From the NCBI RefSeq assembly GCF_024496245.1, contig NZ_CP101740.1, forward strand, positions 2,045,501 through 2,109,500: 64,000 nt of DNA. The letters run 5' to 3'. The stretch comes from Sphingomonas qomolangmaensis. GTDB taxonomy: Bacteria > Pseudomonadota > Alphaproteobacteria > Sphingomonadales > Sphingomonadaceae. The position numbers and the translations under genes are program-made. Positions within the stretch are counted from its first letter, which is position 1, and each line of letters opens with the position of its first letter. Under the pieces are notes generated by a model. It was not told where the DNA came from. It did no database searches and worked only from the letters and a program-made list of their open reading frames with translations. Of this stretch, positions 1-64,000 are shown piece by piece.

Positions 1-78
1 GGCGATAGCCGCGGCGGCGGGGCGGAACAAGCTCCTCCCCCGCGACGGGAGCGGGCACGAGCGGCCGGCGGTACGCCG

Positions 79-127
79 CCCCCTCCGTCAGCCCTTCGGG
101 CTGCCACCTCCCCCTGGCGGGGGAGGA
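79..127. repeat. GC-rich intergenic hairpin repeat, copy 1
   Basis: The copy contains the phrase CCACCTCCCCCTGGCGGGGG, a short hairpin with a CTGG-type loop, preceded by a second small hairpin. It recurs almost unchanged at 297-346 and in variant form at 5057-5176 and 32421-32555. This is an intergenic repeat family of unknown function. Confidence 0.8.
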
Positions 128-296
128 TTGTTGCCCCACCCGCCGTCGCCAAGCGATCCTCCCCCGCCAGGGAGCATCGGGTCGGATCGTCCCCCGGACG
201 ATCCTCGACCATGCGGGGCATGGTCAACCCGATGCTGGGGACCGCGCCCGCAGGGCGTGGTGGTGGGGGCGGGCACGGGCGGCCGTTGGTGATCCT

Positions 297-346
297 CCCC
301 CTCCGTCAGCCCTTCGGGCTGCCACCTCCCCCTGGCGGGGGAGGAT
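297..346. repeat. GC-rich intergenic hairpin repeat, copy 2
   Basis: Nearly identical over about 50 bases to the copy at 79-127 and in the same orientation. The two copies bracket about 170 bases of non-coding DNA. Direct copies this similar could recombine. Confidence 0.8.
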
Positions 347-412
347 CGTTGCCCCGCCCCCTTTTCGCCGCCTCGCTTGCCCCGCCGCGCCCCACCCCCT
401 ACCCGCACGCCC

Positions 413-1306
413 ATGCCCGCCAACCGCATCCTCACCGGCATTTCGCTTCGGCTGCTCGCGGCGCTGTCGCTGTCGGTGATGTTCGCGCTCGGCAAGATCG
501 CCGAGCAGCGCGGCGCGCATCTGGTCGAAATCGTGTTCTGGCGCCAGGCGGCGATGCTGCCGGTGGTGGTCGCGGTGGTGATGGCGGGCCCCGGGCTCGC
601 GTCGCTGCGCACCGACAAGCCGCGCGCGCATTTCTGGCGGATGATCGTCGGGCTGTCGGGGATGACCTTCAACTTCGCCGCGGTCACGATGCTGCCGCTC
701 GCCGAATCAACCACCTTCGGCTTTTCGGTGCCGATCTTCGCGACGATCCTGTCGGCGCTGGTGCTCGCCGAGCCCGTCGGGCGGCACCGCTGGGGCGCGG
801 TGATCATCGGCTTCACCGGCGTGCTGATCGTGCTCCAGCCGGGCAGCAGCCATGTGCCGCTCGCCGGCGCCGGCGTCGCGCTCACCGGCGCGGTGTTCAC
901 CGCCAGCGTGACGATCATGATCCGCCAATTGGGCGCGACCGAGCGCGCGACGACGACGGTATTCTGGTTCGCCGCCTCGTCGCTGGTGCCGATGGGGATC
1001 GCGCTGCCCTTCTTCATCGGGCCGCACGATCTGCTGACCTGGGGGCTGATGGCGGCGACCGGGCTGGCGGGCGGCATCGCCCAGCTCGCGCTCACCGGCG
1101 CGCTACGCGCCGCGCCTGTCGCTGTCGTGCTGCCGATGGACTATTCGAGCCTGATCTGGGCGACGATCCTCGGCTGGCTGTTGTTCGGCGCGCTACCCAC
1201 CCCCTGGACGTGGATCGGCGCACCGATCGTCATCGCCAGCGGGCTATACATCGTCTGGCGCGAGCAGCGGCTGGCCCGCGCGATCAACAACGCGCCCGCC
1301 GTATAG
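413..1306 (+). CDS. DMT-superfamily (EamA) transporter
   Basis: The 297-residue product has about ten hydrophobic segments arranged as two EamA repeats, the layout of inner-membrane drug/metabolite exporters. Features seen are an N-terminal helix after a short basic start, a loop with many small residues in the first repeat, and a second repeat beginning near residue 140. The frame is open from 377, but the first 12 residues there are Pro/Arg rich, so the ATG at 413 (MPANRIL) is preferred even though no clear ribosome binding site precedes it. The gene ends 4 bases before the convergent small gene. The substrate cannot be told from sequence; members of this family move amino acids, nucleosides or drugs. 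Confidence 0.85.
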   Translation: MPANRILTGISLRLLAALSLSVMFALGKIAEQRGAHLVEIVFWRQAAMLPVVVAVVMAGPGLASLRTDKPRAHFWRMIVGLSGMTFNFAAVTMLPLAESTTFGFSVPIFATILSALVLAEPVGRHRWGAVIIGFTGVLIVLQPGSSHVPLAGAGVALTGAVFTASVTIMIRQLGATERATTTVFWFAASSLVPMGIALPFFIGPHDLLTWGLMAATGLAGGIAQLALTGALRAAPVAVVLPMDYSSLIWATILGWLLFGALPTPWTWIGAPIVIASGLYIVWREQRLARAINNAPAV

Positions 1307-1310
1307 CCGA

Positions 1311-1472
1311 TCAATCGGCGGCGTGATGCCCAGCATGCTGCTTGGTTGCATCATCGCAGCAATCGGCCTTCTGCTGGCAGCACTCGGCGTTCGGCCCGCA
1401 GCAGTCGGCGGCGGCAGCCGGGCCGGCCACCAGGATCGCGGCGACAAGCGCGGCAAAGAATTTCGATTTCAT
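1311..1472 (-). CDS. Small exported Cys/His-rich peptide
   Basis: A 53-residue product with a clean signal peptide: basic start MKSK, a hydrophobic core, and a probable cleavage after AAAA near residue 22. The mature part is only about 30 residues and holds three adjacent Cys pairs (DCC, ECC, DCC), several Asp/Gln, and His-rich ends (QHAGHH). The spacing suggests metal binding or disulfide clustering in the periplasm. The chosen ATG at 1472 has a GGAG about 7 bases upstream; the longer open frame to 1547 would bury the signal peptide. The family was not recognised, and the function is unknown. It converges on the EamA gene with a 4-base gap. Confidence 0.65.
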   Translation of the reverse strand: MKSKFFAALVAAILVAGPAAAADCCGPNAECCQQKADCCDDATKQHAGHHAAD

Positions 1473-1549
1473 ATCCATCTCCAAGCTAGGCGGAGAAGCT
1501 ACCAGCATCACGCGACGACCGCCACCCGGGCTTTCGGCCCCCGACACTG

Positions 1550-1924
1550 CTAATCGAGCGGGTACAGCGCCGCCGCGACCCAGCGCAGTTCGGCGCGCAA
1601 CACCCCCCAGGCGCGCGCAGCCGCGCGGCTGTCCATCGGCTCGATCCCGATCCCGCGCGCGTCGAGTGCCTTCACCAGCGCAAGCGGCGGGCGCACCATC
1701 CGGCTCCCGGTCCCCAGGATCAAGAATTCGGGGAGCGGATCGAGCGCCAGCATCCCCGCCAAGTCGTCGATCCCCAGCGCATCGATCGCCGGCGGGGTCC
1801 AGCCATCGGCGCGTTCGGGGGTGACGATCAGCCCCTCATAGACGCCTTCATCGACGCGAAAGCCGCGGCCGACGATGCCGGTGATGATCGGCCCCTCGCC
1901 CGTGCGATCGCGATCCATCCGCAT
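1550..1924 (-). CDS. Mth938-like domain protein (DUF498 family)
   Basis: A 124-residue soluble protein matching the Mth938/DUF498 fold, the family that includes the mitochondrial complex I assembly factor NDUFAF3. The recognisable parts are an N-terminal beta region with GRGFRVDEGVYEGLIV, a central stretch ending in EFLILGTGSRM, and a C-terminal segment ending in an Ala-rich helix. Its start lies 3 bases past the secF stop on the same strand, a conserved alphaproteobacterial arrangement, so it is probably translated from the sec mRNA. A role in assembly of membrane complexes is inferred from eukaryotic relatives only. Confidence 0.85.
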   Translation of the reverse strand: MRMDRDRTGEGPIITGIVGRGFRVDEGVYEGLIVTPERADGWTPPAIDALGIDDLAGMLALDPLPEFLILGTGSRMVRPPLALVKALDARGIGIEPMDSRAAARAWGVLRAELRWVAAALYPLD

Positions 1925-1927
1925 GGC

Positions 1928-2890
1928 TCAAGGAAGCTCTTTCGACCGCACCCGCTCGGCGCCCTGCGGCCCGACATCCTTGGGCAGGAAGCTGTCGGGC
2001 TTGAGCTTGAGCCACAACAGGATCGCCGCCGAGACATAGACCGACGAGAAGGTGCCGATCACGATTCCCAGCAGCATCGCCGCGGTGAAGCCGAAGATCA
2101 CGTCGGGGCCCAGCAGCAGCAGGATACCCAGCGTGATTCCCAGCGACAGGCTGGTGACGACGGTGCGCGACAGCGTCTCGTTGATCGACAGGTCGAGCAG
2201 GTCGGCTGTTTCCATCCGGCGATGCTTGCGCATATTCTCGCGGATACGGTCGTAGACGACGATCGTGTCGTTGAGCGAATAGCCGATGATCGTCAGGATC
2301 GCCGCGACGATGTTCAGGTCGAATTCGAGCTGGGTCAGCGCGAAGAACCCCAGCGTCAGCACCACGTCGTGGAACAGCGCGAACAGCGCGCCGACGCCGA
2401 ACTGCCATTCGAAGCGGAACCAGATGTACAGCGAGATCGCCAGCATCGCGAGCGCCAGCGCGATCGCGCCGGTTTCGAACAGCTCGGCCGAAACCTTGCC
2501 CGAAACGCTTTCGACCGCGCCGATCTGCGACGTCGGATAGGCCTGCTGGATGCCGTTGCGCAGCCGCGTCGCGGCGGCGTCGGCGGCTTCGGTGTCGTCG
2601 GGCAGCGGGGTACGGATCGACACTTCGCGGTCCGACCCGAAGGTCTGGATCGTCGCGTCCTCGATCCCGAAGCCCTGCATCTGCTGGCGCAGCGTATCGA
2701 GCTCGACCGGCTGCTGGAAGCTCACGCGGACCATCTGGCCGCCGACGAAATCGATTCCCAGGTTGAAGCCGTTGACGAAGCACAGCGCGATGCTGGCGAC
2801 CAGCAACAGCCCCGACAGCGCCATCGCGACCACGCGATACTTCAGGAACGCGATGTTGGTGTGATCGGGAACGAGTTTCAGCGGGCGCAT
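1928..2890 (-). CDS. secF: Protein translocase subunit SecF
   Basis: This 320-residue inner-membrane protein is the smaller partner of SecD; together they use the proton gradient to pull exported proteins out of the SecYEG channel. Seen in the sequence are a first membrane helix at about residues 20-38, the conserved GIDFVGGQMVRV stretch, a periplasmic domain to about residue 145, and five more helices, including FALTQLEFDLNIVAAILTIIGYSLNDTIVVYDRIRE-type signature residues after residue 180 (NDTIVVYDRIRE). Length is normal. It follows secD on the same strand after a 133-base gap filled by a long inverted repeat, unlike the usual tight spacing. Confidence 0.97.
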   Translation of the reverse strand: MRPLKLVPDHTNIAFLKYRVVAMALSGLLLVASIALCFVNGFNLGIDFVGGQMVRVSFQQPVELDTLRQQMQGFGIEDATIQTFGSDREVSIRTPLPDDTEAADAAATRLRNGIQQAYPTSQIGAVESVSGKVSAELFETGAIALALAMLAISLYIWFRFEWQFGVGALFALFHDVVLTLGFFALTQLEFDLNIVAAILTIIGYSLNDTIVVYDRIRENMRKHRRMETADLLDLSINETLSRTVVTSLSLGITLGILLLLGPDVIFGFTAAMLLGIVIGTFSSVYVSAAILLWLKLKPDSFLPKDVGPQGAERVRSKELP

Positions 2891-2921
2891 GGCAGGCCTT
2901 CGTAACGAAGCGACGCGCCCC

Positions 2922-3005
2922 GCCCCGTTCGGGCTGAGCTTGTCGAAGCCCGCCCCGCGAGCCGGGGGCGCGGGCCGCCCTTCGACAAGCTCAGGGCGAA
3001 CGGGG
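2922..3005. repeat. Long inverted repeat between secD and secF
   Basis: The two arms of about 26 bases (2922-2947 and 2980-3005) match with about two mismatches; the core reads CTTCGACAAGCTCAGGGCG in the right arm. This is an intergenic repeat often seen in sphingomonad DNA. As RNA it would form a strong hairpin between secD and secF and might lower secF expression or protect the secD 3-prime end. Confidence 0.8.
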
Positions 3006-3023
3006 AGAAGATCGCGGCAATCA

Positions 3024-4622
3024 TCAAAGGTTCAACGTCTTGGGACGGTTGCGCTTCAGATAATCGGCAGCGAGCAGCCGGGTGAAGGTCACGCCGGTGA
3101 ACACCGACGTCACGATGCCGATCGCCAGCACCACGGCGAAGCCGCGGATCGGCCCCGATCCGAAGGCGAACATGATCGCCGCCGAGATGACGTTGGTGAT
3201 GTTCGCGTCGAAGATCGCGGTCGATGCTTCCTTATAGCCGAACTCGACCGCCTGGATCGCCGCGCGCGGGCGCCGCAGCTCCTCGCGGATGCGCTCGTTG
3301 ATCAGCACGTTGGCGTCGACCGCGGCGCCGATCGTCAGCACGAAGCCCGCGATGCCGGGCAGCGTCAGCGTCGCGTTGAACAACGCCATGATGCCCATGA
3401 TCAGCACCGCGTTCACCAGCAGCGACAGCGAGGTGTAGATGCCAAAGCGCATATAGGTGACGACCATGAAGACCATCAGCGCGACCGCGGCGACGATCCC
3501 GGCGAGGACGCCGCTCTCGATCGAATCCTGGCCGAGCTCGGCCGAAACGGTTCGCTCCTCGACCACCCGCAGCGCGACGGGCAGTTTGCCCGAACGCAGC
3601 GCGATCGCGAGTTCGTTGGCGCTCTCGACGGTGAACCCGCCCGAGATCGTCGCCGACCCGCCCAGGATCTGCTCGTTGATGTTGGGTGCCGAGATCACCT
3701 GGTCGTCGACCACGATCGCGAAGGGCTTGCCGACATTCTGCTGGGTCACCTGCGCGAAGCGGCGGCCACCCTGTGCGTCGAAGCGGATCGCCACCATCGG
3801 CGCGCCGGTCTGCGGATCATATTCCTGGCGCGCATCGGCGATCTGGTCACCCGAGATGATCGTCGAACGCTTCACCGCGATCGGCGCACCCGCCGAGGGA
3901 TAGGGCAGGACCTGGCTGCCAATCGGCGCCTGCCCCTTGGCGAGCGCCTGCGGGTCGGTGGCGTTGACGTCGACCAGCTTGAATTCGAGCCGCGCGGTAC
4001 GCCCTAGCAGCGCTTTCAGCTGCTGCGGGTCGGACAGGCCAGGAACCTGGACGACGATGCGGTTGGTGCCCGATCGGATGATCGTCGGCTCGCGCGTGCC
4101 GAGTTCGTCGATACGCCGGCGAACGACTTCGGTCGCGTCGCCCATCGCCTGCTCGATCGCCTGCTCGATCCCCGCCTGGGTCGGCGTCATCACGAAGCGC
4201 GTCGAATCGCGGACTTCGATATTCCAGTCGCGCTGCCCGGTGACGCCGACGCCGCTGGTCAGCGGCAACAGCCGCTCGCGCGCGGCATCGACCTGCGAAA
4301 CGTCGCGCACCATGAAGCTCAGCCGGCCGTCGCGCACCGAAATGTCGCCGATCGCGACGCGCGGGCTGCCGCGGCGCATCTCGGTCTGCACGGTGTCGCG
4401 CATCGTCTCGAGCCGCTGTGCGGCGACGTCATTGGTATCGGCTTCGAGCAGGATGTAGCTGCCGCCCGCCAGATCGAGCCCCAGATTGATCCGCGGCGCG
4501 GTCACCCATGCGGGCAGCCCCGCCTTGACGTTTGCGGGGAGGAAGGTCGGCACCGCGAGCAGCGCACAGACCGCGATCGTCAGCCAGACCGCCCAGACCT
4601 TCCAGCGGGGAAAATCGAGCAT
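3024..4622 (-). CDS. secD: Protein translocase subunit SecD
   Basis: A 532-residue inner-membrane subunit of the SecDF-YajC complex. An N-terminal helix (residues 8-27) leads into the conserved RINLGLDLAGGSYILLE segment and a large periplasmic region, followed by a C-terminal block of about five helices with the motif NANITNVISA-like stretch (FDANITNVISAAIMFAFGSG). The ATG at 4622 shares one base with the yajC stop (TGATG), so translation is coupled. A longer open frame upstream of 4622 is only the yajC coding region read in another frame. Confidence 0.97.
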   Translation of the reverse strand: MLDFPRWKVWAVWLTIAVCALLAVPTFLPANVKAGLPAWVTAPRINLGLDLAGGSYILLEADTNDVAAQRLETMRDTVQTEMRRGSPRVAIGDISVRDGRLSFMVRDVSQVDAARERLLPLTSGVGVTGQRDWNIEVRDSTRFVMTPTQAGIEQAIEQAMGDATEVVRRRIDELGTREPTIIRSGTNRIVVQVPGLSDPQQLKALLGRTARLEFKLVDVNATDPQALAKGQAPIGSQVLPYPSAGAPIAVKRSTIISGDQIADARQEYDPQTGAPMVAIRFDAQGGRRFAQVTQQNVGKPFAIVVDDQVISAPNINEQILGGSATISGGFTVESANELAIALRSGKLPVALRVVEERTVSAELGQDSIESGVLAGIVAAVALMVFMVVTYMRFGIYTSLSLLVNAVLIMGIMALFNATLTLPGIAGFVLTIGAAVDANVLINERIREELRRPRAAIQAVEFGYKEASTAIFDANITNVISAAIMFAFGSGPIRGFAVVLAIGIVTSVFTGVTFTRLLAADYLKRNRPKTLNL

Positions 4623-4951
4623 CAGTCGTTCGCGGGCTTGCCGCCGAGCGGCGTCACTTCGGCGATCGTCGCCTTCACCACCCGCACGCGGACATTCTGC
4701 GCGATCTCGACCTCGAGATGCCGGTCCTCGACCTTGGTCACCTTGCCGACCAAGCCGCCTGCGGTAACGACGGTGTCGCCGCGCTTGGTGCCCTCGACCA
4801 TCGCCTGGAGCGCCTTCATCCGCTTTTGCTGCGGACGGATCATCAGGAAATAGAACGCCACGAAGATCAGCAGCAGCGGCGCGATGCCGACGATCTGGCC
4901 GGCGATGCCGGGATCGCCTGCGGTCTGGGCGAAAGCGGGAGTGACGAACAT
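4622..4951 (-). CDS. yajC: Preprotein translocase subunit YajC
   Basis: A 109-residue single-pass membrane protein and first gene of the yajC-secD-secF unit. A hydrophobic helix at about residues 20-42 is followed by the family hallmark FYFLMIRPQQKRMK and the cytoplasmic domain ending in TPLGGKPAND. The segment GDTVVTAGGLVGKV is typical of YajC. No membrane partner other than SecD/F is nearby. Confidence 0.95.
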   Translation of the reverse strand: MFVTPAFAQTAGDPGIAGQIVGIAPLLLIFVAFYFLMIRPQQKRMKALQAMVEGTKRGDTVVTAGGLVGKVTKVEDRHLEVEIAQNVRVRVVKATIAEVTPLGGKPAND

Positions 4952-5056
4952 GGGCGCGGATCAGCCTGTCTGGAAGGAGGGACAAAACGCCCCCGTACAA
5001 GCGGCGCGCGCTATCATGCACGCAAGGCGCGCGCAACCGCTTGGCCTGTCGCGCCC

Positions 5057-5176
5057 GCCCCCTCCGTCAGCCTGGGGCTGCCACCTCCTCCTGGCGGGGG
5101 AGGATTTGGTTAGCGGTCCATCCTCCCCCGCCAGGGGGAGGTGGCGGCCGCGCAGCGGTCGTCGGAGGGGGAGGAT
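5057..5176. repeat. Paired GC-rich hairpin repeat (inverted pair)
   Basis: Two copies of the repeat family seen at the window start face each other, with arms around 5064-5104 and 5119-5176 separated by about 14 bases. The pair could fold into one long hairpin. Confidence 0.75.
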
Positions 5177-5285
5177 GGCGACAAAGCCTGCGATCATGCC
5201 GCAGGGTTACCGCAAAGAACCCAAGCACCCCCATCATGACGATTCCGCAACGGTTCGTCGCAGGTCATCAAACCGTCATCAAATC

Positions 5286-5300
5286 CTAACCCGGCATTAA
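5286..5300. promoter_or_regulatory. Possible CtrA-type box
   Basis: The sequence CTAA-N7-TTAA lies 25 bases before the chemoreceptor start and differs from the CtrA consensus TTAA-N7-TTAA at one base. CtrA controls many motility and chemotaxis genes in alphaproteobacteria. With one mismatch in a short motif, this is only a candidate. Confidence 0.3.
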
Positions 5301-5324
5301 GCAGATCCGCCTAGCCATTTCCCT

Positions 5325-6644
5325 ATGAGCTCGTCGTCCTTAGCCGCTGCCGAAGCAGCCGACAGCGCCGACCGCTGGCTGCGGCCCGACGAATGCGCGC
5401 CGCCCAGCGTGCATCGCGGCGCCCGGCTCGATCGCGCGATCGACCTGCTCCAGCGCAACCCCGATGCGCGGCTGCTGCCGGTCGTCGATGACGAGCAGCG
5501 CCCGATCGGCGCGTTGTTCGAAAAGGATATCCGGCGGCTGCTGCTCAATCCCTATGGCCATGCGCTGCTTCGCAACCCGGCCTATGGCGGCAGCCTGTCG
5601 GACTATCTCAAGCCGGTGCCGGTCGCCGAATCCTCGCTGCCGATCCCCGAGCTCATCGCCGCCTATCGTGCGGCGCAGGGCAGCGAGGGAATGGTGCTCA
5701 CGCGCAACGGGCGGCTGCACGCGGCGCTAGCCAATCGGCGGCTGGTCGATCTTGCGGCGATCGACGAACGCGGCCGCACCCGCCGCCGGTTGGCGCGGGC
5801 GCAGCAGATCGAGGCGGCCGGCCAGCGCTTCGAAAGCGACGTCGCCGGGCTCGCGCGCGACCTTAGCGACCTTGCGGCGGCGATTCGGACCAACGCGGTG
5901 GCGACGAGCATCCGTTCGGCGAGCACCGGCGAAAGCGCCGCCGCGGTCGCCGCCGCCGCCACCCAAAGCGCCGACAATCTGGGCGGCATCGCCGAAGAGG
6001 GGCGCCATCTCGCCGACGCGCTGACGCAGATCGTCGGCAGCACCCGCGAGGCGCGGTCGCTCGCCGCCGACGCGGTCGAGCTGGTGGGCGAAGGCCGTGC
6101 GCGGACGATCGAGCTCCAACGTTCGGCGCAATCGATCGACCAGGTCGCGCACATCATCGCGACGATCTCGCGCCAGGTGAAGCTGCTCGCGCTCAACGCG
6201 ACGATCGAGGCAGCGCGCGCGGGCGAAGCCGGTCGCGGCTTCGCGGTGGTCGCCAACGAAGTGAAGTCGCTGTCGGACCAAACCGCGCGCGCCGCCGACA
6301 CCGTCACCCAACATATCGTCGAGATCGGCGGTTCGGTAGCCGAGGTCGCCGATACCTATGGCAAGATCGACGCCGCGATCGCCGCGATGGCCGACCGATC
6401 GGCGCACATCATGCTGGCGATCGACGACCAACACGAGGCGACCCACCGGATCACTCGTCATGTGCGCGAAGCGGTGGGCGCCGCCGCCGCCACCCAGATC
6501 GACGCCCGCGACATCGCCTCGACCGCAGACACCGCGCTTCAGGCATCGCTGGCGATGGAGAGCCTTGCGGCGCGTCTGATGTCGGGTGCCGAGGCGCTCA
6601 CCGGTCAGACCGACCATTTTCTGCGCGAGATACGCGCGTCGTGA
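5325..6644 (+). CDS. Soluble methyl-accepting chemotaxis protein with CBS-like N-terminus
   Basis: A 439-residue chemoreceptor without any membrane helix. Residues about 25-145 resemble a CBS-domain pair of the kind found in EAL-CBS proteins (LLPVVDDEQRPIGALFEKDI and a second half ending near IDERGR). Residues about 160-430 are an Ala-rich coiled coil with the conserved signalling tip at 280-318 (LLALNATIEAARAGEAGRGF, then VVANEVKSLSDQ), which contacts CheA/CheW. The receptor should therefore sense an internal signal, perhaps a nucleotide bound by the CBS part. No other chemotaxis gene is nearby. The ATG at 5325 begins the only full-length frame. Confidence 0.88.
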   Translation: MSSSSLAAAEAADSADRWLRPDECAPPSVHRGARLDRAIDLLQRNPDARLLPVVDDEQRPIGALFEKDIRRLLLNPYGHALLRNPAYGGSLSDYLKPVPVAESSLPIPELIAAYRAAQGSEGMVLTRNGRLHAALANRRLVDLAAIDERGRTRRRLARAQQIEAAGQRFESDVAGLARDLSDLAAAIRTNAVATSIRSASTGESAAAVAAAATQSADNLGGIAEEGRHLADALTQIVGSTREARSLAADAVELVGEGRARTIELQRSAQSIDQVAHIIATISRQVKLLALNATIEAARAGEAGRGFAVVANEVKSLSDQTARAADTVTQHIVEIGGSVAEVADTYGKIDAAIAAMADRSAHIMLAIDDQHEATHRITRHVREAVGAAAATQIDARDIASTADTALQASLAMESLAARLMSGAEALTGQTDHFLREIRAS

Positions 6645-6674
6645 GTCGCGGGCACCTGCTGCACCGGGGCGGGC

Positions 6675-6908
6675 TTATCGCTTCGAACTGCGGCCTTTCG
6701 CACCACGCTTCACCGGCACCGCGCAAAGTCCCGAGGGGCGCGCGGCAGCGGCAGGCGACGACATCTTGTCTTCGGGCTGGGGATGCGGCTGCACTCCATG
6801 CGGGTCGACAAGCGATGTCAGGTGCGCGTGGTCGCAAAGCCTTGCCAGGCGATCCAGTCGCGCCAATCTGAATTCCTCGGGTGTAAGTCTTATCGGCGGA
6901 GTAACCAT
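6675..6908 (-). CDS. Small hypothetical protein
   Basis: A possible 77-residue protein that fills most of the gap between the chemoreceptor and tRNA-Pro. It has an N-terminal amphipathic part (LTPEEFRLARLDRLARL) and a basic, Pro/Ala-rich C-terminus ending in KRGAKGRSSKR. The frame can be extended upstream with a TTG at 6968, but the ATG at 6908 is preferred. No family was recognised and the ribosome binding site is weak, so it may be spurious. Confidence 0.4.
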   Translation of the reverse strand: MVTPPIRLTPEEFRLARLDRLARLCDHAHLTSLVDPHGVQPHPQPEDKMSSPAAAARPSGLCAVPVKRGAKGRSSKR

Positions 6909-7071
6909 TGCCGCCAGTACCTGTTCCACGCCGTACGGGTGCGTACCCGACAAAGAAATATGGCCCAAAGGCTGGAACCACCGGCGCTTCGCGACATCGG
7001 GGTAGATCGCTGATCATCGACGCTGCCCTCTTGCGCGCCGCGCGGGTTCGGCCTAGACGCCCGCCTTCGGT

Positions 7072-7148
7072 CGGGGCGTAGCGCAGCCTGGTAGCGCATC
7101 ACACTGGGGGTGTGGGGGTCGCAGGTTCGAATCCTGTCGCCCCGACCA
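7072..7148 (+). tRNA. tRNA-Pro(GGG)
   Basis: This 77-base sequence folds as a full cloverleaf. The acceptor stem CGGGGCG pairs with CGCCCCG at 7138-7144, the anticodon GGG sits at 7106-7108 in a seven-base loop, and the T arm contains GGTTCGAATCC. The 3-prime CCA is encoded (7146-7148). It reads the CCC proline codon, which is common in this GC-rich DNA. Confidence 0.95.
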
Positions 7149-7471
7149 AAAATCTTCGGGGGAGCGGTAATTTACCCTCCCTGCGGGCGCCGCCCGCCAC
7201 CGATCTTCAAAATTTCGGCGCCTACTCGGATACGAACGGCGCATAGTCGCCGACCGGTCGATGGTTGCGCACCCGCGAATCATCCCGACGATGTTTGCCT
7301 ATTCATTAACCCGAAAGGCGCATCGTGCGATCGCACATGGCATCGAACATTGACGCAAGGGCGATGTATCGCCGACGCTGCAATCCTCTCATGCTACCCA
7401 TGCAATAGGCTTGTCAGTCAATTACTTTGGGGTTCATCCGTTCGGGAATCTCGCTCGTACCTTATCGCTAA
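7149..7471. other. Intergenic region upstream of GGDEF/EAL gene
   Basis: These 323 bases lie between tRNA-Pro and the c-di-GMP gene and contain more A and T than the surroundings, especially after 7290. No gene or clear repeat is seen; the promoter of the downstream gene probably lies in the last 150 bases. Confidence 0.4.
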
Positions 7472-9367
7472 ATGTATTTGAACGCATTATCCTCCCCGCT
7501 CGGCACCATCGATAAACCCATGCTACAATTACAAAATATCATTCTTGAAATGATAGCGACCGGCGAGCCGCTGGATGAAACCGCCGCGCGTCTGTGCATC
7601 GAGGCAGAAAAGGCATCTCCGGGCACGCTCTGTTCGGTCATCACCGTCGATTCCGCGGGCGTGATGCATCCCCTCGCAGCGCCCAGCCTGCCGAGCGATT
7701 TCGCCGCGCTTGCCGAAGGGGTAGCGATCGGGCCAGACGTCGGATCGTGCGGCGCGGCGGCGTTTCTTGGCCACGAGGTGACCGTCACCGACATCGCGAA
7801 CGACAGCCGCTGGGCGCGCTACAAGCAGTTCGCCGAGCCGCTGGGGGTGCTCGCCTGCTGGTCGAGCCCCATCCTAGAACGCGGCGGCAATCCGGTAGGC
7901 ACCTTCGCCTTTTATTTTCGCGAACATCGCGGCCCGACCAAGATCGAGCGCGAGCTGGTGCGCAACTGCACGCATCTGTGTCTTATCGCACTCGATCGCG
8001 AACGCCGCGTGGCCGAGCATCGGCGCCGTGCGTTCACTGACGAACTCACCGGCCTCGCCAATCGCGCTGCGTTTGAAGGCGCGCTCTCGAAGCTCGACTG
8101 CGCGGTGCCCGGCGACTGGGCGATGCTGATGATCGACCTCGACAACCTCAAGATCGTCAACGACACCTTCGGCCACGATGTTGGCGACTGCCTGTTGCGC
8201 GCGGCGGGCGACCGCATCGCCGCTGCGGTGGCGCCCGAGCGCGTGTTCCGCATCGGCGGCGACGAATTCGCGATCATCCTGCAAACCAAGAGCGCGCTAA
8301 GCGACCTCGACCGCACCGCCGAGCGGATCCTGACCTCGATCGCCGAGCCGGCAAGCTGCGGTCCGCAGGTCATCGTGCCGCGCGCCACCATCGGCGGCGC
8401 GGTGCTGTCGGCGGGCGACCGGGTGCCGGGGCGCGTACGCCAGCATGCCGATTTCGCAATGTACCACGCAAAGGAAACCGGGCGCGGCGGGTTCGTGCGC
8501 TATTGGCCCGGGCTCGGCTCGGCGATGACTCGCCGGCTGGGCGATATCCGCGATGTCGATGCCGCGCTGCGGGACGATCGGATCGACGCCTTCTACCAGC
8601 CACTCTTCCGCCTCGATACGCATGAGATCGTTGGGGTGGAGGCGCTGTGCCGGATGCGGATGGGCGACCGGACGGTAGCCGCTGCCGCCTTCCACGAAGC
8701 CACCAAGGACGCGCATGTCGCGACGGCGCTGACCGCGCGGATGATGGACATCGTCGCCAGGGACGTCCGGCGCTGGCTCGACATGGGCATCCCTTTCCAG
8801 CATGTCGGCATCAACATATCGTCGGCCGACATGCGAGAGGGCGCGCTCGACAAGGTGCTTGCGCACACCTTCGAACGGCAGGGCGTGCCGCTCGATCACG
8901 TGATCCTCGAAGTGACCGAAGCGGTCTATATGGGCGACGACGACCAGCTGGTGCAGGGCGCGATCGAACGGCTGCGCGCCAAGGGGATGAAGGTTGCGCT
9001 CGACGATTTCGGCACCGGCTACGCGTCGCTGACGCATTTGCTGACCGTGCCGGTCGACATCCTTAAGATCGACAAGAGCTTCGTCGATCGGCTCTCGCCC
9101 GACGACAGCAGCATCGCGATCGTTGAAGGGTTGGTGCAGATCGCGGGCAAGCTCGACATCCGCGTCGTTGCCGAGGGCATCGAGACCGAAGCCCAGGCAG
9201 CGCAGCTCACGGCAATCGGCTGCAACCTGGGGCAAGGTTATCTCTTCTCGCGCGCGGTCGATCGCGACGCCGCCACCGCGCTGCTGATGAATCAATCGCA
9301 GGCCCCCACTGCGATCGACATGGCGCACCCTGGGGCGACCATCTCGCAGATCGGACGCCGGCGGTAA
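7472..9367 (+). CDS. GAF-GGDEF-EAL c-di-GMP turnover protein
   Basis: A 631-residue soluble protein. A GAF domain occupies about residues 20-175, with the segment DVGSCGAAAFLGHEVTVTDI typical of GAF sensors joined to GGDEF. A cyclase domain follows (residues about 190-345) with an intact IGGDEFAI at 262-266, then an EAL phosphodiesterase domain (residues about 360-610) with EAL at 390-392 and DDFGTG further on. Both catalytic motifs look complete, so it may make or degrade c-di-GMP. No membrane segment is present. ATG 7472 gives the longest frame; ATG 7520 is an alternative that leaves all domains intact, and neither has a strong ribosome binding site. Confidence 0.93.
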   Translation: MYLNALSSPLGTIDKPMLQLQNIILEMIATGEPLDETAARLCIEAEKASPGTLCSVITVDSAGVMHPLAAPSLPSDFAALAEGVAIGPDVGSCGAAAFLGHEVTVTDIANDSRWARYKQFAEPLGVLACWSSPILERGGNPVGTFAFYFREHRGPTKIERELVRNCTHLCLIALDRERRVAEHRRRAFTDELTGLANRAAFEGALSKLDCAVPGDWAMLMIDLDNLKIVNDTFGHDVGDCLLRAAGDRIAAAVAPERVFRIGGDEFAIILQTKSALSDLDRTAERILTSIAEPASCGPQVIVPRATIGGAVLSAGDRVPGRVRQHADFAMYHAKETGRGGFVRYWPGLGSAMTRRLGDIRDVDAALRDDRIDAFYQPLFRLDTHEIVGVEALCRMRMGDRTVAAAAFHEATKDAHVATALTARMMDIVARDVRRWLDMGIPFQHVGINISSADMREGALDKVLAHTFERQGVPLDHVILEVTEAVYMGDDDQLVQGAIERLRAKGMKVALDDFGTGYASLTHLLTVPVDILKIDKSFVDRLSPDDSSIAIVEGLVQIAGKLDIRVVAEGIETEAQAAQLTAIGCNLGQGYLFSRAVDRDAATALLMNQSQAPTAIDMAHPGATISQIGRRR

Positions 9368-9439
9368 CCGTTCCGCCGGTACCGCGCTCGACTGCCGGCG
9401 CTTCACGGCAGAGGGCAATCCGCTCAGGTGGCGAATGCG

Positions 9440-10117
9440 TTAGGCCGCAGCGCCCTCGGCCAGCTCTCGCCGCACCTCGATCGCGCGCGCAAATACCGCC
9501 TCGAACATCGCCGGGGTGAGCCGCCCGGTATTCTGGTTGTAGCGCGAGCAGTGGTAGCTATCGATCAAGATGTGTCCGCCGGGCATGCGATGTTCGGCCA
9601 GATGCCCGAACTTGGCCTTGGGCAGCTTGCCCCCCAGCACCTTCACCGCCGACTGGTGCGCGATCTGGCCGAGCGCGACGAATACGCGCGGCGGGCCCAG
9701 ATCGGCGATCTGCCCCTCCAGGAACGGGCGGCAGGTGCGGATTTCCTCGGGGGTAGGCTTGTTCTCTGGCGGCAGGCATTTGACCGCGTTGATGATGCAA
9801 ACCCCCTCGAGCTGCAGCGTGTCGTCGGGCCGCGCTTCATAGATGCCCGATGCCATCCCGAACTTGGCGAGCGTATCGAACAACAACATGCCGGCATGGT
9901 CGCCGGTGAACGGGCGACCGGTGCGGTTGGCACCGTGCTTGCCCGGCGCCAGGCCGATGATTCCCAGCCACGCATCGGGATCACCGAATGCGTTGACCGG
10001 CGCGTTCCACCAGCCGGGATATTCGACCCGCAGCGCCTCGCGAAAGGCGACGAGACGGGGGCAGCGCGGGCAATCGTGCGGCGGTTCGGAATTGGGGAGT
10101 GGGCTTGGCGCAAACAT
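9440..10117 (-). CDS. Family 5 uracil-DNA glycosylase (UDGb type)
   Basis: A 225-residue DNA repair enzyme that removes uracil and related deaminated bases. Diagnostic parts are the N-terminal metal-ligand Cys pair (CPRCPRL), the active-site stretch GLAPGKHGANRTGRPFTGD, the Cys in INAVKCLPP with a further Cys downstream completing an iron-sulfur cluster set, and the C-terminal DSYHCSRYNQNTG. The GLAPG motif lacks the Asp of family 1 enzymes, as expected for family 5. The ATG at 10117 gives a normal length; the frame runs on to 10339, but that extension is Arg-rich antisense of folK. It is divergent from folK with 17 bases between starts. Confidence 0.92.
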   Translation of the reverse strand: MFAPSPLPNSEPPHDCPRCPRLVAFREALRVEYPGWWNAPVNAFGDPDAWLGIIGLAPGKHGANRTGRPFTGDHAGMLLFDTLAKFGMASGIYEARPDDTLQLEGVCIINAVKCLPPENKPTPEEIRTCRPFLEGQIADLGPPRVFVALGQIAHQSAVKVLGGKLPKAKFGHLAEHRMPGGHILIDSYHCSRYNQNTGRLTPAMFEAVFARAIEVRRELAEGAAA

Positions 10118-10134
10118 CGGGGCGCGATAGGCGC

Positions 10135-10635
10135 ATGGCGGTGCAGGAAGCAACTTATCTGATCGCGCTCGGCTCGAACCGGTGGAGCCGCCACGGCGGT
10201 CCGCGCGCGACGCTCGCCGCGGCGGTCGCGGCGTTGCCCGGCGTGATCGCCGCCGCACCGATCGTCGAGACTGCGCCGATCGGCCCCTCGCGCCGCCGCT
10301 TCGCCAATGGCGCGGTGCTGCTGAGGAGCGACCTGCCACCGCCCGCGATGCTGGCTGCGCTCAAGGCGATCGAGGCGGGGTTCGGCAGGCGGCCGGGCCA
10401 GCGTTGGGGCGCGCGCGTGCTCGATCTCGACATCATCCTGTGGTCGGGCGGAATCTTCACCGCACGATCGCTGGCGATCCCGCACGTCGCGTTCCGTAGC
10501 CGCAGCTTCGCCCTCGCGCCTGCGGCAGCGATCGCCCCCCGCTGGCGTGATCCCGTCACCGGGCTTTCGCTGGCGCAGCTCGCCGCGAGGCTCGCCCGCC
10601 TACGCCCGGTTGACCGCAAGCGCGCGCGACCCTAG
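10135..10635 (+). CDS. folK: 2-amino-4-hydroxy-6-hydroxymethyldihydropteridine diphosphokinase
   Basis: A 166-residue cytoplasmic enzyme that transfers pyrophosphate from ATP to hydroxymethyl-dihydropterin in folate synthesis. The family features are the N-terminal YLIALGSNRWS and the signature RWGARVLDLDIILW with its two catalytic aspartates. The C-terminal HxRxxxRxFxLxP pattern is present in modified form (PHVAFRSRSFALAP), with Ala where Arg is usual after His. ATG 10135 was chosen over 10099 because the family begins just before the YLIALGSN strand. folP and folB are not adjacent. Confidence 0.9.
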   Translation: MAVQEATYLIALGSNRWSRHGGPRATLAAAVAALPGVIAAAPIVETAPIGPSRRRFANGAVLLRSDLPPPAMLAALKAIEAGFGRRPGQRWGARVLDLDIILWSGGIFTARSLAIPHVAFRSRSFALAPAAAIAPRWRDPVTGLSLAQLAARLARLRPVDRKRARP

Positions 10636-10651
10636 GTGCGCCGTCTTGGTC

Positions 10652-10727
<76 letters not shown>

Positions 10728-10844
10728 AGCTTCGCCCCATCGGCACCACCTGGCATTGCCACAGCGCCAACCGGGCACCCACAATCGGTCACGAATCGTC
10801 GACCGGACGATCACCCATGCGCGGCTGCTGAACCGCCGGCGCCC

Positions 10845-11696
10845 TCAGCCGAACAACCCCCGCAATGCATTGTTGATAACCGCCTGGAAGCTCGAACGGA
10901 TATTGGGCGAATTAAGCGTGTCCGAGATCTGGCCGATCATCGACTGTTTGGTGCCCTTGTCCTCGAATATCTGCTGCGCGGTCTTGCTATAGGTATCGCG
11001 CCACGTCGGATCGCCGATCGAATAGATGACGACGGCGACCGACAGGTCGGCCGGATCGGCGGCGAAGCTCAGCTGGTTTACCGTCACCACCAGCGTCGAC
11101 CCGTCGGGCGAAACCGTTGCGCTCGCCTGCGCGGTCGCCTTGGCTTTCGCGAAGGTGGCGATGAAGGTTCCCTCGCCATGCGGTGCATATTGCGTACCGA
11201 TCAGACAGGTCGTGCCGTCCTCGCTCTGGCAGCAACGCTGGTCGATCGAAAAATTACCCTGAATTTGGAACGACTTGATCGGCCAGGTCCCGATCGTGCC
11301 GAGCGTCGCCCCCGCCGAGATATTGTCGCCATCGGTGACCACCGGTGGGTCGGCAAGCATGTTCGATATGCCCACCAGCTGGAACGGAATCGCCTGCGGA
11401 AAGCTCACGCCGCTGATAGACGCCAGGTTGAGGATCGGTATCGCGCCGTCCGCCGGGATGCCGAAGCTGGTCTTGCTGGGCGGCGACGTGCCGGCGCAAA
11501 TCATCTGCGCCCCGGTCACCGCCTGCGGCCCGATCTTCAGATCGGGCCAGCCGCCGTCGATCACATAGGGCTCGACGACCGGGTTGCTCTGCTGCTGCAC
11601 CAGCTTGGGCAGATAATAGTCCGAAGTGGGATCGGTCGTCTTCTTGTAGAAGGTCGAGAGGAAGAACTGGAGAATCGGATCGGGCGATGCGGTCAT
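10845..11696 (-). CDS. Unknown protein, last gene of six-gene cluster
   Basis: A 283-residue protein of unknown function with no signal peptide or membrane helix. It starts with an amphipathic helix (DPILQFFLSTFYKK), then YYLP, a long beta-rich middle with many Gly/Ser/Thr, three Cys close together (RCCQSEDGTTC), a strand pair SATVSPDGSTLVVTVNQL, and a C-terminal helix ending INNALRGLFG. The YYLP...PDL start and the IN-x-AL end resemble the first gene of the cluster (19210-20622), so the two may be distant paralogues. ATG 11696 has GAGGAA about 8 bases upstream and lies 16 bases after the polyprenyl synthase stop. Confidence 0.75.
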   Translation of the reverse strand: MTASPDPILQFFLSTFYKKTTDPTSDYYLPKLVQQQSNPVVEPYVIDGGWPDLKIGPQAVTGAQMICAGTSPPSKTSFGIPADGAIPILNLASISGVSFPQAIPFQLVGISNMLADPPVVTDGDNISAGATLGTIGTWPIKSFQIQGNFSIDQRCCQSEDGTTCLIGTQYAPHGEGTFIATFAKAKATAQASATVSPDGSTLVVTVNQLSFAADPADLSVAVVIYSIGDPTWRDTYSKTAQQIFEDKGTKQSMIGQISDTLNSPNIRSSFQAVINNALRGLFG

Positions 11697-11712
11697 CGAT
11701 GGGGTTCCTCGA

Positions 11713-12765
11713 TCAAGCCACGGCGCGATCGGCGGCGGGCTGGTTTGGAGAGGCCAGGAAAGGACGATCGACCACATGATAGGCGATCGCCTCGGCGGCA
11801 TCGCGATGCGGACCGGCGGGCACCAGGTTGAGCTGACCGATGGCGAGTATGGTATAGGAGCGCGCGAGGGCATAGGCGCGCATCAACCCGGCGGAATCGG
11901 TGACCGCACGCGCCGCCGCGGCGATCGATTCGGCATCGGTGCTTTCGCCGCGCACCACGCAGTGCAAGACATGATCGGGCTCGAACTCGGGCAGCGCTAA
12001 GATGATCGGCAGCGTCATCCGCTGCGCCAGCAAATCGGCATGGGCGCCCTTCCCCGCCAGCGCCTCGGGATGCACGAAATCGAGCACGTCATCCATGATC
12101 TGGAATGCCCGCCCGACGTTCCAGCCGAACTGGCTGATCGCATAGATCGTGCGCTCCCCTGCATCGGCGAGCGTCGCTCCCGCCTCGCACGCAAAGCCAA
12201 AAAGCGTCGCGGTCTTGCGATCGATCGTGCGGAAATACCGCATCCGCAGTTCGTCGATCGAACGCGTCGGATCGATGTCGAGCTCGTCGAGTTCGCCGCA
12301 GCACAGCTTGAACCCGACATCGAGCACGTGGTTGACCAATTGCATGTCGCGCTGGGTTTCGACGCTCGCGGCAAACACGCGGATCGCCTGGACGAACTGC
12401 AGATCGCCGATGAGAATCGCGGTCTTGGTCCCGCGCGCGGCAGCCGTCGACGGCGCCCCGCGGCGCTGCGCCGCCTCGTCGATGATGTCGTCGTGGATCA
12501 GCGTGGCGGTGTGCAGCATCTCAAGCGAGACCGCGGCCTGGACCGCCTTGGCGGGCAACGGCGCATCTTCCTGCGCGCTGCACATGCGCGCCGACAGCAG
12601 CAACAGCAACGGGCGCAGCTTCTTGCCCCCGCGATAGGTCGCGCGCTCGATCTCGGTCAGGTAGCGGCGCTGGGGGTGCAGCGCGTCGAGCAGCCCCGCG
12701 TCGAAGCGCGCGCGCTCGCCCCCCAGCAGCGACCAAGCGTCGCTCAACGGATCGCGCGCGTTCAC
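11713..12765 (-). CDS. Long-chain polyprenyl diphosphate synthase
   Basis: A 350-residue trans-prenyltransferase that adds isopentenyl units to an allylic diphosphate. Seen are GGKKLRP near residue 47, the first Asp-rich motif DDIIDE at 92-97 followed by RRG, KTATLFGFACE, and the second Asp-rich motif DDVLD at 225-229. Just before the first motif it reads LHTATLIH, like IspB-type synthases, with a small residue five places upstream rather than Phe or Tyr; this points to a long product. The GTG start overlaps the stop of the 1345-aa gene by four bases (GTGA), so the two are translationally coupled. Its placement inside a cluster of unknown genes, not by ubiquinone genes, is unusual. Confidence 0.9.
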   Translation of the reverse strand: MNARDPLSDAWSLLGGERARFDAGLLDALHPQRRYLTEIERATYRGGKKLRPLLLLLSARMCSAQEDAPLPAKAVQAAVSLEMLHTATLIHDDIIDEAAQRRGAPSTAAARGTKTAILIGDLQFVQAIRVFAASVETQRDMQLVNHVLDVGFKLCCGELDELDIDPTRSIDELRMRYFRTIDRKTATLFGFACEAGATLADAGERTIYAISQFGWNVGRAFQIMDDVLDFVHPEALAGKGAHADLLAQRMTLPIILALPEFEPDHVLHCVVRGESTDAESIAAAARAVTDSAGLMRAYALARSYTILAIGQLNLVPAGPHRDAAEAIAYHVVDRPFLASPNQPAADRAVA

Positions 12766-15700
12766 GCCGCGAGCAGTTCGAGCGCGAGGGCATATTCGCG
12801 ATCGACATACGGCGCGGCAATGGCGAGCATCGTATCGATCGACGTGACCGATTCGGGCGAGGCGTTGGGCCGAATCGCCGCAAGTCGATCACCGAGCTCG
12901 CGGAGCGGATGATCGGCGTCCTTGGTGGCCGGCAGAACGCGGTTGCGGCCTTCGATCGTGATCAGCCGGACGATCTCGTGCTGGTGGAGATAATAGTGGA
13001 ACAACAATTCGCGTCCGCCGGGCAGCGCCGCCATGTCGAACAGCGCCTGGCGCCAGCGTAGCTCATACGCCACGGCGAGCCGCAAGCCATCGTCGCGCTG
13101 GCGGTCTCCCTCTGCGCCCCGCGACGTCGCCTGCATCAGCGGTGCAGCCCCTTGCATCGCGCAGCCCTTCGCAGCGGCCCAAATGTCATCGAGCGCCTTC
13201 GCAACCGCGGCCGCGGTCTTGCCGAACGCTTCGGCGATCGCATTGCACGCATCCTCGAACGTCTTGCCGAGCTGCTTGAACACCTGCCCGATCTGCTCGA
13301 TCGAAGCGTCGAACGCGGCCTTCATCGCCTTGGCCGCAGCGACCAGATCGTTGCCGAACGCGATCAAACCCGAAGCGATCGCGGCAGCGAAATTTTCCAG
13401 CGACGACAGGATGTTAGCGTATAGCAATTTGACGTTGTTCTTCAGCCAGGTCGCGATCGCATCCCACAGATTGCCGATCGCGTGGGTTATGTCGGCTAGG
13501 GTGAGGGTGAAGTTGGGGGTGAAGTTCTGCCCGGCATAGCCGAACGACAGCCCGATCGAAAAGGAACCGCCAACCGGGCTCAGCGCGAGCCCCGCCCCCA
13601 GCGTCAGTCCCGCCGCAACCCCCGGAATATGGATCGCGGGGATCACCGTAATGCCGGCGATCTTGTAGGCCGGCAGGTCGATCTTCAGCGAGAAGCCGAA
13701 CTTCGCCGATGCGGCTAGGCTCATCTTGGCCATGCTCAGGTGGCAGCTCAGCTGCTCGGTCATCCCCAGGAAGGTAAAGTCATATTCGAAGTCGAGCGTA
13801 TCGCGGCTCGCCTTCAGATAGACCTTGTCCTGGATCGCGCCGCCGAGCAGCTTCACATTGCCCGACAGCTCGAGATAGGTCGCAGCCTCGCCCGCCAGCA
13901 ACGGTCGCCGATCGACGGCGGGAAGCGTCGCCAGGTCGTGCGCCAGCGCGAGCGTCGAGACGGATGAGTCGCGGTGGAGCGTGCTGAAGCGCGGGGCATC
14001 GCGCGCCACCAGCGCCACGCCGCTGGTAAATGCCGCGGTGTCGACCAGGAACGACGGCCCCTTGGTCCCCTGGAAGTCCGAGATCACGAGCAGGTCATCG
14101 CCCAGCTTGATCGGCAAATTCACATTGCCCATCGCATATACGCCGCGATCCTGATTGACCGCGACGTCGACGATCACTTCCCAGTCGTAGAACAGCACGT
14201 CGGCCTTCACCTGGATGCCCGGCTGGAAGCTTTGATTGCCGATCTTGAAGCCGTTGGGATCGTCGACGATGTAGAGATCGATCGTCTTGAACGCGATCCC
14301 GTTGAGGACCGGCACGCTCGAAAGGTCGAGCGTCGTGAATTCGGTGATGAGGTCGGTGAGCTTGAGCGCCTGATCGCTGGCGTCGAGCCCAAACAGCAGC
14401 GCGCCGGGCACTTCGAAATCGATGATCGACGCGCCGATCGTGAAGGTGAACTGGCGCGGCGCGGTGCCGATCACGAAGCTGCCGAGCATGCCGATCGTCA
14501 CGCCGGTCCCGCCGATGACGACCGTAACGCCGGCATTGGCGACCGTCAGCCCCGCGATGCCGAACGGATTGGGCCAATTCTCCACCGCGAGGTCGAATGC
14601 GACCGCGGGCGGCTCGAGCTTGATGCTGCCCTGCCCCGCGATGACGAGCGTTTCGCCGCCGATCTTGAGCGCGGCGGCGGCGATGAGGTCGAACTCGGCC
14701 GCGCCGGGCTTGAGCACCACCGCCAGTTCCTTGAAGGTGAAATCCTTGTTCACCTCGAACGAGGGCAGCGAGGCCTTGATCAGCGACTTGGCCGGCGTGG
14801 TCGAGTCGATCTGCGCGACGAGGTTGAGCGTCACGTCGGCGGTGAAGAGCTTCTTGAGCAGGTCGAGCCCATCGCCCTTGAGCTGCAGCGTCGTGAACGC
14901 GGTGACGCCGGCGGGGAGCGGCGTCGGCACCGGCATCGTGAGGTTGGGCAGCGTCAGCTTGTCCGCCGCGATCGTCGAAACGATCAACCCGGTGTTGCGG
15001 AAGCTCAGCCCGCTGAACAAGTCGGCCAACGGCGGGAACAGGTCGCCCGGCGACCACGCCTCGGGAACCGCGAAACCGACGACGAAGCCGGTCGACTTGG
15101 CGGTGCGGCGAACCTCGAAAAAGCCCGAGCCCAGGTCATGGCCGTTCGCGGTCGCGGTAGCGGACAGCATGAAATCATACATCTTGCCGCCGTCGCTCGC
15201 CACGAGCCACTGCGCCGCGCGCGTCACCGGCGCGCGCTGCTCGTTGGCGATCGTCAAACTGGCCTGCGCGTGGGTGATCGTCACCACCGGCAGCCCGCTC
15301 GGCGTGCTGGTGCCGGTCAGCTTGCTGCCGAGCTCGGTCAGGTTGATGTCGGGGAACTTGCCGGTGAGCGTGAATTGCTCGTGGAGGTTCCAGGTCGCGT
15401 CGAAATCGATGTCGGCAACGGTAGCGGTCGCCGATATCGTCCCCGTCGTCGCGCCGCCATTATGCTCGAGCTGCGCCGACGCGCCGGTGAGCGCGACCGA
15501 GGTGAAGCCGAGCGGCAAGGTCCAGTTGCCCGACAGCGACGTATCGAAATACCAGTCGAGCGAGGGAACGGTGATCCCCAGATCGAGCCCATCGAGGTCG
15601 AGCGTCGCGGGGATGTCGACGCTCAGGAAATAGTCGATCACGTCGTTGATATGGACGACCGAGCCCTCGCGCAGCGCCGCATACAGCGTACCGGTGAGCC

Positions 15701-16799
15701 CCGACGATGTCTTGGCGATCGCCACCCCCACGCCCAGCGTGCCGCCCGGCCAACTGGCCGTCGCCTCGACCGATGCCAGGACCTGGAGCGCGCCGAGCGG
15801 ATCGAGCACCGCGAACGACATCCGCCCGCCGGTCAACGTCACCCCGCGAATGATCGGCCAATCGCCCGATACCGCCGCCTGCACCGCGATCGAGACGATC
15901 TTCTGCTGCACGGGATTGAGCTGGAAGCTCAAGCCCGCGACCGCATTGATCCCGGGAAAGCCGCTATCGCTCGGCACATAGGAGGCGAGATCGGCACCGC
16001 CCGCCAGGCTGCCCAGATCGGCAAGCGCGAGATTGGCGGCGCCGCTCAGATCTGCCTCGATCGCCACCACCGATTTGGGTGTCGACAGATCGATGAAGAT
16101 CGGAACCTTCTTGCGCTTGATCGTCACATTGGCGGCCAGCCCGATCGTCACCTTGGCCGCGGTTTGCGCGGCGCCCTGATGATCGTACCAGGTCATCGCC
16201 GATGAAGCGATCTGGAACGCCGGGGTCAACGTGCCGAGCGGTTCGAGACTGACCTGCGCGATGTCGGCCTGCAGCGTGAACACCGGCACGTTGCCGCTCA
16301 TCGCGATCGGCCCCTTCAGCGCGAAGCTGAAAATATTGCCGAGCAGCCAGCCGATCACGCCGATATCGCCGTTGAATTTGGCGGTGGTCGCGAGCGTGAG
16401 CGCGCTGGCCGCCGGCGCGGTGGTCGATAGCACCAGCGTGACGTCCGAATAGTCGAGTTCGGTGAGCACCGAGCCGCCGAGCTGATCGAAGGCGGTGTCG
16501 AACCGCCAGGCCGACGGCGCGGTGGCGGTCAACAGCAGCTGGACCTCGCTCCCCGATCCGTCGAACACCGCGGTGACGGAGGTGTCGGCGAACGGCGCGA
16601 CGCTGCCCTTGCCCCGAACGGTGACGTCCTGGGTGCCGGGCGTGAGCTTGGCATCGACGATGTCGAGCGTCGCGCCCTTCGGCAGATAGGCCCCAAGCGT
16701 TTTGGCGATGGCCCCCGCGCCGAAGGCACCGACCGGCAGCTTGAGCGTGCCGCCGTCGATGTGCGGCTGAAGGATGGCTTCGATGTCCTGCGGGCTCAC
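12762..16799 (-). CDS. Giant beta-rich protein of unknown function
   Basis: A 1345-residue protein that I could not assign to a family. Residues 1 to about 1100 consist of repeated blocks of alternating polar/hydrophobic strands rich in Gly, Ala, Thr and Leu, with phrases such as LTLPNLTMPVP and FTFTIGASIIDF, suggesting long amphipathic sheets. Residues about 1100-1215 form an Ala-rich amphipathic helical stretch (AAKAMKAAFDASIEQIGQ), and a helical tail follows to the end. There is no signal peptide, Cys cluster or membrane anchor. The GTG start has a perfect AGGAGG eight bases upstream, lying across the stop of the preceding gene. A structural or lipid-binding role is possible but unproven. 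Confidence 0.8.
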   Translation of the reverse strand: MSPQDIEAILQPHIDGGTLKLPVGAFGAGAIAKTLGAYLPKGATLDIVDAKLTPGTQDVTVRGKGSVAPFADTSVTAVFDGSGSEVQLLLTATAPSAWRFDTAFDQLGGSVLTELDYSDVTLVLSTTAPAASALTLATTAKFNGDIGVIGWLLGNIFSFALKGPIAMSGNVPVFTLQADIAQVSLEPLGTLTPAFQIASSAMTWYDHQGAAQTAAKVTIGLAANVTIKRKKVPIFIDLSTPKSVVAIEADLSGAANLALADLGSLAGGADLASYVPSDSGFPGINAVAGLSFQLNPVQQKIVSIAVQAAVSGDWPIIRGVTLTGGRMSFAVLDPLGALQVLASVEATASWPGGTLGVGVAIAKTSSGLTGTLYAALREGSVVHINDVIDYFLSVDIPATLDLDGLDLGITVPSLDWYFDTSLSGNWTLPLGFTSVALTGASAQLEHNGGATTGTISATATVADIDFDATWNLHEQFTLTGKFPDINLTELGSKLTGTSTPSGLPVVTITHAQASLTIANEQRAPVTRAAQWLVASDGGKMYDFMLSATATANGHDLGSGFFEVRRTAKSTGFVVGFAVPEAWSPGDLFPPLADLFSGLSFRNTGLIVSTIAADKLTLPNLTMPVPTPLPAGVTAFTTLQLKGDGLDLLKKLFTADVTLNLVAQIDSTTPAKSLIKASLPSFEVNKDFTFKELAVVLKPGAAEFDLIAAAALKIGGETLVIAGQGSIKLEPPAVAFDLAVENWPNPFGIAGLTVANAGVTVVIGGTGVTIGMLGSFVIGTAPRQFTFTIGASIIDFEVPGALLFGLDASDQALKLTDLITEFTTLDLSSVPVLNGIAFKTIDLYIVDDPNGFKIGNQSFQPGIQVKADVLFYDWEVIVDVAVNQDRGVYAMGNVNLPIKLGDDLLVISDFQGTKGPSFLVDTAAFTSGVALVARDAPRFSTLHRDSSVSTLALAHDLATLPAVDRRPLLAGEAATYLELSGNVKLLGGAIQDKVYLKASRDTLDFEYDFTFLGMTEQLSCHLSMAKMSLAASAKFGFSLKIDLPAYKIAGITVIPAIHIPGVAAGLTLGAGLALSPVGGSFSIGLSFGYAGQNFTPNFTLTLADITHAIGNLWDAIATWLKNNVKLLYANILSSLENFAAAIASGLIAFGNDLVAAAKAMKAAFDASIEQIGQVFKQLGKTFEDACNAIAEAFGKTAAAVAKALDDIWAAAKGCAMQGAAPLMQATSRGAEGDRQRDDGLRLAVAYELRWRQALFDMAALPGGRELLFHYYLHQHEIVRLITIEGRNRVLPATKDADHPLRELGDRLAAIRPNASPESVTSIDTMLAIAAPYVDREYALALELLAA

Positions 16800-16809
16800 G
16801 GTCGACCTC

Positions 16810-17853
16810 CTAGATCGTTACGTCCGCCCAGACGGGCAGATGATCGCTGACAGCGTTGCGGTAGAAGATGTAGGCATAGGGCGCGCTCTGGAGCCATTTG
16901 TTCATCGGATAGCCGAGCATCGAAGCGTGCGGGAATTGCTCCGAACCGTCCTTCTGGGTGATGAATTTCTGGGCGAAGCGGCTCGGGCCCGAGCCGGTAT
17001 CCATCAGGATGCCCAACGCATCGACCACCCCGCCCCGCGTCGCCGCGGGACGGCAGAAGAGGTTGTCGAGGCAATTGTCCTTCTGGACGTACCAGGCGGG
17101 ATCGGCGTGCCAATTGCGCGGATCGTCGCCCCATGCCTTGGTCACTTCGGCCCACGTGGCGAGGATGGTCGGGTCACCCACCGCGGCGACCGAACCGGCG
17201 CCCTGCCCTGCCGTGGTGGGGGGCGGCGGCACCGGCACCGGATCGGTGAGCCAGGCATAGAGGTCGGCGTTGAGCGGTAGCGGCATGTTGTAATCGCCGC
17301 CCATCACCCGCGAATTGGTGTTGAGCACCCCCGTGCCACCGGGATTGATGCTGTAGATTTCGGGCATCTGGCCGAGCCGCTTGACCCCCAGCGAGGTGTT
17401 GCCGCTGGGCGGCGCATGATAGCTGGTCGCGACGAACACGGTGTTGGTGTCGGTGGTGCGGAAATAGACATAAGCGGGGCGCCGCCCGCCCTTGGTAAGG
17501 TCCTTAGTCGGAAAATCGCCCGATGCGATGCCAAAGCCGTTGGCGATCGGCGCGAACTTCGCGTCCTGGCTCTGGAACAGGATCGCGTAGGATTCGCGAT
17601 CCTTCTCGGGCCGCGTCTGCAGGACGATGTAGCGCCATTGCTTGCCCGTCGCGATCGCGCAGGTTTCGGCGGCGGTGAACGCCACCGCTTCGGCGATCGA
17701 CGTCATCAGTTCCTGGAGCAGCACCACTTGCGCCCCGGTGTGCGCGATCATCGCGCCGACCAGATAGGCGAGGTTCGCGTTGTTGGCCGACTGACCGTAT
17801 TTCTTCGGTCCATAGACCTGGATGTTCCAAGATAAAAATCGGATCGTCGCCAT
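16810..17853 (-). CDS. Endonuclease/exonuclease/phosphatase-fold enzyme
   Basis: A 347-residue member of the DNase I-like superfamily, which cleaves phosphoesters in nucleic acids, inositol phosphates or sphingolipids. The catalytic set looks complete: SWNIQ with N10, LLQE with E48, SYHAPP with H147, GGDYNMP with D188 and N190, and SDH near the C-terminus with D337 and H338. A Pro/Gly-rich loop near residues 205-225 (VPVPPPPTTAGQGAG) is unusual. No signal peptide is seen, so it is probably cytoplasmic unless exported another way. ATG 17853 starts the conserved fold (MATIRFLSWN); the longer frame to 18210 is antisense noise from the neighbour. The next gene starts 10 bases on. Confidence 0.85.
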   Translation of the reverse strand: MATIRFLSWNIQVYGPKKYGQSANNANLAYLVGAMIAHTGAQVVLLQELMTSIAEAVAFTAAETCAIATGKQWRYIVLQTRPEKDRESYAILFQSQDAKFAPIANGFGIASGDFPTKDLTKGGRRPAYVYFRTTDTNTVFVATSYHAPPSGNTSLGVKRLGQMPEIYSINPGGTGVLNTNSRVMGGDYNMPLPLNADLYAWLTDPVPVPPPPTTAGQGAGSVAAVGDPTILATWAEVTKAWGDDPRNWHADPAWYVQKDNCLDNLFCRPAATRGGVVDALGILMDTGSGPSRFAQKFITQKDGSEQFPHASMLGYPMNKWLQSAPYAYIFYRNAVSDHLPVWADVTI

Positions 17854-17899
17854 GCACGCCCCCCCCAAGACCGTCGCCTGCAAACCGCGCCTGCGCGCG

Positions 17900-19183
17900 C
17901 TATGATGCCGCCAGGTTGCCGCCGAGGATGATGACCCCGCCGCCGCCGCCGGTGCTGGTGAGCCACGGCGTGATCGTGATCGAGGTGCCGCCGATCGGCT
18001 GGGTGATCGCCGGAATGTTGAGCGTCGCGAAGTTGATCCCGCCGAGATAGCCGAGGATCTGCGGCTTGAGCGCGTTGGCGATCGACGAGAGCAGCCAATT
18101 GACCATCCAGCCGACCAGCTTGCCCACCGACCCGCTGAGGTTGACGTCGATGTTGAAGTCCTGTGCATGATCGCTGACGATCGACACGCTGTTGCCGCGC
18201 GGGATGACATTGGCGATCAGCGTGGGATTGGGGCTGGTGCCGATGTCGACGCCGATGCCGATATCGACCCAGAACACCTCGGCGCCCGCGCCGGCCGACC
18301 CCGCCACCGAAAAGGCCGCCGCGATCTGGTTGCCCTGCGCCTGGACCTGCGGGTTCACCGCGCGAAACGAGTAGTTGTAGTGGACGCTGAAGCCGCTGCC
18401 GCCGCTCGAATCGCCGCCGTTGAGCGCTACGCCGTTGCCGATCGCGGCCTGCGCGGCGGCCTGCAATGCGGCATTGTCGAGCGACACGAAGAAGGGCTGG
18501 CCAAGCCCCGGCACCGGCTGGGTCGGCACCGGCGGTTGGCCGCCGTTGACGTTGGCGACCGCAAGCAAGCTACCGTTGACGATACCCACGCTGAACGGGC
18601 TGACCGGCACGCCCGGGATCGACGGGATCGCGAACGATACGCCGTCCAGCGCCTGCTGGATGATCTGGTTCATCTTGGGCTGGATGAACTTGGTGGTGAG
18701 CCATTGCTGGAACGGCGTTCCCCCCGAGGTGACCGCGGTGGAAATCACGTTGAAGCCGATCTTGCCGCCCGACGAGGTGAGCGTGGCCTGCGTCACCGAC
18801 GACACCGTCATCGGCGCGCTTTCGGGGCCCGAACTGAAGGTGATCACGATCGGGTTGAGCGTGATCGTGAGGCCGGGGGCGTCGGCGAGCAACGCCGCGA
18901 CGGTTTCTGCATGGTCCTGGGGGACGAACTCGGCATTGGCGTTGGCGAATTCGGGATGGCTTGCCGCCGCCGCGAGCACCGCTTGTGCGGCCGATTCGAG
19001 GTGCAGCCCGGCCGAAAGATTTACCAGCGGCGGCGCGCCGATGTCGTAGTTGAGGTTTACCGTCGTGCCCTGGAAATCGAGCGAGGCATTGCCCTGGAAG
19101 AGCTGCGCGTGGGTCTTGGTGTAGACGCTGGCAAGTATCTGATTCAGCTGGTCCTGGCTGATGCCCAGGCAAACATCGTTCAT
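17900..19183 (-). CDS. Unknown protein, possible TULIP/BPI-like fold
   Basis: A 427-residue protein without signal peptide or membrane helix. The start (NDVCLGISQDQLNQILASVY) has a strand-then-helix pattern like the opening of TULIP-superfamily proteins such as clostridial P47, which bind lipids in a long groove. It continues with beta strands, an amphipathic helix (KFIQPKMNQIIQQALDGV near residue 165), more strands with Gly-rich turns, a second helix (WMVNWLLSSIANALKPQI near residue 365), and a Gly-rich end. The TULIP assignment rests on this pattern only. ATG 19183 is preceded by a G-run about 8 bases upstream. Upstream gene ends 26 bases before; downstream gene begins 46 bases after. Confidence 0.75.
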   Translation of the reverse strand: MNDVCLGISQDQLNQILASVYTKTHAQLFQGNASLDFQGTTVNLNYDIGAPPLVNLSAGLHLESAAQAVLAAAASHPEFANANAEFVPQDHAETVAALLADAPGLTITLNPIVITFSSGPESAPMTVSSVTQATLTSSGGKIGFNVISTAVTSGGTPFQQWLTTKFIQPKMNQIIQQALDGVSFAIPSIPGVPVSPFSVGIVNGSLLAVANVNGGQPPVPTQPVPGLGQPFFVSLDNAALQAAAQAAIGNGVALNGGDSSGGSGFSVHYNYSFRAVNPQVQAQGNQIAAAFSVAGSAGAGAEVFWVDIGIGVDIGTSPNPTLIANVIPRGNSVSIVSDHAQDFNIDVNLSGSVGKLVGWMVNWLLSSIANALKPQILGYLGGINFATLNIPAITQPIGGTSITITPWLTSTGGGGGVIILGGNLAAS

Positions 19184-19209
19184 AACGGTACCCCCCGAAT
19201 AATATGCGG

Positions 19210-20622
19210 TCAGAAGTCTCCCAAGGCCTTGTTGATCGCATCGTTGATGCGATTGCTGAGATAGGTCAGGACAGTGGGATCGCCGAGCTTGTCGCCCAGC
19301 TTGCTGCGGATGAGATCGTGGACGAAGCCCGCATTGGCGAGCGCCTGGGTGACCTTGTCGTAGAGGTTGGGATAGGGCCAGTTACCGCCGCTGCTGAGCG
19401 AGATGGCGATGTTCGGCAGGGTCGCGGTCAGCTTGGTGAGCGTCACCGTGAGCTGCGGGTTGTTCGGGTCGCCGGTGACCGCGACGGTGCCGGTGATCAC
19501 CACGTCGGGCACCGGAAAGGTATCGGTGAAGGTTCCCGATCCGATCGGCATGTCGCCGCCCAGCGCGGCCAGCTCGGAAAAGAGCCGGTTGGGTCCGTCG
19601 CTTTGCTCGTAGTCGCGGATGAAAGCCTGCGCCTCTTCGTGCGCCTGGATATAGACTTGGCGCGCCGCCTCGTCGCGGAAGGCGCCGACGGGGGCGATGT
19701 CGGTCGATTCCTGCAGCGACGCCGCCAGCAAATGGCTGCGCAGCGCGCCGGCGGGGGTGGACGACACCTCGGTCATCACCTTGCCCACCGTCACCGGCCC
19801 GGTGTAGCTGGCGTTCACCACGCCCTTGAACGACAGCGTCGCCTTGGCGGCATCGGCGAAGGGATCGTCGGCGCCATTGCCCCCCGCATTCTGGCAGGCG
19901 CGCTCGAAGATCACCTGGCGGATCATCGAGCTCGCATAATAAGCGGTGTCGCCGACGGTCTTGGTGGGATCGTCGGGCGCCGCCGCCGCCACCGAGGTCT
20001 GGTCGGCCAAGCCCGCCGAGGTCGGACGGTTCTGGCTCATGTAGCTGGTGAAGACGTTCTGGCCGCGGACGACCTCGTTCATCGCCCAGTTGTTGTCGTA
20101 ATATTGACCGACCATCTCGAGCCCCGCGGGGGTCTGGACCAGCTGGTCGCGATAGTCGCGCGCTTGCTGGAGCCGCGCGTCGCCGTCGCCGTCGCCCAAC
20201 GCCGACGCCCCAACCTGCAGCCCGGGGATGATCTTCATCAGCCCGCTCGCCCCCGCCGCCGCACAGCCGAGCAGACCGTTGCCCGTCACCGCGTACTTGC
20301 CCGCGTACGACAGCCCCTGCCACCGGATGATCGCGGTGAAGACCTGGCTGGTCTCGTCATAGGTGAACCCGCCGTTCGCGGCAGTCCCGAGCCCGCCGAT
20401 GCTGGCACCGCTCAGGCCCAGATTGACCTCGCCGAAGGTCGAATCGCCGAACAGGCCGAAGGGACCGAGATCGGGGACCGGGCGATTCCCCAAGGGCGGA
20501 ACCGTATGCCCGTCGCCCGAAGCACCGTCGACCAGCACGGTAGGCAGATAATAGGGCGTGCCTTGCTTCCACAAGAGATTCCACGCCTGCTTGAGCAAAA
20601 ACGCCGCAACCCCTCCAGCCAT
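19210..20622 (-). CDS. Unknown protein, first gene of six-gene cluster
   Basis: A 470-residue protein that I did not recognise. A short hydrophobic N-terminus (GGVAAFLLKQAWNLLW) could insert in a membrane but lacks a cleavage site. It is followed by YYLPTVLVDG, a Gly-rich beta region, a helical middle (about residues 150-345) with many Gln, Asp and Ala, then a strand region (LTVTLTKLTATLPNIAI) and a C-terminal helix ending INDAINKALGDF. Start and end resemble the 283-residue last gene of the cluster, with an extra helical domain inserted here. ATG 20622 has AGGGGG nearby; a GTG at 20625 directly before it is the alternative. Confidence 0.75.
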   Translation of the reverse strand: MAGGVAAFLLKQAWNLLWKQGTPYYLPTVLVDGASGDGHTVPPLGNRPVPDLGPFGLFGDSTFGEVNLGLSGASIGGLGTAANGGFTYDETSQVFTAIIRWQGLSYAGKYAVTGNGLLGCAAAGASGLMKIIPGLQVGASALGDGDGDARLQQARDYRDQLVQTPAGLEMVGQYYDNNWAMNEVVRGQNVFTSYMSQNRPTSAGLADQTSVAAAAPDDPTKTVGDTAYYASSMIRQVIFERACQNAGGNGADDPFADAAKATLSFKGVVNASYTGPVTVGKVMTEVSSTPAGALRSHLLAASLQESTDIAPVGAFRDEAARQVYIQAHEEAQAFIRDYEQSDGPNRLFSELAALGGDMPIGSGTFTDTFPVPDVVITGTVAVTGDPNNPQLTVTLTKLTATLPNIAISLSSGGNWPYPNLYDKVTQALANAGFVHDLIRSKLGDKLGDPTVLTYLSNRINDAINKALGDF

Positions 20623-21063
20623 CACCGCCCCCTATCTATTCACCGCCGCTTGCCAGAACGCTCCAGACTAAAGCAAGCGCACTTGCCCACTAGATACGCG
20701 CGCATCTGAATATCGCACATCTAGGGATATCAATCGCAACCCTTGATGTGAATAGACAGTTGCAGCCATATAGTCGGTATAATGCGTGATTAACCTTCAA
20801 GAAAAGACGACGCATTTCCATTAGTCTTCGGCTTGGCAAGTATCATATATCGCCATTCTGAACTGCATCTTGATTTTGGGCACAATATAGGATCCCGCAT
20901 GCAAGCGGCACCGATGCCCGACGCGATCGCCGATCTGCGATCTTCCCGGCGTGGCAGCGCCCTGCGTTCGACGGTCGCCAAGCCGCGCGGCGGGCGATAC
21001 GGTCGCGGTCGGGCCGCACCGATAGGCGAGGCCCCCATGATCTAACCGTCCGAAGGGGAACAG
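20623..21063. promoter_or_regulatory. A/T-richer divergent control region
   Basis: These 441 bases separate the six-gene cluster from the divergent arabinofuranosidase and are clearly richer in A and T than the flanking genes, notably 20690-20890. An inverted pair CTATTCAC (20636-20643) and GTGAATAG (20748-20755) flanks the cluster-side half; one arm sits just upstream of the first gene start. A TAGACA (20753-20758) and TATAAT (20778-20783) with a 19-base spacer could be a plus-strand promoter. No convincing gene is present; short frames such as the one at 20833 look like noise. Confidence 0.5.
20753..20783 (+). promoter_or_regulatory. Candidate sigma70-type promoter
   Basis: TAGACA at 20753-20758 and TATAAT at 20778-20783 match the -35 and -10 consensus well but are 19 bases apart, slightly long. 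The predicted transcript would have a leader of about 270 bases before the arabinofuranosidase start. Confidence 0.3.
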
Positions 21064-24000
21064 ATGCTCGAAACCTCAGCCCTCGCGATCGCCTTGGCGC
21101 TCGCAAGCAGCGGCCCCGCGACCACCGCCCCGGCGCGCCCTGTGGCCGACCTCCCCCAGGGCCCCTGCGACCTGTACAATGCCGCGGGCACGCCCTGCGT
21201 CTCGGCGCACAGCACCACGCGCGTGCTGCTGTCGCGCTATGCCGGCCCGCTCTACCAGGTCATGCGGCGGTCGGACGACACGCTGCTCGATATCGGCGTG
21301 TTGCCCGATGGCTATGCCGATGCCGCCGCGCAGGACCGGTTCTGCGCCGGCACCTTGTGCGTGATCACCAAGCTCTACGACCAATCGGGCAAGGGCAACG
21401 ACCTGTACCAGGCGCCGCCCGGACCCAAATATCCAGGGCCAGCGAATGGTGCCTTCAACGCGCTGCCGATCGCCGACATGGCGCCGATCACCATTGGCGG
21501 CGGCCGCAAGGCGTATGGCGTCTACGTCATGCCGGGAATGGGCTTTCGCAACAACAAGGCGCGCGACCTGCCGATCGACGACGAGGCCGGGGGAATCCAC
21601 GTCGTGGTGGCGGGCGACCATTACAGCAACGGCTGCTGCTTCAACTATGGCAACGCATCGACCAACGGCCTCGCGGTCGGCACCGGCACGATGGAAAGCG
21701 TCTATTTCGGCACCTCGAGCGGCTGGGGCAGCGGATCGGGCAAGGGCCCATGGATCATGTCCGACATGGAGGCGGGGCTGTTTTCGGGCTATGACGCCGG
21801 CGTCAACGCCGCCAACCCGTCGATCGACTGGCGCTTCGTCACCGGGGTGTTCGGCGGCGGTGGCCGCAACTTCTGGAAGCTGCGCGGCGGCGATGCCCAG
21901 CGCGGCGCGCTCAGCACCTTCTACGAAGGCGTCCGTCCGGGCTCGCGCGAGAACAAGGACTATTTCCCGATGCGCAAGAAGGGCGCGATCCAGATGGGGA
22001 ATGGCGGCGACAACGGGAACGGCTCGGCCGGTACCTTCTATGAAGGCGTGATGACCGCGGGCCATCCGAGCGACGCGGTCACCGACGCGGTGCAGGCGAA
22101 TGTCGTCGCCGCGCGGTACGATCTGCAGCGGCTCACCCAGACCCGGCTGACCAGCTTCCGCCCCGGCGGCGGTGCCACGCTCACCGCCACCTTCCGCAAC
22201 ACCGCCGCAGAGCCCGCCGCCGACGTCGCGCTGGGCGTAGCGCTGCCGAGCGGTTGGACCGCAAGGCCGACAACCCCCGCCAGCTTCGCGCGCGTGGCCC
22301 CCGGCGCCAGCGTGCAAACCACCTTCGAAATAACCTCGCCCGCTACCTCCAGCGCGGGCTTCCTCACTGCCAAAGCCGATTGGCGCGGTGCGGCCGGGCG
22401 CCAGGCCGACACCAGCCTGCAACGCGTTAGAAGCGCGCAGCCCGTCAAGCTGAACGAGGTCCGCTTTGCCACCGGCGGCAATGCGACCAACCAGTTCGTC
22501 GAGCTCTACAATGCCTCCGACCGCGCGGTCGACATCTCGAACTGGCAGCTCACCAACACGCGAACCTTCTTCGCCTCCGAGCCGCTGGCGACCATCCCGG
22601 CGGGCACGAGGCTGGCAGCGGGCAAACATTATCTGCTGGGGCTTGCGCCTTCGGGTCTGGTCGCGCCAGCCGCGGCAGGCGCGCGGTCAATCAACGTGCG
22701 CAGCACCGAGGGCTTCGCGACCGGGCAGCAGATCGCGATCGCCGGCGAAACCCGCCGGATCGCCAGCGTCGGAACCGCAGCGACGGTGCCGACGACGATC
22801 TTCATCCCGGTATCGACCGGCCCCTGGCTGACCGTTCCCGCAGGCTCGACCACCCTGCCCGTCGCCGATGCGACCGGATTCGCGGTGGGCGACAAGATGA
22901 GCATCGACGCCGGCGGCAATCCCGAGGTCGTCACGGTCACCCGCGTCGGCACCGCCGCGACGCAGACGACGCTGGCGGTCGCGGTCAAGCAGGGCGCGAC
23001 CACGCTCAAGCTAGCCGACGTATCGAACCTCTCGGTCGGCGACACGCTTTCGCTCAGCACCGGCCAGCGGCTCGAATGGGTCAAGGTCGCGGCGATCGGG
23101 TCGCCCGGCGCCGACGGGACCGGGGTGACGCTCACCGCGCCGCTCAAGTTCGACAATATGGAGGGCGTCGATGTCGCCGGCCCAGGGACCGGGATCGGCT
23201 TCTCCCCCGCGACGCGGCATGCGCACAAGAGCGGTGACGCGGTGCAGGCGCTGGGCAGCGGGATCGCGCTCGATCGCCCGCTCGGCCGTGCGCACCCGCG
23301 CGGCGCTCCGATCGCCAACCCGCAGGTCCAGACCGCGGGCTATCGCGGTCCGGCACCGCAGCAATGGTTCGGCGGCGACCTGTCGATCCGCGGCGGCGCG
23401 ATCAGCCTGACCGATCCCAGCGGCAAGATTCTGGTCGACGCGATCGTCTATGGATCGCAGCAGAGCAATTCGAGCGCGAGCGGCGCGGTGACGATGCCCG
23501 AAATCGCGACGCTCGAGGGCGACCAGCACCAGGGCGGCTGCATCGCGGTCATCCCCGGCGCGGGATCGGGCCCGAGCGCGCCCGCCACCGCGCTCGCGGC
23601 GTCGGCCCCCGGCGCGCCCGATCGCAGCGTCGGCCGCTTCCCCGACGGCGCCGACACCGACAGCCTGTGCAACGACTTCGTCGTGCAACCCGCGACGACC
23701 GCGCCGCAGGGCGCCGCGGCGGGTGCCAAAGCGATCGGCGTCGCCAGCGTCGCTGGGTTCGTGCCCGGCCAGGCCATCACGATCGGAGCCGAAGGCGCGC
23801 AGGAAGCCGGCGTCATCGCCAATGTCGGCACCTCGGGCGCGACCGTCGTGCGCACCGCGGTCGAACAGGGCGGCACGGCGATCGACATCGCCGACGGCGC
23901 CGGGTTCGGCGCGGGACAGGCGATCACGATCAGCCAGGGTGCCGACGCCGAAGAGGCGGTGGTGAAGGCGCGGCAGAATGGCCGCGACGGCAGCCGCATC

Positions 24001-24183
24001 ACTCTCACCGCCCCGCTCGCGCGCGCCTATGCCGTCGGCACCAGGGTGTCGGGCAGCGGCATTACCTTGCGCACCCCGCTGCAGCGCGCGCACGCTGCCG
24101 GCGCCGCGGTGCGCGCCGAGCTTCCCACGCCCGGCGCGGCAAATGCTTACACGCGCGAGGGGCCGGGGACGGCGCGACGGTAA
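21064..24183 (+). CDS. Exported GH54-type alpha-L-arabinofuranosidase with lamin-tail domain
   Basis: A 1039-residue secreted glycosidase that should release arabinose from arabinan or arabinoxylan. A signal peptide (about residues 1-22) leads into the GH54 catalytic domain (residues about 33-360; GPCDLYNAAGTPCVSAHSTT). By alignment from memory to fungal AbfB, the nucleophile is E236 (DMEAGLFSGYDAG) and the acid/base D316 (GGDNGNGSAGTFYEG). Residues about 365-440 form a NEW3-like beta domain. A lamin-tail domain begins near 461 (VKLNEVRF), breaks off near 532, and resumes near 760-800 (ISLTDPSGKILVDAIVYG); between and after these are repeats like GFAVGDKMSIDAGG. The fungal arabinose-binding CBM42 is absent. 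It is divergent from the six-gene cluster. Confidence 0.88.
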   Translation: MLETSALAIALALASSGPATTAPARPVADLPQGPCDLYNAAGTPCVSAHSTTRVLLSRYAGPLYQVMRRSDDTLLDIGVLPDGYADAAAQDRFCAGTLCVITKLYDQSGKGNDLYQAPPGPKYPGPANGAFNALPIADMAPITIGGGRKAYGVYVMPGMGFRNNKARDLPIDDEAGGIHVVVAGDHYSNGCCFNYGNASTNGLAVGTGTMESVYFGTSSGWGSGSGKGPWIMSDMEAGLFSGYDAGVNAANPSIDWRFVTGVFGGGGRNFWKLRGGDAQRGALSTFYEGVRPGSRENKDYFPMRKKGAIQMGNGGDNGNGSAGTFYEGVMTAGHPSDAVTDAVQANVVAARYDLQRLTQTRLTSFRPGGGATLTATFRNTAAEPAADVALGVALPSGWTARPTTPASFARVAPGASVQTTFEITSPATSSAGFLTAKADWRGAAGRQADTSLQRVRSAQPVKLNEVRFATGGNATNQFVELYNASDRAVDISNWQLTNTRTFFASEPLATIPAGTRLAAGKHYLLGLAPSGLVAPAAAGARSINVRSTEGFATGQQIAIAGETRRIASVGTAATVPTTIFIPVSTGPWLTVPAGSTTLPVADATGFAVGDKMSIDAGGNPEVVTVTRVGTAATQTTLAVAVKQGATTLKLADVSNLSVGDTLSLSTGQRLEWVKVAAIGSPGADGTGVTLTAPLKFDNMEGVDVAGPGTGIGFSPATRHAHKSGDAVQALGSGIALDRPLGRAHPRGAPIANPQVQTAGYRGPAPQQWFGGDLSIRGGAISLTDPSGKILVDAIVYGSQQSNSSASGAVTMPEIATLEGDQHQGGCIAVIPGAGSGPSAPATALAASAPGAPDRSVGRFPDGADTDSLCNDFVVQPATTAPQGAAAGAKAIGVASVAGFVPGQAITIGAEGAQEAGVIANVGTSGATVVRTAVEQGGTAIDIADGAGFGAGQAITISQGADAEEAVVKARQNGRDGSRITLTAPLARAYAVGTRVSGSGITLRTPLQRAHAAGAAVRAELPTPGAANAYTREGPGTARR

Positions 24184-24250
24184 AGCGAAGCGGCCCTTGC
24201 GTGCTCGCGGCCGGCAGTCGCGCAGCAGGCGCGCAAACGGCTAGCTTGCG

Positions 24251-24297
24251 CGAATCGGCTGCTCCCTCCCTTCTCAGAGGGGGGGGCAGCCGATTCG
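24251..24297. terminator. Strong hairpin after arabinofuranosidase
   Basis: A perfect 12-base stem (CGAATCGGCTGC with GCAGCCGATTCG) encloses a second C/G-run stem and a short loop. It lies 68 bases after the stop codon. There is no T-run, so this is a likely 3-prime stabilising or terminating hairpin rather than a classic intrinsic terminator. Confidence 0.5.
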
Positions 24298-24456
24298 CAG
24301 CGCGCGATCTCCACGCGGGCATCGGCGCGAGTCGAACAGCGCCCGAATCGCCCGCCCGGCCTAACCGCAGCTGCCACTTCACCGGACCTTAAGCTTTGGG
24401 GGGCTAGCTGGTGGATCGAAAGTGCGAAGCTTACAATCCGCTGTTGGGACTTCGAA

Positions 24457-26997
24457 GTGCAGTATCTTCCCAACCGAAAGGCATCTCGAGATGTCCCGGC
24501 CGAGCCCGACGAGGCGCTGTCCGATCGTCACCGTGAAGCGCTTGCCGCCGCGTTGACCCCGCTCGTCGAACAGATCGCCCACGACGATTTGAAGGCGGTA
24601 CTGAGCCGGGCCCGCGTCGGCATCATGCACCGCGATCTAGATCGGCGCGTACTGATCGTGAATGAAGCCTATTGCAAGTTGGTGGGGCGTTCGGCGCAGC
24701 AGCTCGACGGGTTGGAGTTCGCGGCGTTCACCCATCCCGACGACGTCGCGCAATCCTGCCGGATATTTGCCGAAAATTTCGATCGGGGGACCCCGTTCGA
24801 GATCGAAAAACGCTATATCCGGCCCGATGGGACCGCCGTGTGGTGCAGCGTCCACGTCTCGTTCGTGGCCGATGCCGCGGGCAAGCCGCAATCGACCATC
24901 GTGGTCGCGTCGGACATCACCGCACGCCGCAACGCCGAGGAAGAGCTGCGCGAGAACGAGGAACATTACCGGCATACCGTCGAGCTGAACCCCCAGATCA
25001 GCTGGACCGCCGGCGCCGACGGCGCGGTGCTAGACGTCAGTTCGCGCTGGCACAGGATAACCGGCATCGCGAAAACCGATGCCATGGGCGAACGCTGGAT
25101 CGCGGCGCTCCACCCCGACGACGTTCCCCGAACGCGAACGCAATGGGCAGCTTCGGTGGCCAATGCACGGCCGCTCGACATCGAATATCGCCTGCGAACG
25201 AGCAGCGGCGCCTATCGTTGGTTTCGCGGACGCGCTGCGGCGCGGGTCGACGCCGCGGGTGCGGTGGTAAAATGGTATGGCACGCTCGAGGACGTGCACG
25301 ACCGCCGGCTGGCGCAGGACGAACTGCGGCACAGCGAAGAACGCTTCAGGCTGGCGGCGCAGGCGGCGAATCTGGGCATTTGGGACTATGACGTAGCCTC
25401 GGGCCGACGCGAATGGTCGAGCGAGTTCCGGGCGATGCTTGGCTTGCCCCCCGAAACCGAACCCAGCGTCGCCACCGCGATGACGCTGGTGGTGCCAGAA
25501 GATCGCCACCTGCTCGACGCGCTGGTCGATGCTGCGTGGGCAGGCGACAACGACGCGCGTTCCGAGATCATCGTTCGCGTCAGGCGGGCCGATGACAACG
25601 CGATGCGATGGATGCGCACGGCAGGCTGGCGAATGCAGACGGCATCGGGTCAGCTGGCCCGTATCGTGGTGACGATCCGCGACGTTACCGACGAACGCAC
25701 GGCCGAAGAGCGTATCCGCTGGGCCGCCAACCACGACGCGCTGACCGGCATTGCAAACCGTTTCCGCTTCACCGAACGGCTCGAGCAAGCGATCGCGCGG
25801 TCGAAGCCGGGACGAGAGGTGGCGCTGGTGCTGCTCGACATCGACCGCTTGAAGGAAATCAACGACACGATCGGGCACGACGCCGGCGATGCGCTGCTCC
25901 GCGCGTTCGCGGCGCGGCTCGACGCAGCGTTCGGCAGCGGGACCGTCGTCGGTCGCCTGGGGGGCGACGAGTTCGCAGTGCTCTTGACGGGCGTCGCCGA
26001 ACCCGACCTGACCGGCTTGACCGAGGCGGCGCTCGAAGCGCTTCGACACCCCGTCGAATATGACGGGCATGCCTGGGATATCCAGGCGACCGCGGGCGTC
26101 TCGATCTATCCCAGGGACGGCGCCTGCGCCGACGAGCTGCTCAAATCGGCCGATATCGCGCTGTATGTCGGCAAGAGTAACCGGCGCGGCGAGGTTTCGG
26201 TGTTCGAACCCGCGATGCGGGCGGGAATCCAGCGCCGCACCTCGATGCTTCACGTCGCGCGGATGGTCGTCAAGGAAGCGCGCGCGGTGCCCTTTTACCA
26301 GCCCAAGGTCGCGCTCGATACGCGGCGGATCACCGGGTTCGAGGCGTTGATGCGGTGGCATCACGATACCCTGGGCGTGCAGGGCCCCGACACGGTTTCC
26401 GCCGCATTCGAAGATCTGCGGCTCGCCGCGGCGCTGAGCGACCGGATGATCGATCGGGTAGCGCATGATTTGCGCGGCTGGATCGATCGCGGACTGTGCC
26501 CCGGGCACGTGGCGATCAACCTGGCGCCCGCCGAATTCCGCGACGATAAGCTGGTCGATCGCGTGATCGGCCCGTTCAACCGGCTTGGCGTTCCGCTCGA
26601 ATATGTCGAACTCGAAATCACCGAAACCGTCCTGCTGGGCCGCGATACCGACAAGGTCGCGACCACGCTCGCGGCGCTTCGCGACCACGGGGTGAAGATC
26701 GCGCTCGATGATTTCGGAACGGGCTTCGCCTCGCTGTCGCATCTGAAACTGTTTCCGGTCGACGTGATCAAGATCGACAAGAGCTTCGTCGCGAACATGT
26801 GCCAGCAGCGCGACGACGCGGCGATCGTCGAAGCGGTCGTCGGCCTGGCGCATCGCCTGAAGATGGAAGTGGTGGCCGAGGGCATCGAGCGCGAGAGCGA
26901 GGCCAGGTATCTGTCCGAACTGGGATGCACCTACGGCCAGGGCTATCTGTTCGGGCGCGCGGTACCGGCGGCTGCGGTTCCCGCGTTGCTCGGCTGA
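24457..26997 (+). CDS. Triple-PAS GGDEF-EAL c-di-GMP turnover protein
   Basis: An 846-residue soluble signalling protein. Three PAS domains occupy about residues 45-165, 170-285 and 295-415, each ending in the typical D-x-T/V-x-R/E-R linker (ASDITARRNAEEEL). A cyclase domain (about 420-590) has intact LGGDEFAV at 502-506, and an EAL domain (about 600-845) has FEALMRW at 629-631 and DDFGTGFASL. Both active sites look complete. There is no membrane helix, so the PAS domains sense a cytoplasmic cue such as redox state or a small ligand. ATG 24457 is the longest start; the first 40 residues look unstructured. Confidence 0.93.
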   Translation: MQYLPNRKASRDVPAEPDEALSDRHREALAAALTPLVEQIAHDDLKAVLSRARVGIMHRDLDRRVLIVNEAYCKLVGRSAQQLDGLEFAAFTHPDDVAQSCRIFAENFDRGTPFEIEKRYIRPDGTAVWCSVHVSFVADAAGKPQSTIVVASDITARRNAEEELRENEEHYRHTVELNPQISWTAGADGAVLDVSSRWHRITGIAKTDAMGERWIAALHPDDVPRTRTQWAASVANARPLDIEYRLRTSSGAYRWFRGRAAARVDAAGAVVKWYGTLEDVHDRRLAQDELRHSEERFRLAAQAANLGIWDYDVASGRREWSSEFRAMLGLPPETEPSVATAMTLVVPEDRHLLDALVDAAWAGDNDARSEIIVRVRRADDNAMRWMRTAGWRMQTASGQLARIVVTIRDVTDERTAEERIRWAANHDALTGIANRFRFTERLEQAIARSKPGREVALVLLDIDRLKEINDTIGHDAGDALLRAFAARLDAAFGSGTVVGRLGGDEFAVLLTGVAEPDLTGLTEAALEALRHPVEYDGHAWDIQATAGVSIYPRDGACADELLKSADIALYVGKSNRRGEVSVFEPAMRAGIQRRTSMLHVARMVVKEARAVPFYQPKVALDTRRITGFEALMRWHHDTLGVQGPDTVSAAFEDLRLAAALSDRMIDRVAHDLRGWIDRGLCPGHVAINLAPAEFRDDKLVDRVIGPFNRLGVPLEYVELEITETVLLGRDTDKVATTLAALRDHGVKIALDDFGTGFASLSHLKLFPVDVIKIDKSFVANMCQQRDDAAIVEAVVGLAHRLKMEVVAEGIERESEARYLSELGCTYGQGYLFGRAVPAAAVPALLG

Positions 26998-27012
26998 AGC
27001 GCAAGGCTGGTG

Positions 27013-27228
27013 TCACCGATCGGCGAATCGTTCCTCGACGCGCGCCGCGCGGACCAGCACCGCGCTCGACAGCAGGATCGCCGACACCAGCACCGCGATC
27101 GACAAGATTCCGCCGCGGGTGACTTCCACCCCCGCCGACATCGCGGCACCGCTCGGCATCGTCAGCGAAAATTCGGCGCGCTGATATGCAGGGGTCGCCA
27201 CCAGCGCTCGATTCTTGTCCTTGGCCAT
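27013..27228 (-). CDS. Small single-pass membrane protein
   Basis: A 71-residue protein with one clear membrane helix ([21 protein letters not shown], about residues 40-60) between a polar N-terminal part and a short charged tail ([12 protein letters not shown]). The ATG at 27228 has GGGAG about 9 bases upstream; the longer open frame to 27285 is less likely. No family was recognised. It lies 15 bases after the convergent c-di-GMP gene and 142 bases from the divergent rpmG. Confidence 0.65.
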
Positions 27229-27370
27229 GCCACAGCTCCCGCACCGGTTCCCGATCGCCTTGACAATCGCACGCCCGTGCCGCATGCGCTCGCATCAATC
27301 GGCGGCCGCTTCGATGCGCGCCGCCTTTCGCATTTTCGCCTTATGGCATCACGAAGACAAGGATTGGGCC

Positions 27371-27538
27371 ATGGCCAAGCCGACTACCGTCAAGATCCGG
27401 CTGGTAAGCACCGCCGACACCGGCTTCTTCTATGTGACGAAGAAGAACCCGCGCAACCAGACCGAGAAGATGTCGTTCCGCAAGTACGACCCGGTCGTGC
27501 GCAAGCATGTCGAGTTCAAGGAAGCCAAGATCAAGTGA
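27371..27538 (+). CDS. rpmG: 50S ribosomal protein L33
   Basis: A 55-residue ribosomal protein of the large subunit. It shows the family pattern [19 protein letters not shown] and the ending [10 protein letters not shown]. It has no zinc-binding Cys, as is usual for the proteobacterial form. The ATG at 27371 is confirmed by family length; upstream in-frame residues are not typical. A strong hairpin follows 8 bases after the stop. Confidence 0.97.
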
Positions 27539-27546
27539 TCTGGGCC

Positions 27547-27571
27547 CCCTCTCCCGCCGCGCGGGGGAGGG
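27547..27571. terminator. Bidirectional terminator-like hairpin
   Basis: An 11-base stem (CCCTCTCCCGC with GCGGGGGAGGG) with a three-base loop lies between the convergent rpmG and divK stops and is followed on the plus strand by ATTTGG. Its position suggests it ends both transcripts. Confidence 0.6.
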
Positions 27572-27580
27572 ATTTGGCGG

Positions 27581-27943
27581 TCACGCCAGCGCGCGTATCT
27601 CGTCCATGAAGCGCATCACCGAGATCGGCTTCGAGACATAGGCGGTCGCGCCAGCCGCGCGAATCCGGTCTTCGTCGTCGCGTCCGGCATAAGCGGTCAC
27701 CGCCATGATCGGGATCGAGCGCAGCCGCGAATCGGCCTTCATCCGCTGGATCAGCTCATAGCCGGTGACATGCGGCAGCTGGATGTCCATCACCACCAGG
27801 TCGGGCATTACTTCGCGTGCGCGCGCCACCGCCTCGCGCCCGTCGCGCACCGGTTCGGCGATATAGTCGTGTGCGCGCAGCAAATCGCAGAACAGCTTCA
27901 GGTTGAGCTCGTTGTCCTCGACAACCAGCACCTTCTTTGCCAC
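27581..27943 (-). CDS. divK: Single-domain response regulator DivK
   Basis: A 120-residue receiver domain with no output domain, the layout of DivK, which relays cell-cycle and polarity signals to PleC/DivJ kinases in alphaproteobacteria. Seen are the acidic pair in VLVVEDNELN, the phospho-accepting Asp in DLVVMDIQLP, the Thr in MAVTAYAG, and the Lys in YVSKPIS. The GTG at 27943 (VAKKVLVVEDN) is preferred because known DivK proteins start there and AGGCGG lies about 6 bases upstream; an ATG at 27964 would add seven residues. Divergent from the DUF3572 gene, as in many alphaproteobacteria. Confidence 0.92.
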   Translation of the reverse strand: MAKKVLVVEDNELNLKLFCDLLRAHDYIAEPVRDGREAVARAREVMPDLVVMDIQLPHVTGYELIQRMKADSRLRSIPIMAVTAYAGRDDEDRIRAAGATAYVSKPISVMRFMDEIRALA

Positions 27944-27981
27944 GTCGACCGCCTGTTCCTGCATGACATGAGCGCTAGCCG

Positions 27982-28260
27982 ATGCCGATCCGCGAGACAA
28001 ATCCCGACCGCGATTCGCACATGATCGCGCTGCAGGCGCTGGTGTGGGCGCTGGGCGAGCCGCGGCGCGCCGAGCGGCTGCTCGACACCACCGGCTTGAG
28101 CCCGGCATCGCTGCGCGAGGGCGCGGGCGATCCCGCGGTGCTCGCCGCCGCGCTCGGCTTTCTCGAAGCTTATGAGCCCGATCTGATCGCGTGCGCCGAA
28201 TCGCTCGGCGTCTCGCCCGCGCTGCTGGTGCAGGCACGCGAATCGCTGGAGAATCTATGA
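27982..28260 (+). CDS. DUF3572 family protein
   Basis: A 92-residue helical protein of the DUF3572 family (IALQALVWALGEPRRAERLLDTTGL...), found beside divK in alphaproteobacteria. Its biochemical role is unknown. The conserved part begins near residue 14, so the Met there (28021) is an alternative start. The stop overlaps the ATG of the next gene by four bases (ATGA), so it is co-translated with the HAD hydrolase. Confidence 0.85.
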   Translation: MPIRETNPDRDSHMIALQALVWALGEPRRAERLLDTTGLSPASLREGAGDPAVLAAALGFLEAYEPDLIACAESLGVSPALLVQARESLENL

Positions 28261-28883
28261 AGCCGTTGTTGATTTGCGATTGTGACGAGGTGCTGCTGCA
28301 CATGGTGCGCCATTTCCGCACCTGGCTCGACGAGGCGCACGATATCGATTTCACGATCGCGCATGGCGATTTCTCGACCGCGATGACCCGGCGGAGCGAC
28401 GGCAGCACCGTCGTGCGCGACGAGATGTGGGGGATGCTCGACGGCTTCTTCCCCGCCGAAATGGCGCGGCAGACCTTGGTGCCGCACGCCCGCGAGGCGC
28501 TGGCGGCACTGGCCGAACGGGCCGATATCGTCATCCTCACCAATTTGAAGGACCATTGCCGCAGCCACCGGATCGACCAGCTGGCGGCGCACGGCATCGC
28601 GCACCGCGTCGATTGCAACCAGGGCGGCAAGGGCGACCCGGTCGCGGCGTTGGTCGCCGAGCATGGCCATCCGGTGACGGTGTTCGTCGACGATCTGGCG
28701 GTCCACCACGAATCGGTCGCGCGCCATGCCCCCGGCGTCCACCGGCTGCACATGATCTCCGAACCCGATCTTGCCACCGTCACGCCGGCCGCGGTGCACG
28801 CGCATGCGCGAATCGACGACTGGCGCGACGCGCGCGGCTGGATCGCCGAGCGGTTCGCTTCGGGCTTGCCCGCCGCCGCCTGA
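28257..28883 (+). CDS. HAD-superfamily hydrolase
   Basis: A 208-residue cytoplasmic phosphatase-type protein. HAD motif I is CDCDEVL with nucleophile D8 and D10, motif II is ILTNLKD, motif III is the Lys in NQGGKGD, and motif IV is VFVDD. A cap region lies after motif I. The substrate cannot be read from sequence. It overlaps the DUF3572 gene by four bases and ends 17 bases before the Rid-family gene, so all three probably form one unit. Confidence 0.85.
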   Translation: MKPLLICDCDEVLLHMVRHFRTWLDEAHDIDFTIAHGDFSTAMTRRSDGSTVVRDEMWGMLDGFFPAEMARQTLVPHAREALAALAERADIVILTNLKDHCRSHRIDQLAAHGIAHRVDCNQGGKGDPVAALVAEHGHPVTVFVDDLAVHHESVARHAPGVHRLHMISEPDLATVTPAAVHAHARIDDWRDARGWIAERFASGLPAAA

Positions 28884-28900
28884 CCCGGCACATCGGGAGG

Positions 28901-29365
28901 ATGAGCGACACCATCGAAGCGAAGCTGGCCGATCTCGGCCTCACCCTCCCCACCCCCGCCGCGCCGGTCGCGACCTATGCGCCCGCGGTTATCGCGGGCA
29001 ATTTGCTCCACATATCGGGCCAGCTGCCGTTCGACGACGGCGCGCTGATGACCGGGCGCGTCGGCGAGGATCGCGACCTCGATTATGCCGCGCACGCCGC
29101 GCAACGCTGCGCGCTGATGCTGATCGCGCAGATGAAGGCGGCGCTGGGCGACGATCTGTCGCGCGTCGTGCGGATCGTGAAGCTCGGCGTATTCGTCAAT
29201 TCGGCGGGCAGCTTCACCGATCAGGCCAAGGTCGCCAATGGCGCGTCCGAACTGATGATCGCGGCGTTCGGCGATGCCGGGCGGCATGCGCGCAGCGCGG
29301 TCGGGGTACCCGTGCTGCCGCTCGGTGCGGTGGTCGAGATCGACGCGATCGTCCAGATAGGCTGA
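28901..29365 (+). CDS. Rid (YjgF/UK114) family protein
   Basis: A 154-residue protein of the larger Rid subfamily (about 150 residues, chorismate-mutase-like trimer fold). RidA relatives hydrolyse reactive enamine/imine intermediates of amino acid metabolism. The active-site Arg (HARSAVG) and Glu (VVEIDAIV) of the RidA motif are present, but the Cys/Thr after Arg is Ala. The GGGAGG directly abuts the ATG, so initiation may be weak or coupled to the upstream HAD gene. The catalytic activity of this subfamily is less certain than for RidA. Confidence 0.85.
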   Translation: MSDTIEAKLADLGLTLPTPAAPVATYAPAVIAGNLLHISGQLPFDDGALMTGRVGEDRDLDYAAHAAQRCALMLIAQMKAALGDDLSRVVRIVKLGVFVNSAGSFTDQAKVANGASELMIAAFGDAGRHARSAVGVPVLPLGAVVEIDAIVQIG

Positions 29366-29432
29366 ACCCCGCGCTGTGGCTTCGCGGCCACAAAAACGGT
29401 CGTTTTGTGCAAGGCAGCAGAATAAAGTTGTG

Positions 29433-29455
29433 CGTTGCCGCTCGTTGCGGCAACG
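29433..29455. promoter_or_regulatory. Perfect hairpin upstream of porin gene
   Basis: CGTTGCCGC and GCGGCAACG form a nine-base stem around a five-base loop, 68 bases after the Rid gene and 107 bases before the porin start. No T-run follows. It could be a 3-prime end of the upstream unit or a leader structure for the porin. Confidence 0.4.
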
Positions 29456-29561
29456 TTACTACGTTCGACTAGTATATCGCGCGCATGCCCCAGGGCATCG
29501 GCAGACGCGGGACCGTCGGGCAGCAGGAGAGAACCATCGCCTTCTATCCGAAAGGGACCCG

Positions 29562-30404
29562 ATGCGTTTCTCTACTCTGGGGCTTTCAGCCCTGCTTCTG
29601 ACGTGCGCCACCCCTGCATTTGCGCAGGAGGAAACCGCACCGCCCGAACCGGTCACCGTTTCGGGCAGCGTCACCCTCGCCTCCGACTATCGCTTCCGCG
29701 GCGTCTCGCAGTCCGACAAGGGTTTCGTGATCCAGGGCGGCGCGACCGTCGCGCATGAAAGCGGCGTCTATGGCGGCTTCTGGGGATCGAACCTCGCCGG
29801 CTGGGGCACCTTCGGCGGCCCCAACCTCGAGCTCGACCTGTTCGCCGGCTTCAAGACCCCGGTCGGCGACGGCGGCACGCTCGATATCGGCGCGACGTGG
29901 TACATGTACCCCGACGGCGCCAACACCACCGACTTCATCGAACCCTATGTGAAGCTGTCGGGCACCGCCGGGCCGGTTTCGCTGACCGCAGGCATCTTCT
30001 ACGCCCCGCCGCAGGAGGCGCTGGGCCGCTGGTATTTCACCGGCGCCGATGCGGCCGCCGGGGTCTATAACGATCCGGGCGACAAGGAAGACAATCTCTA
30101 CCTGTCGGGTGACGCGGTTGCAGCGATCCCCAACACCCCTATCAGCCTGCGCGGCCATATCGGCTATTCGGACGGCAATCCGGGGCTCGGCCCCAACGGC
30201 ACCAGCGTCGCCCCAACCGGGCAATATTGGGATTACGCCGTCGGCGCCGACCTGACCTATAGCGGCCTCACCTTCGGGGTTACCTATGTCGGCACCGACA
30301 TCAGCGATGCCGATGGCGCCTATCTGCTGCCCAACTTCTCGAAGGGCGGATTCGACAGCATTGCCGACGGCACCGTCGTCTTCTCGCTGACCGCCGCGTT
30401 CTAA
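29562..30404 (+). CDS. TorF-family putative outer-membrane porin
   Basis: A 280-residue exported protein of the TIGR02001/TorF family. A signal peptide (residues 1-21, ending PAFAQ) is followed by the family opening VSGSVTLASDYRFRGVSQSDKG and a series of amphipathic strands rich in Gly, Tyr and Asp. The last residue is Phe, typical of outer-membrane beta barrels. A role in nutrient or ion passage is inferred from the family. ATG 29562 is preceded by AAAGGGA. It stands alone on the plus strand with about 200 bases of leader. Confidence 0.88.
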   Translation: MRFSTLGLSALLLTCATPAFAQEETAPPEPVTVSGSVTLASDYRFRGVSQSDKGFVIQGGATVAHESGVYGGFWGSNLAGWGTFGGPNLELDLFAGFKTPVGDGGTLDIGATWYMYPDGANTTDFIEPYVKLSGTAGPVSLTAGIFYAPPQEALGRWYFTGADAAAGVYNDPGDKEDNLYLSGDAVAAIPNTPISLRGHIGYSDGNPGLGPNGTSVAPTGQYWDYAVGADLTYSGLTFGVTYVGTDISDADGAYLLPNFSKGGFDSIADGTVVFSLTAAF

Positions 30405-30533
30405 GCCGAACGACCGCCAGCCTTTTCGCCATTCCCGCGCGAGCGGGGATGGCGACCGGGCCTCGACAAAGCCCACTCGACAAAGTCACGCGCTTGCGCT
30501 GTTCTCCCGGCATCCAACCGGAGCCCTAGCCGA

Positions 30534-32384
30534 ATGCGCCTTCACACCCCCCTGCTCGCCCTGCTGCTCGCCACCACCGGAATCGGCCATGCCGCCCCGG
30601 GCCGACAGGCAACGGCGGCCGTCCCCTTCACCTTCGAAGAAGTGATGGTGCCGATGCGCGACGGCGCACGGTTGCAGACGGTGATCCTGCGCCCGACCGA
30701 CAAGACCGGCCCGCTGCCGATCCTGTTCCAGCGCACCCCCTATGGTGTCCCCGGCGGTGTTCCCGCGACGATCCCCGCCGATATGCGCTTCCTGGTCGAC
30801 GACGGCTATATCCTGGTGTTCCAGAACATGCGCGGCCAGTTCAAGTCCGATGGCGACTTCACCATGTCGATGGCGCTCGCCCCCGCCGGATCGGACGCGA
30901 TCGACGAAGCGACCGACGGCTATGACAGCGTCGACTGGCTGGTGAAGAATGTGAAGGGCAATAACGGCAAGGTGGGGATGTGGGGCGTGTCCTACCCCGG
31001 CTATGCCGCCGCGGTCGCGCTCGCCAAGCCGCATCCCGCGCTGAAAGCCGTCAGCCCGCAGGCGGCGTGGAACGATTGGTGGATCAACGACGATCTCCAC
31101 CGCTATGGCGCCTTCCGCCTGTCCTACGCCACCGACTGGCTGTTCTCGCTGCAGAACAACGATCAGGGCCGCGATTTCGATTATGGCGGCAACGGCGTGG
31201 TCGATAGCTATGCCTGGTTCCTCAAGCTCGGCCCGGTCGAAAATCTCGACACGCAATATTTCAACGGCAGCGTGCCGATGCTGCGCTCGATCATCGACCG
31301 GCCGAATTATGATTCGTTCTGGAAAGCCAATCGCTGGACCGATCGGCTGGGCAAGACGACGGTGCCGACGCTGCATGTCGCGGGTTTCTGGGACCAGGAA
31401 GACCCGCTCGGCACCTGGAAAATCTACGAGCGGATGGAGGCCGCCGATCCCGAAGGCCTGAACATGATCGTCGCGGGTCCCTGGGCGCATGGCAGCTGGC
31501 GCGGGCCGGGCAGCGATGTCGGCTATATCAAGTTCGGCACCGAAAGCGGCACCGCGTTCCGCCGCGACATCGAAGCGCCGTTCTTCGCGCACTGGCTGCA
31601 CGGCAAGGGCGCCAAGCCGGCGTTCGAAGCGCGGATGTTCCAGAGCGGCTCCTGGGCGTGGAAGGATTATCCGCAATGGCCGCCGCGCGCCGCTGCCGCG
31701 ACCAACCTGTATCTGCGCGCCGACGGCACCCTGTCGTTCACAGAGCCCGCCGCGGGCGAGCCGTGCCGCGACTATTTGTCGGACCCCGCCAATCCGGTGC
31801 CGTTCCGCGAGCGCCCGATCTCGCGCACCTATCCCTCCCAAGAATGGCGCTGGTGGGAAGCCGCCGACCAGCGCTTCGTCGATGGCCGCCCCGACGTGCT
31901 GACCTATACCAGCGCGCCGCTCGAGGCCGATCTGACCGTCACCGGCGCGGTCGCGGCGCGGTTGATGGCCTCGACCAGCGGCACCGACAGCGACATGGTG
32001 GTCAAGCTGATCGACGTGCTGCCCGACGATTACGAGCCCGCCCCCGGCGGCGCGCTCGGCGATTATCCGCGCACGCTCAACGGCTATCAGTTCCCGATCG
32101 CGATGGAGGTCCGCCGCGGGCGCTGGCTCGAAAGCTTCGAGACCGCCAAGCCGCTGGTGCCCAACAAGGTGGTGGCGTGGGACGTGCCGATGAAGGACCA
32201 TGACCATGTCTTCAAGGCAGGCCACCGGATCATGGTGCAGGTCCAGTCGAGCTGGTTCCCGATGATCGACCGCAACCCGCAGAAGTTCGTGCCGAACATC
32301 TACAAGGCGAAGGCGGGGGATTTCGTGAAGGCGACGCAACGGGTTTGTGCGGGGTCGTACGTGGCGTTGCCGGTGATGCGCTGA
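30534..32384 (+). CDS. Exported CocE/NonD family hydrolase
   Basis: A 616-residue exported alpha/beta-hydrolase with a signal peptide (residues 1-21, ending GHAAP). The family (S15 peptidase/CocE) includes cocaine esterase and alpha-amino acid ester hydrolases. The catalytic Ser is S153 in GVSYPG; the Asp lies in GFWDQED and the His in GPWAHGSW. A C-terminal jelly-roll (X-Pro dipeptidyl C domain) begins near residue 390 and ends with the DHVFKAGHRIMVQVQSSWFP-type strand after residue 560. The natural substrate is not clear, but an ester or amide in the periplasm is likely. It is alone and convergent with the ABC permease. Confidence 0.9.
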   Translation: MRLHTPLLALLLATTGIGHAAPGRQATAAVPFTFEEVMVPMRDGARLQTVILRPTDKTGPLPILFQRTPYGVPGGVPATIPADMRFLVDDGYILVFQNMRGQFKSDGDFTMSMALAPAGSDAIDEATDGYDSVDWLVKNVKGNNGKVGMWGVSYPGYAAAVALAKPHPALKAVSPQAAWNDWWINDDLHRYGAFRLSYATDWLFSLQNNDQGRDFDYGGNGVVDSYAWFLKLGPVENLDTQYFNGSVPMLRSIIDRPNYDSFWKANRWTDRLGKTTVPTLHVAGFWDQEDPLGTWKIYERMEAADPEGLNMIVAGPWAHGSWRGPGSDVGYIKFGTESGTAFRRDIEAPFFAHWLHGKGAKPAFEARMFQSGSWAWKDYPQWPPRAAAATNLYLRADGTLSFTEPAAGEPCRDYLSDPANPVPFRERPISRTYPSQEWRWWEAADQRFVDGRPDVLTYTSAPLEADLTVTGAVAARLMASTSGTDSDMVVKLIDVLPDDYEPAPGGALGDYPRTLNGYQFPIAMEVRRGRWLESFETAKPLVPNKVVAWDVPMKDHDHVFKAGHRIMVQVQSSWFPMIDRNPQKFVPNIYKAKAGDFVKATQRVCAGSYVALPVMR

Positions 32385-32420
32385 GCCGAGGGCTGGTGGG
32401 ACGGGGCATAAGCAGCCGGT

Positions 32421-32555
32421 GCGTGTCCGCCCCCTCCACCAGCTGCGCTGGTCCCCCTCCCCCTTGCGGGGGAGGATGAGGTCAGTCTCGGGACACACTG
32501 CAATCCTCCCCCGCCAGGGGGAGGTGCCGCGTAGCGGCGGAGGGGGCGGACACGC
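32421..32555. repeat. Long inverted repeat between convergent genes
   Basis: Arms start with GCGTGTCCGCCCCCTCC (32421-32437) and end with its complement at 32555, enclosing two further opposing GC-rich hairpins of the same family as at 5057 and 79. Located between the convergent CocE-type gene and ABC permease, it may end both transcripts. Confidence 0.75.
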
Positions 32556-32594
32556 TCGGCCCGCTTTAGCCCCCCTCTTACGGCAGGAGGACTG

Positions 32595-33356
32595 CTACCG
32601 CTTCAACCGATATCCGGTCTTGAACATCCACCCCACCAGCGCGGCGCACCCCAGCAGGAACGCGAACGTCACCCCCAGGCTCAACCACACGCTGACATCG
32701 CCTTGGCCGAAGAAGCTCCAGCGGAAGCCGCTCACCAGATACACGACGGGGTTGAACAGGCTCACCGTCCGCCACGGCTCGGGAAGCATGTCGATCGAAT
32801 AGAAGGCGCCGCCGAGGAAGGTCAGCGGGGTGATCAGCAAAGCGGGGACCAGCGAGAGTTGCTCGAACCCCTTGGCCCAGATGCCGATGATGAAGCCGAA
32901 CAGGCTGAAGGTCACCGACGTCAGGATCAGGAACGCGACCATCATCGCCGGATGCTCGATGCGCAGGTCGACGAAGAAGGTCGAGGTCGCGAGGATTATC
33001 AGCCCGATCAGCATCGACTTCGTCGCCGCCGCGCCGACATAGCCGAGCAGCAATTCGAAGGTCGAAACCGGCGCCGACAACAACTCGTAGATCGTGCCGG
33101 TGAACTTGGGGAAATAGATACCGAACGAGGCATTCGACAGGCTCTGCGTCAGAAGGGTCAGCATGATGAGCCCGGGGACGATGAAGCTGCCATAGCCCAC
33201 GCCGTCGATCGCCTCCATCCGGCTGCCGATCGCGCCGCCGAAGACGATGAAGTACAAAGCGGTCGTGATTACCGGGGTGACGATCGACTGCCAGAAGGTG
33301 CGCCCGAATCGCGCCATTTCGAAGCGATAGATCGCCGCGACGCCGTGGAAGTTCAT
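32595..33356 (-). CDS. ABC-2 type exporter permease
   Basis: A 253-residue inner-membrane protein with six hydrophobic segments and the ABC-2 permease pattern, including the loop [17 protein letters not shown] and the stretch [15 protein letters not shown] near residue 180. It pairs with the ATPase gene 148 bases upstream (33505-34440) to form an exporter for an unknown substrate such as a drug or lipid-linked glycan. A double-hairpin repeat sits between the two genes. The length is usual for the family. Confidence 0.93.
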
Positions 33357-33382
33357 GCCGCGCGCTCCGTTTGGTGTATCCC

Positions 33383-33483
33383 GTCATGCCGGGCTCGACC
33401 CGGCATCCATGCGAGCCGATCACCGCTGACGTCACGCTCGTACAGCGCGAATCGCATGGACCCCGGATCAAGTCCGGGGTGAC
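33383..33483. repeat. Double-hairpin palindromic element
   Basis: Two hairpins, ATGCCGGG/CCCGGCAT (33386-33406) and ACCCCGGA/TCCGGGGT (33460-33480), face each other across about 50 bases. Similar pairs occur at 44845-44927 and inside ileS at 50657-50738 and 51227-51306. Here it separates the permease and ATPase genes. Confidence 0.8.
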
Positions 33484-33504
33484 GAGGGGATGGGGCCGGC
33501 GCGC

Positions 33505-34440
33505 TCATGCCGCGCGCTCCTCGACCAGATCGACGAAGATGTCCTCGAGGCTCGACTTCGACGTGTCGAGATCCTTGAACGCAACCCCCATGTCGGCGAG
33601 GCGGCGGAGCAGCGAGGGGATGCCCGTCCGTTCGGCCTGCGCATCGAACACGTAGCGCAATTTATGCCCCTCATCGATCAGCGCCAAATCCCATTCGGCG
33701 AGCTCGGGGGGCACCGCGGTCATCGGCTCGCTCAGCGCGATCTCCATCTGGCGCTTGCCAAGCTTCTTCATCAGCTCGGCCTTGCGCTCGACCAGCAGCA
33801 ATTCACCCTTGTTGATCACCCCGACGCGGTCGGCCATTTCCTCGGCCTCCTCGATATAATGCGTCGTCAGGATGATCGTCACGCCACGCTCGCGCAGCCG
33901 GTGGACCAGCCGCCACATGTCGCGGCGTAGCGACACGTCGACCCCCGCGGTGGGCTCGTCGAGAAACAGGATGTCGGGTTCGTGGCTCAGCGCCTTGGCG
34001 ATCAACACGCGGCGCTTCATGCCGCCCGACAATTCGAGCAGCTTGGCGTCGCGCTTGTCCCACAAGGACAGGTCGCGCAGCACCTGTTCGAGATACGCAT
34101 CGTCGCGCTTCTTGCCGAACAGCCCGCGGCTGAAGCGGACGGTGGCGATCACGCTTTCGAAGGCGTCGGTCGACAATTCCTGCGGCACCAGCCCGATGAC
34201 CGAGCGCGCATAGCGATAATCGACCTGTGCATCGCGCCCCGCGACGGTGATCGTGCCGGTCGTCGGCGTGACGATACCGCAGACGATCGAAATCAGCGTC
34301 GTCTTGCCCGCACCATTGGGGCCGAGCAGCGCGAAAATCTCGCCCTTGGCGATATCGAGATCGACCGATTTGAGCGCCTGGTGGCCCGAGGCATAGGTCT
34401 TGCTGACGCCGCGAATGGCGAGGATCGGTTCGGTCTGCAT
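33505..34440 (-). CDS. ABC transporter ATP-binding protein
   Basis: A 311-residue ATPase that drives the ABC-2 permease encoded just downstream. Walker A is GPNGAGKTT, the Q-loop lies in LVPQELS, the ABC signature is LSGGMKRR, Walker B with catalytic Glu is LFLDEPTAG, and the switch His is in [10 protein letters not shown]. The C-terminal part (after residue 230) includes the extra domain common in DrrA/CcmA-like exporters. The start ATG at 34440 gives [16 protein letters not shown]. The substrate is unknown. Confidence 0.95.
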
Positions 34441-34822
34441 GGGCCCCCGCGGTCGGTTCGTGTGCGCGTTAGCTAGGGCGCGCGGGGGGCGAGGGCAAGG
34501 CGGGGCAGCGGATGCGGCGGAGTTTGGTTCGAGAGTCCCCGCTTGGTGGCTCCCGGCGCTCGGAAAGCTACAAAAGCTACACTACGCACCCCCCGGATCC
34601 GCCCTTTCCGCGGAACGAAACGCGCCGCGGAGGAGGAGGAGGAGGAGGAGGAGGAGGGAAGCGTGTTCATGCGGCATGCGTATCAAAGCGGGAGCTTGTA
34701 GGACAGCGGGGTTGGCTTGGCGGCGTCCTGATCGTGCCCGGCTGGCCGAGGGAATGGCTGAACGTGGTGGAAAGCGAACCGGCTGCTATTTGGCGCGTCA
34801 CGCGGAAAGCTGGCGCACGCGT
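34441..34822. other. Non-coding stretch with GGA repeats
   Basis: These 382 bases separate the ABC unit from the lipoprotein gene. They hold about eight tandem GGA triplets near 34629-34657 and no frame with a plausible start and ribosome binding site; translations give poly-Gly or Arg-rich strings. The rest may be the control region of the ABC genes. Confidence 0.45.
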
Positions 34823-35389
34823 TCAGCGTTCCCAGCGGCGTAAGCTGGCAGTTGATTGATCGTACATCGCCCCAAGCGACCCGACTTGATTGTCACGGAA
34901 GTGGATCGTCAGCACCAGGTCGCCATATGGCATAACGGCCGTGCAGAGTCCGGGCCGCGCCCCGTCGTCCATAGCGGAGCAACCCGCCAGGGACGGGGCC
35001 CTCTGACCCGCCTCCGCCGGCAAGTCGTATGTCCAGAAGACGCCGTCACTTACCTTGCGCAATGGCCGGCTCCGCCATGAAGGCGGGCCAGCTGCACAGA
35101 CAGTCAAGTTGACTCGCGCCTCCGTTCCCGCAGCACGGGCGCACATCCGCTTTTTGCTCGCTACGGCCACCAAGTTCCGTTCGGGCAGGCCAGCTTCGGG
35201 ATTAAGGTAGAACGAAAATCCGTCCTTTGCGTCGGATGCCGGCAGGAAGAACGGCGTGTCGGTGTCCGAGATGTCGTTGACCGTCGGAACTTCGAAGACT
35301 CGCCCCTCCAACCGACGCTCGACCGATGCCGAACACGCCCCGAGTAAGGTGACGATGAATAACGGAACCGTGGTGATGCGCCTCTTCAT
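34823..35389 (-). CDS. Putative lipoprotein of unknown function
   Basis: A 188-residue protein with a lipoprotein signal (MKRRITTVPLFIVTLLGAC; lipobox LLGAC, lipidated Cys near residue 19). The mature part has several further Cys, e.g. KRMCARAAG, TVCAAG, AGCSAM and GLCTAV, which may form disulfides. No family was recognised. The A/T content is a little higher than in neighbours. It is isolated, with non-coding DNA on both sides. Confidence 0.65.
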   Translation of the reverse strand: MKRRITTVPLFIVTLLGACSASVERRLEGRVFEVPTVNDISDTDTPFFLPASDAKDGFSFYLNPEAGLPERNLVAVASKKRMCARAAGTEARVNLTVCAAGPPSWRSRPLRKVSDGVFWTYDLPAEAGQRAPSLAGCSAMDDGARPGLCTAVMPYGDLVLTIHFRDNQVGSLGAMYDQSTASLRRWER

Positions 35390-35525
35390 AGCGGCACGCT
35401 AAAAGGAGAATGCAACGTCCGCAATGAGGCGGCAACAGCGCCATGAGCAATGTCCAAAGGTGGGCGTTTTTGGTCATCCGCGTGATCGGCAACGAAATGG
35501 CCGCAGGTGGGCCAAACTGCCCCCG

Positions 35526-36266
35526 CTACTTCGCCGCCCGCGCCGCCGCCACCGCCGCCTGCATCTGTTCGAGCGGGATCGCGCCGGCAAGCACGCGGTT
35601 GCCGATCACCCAGGCGGGGGTGCCGGTCATCCCCAATTGCCCCGCCATCGACAGGTTCTTCGACAATTCGTCGGTCGCCGCCTTCGATCGCGCAAAGGCC
35701 TGCCCCGCCGCGCGGTTGAGCCCCGCGCGCGCGATCGCGGCGTCGATCGATTGCGGCGTCAGACGCCCAGCCGCGAACAATGCGTCGTGATAGGCGGCGA
35801 ACTTGCCCTGCCGGGCGGCGGCAAGGCTCCATTCGGCGGCGGTGCGGCTTTGCGCGCTCAGGATCGGCAGCTCGCGGAACACCACGCGCACCTTGGGGTC
35901 GGCGGCGATCAGCCGGTCGAGCATGGGCAGGCTGGCGCGGCAATAGCCGCACGCATAGTCCATATAAGCGACAACGGTGACGTCGGGGTTCTTGGCCCCC
36001 TTCCACGCGCTGCCGAACGGGGTGACGATGCCTGCGCGATTGGCCTGCACCACCTTGCCGGTTTCGCGGTCGCGCAGCCGCTCCATCGCCTGCGGGATGA
36101 TCTCGGGGTTGGCGAGGATATAGTCGCGCACCGTCGCCTCGACCCCCGCGCGATCGGCGCCGCCGGGTGCGGGGCGGACCGAGGCATAGACCGCCGCCCC
36201 CACCAGCCCGGCGAACAGGAAGGCGATTGCCAGCAGGATGGGGCTTCGCAACAAACGGTCGATCAT
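35526..36266 (-). CDS. DsbA-family thiol:disulfide protein
   Basis: A 246-residue thioredoxin-fold protein anchored by an N-terminal helix (residues 8-29) and facing the periplasm. An N-terminal helical stretch (LANPEIIPQAMERL) resembles the region used for oligomerisation in ScsC/DsbA-like proteins. The redox motif is CGYC (C106-C109), and the cis-Pro loop reads MTGTPAWV. It probably oxidises or isomerises disulfides of exported proteins. Its ATG overlaps the stop of the M48 protease gene by four bases (ATGA), so both are co-translated. Confidence 0.9.
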   Translation of the reverse strand: MIDRLLRSPILLAIAFLFAGLVGAAVYASVRPAPGGADRAGVEATVRDYILANPEIIPQAMERLRDRETGKVVQANRAGIVTPFGSAWKGAKNPDVTVVAYMDYACGYCRASLPMLDRLIAADPKVRVVFRELPILSAQSRTAAEWSLAAARQGKFAAYHDALFAAGRLTPQSIDAAIARAGLNRAAGQAFARSKAATDELSKNLSMAGQLGMTGTPAWVIGNRVLAGAIPLEQMQAAVAAARAAK

Positions 36267-37609
36267 CGGCGGCGGCCCTTCTGGTCCTTCACCGCGAATT
36301 CGGCGGTCATCTGGATATCCTGTGCGCGGATATAGTCGGGGGTACCCGGCGGCAACCCCGCCATCGCCGCGCGCGCGCTTACCAAGGCGCGCATCGGTTC
36401 GTTCGACAGGCTGGCCTGTTCGGCGGCGGCGAGCGCGGTGCGCGGGCCGTCGCCCTTGCGCTCGTACACCACCCCCAATTGATACCAGGCGAACGGGTTG
36501 CGATCGTCGCGCGCAACCGCCTGGCGAAGCACCTGCTCGGCCTCGGCCAGATGCTTGGGATCCTCGGTCGCGATCAGTGCGTGGCCGAAGGTGGTGGCGA
36601 TCAGCGGCTGGAAACGCGTCTTGGTGGTCGCTTCGCGCAGCGGCGCCAGCGCTTCGACGGGCTTGCCCGATTCGAGCAGGATCTGCCCCTGCAGCTCGAG
36701 GAAATAGGGATCGTGCGGCGCATATTGCACCAGCGCCGCCGCCTCGGCCGCCGCCTTGGCCGGATAGCCGGTGCGGTGGAAGGCATATGCGCGCGCATAA
36801 TGCGCGGGGATCGAATTGTCGGTCGCGGGATAGCTGCGCAATGTCGCCGGCGCATCGTTGACATAGCCGCGAAGCTTGGCCTGGACACGCTTGAAGCGCG
36901 ATTGCATGTCGGCGTCGACCGGTGCGTTGAACGCCGGCGCAACCGACAAGTCACCGGTCAGATTGGCGATCCGCTCGCCCGACAGCGGATGGGTGCGTTG
37001 ATAGCCGTTGTTCTGCGGGATCGCGAGGCGGAATTCCTGGTTCTGCAGCTTCTTGAAGAAGTCGAGCATCCCACGCCCGCTGACCTTGGCGGTGTTGAGA
37101 TAGCGCACGCCCGCGGCATCGGCCGCCGATTCCTGGCCGCGCGAAAAGGCGAGAAAGCTGCCCATTGCCGCCTGCTGCCCCGCGGCGAGGATTCCCGCCC
37201 CCGCCTCGCCCGCGCCCACCGCGATCGCGGCGACGCCGAGCACCAGGCTGAGGATCGTCATCCCCATCGCCTCTTTCATCATCTGGCCCTGCAAAGGCAC
37301 ATGGCCGCCGGTGACATGGCCAAGCTCGTGCGCGATCACGCCCTGGACTTCGTTGGCGCTGTCGGCGGCGTTGATCAGCCCCGAATGGATGTACACCGCC
37401 TGCCCGCCGGCGACGAAGGCGTTGATCGAGCCATCGTTGATCAGCACCATCCGCACGTTGCGCGGATTGAGGTCGGCGGCCTCGATCATCGGCCGCGCCA
37501 TGTCGTTGAGCAGCGCCTCGGTCTCGGCATCGCGAAGGATCGATTGCGCGGCAGCGGGCTGGGCTGCCAGCAGCGTGACGAGCGCGATTACGGGGAACAG
37601 GCGCTTCAT
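36263..37609 (-). CDS. Exported M48 metalloprotease with TPR repeats (BepA-like)
   Basis: A 448-residue periplasmic protease of the BepA/YfgC type, which in E. coli looks after assembly of outer-membrane proteins such as LptD. A signal peptide (residues 1-22, ending AAAQ) leads to the catalytic domain with zinc motif HELGH (94-98) and the third-ligand Glu in ESAAD near residue 160. The C-terminal half (about 250-440) consists of TPR-like helices. It is coupled to the DsbA-like gene, which fits joint work on disulfide-bearing envelope proteins (inference). No strong ribosome binding site decides against the ATG at 37609. Confidence 0.9.
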   Translation of the reverse strand: MKRLFPVIALVTLLAAQPAAAQSILRDAETEALLNDMARPMIEAADLNPRNVRMVLINDGSINAFVAGGQAVYIHSGLINAADSANEVQGVIAHELGHVTGGHVPLQGQMMKEAMGMTILSLVLGVAAIAVGAGEAGAGILAAGQQAAMGSFLAFSRGQESAADAAGVRYLNTAKVSGRGMLDFFKKLQNQEFRLAIPQNNGYQRTHPLSGERIANLTGDLSVAPAFNAPVDADMQSRFKRVQAKLRGYVNDAPATLRSYPATDNSIPAHYARAYAFHRTGYPAKAAAEAAALVQYAPHDPYFLELQGQILLESGKPVEALAPLREATTKTRFQPLIATTFGHALIATEDPKHLAEAEQVLRQAVARDDRNPFAWYQLGVVYERKGDGPRTALAAAEQASLSNEPMRALVSARAAMAGLPPGTPDYIRAQDIQMTAEFAVKDQKGRRR

Positions 37610-37703
37610 TGCCTACATATCGGTGGTTTCAGCGCGTGGATCAACGCCCGTGCGCGAAACGAGGGGCCGTGCGTCGCGCGACGCACGGCCCCCGGGTCGA
37701 TGA

Positions 37704-40487
37704 TCAGGCCCCGAAGGTGCGCTGCCACCAGCCGCGGCGCGGCGAACCGTCGCCGCCTTCTTCGCCGTCGGTGCCGTCGCGGTCGCTCGCGTCGGACGAA
37801 ACGCTGCGATCGGTCGCATCGGCCGAGGCCGCGCGCTCGGTCGCCACCGGCGCGACGTCCTGCACCACCGAACCGGTATCGGCCTCGATCGCAGCGGGTG
37901 CGTCTTCGGCTACCTTCTTGCGGCGCGTGCGCTTGGGTTTTTCGGCGACGGGCTCGGCTTCGACCGGCACCGGTGCCGCCTCGACCGCAACCTCGTCGGC
38001 CTTCTTGCGCCGGGTGCGCCGCGGCTTGGGCGCGGGTTCTTCGGCAGCTGCCTCGATCACCGGTGCTTCGATCGGCGCTGGCTCCTCCGTCACCTCGGCT
38101 TCGACCGGCGCGTCGAGCGCGCTCGGCTTGCGACGACGCGTGCGCCGCGGCTTGGGTGCTGCTTCGGCCTCGGGCAGATCGGCGTCGGGCTCGACCACCG
38201 GCATCGCGAACGGCGCTGCGTCGCCCGCCTCGATCACCAGCGGCTCGTCTTCGGCCTCTGCCGCCTGCTCGCCCGCTGCGGTCTCACCCGAGTCGCGACG
38301 ACCGCCGCGACGGCCACGCCGCCGCCGCTTGCCGCGACGCTCGCCGCCGTCTTCGCGCTCGGCCTGCGGGGTGTCGCCCCCCGCCGGACCATAGACCGCG
38401 CGATCCTCGTCGAGCTCGTCGTCGCTACCGATATCGAGCGATTCGCCCGCGACGCCATCGGCCTCGCCTGCTTCGGCTTCACCGGCCTCACCCTCGACGC
38501 CATTCTGGTCGTCGCGCGCACGGCCACGACGACCGCGCCGGCGGCGGCGGCGGCGACGTGCGCCATCGCCATCGCCTTCAGCCTCGGCCTCGCCTTCGGC
38601 CGCCTTGCGTTCGCGCGGACGGCGCGGCTCGACGACCTCGGCCTCGACCTCCTCCTCGATCTCGTCCTCTTCCTCGAAGATTTCGAGATCGTCCTCGGGT
38701 TCCTCGACTACCGGATCGAAGCGCGGGGCATAGGCCGGCGGCGGACCACCCGCCTCGACCGTCATGCGCGCACCCTCGATCTCACCATCCGACGTAACCT
38801 CGACGGTCACGCCATAGCGCTCCTCGATCTCGGCGATGTCGCCGCGCTTCTTGTTGAGCACGTAGAAGGCCGCTTCCTGGCTCGCGCGCAGCAGCAACTG
38901 GCTGCCGCGGCCGCGTGCCGCCTCGTCCTCGATCATCCGCAGCGCCGACAGCCCAGCCGACGATGCGGTGCGTACCAAGCCGGTGCCCTCGCAATGCGGA
39001 CACTGGCGGGTCGATGCCTCAAGCACCCCGGTGCGCAGCCGCTGACGGCTCATTTCCATGAGGCCGAACGAGCTGATCCGGCCGACCTGGATCCGTGCGC
39101 GATCGTTCTTGAGCGCCTCCTTCATCGCCTTCTCGACCTTACGGACGTTCGATCCGTGATCCATGTCGATGAAGTCGATGACGACCAGCCCCGCCATGTC
39201 GCGCAGCCGCAGCTGGCGCGCGATCTCGGCGGCTGCTTCCAAATTCGTCGCGGTCGCGGTCTGCTCGATATTATGCTCGCGCGTCGAGCGACCGGAGTTG
39301 ATGTCGATCGACACCAGTGCCTCGGTCGGGTTGATGACCAGATAGCCGCCCGATTTCAGCTGCACCACCGGATGGTACATCGCGGCCAGCTGATCCTCGA
39401 CCTGGTGGCGCTGGAACAGCGGCACCGCGTCCGAATAATGCTGCACTCGCCGCGCATGCGACGGCATCAGCAGCTTCATGAACTCCTTGGCCTGGCGATA
39501 GCCTTCGGGGCCCTCGACGATCACCTCGTCGATGTCCTTGTTGTAGATGTCGCGGATCGCGCGCTTCATGAGATCGCTGTCGCCATAGACCAAAGCGGGG
39601 GCCGAAGACTTGAGCGTCTCCTCGCGAATCCCGTCCCACAGTCGCGCAAGATAGTCGAAGTCGCGCTTGATCTCGACCTTGGTGCGCTGCAGCCCGGCGG
39701 TGCGCACGATGCAGCCCATCGTCGGCGGCAATTGCAGGTCGGCCATGATCGTCTTGAGCCGCTTGCGATCGCCCGCATTGCTGATCTTGCGGCTGATCCC
39801 GCCGCCATGCGCGGTGTTGGGCATCAGCACGCAATAGCGCCCGGCGAGCGAAAGATAGCTGGTGAGCGCCGCGCCCTTGTTGCCGCGTTCTTCCTTCACG
39901 ACCTGTACCAGCAGCACCTGGCGGCGGCGGATGACGTCCTGGATCTTGTAGCGGCGGCGCAGGTTCAGCCGGCGCTGGCGAAGCGCCTCGACCGCGGGAT
40001 CCTCGCTCGCGCCCTTCTTGCGGCGGCGCGGTTGGCCCTCGCCATCGCCGCTCGACGCTTCGCTGTCCTCGTCGTCGTGATGATCGTCGTCGTCGTCGTC
40101 CGAACGACCCTCGACCATCTCGAGATCGCCATGATCGTCGTCGTGGTCGCCGTCATCATCGTCGTCGTCATCGTCGCGCAGCGCAGCCTCTTCGGCGGCA
40201 TGCTCGGCCTCTTCGCGCAGCAGCGCGTCGCGATCCTCCTTGGGGATCTGATAATAATCGGGATGGATTTCGCTGAACGCCAGGAATCCGTGGCGGTTGC
40301 CGCCATAATCGACGAACGCAGCCTGCAGCGACGGTTCGACGCGGGTTACCTTGGCGAGATAGATATTGCCCTTGAGCTGCTTGCGCTCGGCACTCTCGAA
40401 ATCAAATTCCTCGATCCGGTTTCCCTTGACGACGGCAACCCGGGTCTCTTCCCGGTGGCGTGCGTCGATCAGCATACGCGTGGTCAT
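37704..40487 (-). CDS. rne: Ribonuclease E
   Basis: A 927-residue endoribonuclease, core of the RNA degradosome. The N-terminal S1 domain is split by a long acidic insert at about residues 75-150 (over thirty Asp/Glu, runs such as DDDDDDHHDDED) before the SYLSLAGRYCVLMP stretch. The catalytic aspartates lie in VIDFIDMDHGSN and FGLMEMSRQR, and the zinc link motif is CPHCEGTG. The C-terminal half is disordered, with alternating basic (RRRRRRRGRRGRA) and acidic segments, expected to bind RNA and degradosome partners. The ATG at 40487 has GGAG about 9 bases upstream; the longer frame to 40628 is not supported. A 475-base leader lies upstream, where RNase E often regulates its own mRNA. Confidence 0.95.
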   Translation of the reverse strand: MTTRMLIDARHREETRVAVVKGNRIEEFDFESAERKQLKGNIYLAKVTRVEPSLQAAFVDYGGNRHGFLAFSEIHPDYYQIPKEDRDALLREEAEHAAEEAALRDDDDDDDDGDHDDDHGDLEMVEGRSDDDDDDHHDDEDSEASSGDGEGQPRRRKKGASEDPAVEALRQRRLNLRRRYKIQDVIRRRQVLLVQVVKEERGNKGAALTSYLSLAGRYCVLMPNTAHGGGISRKISNAGDRKRLKTIMADLQLPPTMGCIVRTAGLQRTKVEIKRDFDYLARLWDGIREETLKSSAPALVYGDSDLMKRAIRDIYNKDIDEVIVEGPEGYRQAKEFMKLLMPSHARRVQHYSDAVPLFQRHQVEDQLAAMYHPVVQLKSGGYLVINPTEALVSIDINSGRSTREHNIEQTATATNLEAAAEIARQLRLRDMAGLVVIDFIDMDHGSNVRKVEKAMKEALKNDRARIQVGRISSFGLMEMSRQRLRTGVLEASTRQCPHCEGTGLVRTASSAGLSALRMIEDEAARGRGSQLLLRASQEAAFYVLNKKRGDIAEIEERYGVTVEVTSDGEIEGARMTVEAGGPPPAYAPRFDPVVEEPEDDLEIFEEEDEIEEEVEAEVVEPRRPRERKAAEGEAEAEGDGDGARRRRRRRRGRRGRARDDQNGVEGEAGEAEAGEADGVAGESLDIGSDDELDEDRAVYGPAGGDTPQAEREDGGERRGKRRRRGRRGGRRDSGETAAGEQAAEAEDEPLVIEAGDAAPFAMPVVEPDADLPEAEAAPKPRRTRRRKPSALDAPVEAEVTEEPAPIEAPVIEAAAEEPAPKPRRTRRKKADEVAVEAAPVPVEAEPVAEKPKRTRRKKVAEDAPAAIEADTGSVVQDVAPVATERAASADATDRSVSSDASDRDGTDGEEGGDGSPRRGWWQRTFGA

Positions 40488-40962
40488 TGATGTGTCTCCG
40501 CGCGCGCCGCGCGGGCCTGGCGGCCGGCAGTGGCGCGCGTTCATGAAGGGCGGCTGCCGGGTCGATCCCTGGCCTGGCCGCGCGGTTTGGATGAAGTGCC
40601 TCTGCTGCGCAGGCACGGTCGGGCGCATGGCCCGACTGCTTCGCTCCGGTCACGCACCCGCCGCTCGTCGCGGCGAGGGGATGCGTCGGATGCGAAAATT
40701 GCCTCATTTGCAGCGTCAACCTGGATATGCCGCGTCCCCGGAAACGCCGGGGGCGGGCAAGGATACCGCATGGAACGATCACGATCGTGAAACATCCTTG
40801 CGGTTGTTACATGGCGTAGCATTGCATCGCGCGCGCATCAACTGGCAGCGGGTTGCCGGGAGGCGGCAGGTTTTTGCCTAATTTGGAGATAACCACATCG
40901 CTTCACCGTGCCGCAAAGCGCGGCCCGCTATCGCGCTGCGACAGGGTTTTGGGACGCATCGA
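40488..40962. other. Divergent region between rne and amidase
   Basis: These 475 bases contain no convincing gene. The rne side is GC rich with short inverted repeats and would form its mRNA leader; the amidase side becomes A/T richer after 40860. A perfect 12-base palindrome is at 40779-40790. Short frames over this region are low-quality translations. Confidence 0.5.
40779..40790. promoter_or_regulatory. Palindrome, possible operator
   Basis: TCACGATCGTGA is a perfect 12-base palindrome in the divergent rne/amidase region. It could be a dimeric regulator site; no regulator is known to bind it. Confidence 0.25.
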
Positions 40963-42210
40963 ATGAAGGTTTTGGGCTGGACCGCTGCGTATCGGGGGCG
41001 GCATAGCTACCGGGTGTCGCTTTTCGTCGCCCTTTTAGCGTGCTGGCTCGGCGGAATGCCCGCCTGGGCCGGCGACGTCCGCGATATCGAAGTGAAGCGC
41101 GATCGGATCGTCATCACCTTCGACGGCGCGGTCGCGAACGCATCGACCTTCGTGCTAGACACCCCGCGGCGGATCGCGCTCGACCTGGCGGATACGCGGG
41201 CCGGCGCGCCCGCCAAGACCAGCGGGCCGGTGTCCGGCATTCGCCAGGGCCGGCTCGGCGACGACGGCGCGCGGATCGTCTTCGACCTCGCCCGCCCGGC
41301 GATCGTCACGCAAGGCCGGTTCGACGATAGCGGCCGCAAGCTCACCCTCGAACTCACAACCGTCTCCGATGACCGCTTCGCGCGCGAAGCAGTGGCCGGG
41401 CGCAAGAGCTTCGGCTTTTCGCGCCGCCCCGAGCGCCCCGACGTCCACAAGGTATCGATGCGCGTCCCCGCCGCGCGCAAGGCCCCGCCGCTGCCGCGCG
41501 TCTATGGCGAAGACGACAGCCGCCCGCTGGTGGTGATCGACGCGGGGCATGGCGGGCATGATCCCGGCGCGCTTTCACCCGAAACCGGGCTTCGCGAAAA
41601 GGACCTGACGCTCAAGACCGCGCTGGCGATCAAGGACCGGCTGCTCGAATCGGGCCGGGTGCGCGTCGCATTGACGCGTGAGAACGACAAATTCCTAATC
41701 CTGCAGGAACGCTATGGCATTGCCCGCCGGCTGGGCGCGCACCTGTTCATCTCGGTCCATTGCGACAGCGCGGGCAACCCGCTGGCGACCGGCGCCACCG
41801 CCTATACCCTGTCCGAAGTCGCATCGGACAAGGAAGCCGCGCGATTGGCGGCGCGCGAGAACCGCGCCGATATCCTGGCCGGAATCGACCTTGGCGACAC
41901 GAGCGGCGACATCTCGTCGCTGCTGATCGACCTGGCGCAGCGCGAAACGATGAACCGATCGGCCAATTTCGCGCGACTGCTCGGCCGCGAGGCGCAGCCG
42001 CTGATCCCGGTGAAGCCCGTCTTCCACCGGATGGCGTCGCTGATGGTGCTCAAGGCGCCCGACATGCCATCGGTGCTGTTCGAGACCGGCTATCTCTCGA
42101 ACAAGGGCGATGCCGACTTCATCAATTCGCGCGAAGGCCGCGAGAAGATCGCCGAGAGCGTGAAGCGCGCGACCGAAATCTTCTTCGCGCGGCGGATGGC
42201 GGCGCGCTGA
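40963..42210 (+). CDS. amiC: AMIN-domain N-acetylmuramoyl-L-alanine amidase (AmiC-like)
   Basis: A 415-residue exported cell-wall hydrolase that cleaves the amide between MurNAc and the stem peptide, splitting septal wall during division. A signal peptide (residues about 15-36) precedes an AMIN domain (about 40-130) that targets the septum, and an Amidase_3 domain (about 188-408). Zinc ligands lie in VIDAGHGGHDPG (His), LREKDLTLK (Glu) and FISVHCDSA (His), with the catalytic Glu in VLFETGYLSN. The gene precedes mrcA on the same strand, matching a joint role in wall remodelling. Confidence 0.92.
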   Translation: MKVLGWTAAYRGRHSYRVSLFVALLACWLGGMPAWAGDVRDIEVKRDRIVITFDGAVANASTFVLDTPRRIALDLADTRAGAPAKTSGPVSGIRQGRLGDDGARIVFDLARPAIVTQGRFDDSGRKLTLELTTVSDDRFAREAVAGRKSFGFSRRPERPDVHKVSMRVPAARKAPPLPRVYGEDDSRPLVVIDAGHGGHDPGALSPETGLREKDLTLKTALAIKDRLLESGRVRVALTRENDKFLILQERYGIARRLGAHLFISVHCDSAGNPLATGATAYTLSEVASDKEAARLAARENRADILAGIDLGDTSGDISSLLIDLAQRETMNRSANFARLLGREAQPLIPVKPVFHRMASLMVLKAPDMPSVLFETGYLSNKGDADFINSREGREKIAESVKRATEIFFARRMAAR

Positions 42211-42290
42211 CGCGAGCCCGGCATCCCGACGTCGCCGCGGGCACCAGCCCCATTTCCATCGCTAGGCGCTTGGTCTAAACCGCGCCGACC

Positions 42291-44825
42291 ATGGCGGAAC
42301 CCACCGATACCAGCTTGACCCAACAGCCTGTGCCGCACGGCCGCTGGACCGCGTTCCGCGAAGGACTGTCGCGCACCCGCAGCCGCTGGTGGTTTCGCGT
42401 GCTCGCGGTGCTGGCGCTGCTCGCCGGGCTTGGCGTGATCGGCTTCTGGGCATTGTTCGCGCGCGACCTGCCCTCGGTCGATGCGCTGCGCGCGTATGAA
42501 CCCGATCTGCCGAGCAACGTGCGCGGCATCGATGGCACGCCGATCCACACCTATGAGCGCGAACGCCGCGTCGAGCTCGACTTCGCCGAATATCCGCCGA
42601 TGCTGATCCGCGCCTTCCTGGCGGCCGAGGACCGCACCTTCTTCGAGCATTCGGGGATCGACATTCCGGGCTTTGCCGGCGCGATCGTCGATTACGTCTC
42701 GAAGATGGGCACCGGCGAGCGCGCGCGCGGCGGCTCGACCATCACCCAGCAGGTCGCCAAGAACCTGCTGATCGGCAATGCCTATTCGCCGACGCGCAAG
42801 GTGCGCGAGGCGATCCTGGCCTATCGCATCGAACAGGCGCTTTCGAAGGCCGAGATCCTCGAACTCTATTTGAACGGCATCCCGATGGGGCGCCGCAGCT
42901 TCGGGGTGCAGGCCGCGGCGCGCGCCTATTTCGACAAGGACGTCGTCGACCTCCAGCTGCACGAGATGGCGTTCCTGGCGACCTTGCCCAAGGCGCCCGA
43001 ATCCTATGGCCGCGCCGCCAATGCCGATCGCGCGATGGAACGGCGCGGCTATGTGCTGGGCGAGATGCTGCGCAATCGCTTCATTACCGAGCGGCTCTAT
43101 CGCGAGGCGATGCGCCAACCGCTGGGGCTGGTGCGCCAGCGCAATTCGGTGTTGCAGTCCGAAGCAGGCTATTTCGTCGAAGAAGTCCGCCGCCAGCTGA
43201 TCGACCGATTCGGCGAAAAGGCCGATGCCGGCCCGAACAGCGTCTATGCCGGCGGGCTGTGGGTGCGCACCTCGCTCGACAACCGGCTGCAGGGTTTTGC
43301 CGCCGAAGCCCTGCGGCAGGGGCTGATCCGCTTCGAACGCGGGCGCGGCTGGTCCGGACCGATCGCCAAGCTCGAGATCGACGGCGATAATTGGCAGCAG
43401 GTGTTCCTGGGCAGCAATGTCGGGCTGAACTATCTCGATTGGCGCGCCGCGGTGGTGGTGTCGAAGGATAGCGACGCCGCGCAGATCGGCTTTGCCGACG
43501 GCGAAACCGCGCGGCTTTCGCGCGGCGCGGCGCAGATGCCGGTGCGATCGAAGGGCGGCACCGCCTTCGCCGCGCTGAAATCGGGCGACGTGATCGCGGT
43601 CGCGCCCGAGGGGTCGGGCTATGGCTTGCGCACCGTGCCCAAGGTATCGGGCGGCATGGTGGTGGAGGACCCGCGTACCGGTCGAATCCTGGCGATGCAG
43701 GGCGGCTTCGACAGCAGCATCCAGTCGTTCAACCGCGCGACCCAGGCGATGCGCCAGCCGGGTTCGACGATCAAGCCGATCGTCTATGCCGCCGCGCTCG
43801 AAAACGGGATGACCCCCGCGTCGATCATCGTCGATGGCCCTTTCTGCGTTTATCAGGGCGCGCGGCTGGGCAACAAATGCTTCCGCAATTTCGGCAATGC
43901 GCGCGGCGCCGGGCCCAAGACGATGCGCTGGGGCCTCGAACAATCGCGCAACCTGATGACGGTGCAGGCGGCGAACCGCACCGGGATGGACAAGGTCGTC
44001 TCGCTGATGCAGCGGATCGGCGTCAGCGACACCAAATACCCGCCGTATCTGTCGTTCGCATTGGGTGCGGGAGAGACGACGGTGGTCAAGATGGTCAACG
44101 CCTATTCGATCCTGGCGAACAACGGCCGCGCGCTGACCCCCAGCGTCATCGATTTCGTCCAGAACCGCCGCGGCGAGGTGATCTGGCCCGAGGATTGGCG
44201 CGCCTGCGAACGCTGCAACGCCCCCGACTGGGACGGCAAGCCGATGCCGCGGCCGACGGTACGCGCGCGCCAGGTGGTCGAGCCGATGAGCGCCTACCAG
44301 ATGACGCACGTCATGGAGGGGGTAATCGAACGCGGCACCGCGACGACGCTGCGCGATCTCGGGCGGCCGATCATGGGCAAGACCGGCACCTCCTCCGGGC
44401 CGACCGACGTGTGGTTCGTCGGCGGCACCCCGCAGATGATCGCCGGGCTGTATCTGGGCTATGACCAGCCCGCGAACCTGGGCGGCTATGCGCAGGGCGG
44501 AACGATCGCCGCGCCGATCTACAAGGCGTTCGCGACCAAGGCGTATGAGGGGATGGAAGTCCTTCCCTTCCGCGCCCCCGCCGGCATCCGCATGGTCCGC
44601 ATCGATCGCGCCAGCGGCCGCCCGGTCTATGGCGCATGGCCGACATCCGATCCCAAGGCGTCGGTGATCTGGGAAGCCTTCAAGCCCGAGAGCGAACCGC
44701 GCCGCCGCAGCCGGCGCGGCGGCGAAGCCGATCCCGCCAAGGCCGAGGTGAAGAAGAAGGCCGCGGCCAAGGCAAATCGTCCCAGCGACAGCGATTTCTT
44801 GCAAAGAGAGGGCGGAATCTATTAG
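42291..44825 (+). CDS. mrcA: Penicillin-binding protein 1A
   Basis: An 844-residue bifunctional wall synthase. One N-terminal membrane helix (about residues 34-55) anchors it. The glycosyltransferase domain contains the catalytic Glu in FLAAEDRTFFEHSGID and the motif RGGSTITQQVAKNLL (about 145-160). The transpeptidase domain has GSTIKPIVYAAAL (SxxK), SRN (SxN) and GKTGTSSG (KTG). The C-terminus ends in a Lys/Arg-rich disordered tail. The start MAEPTDTS is chosen by family context. It lies 80 bases after the amidase. Confidence 0.95.
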   Translation: MAEPTDTSLTQQPVPHGRWTAFREGLSRTRSRWWFRVLAVLALLAGLGVIGFWALFARDLPSVDALRAYEPDLPSNVRGIDGTPIHTYERERRVELDFAEYPPMLIRAFLAAEDRTFFEHSGIDIPGFAGAIVDYVSKMGTGERARGGSTITQQVAKNLLIGNAYSPTRKVREAILAYRIEQALSKAEILELYLNGIPMGRRSFGVQAAARAYFDKDVVDLQLHEMAFLATLPKAPESYGRAANADRAMERRGYVLGEMLRNRFITERLYREAMRQPLGLVRQRNSVLQSEAGYFVEEVRRQLIDRFGEKADAGPNSVYAGGLWVRTSLDNRLQGFAAEALRQGLIRFERGRGWSGPIAKLEIDGDNWQQVFLGSNVGLNYLDWRAAVVVSKDSDAAQIGFADGETARLSRGAAQMPVRSKGGTAFAALKSGDVIAVAPEGSGYGLRTVPKVSGGMVVEDPRTGRILAMQGGFDSSIQSFNRATQAMRQPGSTIKPIVYAAALENGMTPASIIVDGPFCVYQGARLGNKCFRNFGNARGAGPKTMRWGLEQSRNLMTVQAANRTGMDKVVSLMQRIGVSDTKYPPYLSFALGAGETTVVKMVNAYSILANNGRALTPSVIDFVQNRRGEVIWPEDWRACERCNAPDWDGKPMPRPTVRARQVVEPMSAYQMTHVMEGVIERGTATTLRDLGRPIMGKTGTSSGPTDVWFVGGTPQMIAGLYLGYDQPANLGGYAQGGTIAAPIYKAFATKAYEGMEVLPFRAPAGIRMVRIDRASGRPVYGAWPTSDPKASVIWEAFKPESEPRRRSRRGGEADPAKAEVKKKAAAKANRPSDSDFLQREGGIY

Positions 44826-44844
44826 CGCAAGCCCGAGCACCTAT

Positions 44845-44927
44845 CGTCATCCCGGCGCAAGCTGGGATCTCCTCGTTGCAACGCCTCGCCTTTGCCGCAC
44901 GAGATTCCGGCTTTCGCCGGAATGACG
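44845..44927. repeat. Double-hairpin palindromic element
   Basis: Two hairpins, ATCCCGGC/GCTGGGAT (44849-44868) and ATTCCGGC/GCCGGAAT (44904-44923), each with a four-base loop, face each other in the gap between mrcA and prfB. It is the same family as the elements at 33383 and inside ileS. Confidence 0.85.
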
Positions 44928-44949
44928 TCCTACTCACTGGAGCAATACC

Positions 44950-46077
44950 ATGCGCGCCGAAGCGCAGGCTTACGCCGACAAGATCAACGCCGCGCTCGAA
45001 CTGCTGCGCCGCTTTCTCGACTGGGACCGCGCGCTGCGCCGGCTCGACGAGCTGAACGCGCGCGTCGAGGACCAGAGCCTGTGGGATAACCCCCGCGCGG
45101 CGCAGGAAGTAATGCGCGAGCGGCAGCGGCTCGACAGCGCGATCGGCGCGACGCGCGCGATCGAAAGCGAGCTCGCCGACACCGCCGAGCTGATCGACAT
45201 GGCCGACGCCGAAGGCGACGAGGAGATGGCGAACGAAGGCACGCTCGCGCTGAAAGCGCTGATGGAGCGCGCCGAGGTCGACAAGGTCAAGGCGCTGCTG
45301 GCGGGCGAAGCCGATGGCAACGACGCCTATCTGGAAGTCCATGCCGGCGCCGGCGGCACCGAGAGCCAGGATTGGGCCGAGATGCTCCAGCGCATGTACA
45401 TGCGCTGGGCCGAACGTAAGGGCATGAAGGTCGAACTGGTCGACTATCATGGCGGCGACCAGGCGGGCATCAAATCGGCGACGTTGCTGCTCAAGGGCGA
45501 GAACGCCTATGGCTATGCCAAGACCGAGAGCGGCGTCCACCGGCTGGTGCGGATCAGCCCCTATGACAGCGCCGCGCGGCGCCACACCAGCTTCTCGTCG
45601 GTATGGGTGTATCCGGTGATCGACGATTCGATCGAGATCGAGATCAACGAGGGCGACCTCAAGATCGACACCTATCGCGCATCGGGCGCGGGCGGGCAGC
45701 ACGTCAACACCACCGATTCGGCGGTGCGGATCACCCACATCCCGTCGGGGATCATCGTCGCCAGCCAGAACGATCGATCGCAGCACAAGAACCGCGCGAC
45801 CGCGATGGGAATGCTCAAGGCGCGGATGTACGAGGCCGAGCTGCAGAAGCGCGAGGCCGCCGCGATGGGCGAATATAACGCCAAGACCGAAATCGGCTGG
45901 GGCCACCAGATCCGTTCCTATGTTCTGCAGCCCTATCAGCTGGTCAAGGATTTGCGTACCGGTGTGACGTCGACCGCGCCTTCGGACGTGCTCGACGGCG
46001 CGCTCGATCCGTTCATGGCCGCGGCATTGTCGCAGCGCGTGACCGGTGAGACGGTCGAGGTGGAGGACGTCGATTGA
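44950..46077 (+). CDS. prfB: Peptide chain release factor 2
   Basis: A 375-residue release factor that reads UAA and UGA. The GGQ motif ([14 protein letters not shown]) contacts the peptidyl-transferase centre. The codon-reading tripeptide usually SPF reads SPY here ([15 protein letters not shown]), a conservative change that I believe is common in alphaproteobacteria. The gene runs in one frame from 44950, so the autoregulatory UGA frameshift of E. coli prfB is absent. It overlaps the next gene by four bases if that uses a TTG start. Confidence 0.97.
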
Positions 46078-46853
46078 GAAGGGATGGTGCCGCCATGCTG
46101 ACGATCGTTCTGGCGGCGCTGTGCCTGTCGGGTTGCGAGGCGCAAGTGCGCCCGCCGCAGCCCGAAAAGGTCGAGAAAGTAGGCGAATTCCCCCCCGCCG
46201 ATCGTCCGGTCGCCACCATCGTGTCGAGCCGCTGGTCGACCGAGGAAGCGCGCGACCGGGTGAACGAGGCCGAGAAGGTGATGGACCGCGCCGGCATCAA
46301 GGCGGGGATGACCGTCGCGGATATCGGCGCGGGCGAGGGCTATTATACCGTCCGGCTGGCCGAGCGCGTCGGCGAGAATGGCCGGGTATTGGCGCAAGAC
46401 ATCGTTCCCGAGGTCCGCGACGCGCTGGCCGAGCGGGTGGCGCGCGACGGGCTCGACAATGTCAGCGTCCGGCTGGGGCTGCCGGCGGACCCGAAATTGC
46501 CCGAGAACAGCTTCGATCGCGTGCTGCTGGTGCATATGTATCACGAGATCGCCGAGCCCTATGAGTTCCTCTGGCGGCTCCACCCCTCGCTCCGCGGCGA
46601 GGGCGAGGTGATCGTCGTCGACGCCGATCGCCAGACGCAGAACCACGGCACCCCGCCCGCCTTGCTCAAATGCGAGTTCGAAGCGGTCGGCTATCGCCAG
46701 GTGCGCGCCGAGGAAACCGAATCGGCGGGCGGCTATATGGCGGTGTTCCGCGCCGATCGGCCGCGCCCCGCCCCCGACGCGATTCGCGGCTGCCGGATCG
46801 ACCGCGACCCGGCGCTCCCCGCCCCGACCGCCACCGACGACATGCCGTCGTGA
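46074..46853 (+). CDS. Exported class I SAM-dependent methyltransferase-like lipoprotein
   Basis: A 259-residue protein with a lipoprotein signal ([14 protein letters not shown], lipidated Cys near residue 21) in front of a Rossmann methyltransferase domain: SAM motif I is [17 protein letters not shown] and a later acidic strand reads [13 protein letters not shown]. An enzyme needing cytoplasmic SAM placed in the envelope is odd; it may have lost methyl transfer or use an unknown donor. The TTG at 46074 overlaps the prfB stop and gives Arg-Arg before the hydrophobic core; the ATG at 46095 is the alternative. Similar exported methyltransferase-like proteins occur in related bacteria (from memory). 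Confidence 0.8.
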
Positions 46854-46863
46854 CCGCGACGCG

Positions 46864-47250
46864 CTAGAGCAATCCGAGCAACCTGAAGCTTGCCACGCCG
46901 CTGCGCGTGACGACCAGGTGATCGAGCAACGCGACATCGAGCGCCGCCAGCGCGCGATCGAGCGTGCGCGTCGCGGCGACGTCGGCATCGCTTGGCCACA
47001 GATCGCCGCTGGGATGGTTGTGCGCCATCACCAGCGCCGCAGCATCGAATGCGATCGCATCGGCGGCGACCTGGCGGATCGGCAGCCGCACCGACATCGC
47101 GTCGCGCGCCGGCGAATGGCGCATCGCGAGCAGCCGGCGCTCGTGATCGAGATAGGCGAACACCGCGACCTCGTTCGACGCCGCGGCGATCGCGGCGAAC
47201 ATCCGGTGCGCAGCGGCGACATCGTCGATACGGGGGGCGAGGCGCGGCAT
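46864..47250 (-). CDS. Short RadC-like JAB-domain protein
   Basis: A 128-residue protein matching only the C-terminal MPN/JAB domain of RadC. The JAMM zinc site is present as MAHNHPSGDLWPSDAD, with the upstream Glu position in SNEVAVFAYLD. Full RadC is about 220 residues with an N-terminal HhH domain, absent here. It could be a deubiquitinase-like or DNA-related hydrolase. It lies 11 bases from the convergent methyltransferase gene and is divergent from thyA. Confidence 0.8.
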   Translation of the reverse strand: MPRLAPRIDDVAAAHRMFAAIAAASNEVAVFAYLDHERRLLAMRHSPARDAMSVRLPIRQVAADAIAFDAAALVMAHNHPSGDLWPSDADVAATRTLDRALAALDVALLDHLVVTRSGVASFRLLGLL

Positions 47251-47369
47251 GGGCGATCATCCCATCGCCGCCGCCGTGAGCGAAACCGAACCGGCTCCGG
47301 AACGGATGGTTCACCGATGCTTGGCGGTCGATGCTTGGCGCTCGATGCCGCCTCGGCTAGGCAGGGGCG

Positions 47370-48164
47370 ATGCGGCAATATCTAGACCTGATGCAGCGCG
47401 CGCTCGATCACGGCGTCGTCACGATGGACCGGACCGGGGTCGGCACGCGCAGCGTGTTCGGCCACCAGATGCGCTTCGACCTGGCGCAGGGCTTCCCGGT
47501 GCTGACCACCAAGAAGCTCCATCTTCGATCGATCATCGTCGAACTGCTGTGGTTCCTGCGCGGCGACACCAATATCGGCTGGTTGCGCGATCGCCAGGTG
47601 CGCATCTGGGACGAATGGGCCGACGAGAATGGCGATCTCGGCCCGGTCTATGGCAAGCAATGGCGCGATTGGGCGACCGCCGAGGGCGGGCATGTCGACC
47701 AGATCGCCGAGCTGATCGCGACGATCCGCGGCAACCCCACCTCGCGCCGGCAGATCGTCACCGCCTGGAACCCCGGCGAGCTGCACGCGATGGCGCTGTC
47801 GCCCTGCCACTGCCTGTTCCAGACGCATGTCGCCAATGGCCGGCTGTCGCTCCAGCTCTATCAGCGCTCGGCCGACATCTTCCTCGGCGTGCCCTTCAAT
47901 ATCGCGAGCTATGCGCTGCTCACGCACATGCTCGCGCAGATCTGCGACCTCGAGGTCGGCGAGTTCATCTGGACCGGCGGCGATTGCCATTTGTACGAGA
48001 ATCATCTCGATCAGGCGCGCGAGCAGCTGTCGCGCACGCCGGGCACGCTGCCGACGCTGACGATCCTGCGCCGCCCGCCCTCGATCGACGCCTATGAGTA
48101 CGAAGATTTCGTGCTGAACGATTATGTCGCGCAGCCGCATATCAAGGCGGCGGTGGCGGTTTGA
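47370..48164 (+). CDS. thyA: Thymidylate synthase
   Basis: A 264-residue enzyme that methylates dUMP to dTMP with methylene-tetrahydrofolate, the same length as E. coli ThyA. Key parts are the phosphate-binding Arg in [10 protein letters not shown], the catalytic Cys in [26 protein letters not shown], and the folate-binding [11 protein letters not shown]. The last codons overlap the TTG start of folA (TTGA), placing the dihydrofolate it makes next to the enzyme that recycles it. Confidence 0.97.
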
Positions 48165-48658
48165 CCCGCGCAGTCGCATTCTACCTCGCGCGCGCCGACA
48201 ATGGCGTGATCGGCCGCGACGGCGCGCTGCCGTGGCGGCTGCCCGCCGATCTGAAGCGCTTCAAGGCGATGACGACGGGCAAGCCGATGCTGATGGGGCG
48301 CAAGACCTTCGAGAGCTTCCCCAGCCTGCTTCCCGGTCGCCGGCATATCGTGCTGACGCGCGATACCGGCTGGTCTGCAGAGGGGGCCGAGGTTGCCCAT
48401 TCGCTCGAGGACGCGCTGGCGCTGGCGGGCGATGCGCCCGAACTGGCGGTGATTGGCGGCGCGCAAATCTACGCGCTGCTGCTGCCGCACGCGACGCGGA
48501 TCGAAGTGACCGAAGTGCATCTGACCCCCGAGGGCGACGCGGCGGTGCCGGCGTTCGACCCCGCCAACTGGGCCGAAACCGCGCGCGAGGCGAATCCCGC
48601 CGAGGGCGATCGCCCGGCGTTCGATTTCGTCACGCTCACCCGCCGCACCGCGCCCTAA
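48161..48658 (+). CDS. folA: Dihydrofolate reductase
   Basis: A 165-residue enzyme that reduces dihydrofolate with NADPH. Seen are [24 protein letters not shown], the catalytic acidic residue (Asp, as D in [10 protein letters not shown]), GRKTFESFP and VIGGAQIY for cofactor binding. It starts with TTG at 48161 overlapping the thyA stop by four bases, so it depends on thyA translation. Trimethoprim sensitivity cannot be judged from sequence alone. Confidence 0.95.
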
Positions 48659-48701
48659 GCAGGGCATTTGCAAGCGGCCCGCCCGCCCCTATAGCCGCGC
48701 C

Positions 48702-49631
48702 ATGCAGCGGCTCGACGGCGGCGCAACGGTTCCCGCCTCCTTGCGCGGCGCGATCGTGGCGCTGGGTAATTTCGACGGTTTCCACCTCGGGCACCAGGCA
48801 GTGGTGGGCCGCGCGATCGCGCGCGCGCGCGCCGAGGGGCGTCCCGCGATCGTCGCCACCTTCGATCCGCATCCGGCGCGCCATTTCCGCCCCGACACCC
48901 CGCCCTTCCGCCTGACGACGCTCGACCAGCGCGAGAGGCTGTTTGGCCAGGCGGGGGCCGATGCGATGCTGGTGTTCGGCTTCGATGCCGAGCTCGCCGG
49001 GCTGCCCGCGCGCGCCTTCGCGCAGCAGCGGCTGGTCGATCGGATCGGCGCGGGCGGGGTGGTTACCGGCGCCGACTTCACCTTCGGCAAGGGCCGTGAC
49101 GGCGATGTCGCGACGCTGGCGGCGCTCGGCGCCGAGCTGGGGTTCAGCGTCGATACCGTCGCGCCGGTGCTGTGCGATGGCGCTGTGGTCTCGTCGAGCA
49201 GCATCCGCGAGCATCTGCGCGGCGGCGATCCGCAGGCCGCCGCCGCGCTACTGACGCGGCCGTTCGCGATCGAGGGCGTCGTCGAACATGGCGCGAAGCT
49301 CGGGCGGCAATTGGGCTATCCCACCGCGAACCTGTCGATGGGTCAGTATCTTCGTCCGCGCTACGGCATCTATGCGGTGCGCGGGCGGTTGGCCGATGGG
49401 CGGGTGCTGCAGGGTGCGGCGAATCTGGGGATACGCCCGACGATCGAGGGCGCGCCGGTCGAACTGCTCGAGCCGTATTTCTTCGATTTCGACGGCGATC
49501 TTTACGGGCAGGTGATCGAGGTGGCGCTGATCGCATTCCTGCGGCCCGAGGGCAAGTTCGACGGGCTTGAAGCGCTGAAGCTACAGATGGCCGCCGATTG
49601 CGAGCGCGCGCGGGCGATATTGGCGACGTAA
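48702..49631 (+). CDS. ribF: Bifunctional riboflavin kinase/FAD synthetase
   Basis: A 309-residue enzyme that phosphorylates riboflavin to FMN and adenylates FMN to FAD. The N-terminal nucleotidyltransferase motif is ALGNFDGFHLGHQAV, with SSSSIREHLRGGDP further on. The C-terminal flavokinase domain has the PTAN motif (RQLGYPTANL). ATG 48702 gives the normal length; it is separated from folA by 43 bases. Confidence 0.96.
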   Translation: MQRLDGGATVPASLRGAIVALGNFDGFHLGHQAVVGRAIARARAEGRPAIVATFDPHPARHFRPDTPPFRLTTLDQRERLFGQAGADAMLVFGFDAELAGLPARAFAQQRLVDRIGAGGVVTGADFTFGKGRDGDVATLAALGAELGFSVDTVAPVLCDGAVVSSSSIREHLRGGDPQAAAALLTRPFAIEGVVEHGAKLGRQLGYPTANLSMGQYLRPRYGIYAVRGRLADGRVLQGAANLGIRPTIEGAPVELLEPYFFDFDGDLYGQVIEVALIAFLRPEGKFDGLEALKLQMAADCERARAILAT

Positions 49632-49759
49632 CTCCCCTCCCTGGAAGGGAGGGGTTGGGGGTGGGTCGAGTGCTCGCGATACCGCGCCGCCTGCGCTCCG
49701 GACACCGTATGCGCCAAGCCTCCACCCACCCCCAGCCCCTCCCTTGCAGGGAGGGGGGC
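49632..49759. repeat. Inverted GC-rich repeat between ribF and ileS
   Basis: Opposing copies built on CTCCCTCC/GGAGGGAG and CCACCCCC/GGGGGTGG runs face each other across about 60 bases. It resembles the repeat at 56883-56990. Confidence 0.7.
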
Positions 49760-49783
49760 TAAGGCCGTAAAGCCCGCCCACCC

Positions 49784-52780
49784 ATGACCGACACCCCTCC
49801 TCCCCCGCGCGACTGGCGCGATACCGTCTTCCTGCCGAAGACCGACTTTCCGATGAAGGCCGGCCTAGCCGCCAAGGAACCCGCGATCCTCGATCGCTGG
49901 GCGAGCATCGGCGTGTACGACCGGCTGCGCGAGCAGCGCGCCGGGCGCGAGCGTTTCATCCTCCACGACGGCCCGCCCTACGCCAATGGCGACATCCATA
50001 TGGGCCATGCGATGAACAAGGTGCTCAAGGACATCGTCGTTCGCAGCCAGAGCCTGATGGGCAAGGATGCGCCCTATGTGCCCGGCTGGGACTGTCACGG
50101 GCTGCCGATCGAATGGAAGATCGAGGAAGCCTATCGCGCCAAGAAAAAGTCGAAGGACGAGGTGCCGGCGGCCGAATTCCGCCAGGAATGCCGCGACTAT
50201 GCCGCGAAATGGGTCGACGTGCAGGCGGCGCAGTTCGCGCGGCTGGGCGTGATGGGCGATTGGGCCAACCCGTATCTGACGATGAACTTCGCCTCCGAAG
50301 CGGTGATCGCCGGGGAGCTGCTGAAGTTCGCGATGTCGGGCCAGCTGTATCGCGGGGCCAAGCCGGTGATGTGGTCGCCGGTCGAAAAGACCGCGCTCGC
50401 CGAGGCCGAGGTCGAATATGAGGACGTGGTGTCGACGCAGATCGACGTCGCGTTCGAGATCACGCACGCGCCCAACGCGCCCGAACTGGTCGGCGCGCAT
50501 GCGGTAATCTGGACGACCACGCCGTGGACGATCCCGGTGAACCAGGCTTTGGCCTATGGGGAGGAGATTGAGTACGTCGTTCTGGCGGAGGGCGATCGAA
50601 GCGTCCTTCTTGCCGAGGCGTTGGTCGATAGCTTTCACGGCCGCGCTTTCTCCAATCGTCATCCCGGCGAAGGCCGGGATCCAGTTACGCCGCTGGGCGA
50701 AGCTGGCGCGGTGGACCCCGGCCTTCGCCGGGGTGACGGCGGGGATGCGGCAGGGCGCGGTGCCATCCTTTGGCGTGGTACCGGTGCGCAACTCGCCGGC
50801 GCCACCGCTCGCCACCCGATGCACCATCTCGGCGGCTTCTTCGCCAATCCGCGCCCGTTCCTTGCGGGCGATTTCGTCACCGCCGATGCGGGCACCGGGC
50901 TCGTCCATATGTCGCCCGATCATGGCGAGGACGACTTCGCGCTGTGCAAGGCCAACGGCCTCGAGCCGGTGTTCGCGGTCGACGATGCCGGGATGTACCG
51001 CGCCGATTGGGCGTGGCTCGGCGGCCAGGGATCGGTGATCAACAAGAAGTTCGTCGCCAGCGACGGCCCGATCTGCAGCGATCTTCGCGCGGCGGGCGCG
51101 CTGCTCGCCGCGTCGGACGATTTCGCGCACAGCTACCCGCATAGCTGGCGGTCGAAGGCGAAGGTGATCTTCCGCTGCACCCCCCAATGGTTCATCCCGA
51201 TGGATCGGGCGACCAACGCCACCGGCGTCACCCCGGCGAAGGCTGGGGTCTCTGACGAGGGCGCGGGACAGGAGCCGCACGATACCCCAGCCTTCGCTGG
51301 GGTGACCGATGTTGCAGCCAGAGGGGAAGCAGGCAGCAACGCCCCCACCCTTCGCGCCCTCGCGCTCGACGCGATCGAGCGCACCCGTTGGGTGCCCGCG
51401 CGCAGCCAGAACCGGATCCGCGCGATGGTCGAGGGGCGGCCCGATTGGGTCATCAGCCGCCAGCGCGCCTGGGGGGTGCCGATCCCGATCTACCTCCACC
51501 GCAAGACCGGCGATTATCTGCGCAACGAAGCGGTGAACGAACGCATCCTCGCCGCTTTCCGTGAAGGCGGGGCCGATGCGTGGTTCGCCGCCGATCACCA
51601 GGCGCTGCTCGGGGCAGAGCATGAGCTCGCCGACTATGCCGTCGTCACCGACATCCTCGACGTGTGGTTCGATTCGGGCAGCACGCATGTGTTCACCGTC
51701 GAGGCGCGCTACGGCGAGGGCGTCCGCGCGAACCTGTACCTCGAAGGATCGGATCAGCATCGCGGCTGGTTCCAATCGTCGCTGCTCGAAAGCTGCGGCA
51801 CGCGCGGGCGTGCGCCCTATGACGCGGTGCTGACCCACGGCTTCGCGCTCGACGGCAATGGGCGGAAAATGTCGAAGTCGCTGGGCAACGTCGTCGATCC
51901 GCTCAAGGTGATCGGCGAATCAGGTGCCGACATCCTGCGGCTATGGGTGGCGCAGACCGATTATTTCGAGGATGTCCGCATCGGCAAGGAAGTGCTGTCG
52001 GGCACCGGCGATACCTATCGCAAGCTACGCAACACCTTCCGCTATCTGCTCGGCGCGCTCGAAGGATTCGACGAGCGCGAGCGGGTCGCGGTCGCCGACA
52101 TGCCCGAGCTCGAACGCTATGTGCTGGGCAAGCTCGGCAAGCTCGACACCGAACTGCGCGCCGCCGCCGAAGCCTTCGAATTCAACCGCTACACCCGCGC
52201 GCTGTCCGATTTCGCCAACGACGATCTTTCGGCGTTCTTCTTCGATATCCGCAAGGACAGCCTGTATTGCGACGCCGCCGACAGCATCAAGCGCCGGTCG
52301 TACCGCACGATGCTCGACGTGCTGTTCCACGCGATGGTGCGCTATGCCGCGCCGATCCTGTGCTTCACCGCCGAGGAAGTGTGGCAGGCGCGTTTCCCGA
52401 GCGACGACGGATCGGTGCATTTCCTCGAATGGCCCGAACTGCCCGCGATCCCCGCAGACCTGGAGTTCGGCACCGATTGGGAGGGCGTGCGCGCGCTTCG
52501 CGAACAGGTGACCGAGGCGATCGAGCCGCTGCGCCGCGAAAAGACGGTGCGGTCGAGCCTCGAGGCCGAGGTCACCCTCCCCGATCTGCCGCTGTCACCC
52601 GAAGCGCTGGCCGAAGTCTTCATCTCAGGCCAGGTGCATCCCGGCGAGTCGCTCGCGATCACCCGCACCGAGAAGCACAAGTGCGGGCGTTGCTGGCGGC
52701 ACCTGCCCGAGGTGGTGGACGAGGTTGCAGGCGGGAGCGGCTTGTGCGACCGCTGTGCCGAGGTGGTGCAGCATGCGTGA
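49784..52780 (+). CDS. ileS: Isoleucyl-tRNA synthetase with two in-frame palindromic insertions
   Basis: A 998-residue class I synthetase. The HIGH site is DGPPYANGDIHMGHAMNK and the KMSKS loop is NGRKMSKSLGN. The CP1 editing domain spans about residues 200-400, with the editing-site TTTPWTIP near residue 245. A C-terminal zinc knuckle has paired CxxC (KCGRCWRH and LCDRC). Two double-hairpin DNA elements lie inside the frame: 50657-50738 in CP1 (about residues 291-318) and 51227-51306 after WFIPMDRATN (about residues 481-508). Both keep the frame and account for most of the extra length over typical enzymes. It overlaps lspA by 8 bases. Confidence 0.95.
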   Translation: MTDTPPPPRDWRDTVFLPKTDFPMKAGLAAKEPAILDRWASIGVYDRLREQRAGRERFILHDGPPYANGDIHMGHAMNKVLKDIVVRSQSLMGKDAPYVPGWDCHGLPIEWKIEEAYRAKKKSKDEVPAAEFRQECRDYAAKWVDVQAAQFARLGVMGDWANPYLTMNFASEAVIAGELLKFAMSGQLYRGAKPVMWSPVEKTALAEAEVEYEDVVSTQIDVAFEITHAPNAPELVGAHAVIWTTTPWTIPVNQALAYGEEIEYVVLAEGDRSVLLAEALVDSFHGRAFSNRHPGEGRDPVTPLGEAGAVDPGLRRGDGGDAAGRGAILWRGTGAQLAGATARHPMHHLGGFFANPRPFLAGDFVTADAGTGLVHMSPDHGEDDFALCKANGLEPVFAVDDAGMYRADWAWLGGQGSVINKKFVASDGPICSDLRAAGALLAASDDFAHSYPHSWRSKAKVIFRCTPQWFIPMDRATNATGVTPAKAGVSDEGAGQEPHDTPAFAGVTDVAARGEAGSNAPTLRALALDAIERTRWVPARSQNRIRAMVEGRPDWVISRQRAWGVPIPIYLHRKTGDYLRNEAVNERILAAFREGGADAWFAADHQALLGAEHELADYAVVTDILDVWFDSGSTHVFTVEARYGEGVRANLYLEGSDQHRGWFQSSLLESCGTRGRAPYDAVLTHGFALDGNGRKMSKSLGNVVDPLKVIGESGADILRLWVAQTDYFEDVRIGKEVLSGTGDTYRKLRNTFRYLLGALEGFDERERVAVADMPELERYVLGKLGKLDTELRAAAEAFEFNRYTRALSDFANDDLSAFFFDIRKDSLYCDAADSIKRRSYRTMLDVLFHAMVRYAAPILCFTAEEVWQARFPSDDGSVHFLEWPELPAIPADLEFGTDWEGVRALREQVTEAIEPLRREKTVRSSLEAEVTLPDLPLSPEALAEVFISGQVHPGESLAITRTEKHKCGRCWRHLPEVVDEVAGGSGLCDRCAEVVQHA
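50657..50738. repeat. Palindromic element inserted in ileS, first copy
   Basis: Two hairpins, ATCCCGGC/GCCGGGAT (50661-50680) and ACCCCGGC/GCCGGGGT (50715-50734), each with a four-base loop, lie in the CP1 editing domain coding region. The frame stays open, giving a peptide such as HPGEGRDPVTPL. Confidence 0.9.
51227..51306. repeat. Palindromic element inserted in ileS, second copy
   Basis: Two hairpins, ACCCCGGC/GCTGGGGT (51230-51249) and ACCCCAGC/GCTGGGGT (51284-51303), each with a four-base loop, lie after the WFIPMD coding segment, keeping the frame open (peptide GVTPAKAGV...FAGVT). Confidence 0.9.
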
Positions 52781-53312
52781 CGGGCGTAATTTCGGCTTTG
52801 TGGTGGCGGCGGCGATCTTCCTGATCGATCAGCTGTCCAAATGGCTCGTCACCGACGTGCTGGGCATTTCCTATATGGGCGCGCGGCTCGAATTGCTGTC
52901 GTTCTTCGACCTGCGCTTCGTGCCCAATGTCGGCGTATCGCTGGGGCTGCTGCCCGCTGAAAGCCCGACGATGCGCTGGGCCTTGGTGGCGCTCACCGGC
53001 GGAATCGCGGTGGCGGTCGGTATGTGGCTGGCGCGCGAGCCCAACCGCAACGATCGGCTGGCGCTGGCATTGGTGCTCGGCGGCGCGCTCGGCAACATCC
53101 TCGATCGGATCCGCTTCGGCTATGTCGTAGACTTCGCCGATCTGCATTTCGGCGAGTGGCGGCCGTTCCTGGTCTTCAACGTTGCCGACGCCGCGATTAC
53201 CATCGGCGTCGTGATTCTGCTGCTGCGTGCGCTGTTCGTACGCGACAAGCCTGCTATCGAGCCGTCAAACGGGGCCGACAAGCCTGCTCCTGTGGAGAAA
53301 ATGAATGCGTAA
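52773..53312 (+). CDS. lspA: Lipoprotein signal peptidase
   Basis: A 179-residue inner-membrane aspartic protease that removes signal peptides from prolipoproteins. Four hydrophobic segments are seen, and the catalytic Asp pair lies in GNILDRIRFG and YVVDFADLHF. An FNVADAAITIG motif follows. The ATG at 52773 overlaps the ileS stop by 8 bases, a common ileS-lspA arrangement. Several lipoproteins in this window (e.g. 53305, 34823, 59859) are its expected substrates. Confidence 0.96.
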   Translation: MRDGRNFGFVVAAAIFLIDQLSKWLVTDVLGISYMGARLELLSFFDLRFVPNVGVSLGLLPAESPTMRWALVALTGGIAVAVGMWLAREPNRNDRLALALVLGGALGNILDRIRFGYVVDFADLHFGEWRPFLVFNVADAAITIGVVILLLRALFVRDKPAIEPSNGADKPAPVEKMNA

Positions 53313-53802
53313 CCTGCTCGTCTTCGGTGCCCTGGGCACCGCCTTGTTGCTGGCCGGTTGCGGCAAGAGCGGCCTCGATCGCGAACGCCCCGACGAATTC
53401 GCGGTCGCGCGCCAGGCGCCGCTCGTGATCCCGCCCGATTTCTCGCTGGTCCCGCCGCAGCCCGGCGCCCCGCGTCCGCAGGATACCGGTGCGGCCAACC
53501 AGGGGCTCGAGGCGCTGTTCGGCGGCCCGGCTGCGCGCAGCACCAGCGAATCGATGACGCTGCGCGAGGCGGGTGCCGCTACCTCGGCTCCAGGCGTTCG
53601 TTCGGAAGCCGGCGACCCCGCTACCAGCGTGATCGACAAGGGTTCGACGACGCGCGACATCGTCGCGGCGCCGCAGGGCGACGGCCAGGACGCGCGCGCG
53701 GTGACCGGCGCTGCGGCACCTGCCGCCGACGCAGCGACGGTGCCGGTAGGCCCGAACCCCGCCGCATCCCCGCCGCCGGCGGCTACGCCGACGCCGCAAT
53801 AA
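53305..53802 (+). CDS. DUF3035 lipoprotein
   Basis: A 165-residue lipoprotein of the DUF3035 family. Its signal ends in LLLAGCGK (lipidated Cys near residue 19), followed by LDRERPDEFAVARQAPLVIPPDFSL, the family hallmark. The rest is disordered and rich in Ala, Pro and Gly. It overlaps lspA by 8 bases. The role is unknown; it is commonly found beside ileS-lspA in alphaproteobacteria. Confidence 0.9.
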   Translation: MRNLLVFGALGTALLLAGCGKSGLDRERPDEFAVARQAPLVIPPDFSLVPPQPGAPRPQDTGAANQGLEALFGGPAARSTSESMTLREAGAATSAPGVRSEAGDPATSVIDKGSTTRDIVAAPQGDGQDARAVTGAAAPAADAATVPVGPNPAASPPPAATPTPQ

Positions 53803-53861
53803 CGGGCTTGGGGAGGACGCTGACCGTTCGTCCCGAATAGCCATTGAGCCTGCCGAAATGG

Positions 53862-53903
53862 CGTATCGAAGGACCCCGCTCGCTCGGGGTCTCCTTCGAT
53901 ACG
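53862..53903. terminator. Convergent hairpin between DUF3035 gene and glpX
   Basis: CGTATCGAAGGA and its near complement form a stem around a second short CCCCG/CGGGG stem. It sits between two convergent genes and may end both transcripts; it is also a known style of intergenic repeat. Confidence 0.5.
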
Positions 53904-53959
53904 GGTCTTCGTCTTCGCTCAGCCCCTACGCAGGACGAAGGACGCATGGGACAGGGCCC

Positions 53960-54928
53960 TCACCCGATCCGGTGTTCGCCCTTCACCCAGCGCACCGTGC
54001 CCGAGCTTGCGCGCATCACCACGCTTTCGGTGGTCATGATCTTGCCCTTGCGCTTGACGCCCGCGAGCAGCGATCCGTCGGTCACCCCGGTCGCGGCGAA
54101 GATGCAGTCGCCCTTGGCGAGTTCGCTGAGGTCATAGACCTTGTCGAGGTCCTCGATCCCCCATTTGCGCGCGCGGCTGCGTTCGTCGTCGTTACGGAAC
54201 AACAGCCGGCCCTGGAACTGGCCGCCGACGCAGCGCAGCGCCGCCGCCGCCAGCACGCCCTCGGGCGCGCCGCCCTGCCCCAGATAGATGTCGATCGTCG
54301 TGTCGGGATCGGTCGTCGCGATCACCGCGGCGACATCGCCGTCGTCGATCAGCATGATGCCGCAGCCGGATGCGCGAAGCTCGGCGATCAATTTCCCGTG
54401 GCGCGGGCGATCGAGCACGCAGGCGATGATGTCCGAAGGCTTCACGCCCTTCGCGGCGGCAAGCGCAGCGATATTTTCGGTCGCCGATTTTTCGAGGTCG
54501 ATCATCCCCGGCGGATAGCCCGGCCCGACCGCGATCTTGTCCATATAGACGTCGGGAGCGTTGAGCAGGCAGCCCTCCTCGGCGATCGCCAGCACCGCCA
54601 GCGCATTGGGGCCCGCCTTGGCGGTGATCGTCGTCCCCTCGAGCGGATCGAGCGCGATGTCGATGCGGGGGCCCTTGCCCGGCGCCGATCCCACTTTTTC
54701 ACCGATGAACAGCATCGGTGCCTCGTCGCGCTCGCCCTCGCCGATGACGACGGTGCCGTCCATGTAGAGCTCGTTGAGCGCGGTACGCATCGCTTCGACC
54801 GCGGCGGCATCGGCGGCCTGTTCGTCGCCGCGGCCCACCAGCGCCGATGCAGCGATCGCCGCGGCTTCGGTCACGCGGACCATTTCGAGCACGAGAACGC
54901 GATCGAGAACCTGGCTGCGTGCTTCCAT
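53960..54928 (-). CDS. glpX: Class II fructose-1,6-bisphosphatase
   Basis: A 322-residue enzyme of gluconeogenesis that removes the 1-phosphate from fructose-1,6-bisphosphate. Metal and phosphate motifs seen are VIGEGERDEAPML, DPLEGTTITA and MLIDDGDVAAVI. ATG 54928 is chosen because the family starts just before SQVLDRVLVLEMVRVTE. In relatives glpX follows hom directly; here a plus-strand small gene lies between them. Confidence 0.93.
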   Translation of the reverse strand: MEARSQVLDRVLVLEMVRVTEAAAIAASALVGRGDEQAADAAAVEAMRTALNELYMDGTVVIGEGERDEAPMLFIGEKVGSAPGKGPRIDIALDPLEGTTITAKAGPNALAVLAIAEEGCLLNAPDVYMDKIAVGPGYPPGMIDLEKSATENIAALAAAKGVKPSDIIACVLDRPRHGKLIAELRASGCGIMLIDDGDVAAVIATTDPDTTIDIYLGQGGAPEGVLAAAALRCVGGQFQGRLLFRNDDERSRARKWGIEDLDKVYDLSELAKGDCIFAATGVTDGSLLAGVKRKGKIMTTESVVMRASSGTVRWVKGEHRIG

Positions 54929-55050
54929 GGCGAGACCCTTGCTGCGAGAAACGATTGCCGCGGCGATAGGCGACGCTAGTTGGCACGGCAACCGAAAGCC
55001 ATGTTTTCGCCATGACCGCATGATGCTATACTCACATCGATCATCGGGGG

Positions 55051-55416
55051 ATGCCGATCATGCTGGTGCTGCTCTTGTCGCTACTTCAGGCGGGCTCCGA
55101 TCCGCAGCAATTGCTGGCGGCGCATGCCAAGCTGACCCAGGCCGAGATCCCCTGTCGCGCGACCGCCGACGATCGCGAGATCGTGGTATGCGCCGCGCGC
55201 GACGCCGATCGCTACCGCGTGCCGTATATCACCCCTACCGAGGGCGATCCCAAGATCGTCGATGTCCCCGGCGAGCGATCGCGGCTGATCGCGCAGACCA
55301 ATAATTGCCAGGAGCTGCGCAACAACCTGACCGGGTGCGGGATGGCGGGGGTATCGATGACCGCGGGCAACGGGCGCGGGGCGATGATCGAGAAGCCGCG
55401 GCCGCTGGCGCCTTGA
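55051..55416 (+). CDS. Small exported hypothetical protein
   Basis: A 121-residue protein with a short signal sequence (PIMLVLLLSLLQAGS). The mature part contains two Cys pairs (IPCRA/VVCAARD and NNCQEL/GCGMAG) that could form disulfides, and the segment DREIVVCAARDADRYRVP. Similar proteins of unknown function occur in sphingomonads (from memory). It interrupts the hom-glpX pair on the opposite strand and is convergent with hom. Confidence 0.7.
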   Translation: MPIMLVLLLSLLQAGSDPQQLLAAHAKLTQAEIPCRATADDREIVVCAARDADRYRVPYITPTEGDPKIVDVPGERSRLIAQTNNCQELRNNLTGCGMAGVSMTAGNGRGAMIEKPRPLAP

Positions 55417-55439
55417 GCACGGCGGTCAGCCCTTAGCCG

Positions 55440-55512
55440 CTCGTTTCGAGCGAAGTCGAGAAACGAGACCGGACGCCGCGCCGCGGTTTCTCGACTACGC
55501 TCGAAACGAACG
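55440..55512. repeat. Inverted repeat between convergent genes
   Basis: Arms TCGTTTCGAGCGAAGTCGAG (55441-55460) and its near complement ending at 55509 face each other over about 25 bases, between the small exported protein gene and hom. Confidence 0.7.
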
Positions 55513-55541
55513 GCCTTGCGTCAGCCCCAGCAACCGAGACC

Positions 55542-56831
55542 TTACTGCAGGATATGCATCCACATCGGCTGCCCGATCAGGCTAGACGACCCGCGTAATT
55601 TCTCGAGCGCCTGCGCCACGCAGCGCTCGGGCCCCTCATGCGTCACGATCGCCACCAGCACGCTGCCATCGGCCATCGCGCCGCGCTGCATCAGGCTTTC
55701 GATCGAAACCCCGGCGTCGCGCATCGCCGCGGCGATCTCGGCGAGCACGCCCACCTTGTCGGCGACGGTGAAGCGAAGATAGGCGCGGCCGCGGCGCTCG
55801 CCGGTGTCGGCAGCGCCCTGGTCGGCGAGCGACTGCGCGGGCATCGCATAGGGCGGGCCGAACTCGCTGCGCGCGATGTCGATCAGATCGGCAACCACCG
55901 CGCTCGCGGTGGGGCCGTCGCCCGCGCCCGCGCCCTGGAAGAACAGCCGGCCGACGAAATTGCCCTCGGCGACCACCGCATTGGTCGCGCCGGTGACGTG
56001 CGCGAGCGGGTGATCGAGCGGGACGAGGTGCGGGTGGACGCGCTGGAACAACCCGTGGCTGTCCGATTCGGCGATGCCGACCAGCCGCACGCGATAGCCC
56101 AGCGCCGCCGCCTCGGCGATATCGGCGGCGATGACGTGGCGGATGCCCGAGACCGCGACATCCTCGAACGCCGGCTGGGTCCCGAAGGCGAGGCTGGCGA
56201 GGATCGACAGCTTATGCGCGGCGTCGATGCCGTCGATGTCGAAGCTCGGATCGCTTTCGGCGAACCCCTTGGCCTGCGCTTCGGCGAGGACTTCGGCGAA
56301 GTCGCGCTGTTCGGCTTCCATCCGCGACAGGATGAAATTGCACGTGCCGTTGAGGATGCCATAGACGCGCGCGATCTCGTTCGCCGCAGCCCCTTCGCGC
56401 AGTCCCTTGATGACCGGAATGCCGCCCGCGACCGCGGCTTCGAACTTCAGTGCCACCCCCGCGGCCTCGGCCGCGTGCGCCAGCTCGAGGCCGTGATAGG
56501 CGATCATCGCCTTGTTCGCGGTGACGAAGCTCTTGCCCGCCTTCAGCGTCGAGCGCGCGAGCGCCAGCGCCGGCCCGTCGCTGCCGCCGACCAGCTCGAC
56601 CACGACATCGGCGGTGGGGTGGTTGGCGAGCGCGGTCGAATCATCGACCCATTCGAAGCGGGCGATGTCGACGCCGCGATCCTTGGCGCGGTCGCGCGCC
56701 GACACCGCGACGATCTCGATCCGCCGACCGGCGCGCCGCGCGATCAGGTCGCCATTGGCGTCGATGAGGCGAATGACGCCAGCGCCCACGGTGCCAAGGC
56801 CTGCGATCGCAACGCGGAGCGGTTCGGTCAT
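55542..56831 (-). CDS. hom: Homoserine dehydrogenase
   Basis: A 429-residue NAD(P)-dependent enzyme that makes homoserine for threonine, methionine and isoleucine. The cofactor-binding start is VAIAGLGTVGAGVIRL, the substrate region includes EAAVAGGIPVIKGL and DIDGIDAAHKLSILA, and a C-terminal ACT domain (about 350-425; FTVADKVGVLAEIAAAM) should give feedback control by threonine. It is in the usual Sphingomonadales order ahead of glpX. Confidence 0.96.
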   Translation of the reverse strand: MTEPLRVAIAGLGTVGAGVIRLIDANGDLIARRAGRRIEIVAVSARDRAKDRGVDIARFEWVDDSTALANHPTADVVVELVGGSDGPALALARSTLKAGKSFVTANKAMIAYHGLELAHAAEAAGVALKFEAAVAGGIPVIKGLREGAAANEIARVYGILNGTCNFILSRMEAEQRDFAEVLAEAQAKGFAESDPSFDIDGIDAAHKLSILASLAFGTQPAFEDVAVSGIRHVIAADIAEAAALGYRVRLVGIAESDSHGLFQRVHPHLVPLDHPLAHVTGATNAVVAEGNFVGRLFFQGAGAGDGPTASAVVADLIDIARSEFGPPYAMPAQSLADQGAADTGERRGRAYLRFTVADKVGVLAEIAAAMRDAGVSIESLMQRGAMADGSVLVAIVTHEGPERCVAQALEKLRGSSSLIGQPMWMHILQ

Positions 56832-56882
56832 TTGAGAAATCCCCTTCGAGGCGCGGCGCTAGGCGATCAGGGGGGGCGACCG

Positions 56883-56990
56883 CAAGTCCCCCCTCCCGCT
56901 TGCGGGAGGGGTCGGGGGAGGGCCTGTCATCTGGAAGTGCTCGCGGACAGGCCCTCCCCTAACCCCTCCCGCAAGCGGGAGGGGGACTTG
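56883..56990. repeat. Long inverted GC-rich repeat
   Basis: Arms beginning CAAGTCCCCCCTCCCGCTTG and ending with its near complement flank a small spacer of about 17 bases. Located between the co-directional oxygenase gene and hom, so read-through into hom could be limited. Confidence 0.75.
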
Positions 56991-56991
56991 G

Positions 56992-57945
56992 TTACGCCTT
57001 GATCAGCCCGATCTCGACCAGCCGCTGGTGGAGATAGTCGTGCGCGGTGATCGCTTCGGGATAGCGGTTGGGGCGCGCTTCGCTGATGCAGCCGGGCAGC
57101 GTCTGGATCGGGAAATCGGGCGCGGGGTGGAGGAAGAAGGGCATCGAATAGCGCGAATTGCCGCGGCGCTCGGGCGGCGGGTTGACGACGCGGTGGGTGG
57201 TCGAGGGCAGGACATGGTTGGTCAGCCGCTGGAGCATGTCGCCGACATTGACCACCATCGCGCCGGCGGGCGGCTTCACCGCCAGCCAATTGCCATCGCG
57301 GTCGAGCAGCTCGAGCCCGGCTTCCTCGGCGCCCAGCAGCAGCGTGATGAGGTTGATGTCCTCGTGCGCGCCGGCGCGCACGCCCGGTGCATCGGCCGAT
57401 ACCGGCGGATAATGCAGCAGGCGCAGTACCGAATTGCCGTCCTCGACGGCGGGTACGAACCATTCGGGGGTCAGATCTAGGTAGCGCGCGATCGCCGACA
57501 GCAGCTTCTCGCCCGCCGCGTCGAAGGCGGCGAACAGTTCGAGGAAGGTTTCGCGGAAACCCGCGGGCGCTTCGGGCCAGACATTGGCGCTCATCATCGC
57601 GGCGAAGCGGTGCCCGGCGGGCAGTTCGCGGCCGATGTGCCAGAATTCCTTGAGGTCGTTCTCGCTCGCGTCCTTGGCGATCTCGATGCCGAACGGGGTG
57701 TAGCCGCGCGCGCCGCCGCCGCCGGGGACATGGCCGCGGCGCTTGGTGGCTTCGTCCTGCGCGAACAATTCGCGCGTTGCCGCCCAGCAACGCTCGATCA
57801 GCGCCTCGTCGATGCCGTGGTCGCGGACGATCGCGAAGCCATAGCGTTCGAACGAGCCGCCGAAGCTTTGCGCAAAGGCTTCGGGATCGGCCGCCTGGTC
57901 GGCGAGCGAGACGACCTGGACGGCGCCTAGCGGGGTATCGAGCAT
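56992..57945 (-). CDS. Isopenicillin-N-synthase-like 2-oxoglutarate/Fe(II) oxygenase
   Basis: A 317-residue non-heme iron oxygenase. The iron ligands are the His and Asp in AGAHEDINLITLL and the distal His in STTHRVVNPP; the RxS cosubstrate pair is present as RGNSRYSMPFF. An N-terminal DIOX_N domain covers about residues 10-130 (FERYGFAIVRDHGID). The natural reaction is unknown. There are no beta-lactam genes nearby, so antibiotic synthesis should not be assumed. ATG 57945 fits the family start. Confidence 0.88.
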   Translation of the reverse strand: MLDTPLGAVQVVSLADQAADPEAFAQSFGGSFERYGFAIVRDHGIDEALIERCWAATRELFAQDEATKRRGHVPGGGGARGYTPFGIEIAKDASENDLKEFWHIGRELPAGHRFAAMMSANVWPEAPAGFRETFLELFAAFDAAGEKLLSAIARYLDLTPEWFVPAVEDGNSVLRLLHYPPVSADAPGVRAGAHEDINLITLLLGAEEAGLELLDRDGNWLAVKPPAGAMVVNVGDMLQRLTNHVLPSTTHRVVNPPPERRGNSRYSMPFFLHPAPDFPIQTLPGCISEARPNRYPEAITAHDYLHQRLVEIGLIKA

Positions 57946-58026
57946 TGGGAACACGCCTTGTTGAGCTGGTAAGTGGACAATGTGACCGTGACATAGGCGT
58001 TGTCGCGGGGTCGGGCCAGTAGCCGA

Positions 58027-58085
58027 ATGCAACGCTATTTTTGTTGCGATGCAACATTCAACGCGCTTCGTGCATTCTATGCAAC
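58027..58085. promoter_or_regulatory. Three ATGCAAC repeats in divergent promoter region
   Basis: ATGCAAC occurs at 58027-58033, 58049-58055 and 58079-58085, and the middle copy is part of the inverted repeat TGTTGC-GAT-GCAACA (58042-58056). They lie between the divergent oxygenase and Bcr/CflA genes. The same heptamer occurs near the start of the MASE1 cyclase (62925-62931). These may be operator sites. Confidence 0.4.
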
Positions 58086-58131
58086 CGCGCGGCGGGGTGA
58101 CGCGCGCATCTTCATCGTCCAAGGGACCAGC

Positions 58132-59361
58132 ATGCACCAGCCGAATCCACCAGCGTCGCTCGACCGCGCACCGATTCCGTTCGGCGAATTCGTGGCGATG
58201 GCGGCGGCGCTGATGGCGCTGACCGCGCTCGGCATCGATTCGATGCTCCCCGCGCTCCCCTCGATCGGTGAATCGCTGGGGGTGAACAGCCCGAATGATC
58301 GCCAGTTCGTCATCACCTCGTTCCTGATCGGCTTTGCGGTAGCGCAGCTGGCGCACGGGCCGCTCGCCGATCGCTTCGGGCGCCGTCCGGTGCTCGGCGT
58401 CGCGCTGCTGGTCGCGGTGGTAACCAACTTGCTCGCGGCGGTCGCGGGCAGCTACGAACTGCTGCTGGCCGCGCGCTTCGCCTCGGGCATGGCGGTGGCC
58501 GGCGCGCGGGTGGTGACCGTCGCGATGGTGCGCGACTGTTTCGCCGGGCGGGCGATGGCGCGGGTGATGAGCCTGGTGTTCGTCGTGTTCATGGCGGCAC
58601 CGGTGCTGGCCCCCGCCTTCGGCCAGATCGTGCTGCTGTTCGCGCCGTGGCGCTGGATTTTCGTCGGCATCGCCACCGTCGCCGCGGCGATCCTGGCCTG
58701 GTATTGGCTGCGGATGCCCGAGACGCTCGCGGTCGAGGATCGCAGCCCGCTCAATCCGCGGCAGCTCTGGTCGGGGTACAAGATCGTCGGCGGCGACCGC
58801 TATGCCGTGGGTTACACGATCGCGGCGGCGCTGCTGCAGGGCGGGTTGTTCGGCTTCATCAATTCGGTGCAGCAGATCATGGCCGACATCTTCGGCCGCC
58901 CCGAATTGCTGACGATCGTCTTCGCCGCCGTCGCCAGCACGATGGCGATCGCCAATTTCATGAATTCGCGCGTGGTGATGCGCTTCGGGACGCGGGTGCT
59001 GTCGCATTCGGCGCTGCTGGGGCTGATCGCAATCGCGGGCATTCATCTGGTCGTGGCGTGGACGGGGCTCGAGAGCCTGATCGTCTTTGCGGTGCTGCAG
59101 GCGCTGTTGATGGGCTGTTTCGGGCTTGCGGCGTCGAACTTCTCGGCGATGGCGATGGAGAATATGGGGCGGATCGCCGGGCTGGCGTCGAGCCTGCAGG
59201 GGTTCGTGTCGACGCTGGTCGGCGCAGTGATCGGCGCGTTCATCGGCCAGGCGTTCGATGGCACCACGGTGCCGCTGTACGGCGGGTTCTTCGTCTGCGG
59301 GATCGCCGCGCTGGGCGTCGTCTTCCTGGCCGAGCGCGGGCGGCTGTTCCACGCGCGCTGA
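58132..59361 (+). CDS. Bcr/CflA-type MFS exporter
   Basis: A 409-residue membrane protein with 12 hydrophobic segments and the Bcr/CflA pattern, including ALGIDSMLPALPSIGE and the loop motif GPLADRFGRRPVLG. It probably expels drugs or small metabolites. The ATG at 58132 (MHQPNPP) is preferred to the longer frame from 58000, which has a Cys/Arg-rich head. Confidence 0.9.
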   Translation: MHQPNPPASLDRAPIPFGEFVAMAAALMALTALGIDSMLPALPSIGESLGVNSPNDRQFVITSFLIGFAVAQLAHGPLADRFGRRPVLGVALLVAVVTNLLAAVAGSYELLLAARFASGMAVAGARVVTVAMVRDCFAGRAMARVMSLVFVVFMAAPVLAPAFGQIVLLFAPWRWIFVGIATVAAAILAWYWLRMPETLAVEDRSPLNPRQLWSGYKIVGGDRYAVGYTIAAALLQGGLFGFINSVQQIMADIFGRPELLTIVFAAVASTMAIANFMNSRVVMRFGTRVLSHSALLGLIAIAGIHLVVAWTGLESLIVFAVLQALLMGCFGLAASNFSAMAMENMGRIAGLASSLQGFVSTLVGAVIGAFIGQAFDGTTVPLYGGFFVCGIAALGVVFLAERGRLFHAR

Positions 59362-59455
59362 ACCACGCGAGGTCGACGGAACGCCTGCGCGACCCATCCG
59401 TTCGCGCTAGCATGGACCGGGGCAATCGCGCCCCGCCCCGACGAAGAGGTGCAGC

Positions 59456-59788
59456 ATGGGTGGCCGCCAGATTCCAGAACAAGGTCCCAATGACGACGGG
59501 TATGACGAGGAAGGCTATGACGAGAGCCAGCGCGCCGAGATCCTCGAGGTCACGCGCGACGGCCCCAGCGACGGCAACCTGCTGACCGACATCGCCCCCG
59601 ATCTTGGCGACACCGGTGACGAGGACGAGCTTTCGATGACTGCCGATGAGGTGGGCGAGGAAGACGAAGACGCCGAGACCGACGAGGACGACCAGGACGA
59701 GGATGAACTCCAGGAGGATTTCGACGAGGACGAACTGTCCGAAGACGATGATCTGGCCGACGCCGACAAGGATGCGCTCGAACCCTGA
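59456..59788 (+). CDS. Very acidic small protein
   Basis: A 110-residue protein in which roughly two of five residues are Asp or Glu, with runs such as EEDEDAETDEDDQDEDELQ. It has no hydrophobic core, signal or Cys and is probably disordered. Codon use fits neighbours and AGAGGTG lies about 8 bases before the ATG, so it is likely real. Function unknown; DNA-mimic or chaperone-binding roles are possible but unsupported. Confidence 0.7.
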   Translation: MGGRQIPEQGPNDDGYDEEGYDESQRAEILEVTRDGPSDGNLLTDIAPDLGDTGDEDELSMTADEVGEEDEDAETDEDDQDEDELQEDFDEDELSEDDDLADADKDALEP

Positions 59789-59858
59789 TCGGCCGCCTGC
59801 CGTTGACGGTGCCCGGGGAGCTTGCGACACTCGCTCCCCGGCCCTTGCGGAGTGGATG

Positions 59859-60704
59859 ATGCGCACGATCCTGTACCTGCCGCTGGCATGGTTGGCTGGC
59901 TGTGGCGGCGAACCCGCACCGCGCGAGAACGACATGGCCGCGAATGTCGTGCAGCCCGCGCTTCCCGACATGCCCGCCGACCCGCCGATGCCCGGACCCC
60001 AGCCCGATGCCGATATCGCGGGCATATCGGCCGCACCCCATGCCCAGCCGGTGACCCCGGCGCAGACGATGGCCGAGGAGCCCGGCCCCGCGGTCGCTGC
60101 AGCGGTGACTCGCCGGTATTTCGACCGGATCGCAGCGGGCAAGGCCGATGCCGCGTGGGAGTTATGGGATGAGGATGGCCGCGCCTCGGGCATGAGCCGG
60201 CGGGGCTTCGCCGACAGCTTCAAACGCTATGCGACCTATCGCGCGACGGTGGGGACACCGGGCCCGATGGAAGCGGGCGCCGGCCAGCGCCACGTCACCA
60301 TTCCGGTCGAGATCAGCGGCACGCTGCGCGACGATACGCCCTACGCGATGGCGGGAACGGTGACGCTCCACCGAACCGGCGTGATTGACGGTGCGACCGC
60401 GGCGAAGCGCCAATGGCGGATCAGCAGCGCCGATCTCATCCCGCGCCAGGTCGCGGTGCCGACCCCTAACGTCACCGCGCGCTACGCCTGCGCCGATGGT
60501 GCACAGATCGACGCGACGTTCGATAATGTCGCGAGCACGGTCACGCTGCGTAGCGGCGAACAAACGCTGGGGACGCTGCGCCAGCAACCCGCCGGATCGG
60601 GCATCCACTACGCCGGCGATGGGCTCGAATTGCGCGACAAGGGCGACGATGCGACGATCACTCTCCCCAACCAGCCGCCGCTGACCTGCACCGCAGCCCA
60701 ATGA
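59859..60704 (+). CDS. Lipoprotein with C-terminal MliC-type lysozyme inhibitor domain
   Basis: A 281-residue lipoprotein. The signal ends in WLAGCGGE (lipidated Cys near residue 15). A Pro/Ala-rich linker leads to a middle region (about 80-195; ITRRYFDRIAAGKADAAWEL-like start), and the C-terminal 75 residues match MliC (ARYACADGAQI... TLPNQPPLTCTAAQ, with the two conserved Cys). MliC proteins block host c-type lysozymes. The ATG at 59859 is 7 bases after GGAG; ATG 59856 is the alternative. Its stop overlaps the thioesterase start by four bases. Confidence 0.82.
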   Translation: MRTILYLPLAWLAGCGGEPAPRENDMAANVVQPALPDMPADPPMPGPQPDADIAGISAAPHAQPVTPAQTMAEEPGPAVAAAVTRRYFDRIAAGKADAAWELWDEDGRASGMSRRGFADSFKRYATYRATVGTPGPMEAGAGQRHVTIPVEISGTLRDDTPYAMAGTVTLHRTGVIDGATAAKRQWRISSADLIPRQVAVPTPNVTARYACADGAQIDATFDNVASTVTLRSGEQTLGTLRQQPAGSGIHYAGDGLELRDKGDDATITLPNQPPLTCTAAQ

Positions 60705-61108
60705 AGCCCTTTACCCGAGCGATCACCGCCGGCCCCCAGGACATCGACGAGCTCGGCCACGTCAACAATGCAGTGTGGGTGCGCTGGATCCAAGACGTCG
60801 CCGTGGCGCACTGGGCGGCAGTGGCGTCGTCCGAGCATGCCGCCGCCTATATCTGGGTCGTGATCCGCCACGAGATCGATTATCGCGGCAATGTCGCGGC
60901 GGGCGAGACGGTGACCGCCGAAACCTGGGTCGCCGAGCCGCCGCGCGGCGCGCGCTTCGATCGCCATATGCGCTTCGTCGCGAGCGACGGGCGGGTGAAG
61001 GTCGAGGCGAAGACCACTTGGGCGCTGCTCGACCGCGCGAGCGGCAGGCTGCTGCGCGTGCCCGCCGAGGTCGCGGCGCCCTTCCTGGAAGGAAGCAGCG
61101 CAACCTGA
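60701..61108 (+). CDS. Hotdog-fold acyl-CoA thioesterase (4-HBT type)
   Basis: A 135-residue thioesterase of the 4-hydroxybenzoyl-CoA/YbgC type. The catalytic Asp is in QDIDELGHVNNAVWVRWIQD, a pattern conserved in the family. The remaining strands ending in TTWALLDRASGRLLRVP match the hotdog fold. Its ATG overlaps the MliC lipoprotein stop (ATGA), so both are made together. The acyl substrate is unknown. Confidence 0.85.
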   Translation: MKPFTRAITAGPQDIDELGHVNNAVWVRWIQDVAVAHWAAVASSEHAAAYIWVVIRHEIDYRGNVAAGETVTAETWVAEPPRGARFDRHMRFVASDGRVKVEAKTTWALLDRASGRLLRVPAEVAAPFLEGSSAT

Positions 61109-61118
61109 CCGCACGCGT

Positions 61119-62912
61119 TCAGTCGGCCAGCACGAGCCGGTTGCGACCCGTTCGCTTGGCCTGATACAAGGCGCCATCGGCGGCGCGCATCGCGGCCTCG
61201 CGCCCCTGATCGGCGGAGATGCCGGCGACCCCGGCGCTCACCGTAGCGCGGATCGTCGCCCCCGCATCGTCATGGATCACCGTGCTTGCAAACGCCTCGC
61301 GCAGCCGATCGCACACCAGCCCCGCCTGTGCCGGCGAGGTATCGGGCAGCAATATGCCAAATTCTTCGCCGCCGAGCCGCGCGACCAAATCGTCCGACCG
61401 GGTCGCATCGATCGCGATCGCGGCGAAGCGCCGCAGCATCCGATCGCCGGCGTCGTGGCCGAAACCGTCGTTGATCGCCTTGAAGTTATCGATATCGAAG
61501 ATCGCGACGCAGCCCTCGGCAGGCGGGTCGAGCAGCGCCGAGGCAGCAAATGCATCGACCGCTTCGTTGAAGATGCGGCGGTTGCCTAGTCCGGTCAACG
61601 GATCGGTCGATGCCGCCCGCGTCAATTCGGCTTCGGCGAGCTTGCGCTTCGAAATGTCGCGGATCGCGCAGACCATGTCGAACCCCTGGCGTGTCTCGAC
61701 GGCGCGGAAGCGCGATTCGAGCCACACGCCCTGCGGGTCGATCGCAAGCAAGCCGCGATATTCGATCATATGGGTGACGCCCGGCTGTTCGATCGCGGTG
61801 CGATAGGCCTCGCGCATCCGGGCCTGGTCTTCGGGCGCGATCAGTTCGACCACGTTGGTCCCGGTCATCGTCTCGGCGGTATAGCCGCCGCCGAACAGCG
61901 CGACCGAAGGCGAAATATAGCTGATGATGCCGGTCGAATCCATCGTCAGCACCACGTCGGTCGCGTTCTCCGACACCAATCGGTAGCGCGCCTCGCTGAT
62001 CGCCAGCCGGTCAAGGATTTCCTTGCGGCGGCGCAGATCGGCCGCCGCTGGCAACACCGTCAGCACCATGACCGCGAGGTAGAATTGCAGGAACTGGATG
62101 CGGAACGCCGCCGGCGCGTCGATCAGCGAGATCGGCCCGTCGCCGCGCAACGTCATCACGGTGGCGACCAGCGCCACGATGGCGATCGAGATCGCGGCAC
62201 CGATCCGACCGACGCGGAAGGTCGCCATCATCACCGGCAGGATCGGCAGGAACAGCAGTGGCAGCGCATGCTGGGCAAAGACCAGGATTGCCACCGTGCT
62301 CACCATGATGCCCAGGAATGCTGCCTCGATCCGCTCGGCGCGGTCGGTGTCGCGCAGCCAGGCGGCGGCGTCGCCGCGGAGCAGCAGCAACATGATCGGC
62401 GTGAGCGTGATGGCGCCCAGTGTGTGCCCTGCCGCCCAGTTGAGCCAATTGTCCCAATAGGGCGTCGCGGTTGCCAAGGCCGCGACCGCAGCGCCGGGAA
62501 ACGCGCTGATGATCGACACGCCAGCCGATGCGACGATCAGCGTGCCGACCTGGCCGAACGACGCCAGGGTAGCCGCGCCTTCGGTGTCGCGGGCGCGCAG
62601 GCACCACCCGAACAGCGCCGATTCGAACGCGCAGACTACCCCCATCGGTACCGCCGCGACCGGCCCCACCCCCACGATCGCGGTAACGACGGCATCGCCC
62701 AAAGCGCCCAGCAGCATCACGACCGGCCAGCGACGCAGCGGCAGGCTCGCAAGATACGGACCGAGCACCGCGGTCGCCAGCCAAAGGCACGCGACCCCGC
62801 CGCCGAATCGCGTGAAGGCGATCGGGCCGACGGTGGCTACGAAGAAACCCAGCGCTACCAATATCGTAGCGGTTTGATCTGGGGCTGTGAATCGAGAACG
62901 CTGCGAAGCCAT
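61119..62912 (-). CDS. MASE1-PAS-GGDEF diguanylate cyclase
   Basis: A 597-residue membrane protein. Residues about 15-290 have eight to nine hydrophobic segments of the MASE1 sensor type, followed by a PAS domain (about 300-425; ISEARYRLVSENATDVVLTMDS) and a cyclase domain (about 430-595) with an active GGEEF (514-518). It should make c-di-GMP in response to a signal sensed in the membrane or by PAS. No EAL domain is attached. It is convergent with the thioesterase gene (10 bases). Confidence 0.93.
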   Translation of the reverse strand: MASQRSRFTAPDQTATILVALGFFVATVGPIAFTRFGGGVACLWLATAVLGPYLASLPLRRWPVVMLLGALGDAVVTAIVGVGPVAAVPMGVVCAFESALFGWCLRARDTEGAATLASFGQVGTLIVASAGVSIISAFPGAAVAALATATPYWDNWLNWAAGHTLGAITLTPIMLLLLRGDAAAWLRDTDRAERIEAAFLGIMVSTVAILVFAQHALPLLFLPILPVMMATFRVGRIGAAISIAIVALVATVMTLRGDGPISLIDAPAAFRIQFLQFYLAVMVLTVLPAAADLRRRKEILDRLAISEARYRLVSENATDVVLTMDSTGIISYISPSVALFGGGYTAETMTGTNVVELIAPEDQARMREAYRTAIEQPGVTHMIEYRGLLAIDPQGVWLESRFRAVETRQGFDMVCAIRDISKRKLAEAELTRAASTDPLTGLGNRRIFNEAVDAFAASALLDPPAEGCVAIFDIDNFKAINDGFGHDAGDRMLRRFAAIAIDATRSDDLVARLGGEEFGILLPDTSPAQAGLVCDRLREAFASTVIHDDAGATIRATVSAGVAGISADQGREAAMRAADGALYQAKRTGRNRLVLAD

Positions 62913-62966
62913 GGCTTGTGCCTAATGCAACGAAGTTAAGGCCGGTTTATCGATAGTTGCACGGCG

Positions 62967-63911
62967 TTAGTCCGGCGGCGTACCCAAAGCCGCTTGCCAC
63001 GCGAAAATTTCGTCGTCGCGGCGGCGGCGCAGGGTGACCGGGCCCGCCGTGGCGTTGGCAAGGTCGATCTCGACGCTGGCGTCATAGTCGAAGCTGGCGT
63101 TGCCCGCGATCGCGATTCGCGCGTCCTGGCTAGCGCTCGCCACCACGCGCCCGCCGCGGTTGCGCACGGTCACCGGTGCGCCGAAGCCGATGCGGCCGGT
63201 GAGGCCGGCGGCGAACACCGACGCCCCCATCGCGCTGCCGCAGCTGTCGGTCAGGCCGACGCCGCGTTCATAGGTGCGCACGAAGAGTTCGCCATGGTCG
63301 ACCGTGACGAAGCTGACATTGGCGCGGCCCGGGATCAGCGGCGGTGCGGCTTCGCACCAGTCGCCCAGGGCCACCAGTTCGGCCTCGTCGAGCGTGTCGA
63401 CGAAGGTGACGAGATGCGGGTTGGGCATCGCGACCGCGGTGAAGCGCCGATCGCTCGGCAGGCCGGGAATCGCCGAGTCGATCAACTCGGGGGCATCGAT
63501 GCGCAGCCCGACATCGGCGGTGCGCGTCGATACCGGGCCGACATCGGTGCGGATCGTGACGACGCCAGGCGCGAGCGGATCGGCGATCGCGGCGTCGGCA
63601 GTGCTGGTGGGCAGCGACACCCGGGCTTCGACGAGTCCGGTGGCCTCGAAGCCCAGCCGCGCGACGCAGCGAAGCCCGTTGAGGCAGGTTTCGGATTCGC
63701 TGCCGTCGGGGTTCCACATCCGCTGCCCGAACGCGGCACCGCCATTGCCTTCGACCAGCACCAGCAGCCCGTCGCCGCCGACCGGCCCCGCGCGATCGGC
63801 GAGCGCGATCGCGATCGCCGACCAGGTCGCGTCGTCGAGCGCCAAGGCGCGGCCGTCGATCAGCGGGAAGTCGTTGCCCGAACCCTGGCATTTGATGAAA
63901 TCGATCTGCAT
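62967..63911 (-). CDS. dapF: Diaminopimelate epimerase
   Basis: A 314-residue enzyme that converts LL- to meso-diaminopimelate for lysine and peptidoglycan. The family start FIKCQGSGNDFPLIDG is clear. The two catalytic Cys are in CLNGLRC and DSCGSAMGAS, but the flanking residues diverge from the usual NGARC and ACGTGA. Sequence is more divergent than standard DapF, so a related epimerase is possible. ATG 63911 is preferred to the GTG at 63959, as the conserved part begins at once. Confidence 0.85.
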   Translation of the reverse strand: MQIDFIKCQGSGNDFPLIDGRALALDDATWSAIAIALADRAGPVGGDGLLVLVEGNGGAAFGQRMWNPDGSESETCLNGLRCVARLGFEATGLVEARVSLPTSTADAAIADPLAPGVVTIRTDVGPVSTRTADVGLRIDAPELIDSAIPGLPSDRRFTAVAMPNPHLVTFVDTLDEAELVALGDWCEAAPPLIPGRANVSFVTVDHGELFVRTYERGVGLTDSCGSAMGASVFAAGLTGRIGFGAPVTVRNRGGRVVASASQDARIAIAGNASFDYDASVEIDLANATAGPVTLRRRRDDEIFAWQAALGTPPD

Positions 63912-63987
63912 GCGCCGCACATAGGGCGGCGCGGACGGGTTGGCGAGATTTGTCGGCACGTCGGCGCGCGGCTAGGGTCGCGCGACG

Positions 63988-64000
63988 ATGCCGCCGCCCC
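63988..64000 (+). other. Possible start of a truncated gene at window end
   Basis: An ATG at 63988 opens a frame that runs off the window. Only four codons are visible, so no function can be read. It may not be a gene. Confidence 0.2.

Follow-up and report, generated by a model that had tools for sequence, protein, structure and literature searches.

What brings a prenyl synthase, a predicted TULIP protein, an enzyme resembling DNase I and a repeat giant together in one run of genes in Sphingomonas qomolangmaensis? Six minus-strand open reading frames, g1 to g6, occupy positions 10845-20622 of the analysed stretch of 64,000 nucleotides (hereafter the window), which belongs to a 3.43 Mb genome consisting of a single contig. 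A first-pass annotation of this DNA regarded them as a module that makes a prenyl diphosphate and then binds, moves or modifies it.

Layout, conservation and distribution of the block

The recomputed gaps between the six same-strand genes (26, 46, 10, -4 and 16 bases) are identical to those given in the first-pass annotation and are too small for further genes. Only g5 exceeds a Pfam cut-off among the six proteins, and the highest 19-residue Kyte-Doolittle mean ranges from 1.42 to 1.80 across g1-g6, with no strongly hydrophobic stretch. Comparison of the window genome (G000) with the nearest genome (G091) gave dN/dS values of 0.12-0.26 for all six genes (a single genome pair with dS of 0.06-0.11, in which the g3 comparison starts at codon 10), and by this measure the six genes are under purifying selection. 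GC3 of the block is 0.82-0.89, as against 0.64-0.87 in six neighbouring ORFs, hence by GC3 the block shows no sign of foreign origin. The scans for promoters and terminators reported no more in the block than in shuffled sequences. None of the six proteins matched PADLOC models at E<=0.01, and a reading of the block as anti-phage defence was discarded for lack of such a match.

G091 contains all six genes in unchanged order, with g3 disrupted at its 5' end. Among named relatives, those closest to g2 and g4 (96 and 98% identical) come from Sphingomonas sp. S1-29. G775 (locus JANSWW010000003.1), a MAG from another order of Alphaproteobacteria and the sole genome of that order among those compared, contains a run of a g6-like 539-aa protein, g1, g2, g3, g4 and g5, with identities to the window proteins of 27, 31, 28, 38, 30 and 47%, respectively. 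The order g1-g5 is common to the window and G775, the overlap of g4 and g5 is present in both, and the relative of g6 is displaced in G775 to the first position and is longer. The genes therefore do co-occur elsewhere, five of them in the same order in G775 and all six in G091, which supports the earlier view of the block as a single conserved module; the gene order in G775 rules out a chance cluster. Database relatives of g2 and g4 share longest-contig sizes (10437 and 6716 bases), as do relatives of g2 and g6 (54576 bases), which suggests that they lie on shared contigs.

The block is rare. The g4 profile search of 385 genomes of the class matched seven, of which three (G000, G091 and G775) have full-length proteins, and 4 of 7999 candidates scored as g4 relatives by profile. 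Within the genus, g4 found matches at E<=0.001 in 5 of 295 genomes: two full-length (its own and one 97% identical), two distant (G626 and G649) and one weak and local. A match in G572 (9e-4), whose fetched surroundings contain no giant, was not counted as a relative. For g3, matches came from 7 of 295 genomes of the genus, comprising two close matches (its own and one at 97%), one in G626 (31%) and four weak ones (G422, G468, G469 and G537) that carry internal stops and were likewise not counted. An alignment-based scan of 84,980 species genomes with g3, from which the near genomes of the window were possibly excluded, gave 34 pattern matches and one relative, in G775. Relatives of g2 amount to 6 hits among 8000 scored candidates and to 2 of 397 genomes of the family, and those of g6 to 4 of 729 scored candidates, including one at 99% identity. 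No g2 relatives were found in viral contigs (32 pattern matches) or in plasmids. The first scan of genome contigs with g2, based on two short patterns, gave 18 pattern matches and no relatives; it missed G775, which indicates that such scans under-count.

At its 3' end the block adjoins a tRNA-Lys(ttt) gene identified by ARAGORN (10652-10727, plus strand). The left-flank query was matched, in some cases partially, in all 121 genomes of the genus that were searched. With G000 and G091 excluded, the alignment stops at query positions 1288-1300, corresponding to 10727-10739 of the window, in 26 of the 28 top-scoring genomes for which loci were given. In three genomes whose following stretch was fetched, no match continues past the 3' end of the tRNA, and the matches seen elsewhere are short and scattered. 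On the right side, close similarity to G514 resumes at ~27254. The stretch from 10728 to ~27250 therefore looks lineage-specific. Its other genes include one of arabinofuranosidase type and one encoding PAS-GGDEF-EAL domains. The tRNA end is not duplicated within the window, and none of the ORFs to which a name was given is an integrase; a tRNA-linked island is not proposed, and we claim the lineage-specific stretch alone.

Predicted folds and activities of the six products

g5 (11713-12765, minus strand, 350 aa) is a putative accessory trans-polyprenyl diphosphate synthase. It matches the Pfam family polyprenyl_synt (PF00348, 9.8e-54) and has both Asp-rich motifs intact, HTATLIHDDIID and FQIMDDVLDF, the first of which is preceded by the small-residue pattern of long-chain synthases. 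The residues before the first Asp-rich motif set chain length, and it follows from this rule and the residue pattern that the product is predicted to be long-chain, as the first-pass annotation had proposed. PF00348 genes number three in each of G000 and G091, two in each of four genomes of the same genus without the block (G626, G649, G514 and G413) and four in G775, which indicates that extra prenyl synthases are not tied to the block alone. In a tree that omits one of the 18 PF00348 matches (the G775 paralogue L081), g5 forms its own clade with the g5 proteins of G091 and G775 (support 100/99), the latter on a long branch. In shortened alignment rows the window and G775 g5 proteins are 45% identical to each other (47% in the comparison given above) and 25-32% identical to the other PF00348 proteins.

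g2 (17900-19183, minus strand, 427 aa) is predicted to be a two-lobed TULIP of the BPI/CETP/P47 fold. BPI, LBP, CETP, P47 and OrfX entries head the match lists of its predicted structure, a model built from seven sequences with a moderate pLDDT of 72.2, and the Foldseek TM-scores are modest (LBP: 0.28; BPI: 0.53). The first-pass annotation had noticed a TULIP-like opening; the model extends the predicted TULIP, a helix wrapped in a curved beta-sheet, over most of the length. Pfam returned no family for g2 at E<=1 or for its G775 counterpart at E<=0.5, and profile comparisons of g2 with g6, g2 with g4 and g6 with g4 revealed no similarity. Bacterial TULIPs are already known (PMC6791001), and one takeout-type TULIP binds beta-carotene (PMC11009388).

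g1 (minus strand; 19210-20622 with an ATG start and 470 aa, or to 20625 with a GTG start and 471 aa) and g6 (10845-11696, minus strand, 283 aa) have a common C-terminal region of ~110 residues (23% identity over 92 columns, E 0.002), which is also seen between G775 g1 and window g6 (28% over 110 columns, E 4e-5). The G775 homologue of g1 is 31% identical over 470 columns, and g6 corresponds to the C-terminal half of the 539-aa G775 protein (residues 266-529; 27% over 281 columns). G775 g1 matches the Pfam family JHBP (PF06585) with 1.7e-5 and 24.5 bits, below the cut-off of 29.2, and window g1 has no Pfam match at E<=1. A sequence search of the PDB with G775 g1 reported no TULIP.

g3 (16810-17853, minus strand, 347 aa) is predicted to be a DNase I-like enzyme of the EEP fold. 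A profile of three sequences (window, G775 and G626) matched DNase I (8.9e-7), and all five PDB entries listed at E<=1 for this profile are DNase I or gamma; single g3 sequences gave no relevant match. In NCBIfam, g3 matches MnuA nucleases (2.9e-8, sub-threshold), and all names returned for g3 and G775 g3 are nucleases below their cut-offs. Residues N10, E48, H146, D187, N189, D263, D337 and H338 are invariant in the three aligned sequences and are presumably the EEP catalytic Asn, Glu, His, Asp-x-Asn, Asp and Asp-His set, which the first-pass annotation had also noted as complete. g3 may thus cut nucleic acid; its proposed role in modifying a prenyl diphosphate is weakened, since the profile resembles DNase I and not lipid phosphatases. 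The G091 copy of g3 has a disrupted reading frame at its start, with the SWN motif out of frame, which may mean that an active g3 is dispensable or may reflect a sequence error. Relatives of g3 and g4 adjoin in all four loci where one of g3 was found (window, G091, G775 and G626), and g3 is upstream of g5 in three of them; in G626 the g3 relative precedes the giant, and the stretch that was fetched contains none of the remaining four genes.

g4 (12762-16799, minus strand, 1345 aa) is a beta-rich repeat giant with a helical C-terminal part. A repeat unit of 84 positions recurs at matching places in g4-like giants (residues 418-495 and 737-822 of window g4), and the repeat HMM, iterated on the same nine giants, gave 25 hits. 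A single repeat unit from P0014 detected residues 413-515 of the window protein at 2.4e-8, and the top-scoring of 50 shuffled sequences reached 0.52; among giants unseen by the HMM, L089 was hit (1.2e-6 at best), and L090, at 0.0064, did not surpass the top shuffle (0.0046). The model of residues 1-1130 is poor (pTM 0.40), and Foldseek found nothing with it at E<=0.001 in the PDB or BFVD; strand-helix periodicity in this model does no more than suggest a lipid bridge with a repeating beta-groove. An outer-membrane barrel was set aside, as the best VIA match (Z 8.7) falls in a low-confidence stretch. PHROG matches to phage tail proteins (1.9e-5 and 0.0021) cover the helical residues 1095-1212 alone and were taken as a helical-repeat artefact.

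The repeat region of g4 shows a remote likeness to DUF6603 giants (hhalign of alignments A8 vs A13: probability 88.7, E 2.6e-6, 186 columns); a comparison of A11 vs A12 was discarded as circular because of two common sequences. No match to DUF6603 (PF20248) was obtained for g4, P0012, P0013, G775 g4 or the G626 giant, and the distant giants of G1289 and G1136 are DUF6603 proteins. Three of the seven matches in one search for distant giants covered the helical tail alone and were not counted. The giants of G626 and G649 are 22-29% identical to the g4-type giants and carry 18 and 15 HxD motifs in their tails, compared with one in g4; no g3 relative was found beside the G649 giant or in that genome. 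The G626 giant has as neighbours an HxD-repeat peptide, a radical SAM gene and a gene of the HExxH peptide hydroxylase type (TIGR04267, 2e-18); at the G649 giant, matching neighbours were recognised by eye. The more distant giants in G730, G712 and, recognised by eye, G1289 have metallo-beta-lactamase-type genes in their vicinity. Through g4 the block is linked to a larger and little-studied set of repeat giants, of which some have DUF6603.

Readings of the block and comparison with known systems

Our best explanation, offered tentatively and as something short of probable, is that the six genes form one operon encoding a soluble complex that handles lipid, with the g5 lipid in g2, g4 as scaffold and g3 attached. 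g5 would make a dedicated long-chain polyprenyl diphosphate; g2, perhaps aided by g1 and g6, would hold the polyprenyl chain or a derived lipid in its groove, and lipid-loaded g2 could be either cytoplasmic or extracellular. The g4 scaffold would anchor these proteins as well as g3, and the g3 nuclease would act with the lipid-loaded carrier, for instance placed at or across a membrane. We infer that the g5 product may be the TULIP ligand, that g4 may be the scaffold and that all may act as one complex; the gene order shared with G775, the equal contig sizes of database relatives, the predicted g2 fold, the TULIPs with isoprenoid ligands, the extra PF00348 gene that accompanies the block, the g5 clade, the pairing of g3 with g4 and the dN/dS values were counted in favour of this explanation. 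Against it count the seven-sequence g2 model with its modest TM-scores, the absence of similarity among the g2, g4 and g6 profiles and of a TULIP hit for G775 g1, the G649 giant that has no g3 relative, the disrupted g3 of G091, the four PF00348 genes and the displaced, longer g6 relative of G775, and that we know of no logic for a nuclease beside a prenyl synthase. Of the prenyl diphosphate module originally proposed, the single conserved module, the g5 motifs and the g2 TULIP are retained, and the modification step by g3 has lost ground to its DNase I-like character. We also speculate, with low expectations, on a lipoprotein-like particle in which g4 and TULIPs loaded with a custom polyprenyl lipid would carry g3, an antagonistic or protective device unlike any described.

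The block could also work in the manner of orfX-p47 clusters, with g3 or g4 as effector, g1, g2 and g6 as accessory proteins and a g5 lipid for membrane docking, which we regard as rather unlikely. In a further resemblance, OrfX and P47 are not known to carry signal peptides. No toxin family was found among the six proteins or among seven other ORFs of the window that were scanned, neither g2 nor its G775 counterpart belongs to a Pfam family at the thresholds given above, g2 scores BPI above P47 (and a common fold shows no function), and a search of open-access papers found none on orfX and p47 together with a prenyl component. According to PMC7020563, orfX-p47 clusters mostly adjoin toxin genes; the orphan clusters beside hypothetical genes that it also reports indicate that the toxin link is not strict. 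More doubtful still is a pathway in which g3, as a lipid phosphoesterase, would strip the phosphate or head group from the g5 product, to be carried by the TULIPs and g4. EEP enzymes do include lipid phosphatases and sphingomyelinases, and the position of g3 beside g4 and, in three loci, upstream of g5 would suit it; the DNase matches of the g3 profile and the sub-threshold nuclease names in NCBIfam speak against it. Finally, g3 and g4 could be an independent enzyme-giant pair, joined once to an unrelated TULIP-prenyl module and not part of one machine. The G626 pair without the other genes and the metallo-beta-lactamase-type neighbours of distant giants agree with this, but the complete set persists in two orders with 27-47% identity and with the g4-g5 overlap in both, and we consider it improbable. 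If the lipid link of the preferred complex is true, the block would be a bacterial operon in which a TULIP carrier is encoded next to the synthase of its own ligand, and the question of bacterial TULIP ligands would become directly testable.

The gene system appears to be new, and its parts belong to known folds or families. Matches in Pfam, NCBIfam and PADLOC include no system combining these parts, searches of the open-access literature found no description of a prenyl synthase and a TULIP combined in an operon, and the proteins fall outside the nearest kin. The best NCBIfam match of g5 is the family 2 encapsulin cargo polyprenyl transferase (NF041169), at 179 bits against a cut-off of 450, and there is no shell gene among the six. 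From BPI, CETP and LBP, g2 differs by its 11% identity, its bacterial origin, its place in an operon and the lack of a visible signal peptide. Some TULIPs have isoprenoid ligands, and JHBP and takeout proteins, according to PMC5507252, bind juvenile hormone and isoprenoids; their likeness to the block is the weak, sub-cut-off match of G775 g1, which window g1 does not share. The orfX-p47 clusters are similar to the block in their clustered TULIP genes, in the P47 fold predicted for g2 (which has no P47 Pfam match) and in their scattered distribution, and the block differs from them by its prenyl synthase, its DNase I-like enzyme and its repeat giant.

Genes beside tRNA-Lys and the g3 homolog

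The apparently lineage-specific stretch that adjoins tRNA-Lys (window 10728-27250) additionally encodes a 1039-aa arabinofuranosidase-type protein with a lamin-tail domain, as well as a PAS-GGDEF-EAL protein. The g3 gene (EEP-fold enzyme) of the nearest genome, G091, which has all six genes (L008:8727-9860 for g3), exhibits a disrupted frame at its 5' end with respect to g3 of the window and has no in-frame SWN motif.

Remote and distant relatives of the giant g4

The repeat HMM built from g4-like giants gives five repeat-unit hits in P0014, a 1435-aa giant from the cable bacterium Candidatus Electrothrix laxa and a remote relative of g4, which also possesses a long helical region. Distant giants are encoded at L089:5673-13862, at L090:7463-14550 and in loci L060 and L061, and two of them contain DUF6603. 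Metallo-beta-lactamase-type genes lie close to the giants of L060 and L061, and visual inspection suggests another near that of L089; the downstream genes of L089 and L090 (501 and 667 aa) were likewise judged by eye to be alike.

HxD-repeat tails

The g4-like giants of the genus genomes G626 (L009:5520-12769) and G649 (L010:1-6917) terminate in HxD-repeat tails, with 18 and 15 motifs, respectively. Downstream of the G626 giant lie an HxD-repeat peptide and one gene each for a radical SAM protein and an HExxH hydroxylase-type protein, and G649 contains genes that, by eye, resemble this set. Such an arrangement suggests that the giant's tail undergoes a RiPP-type modification.
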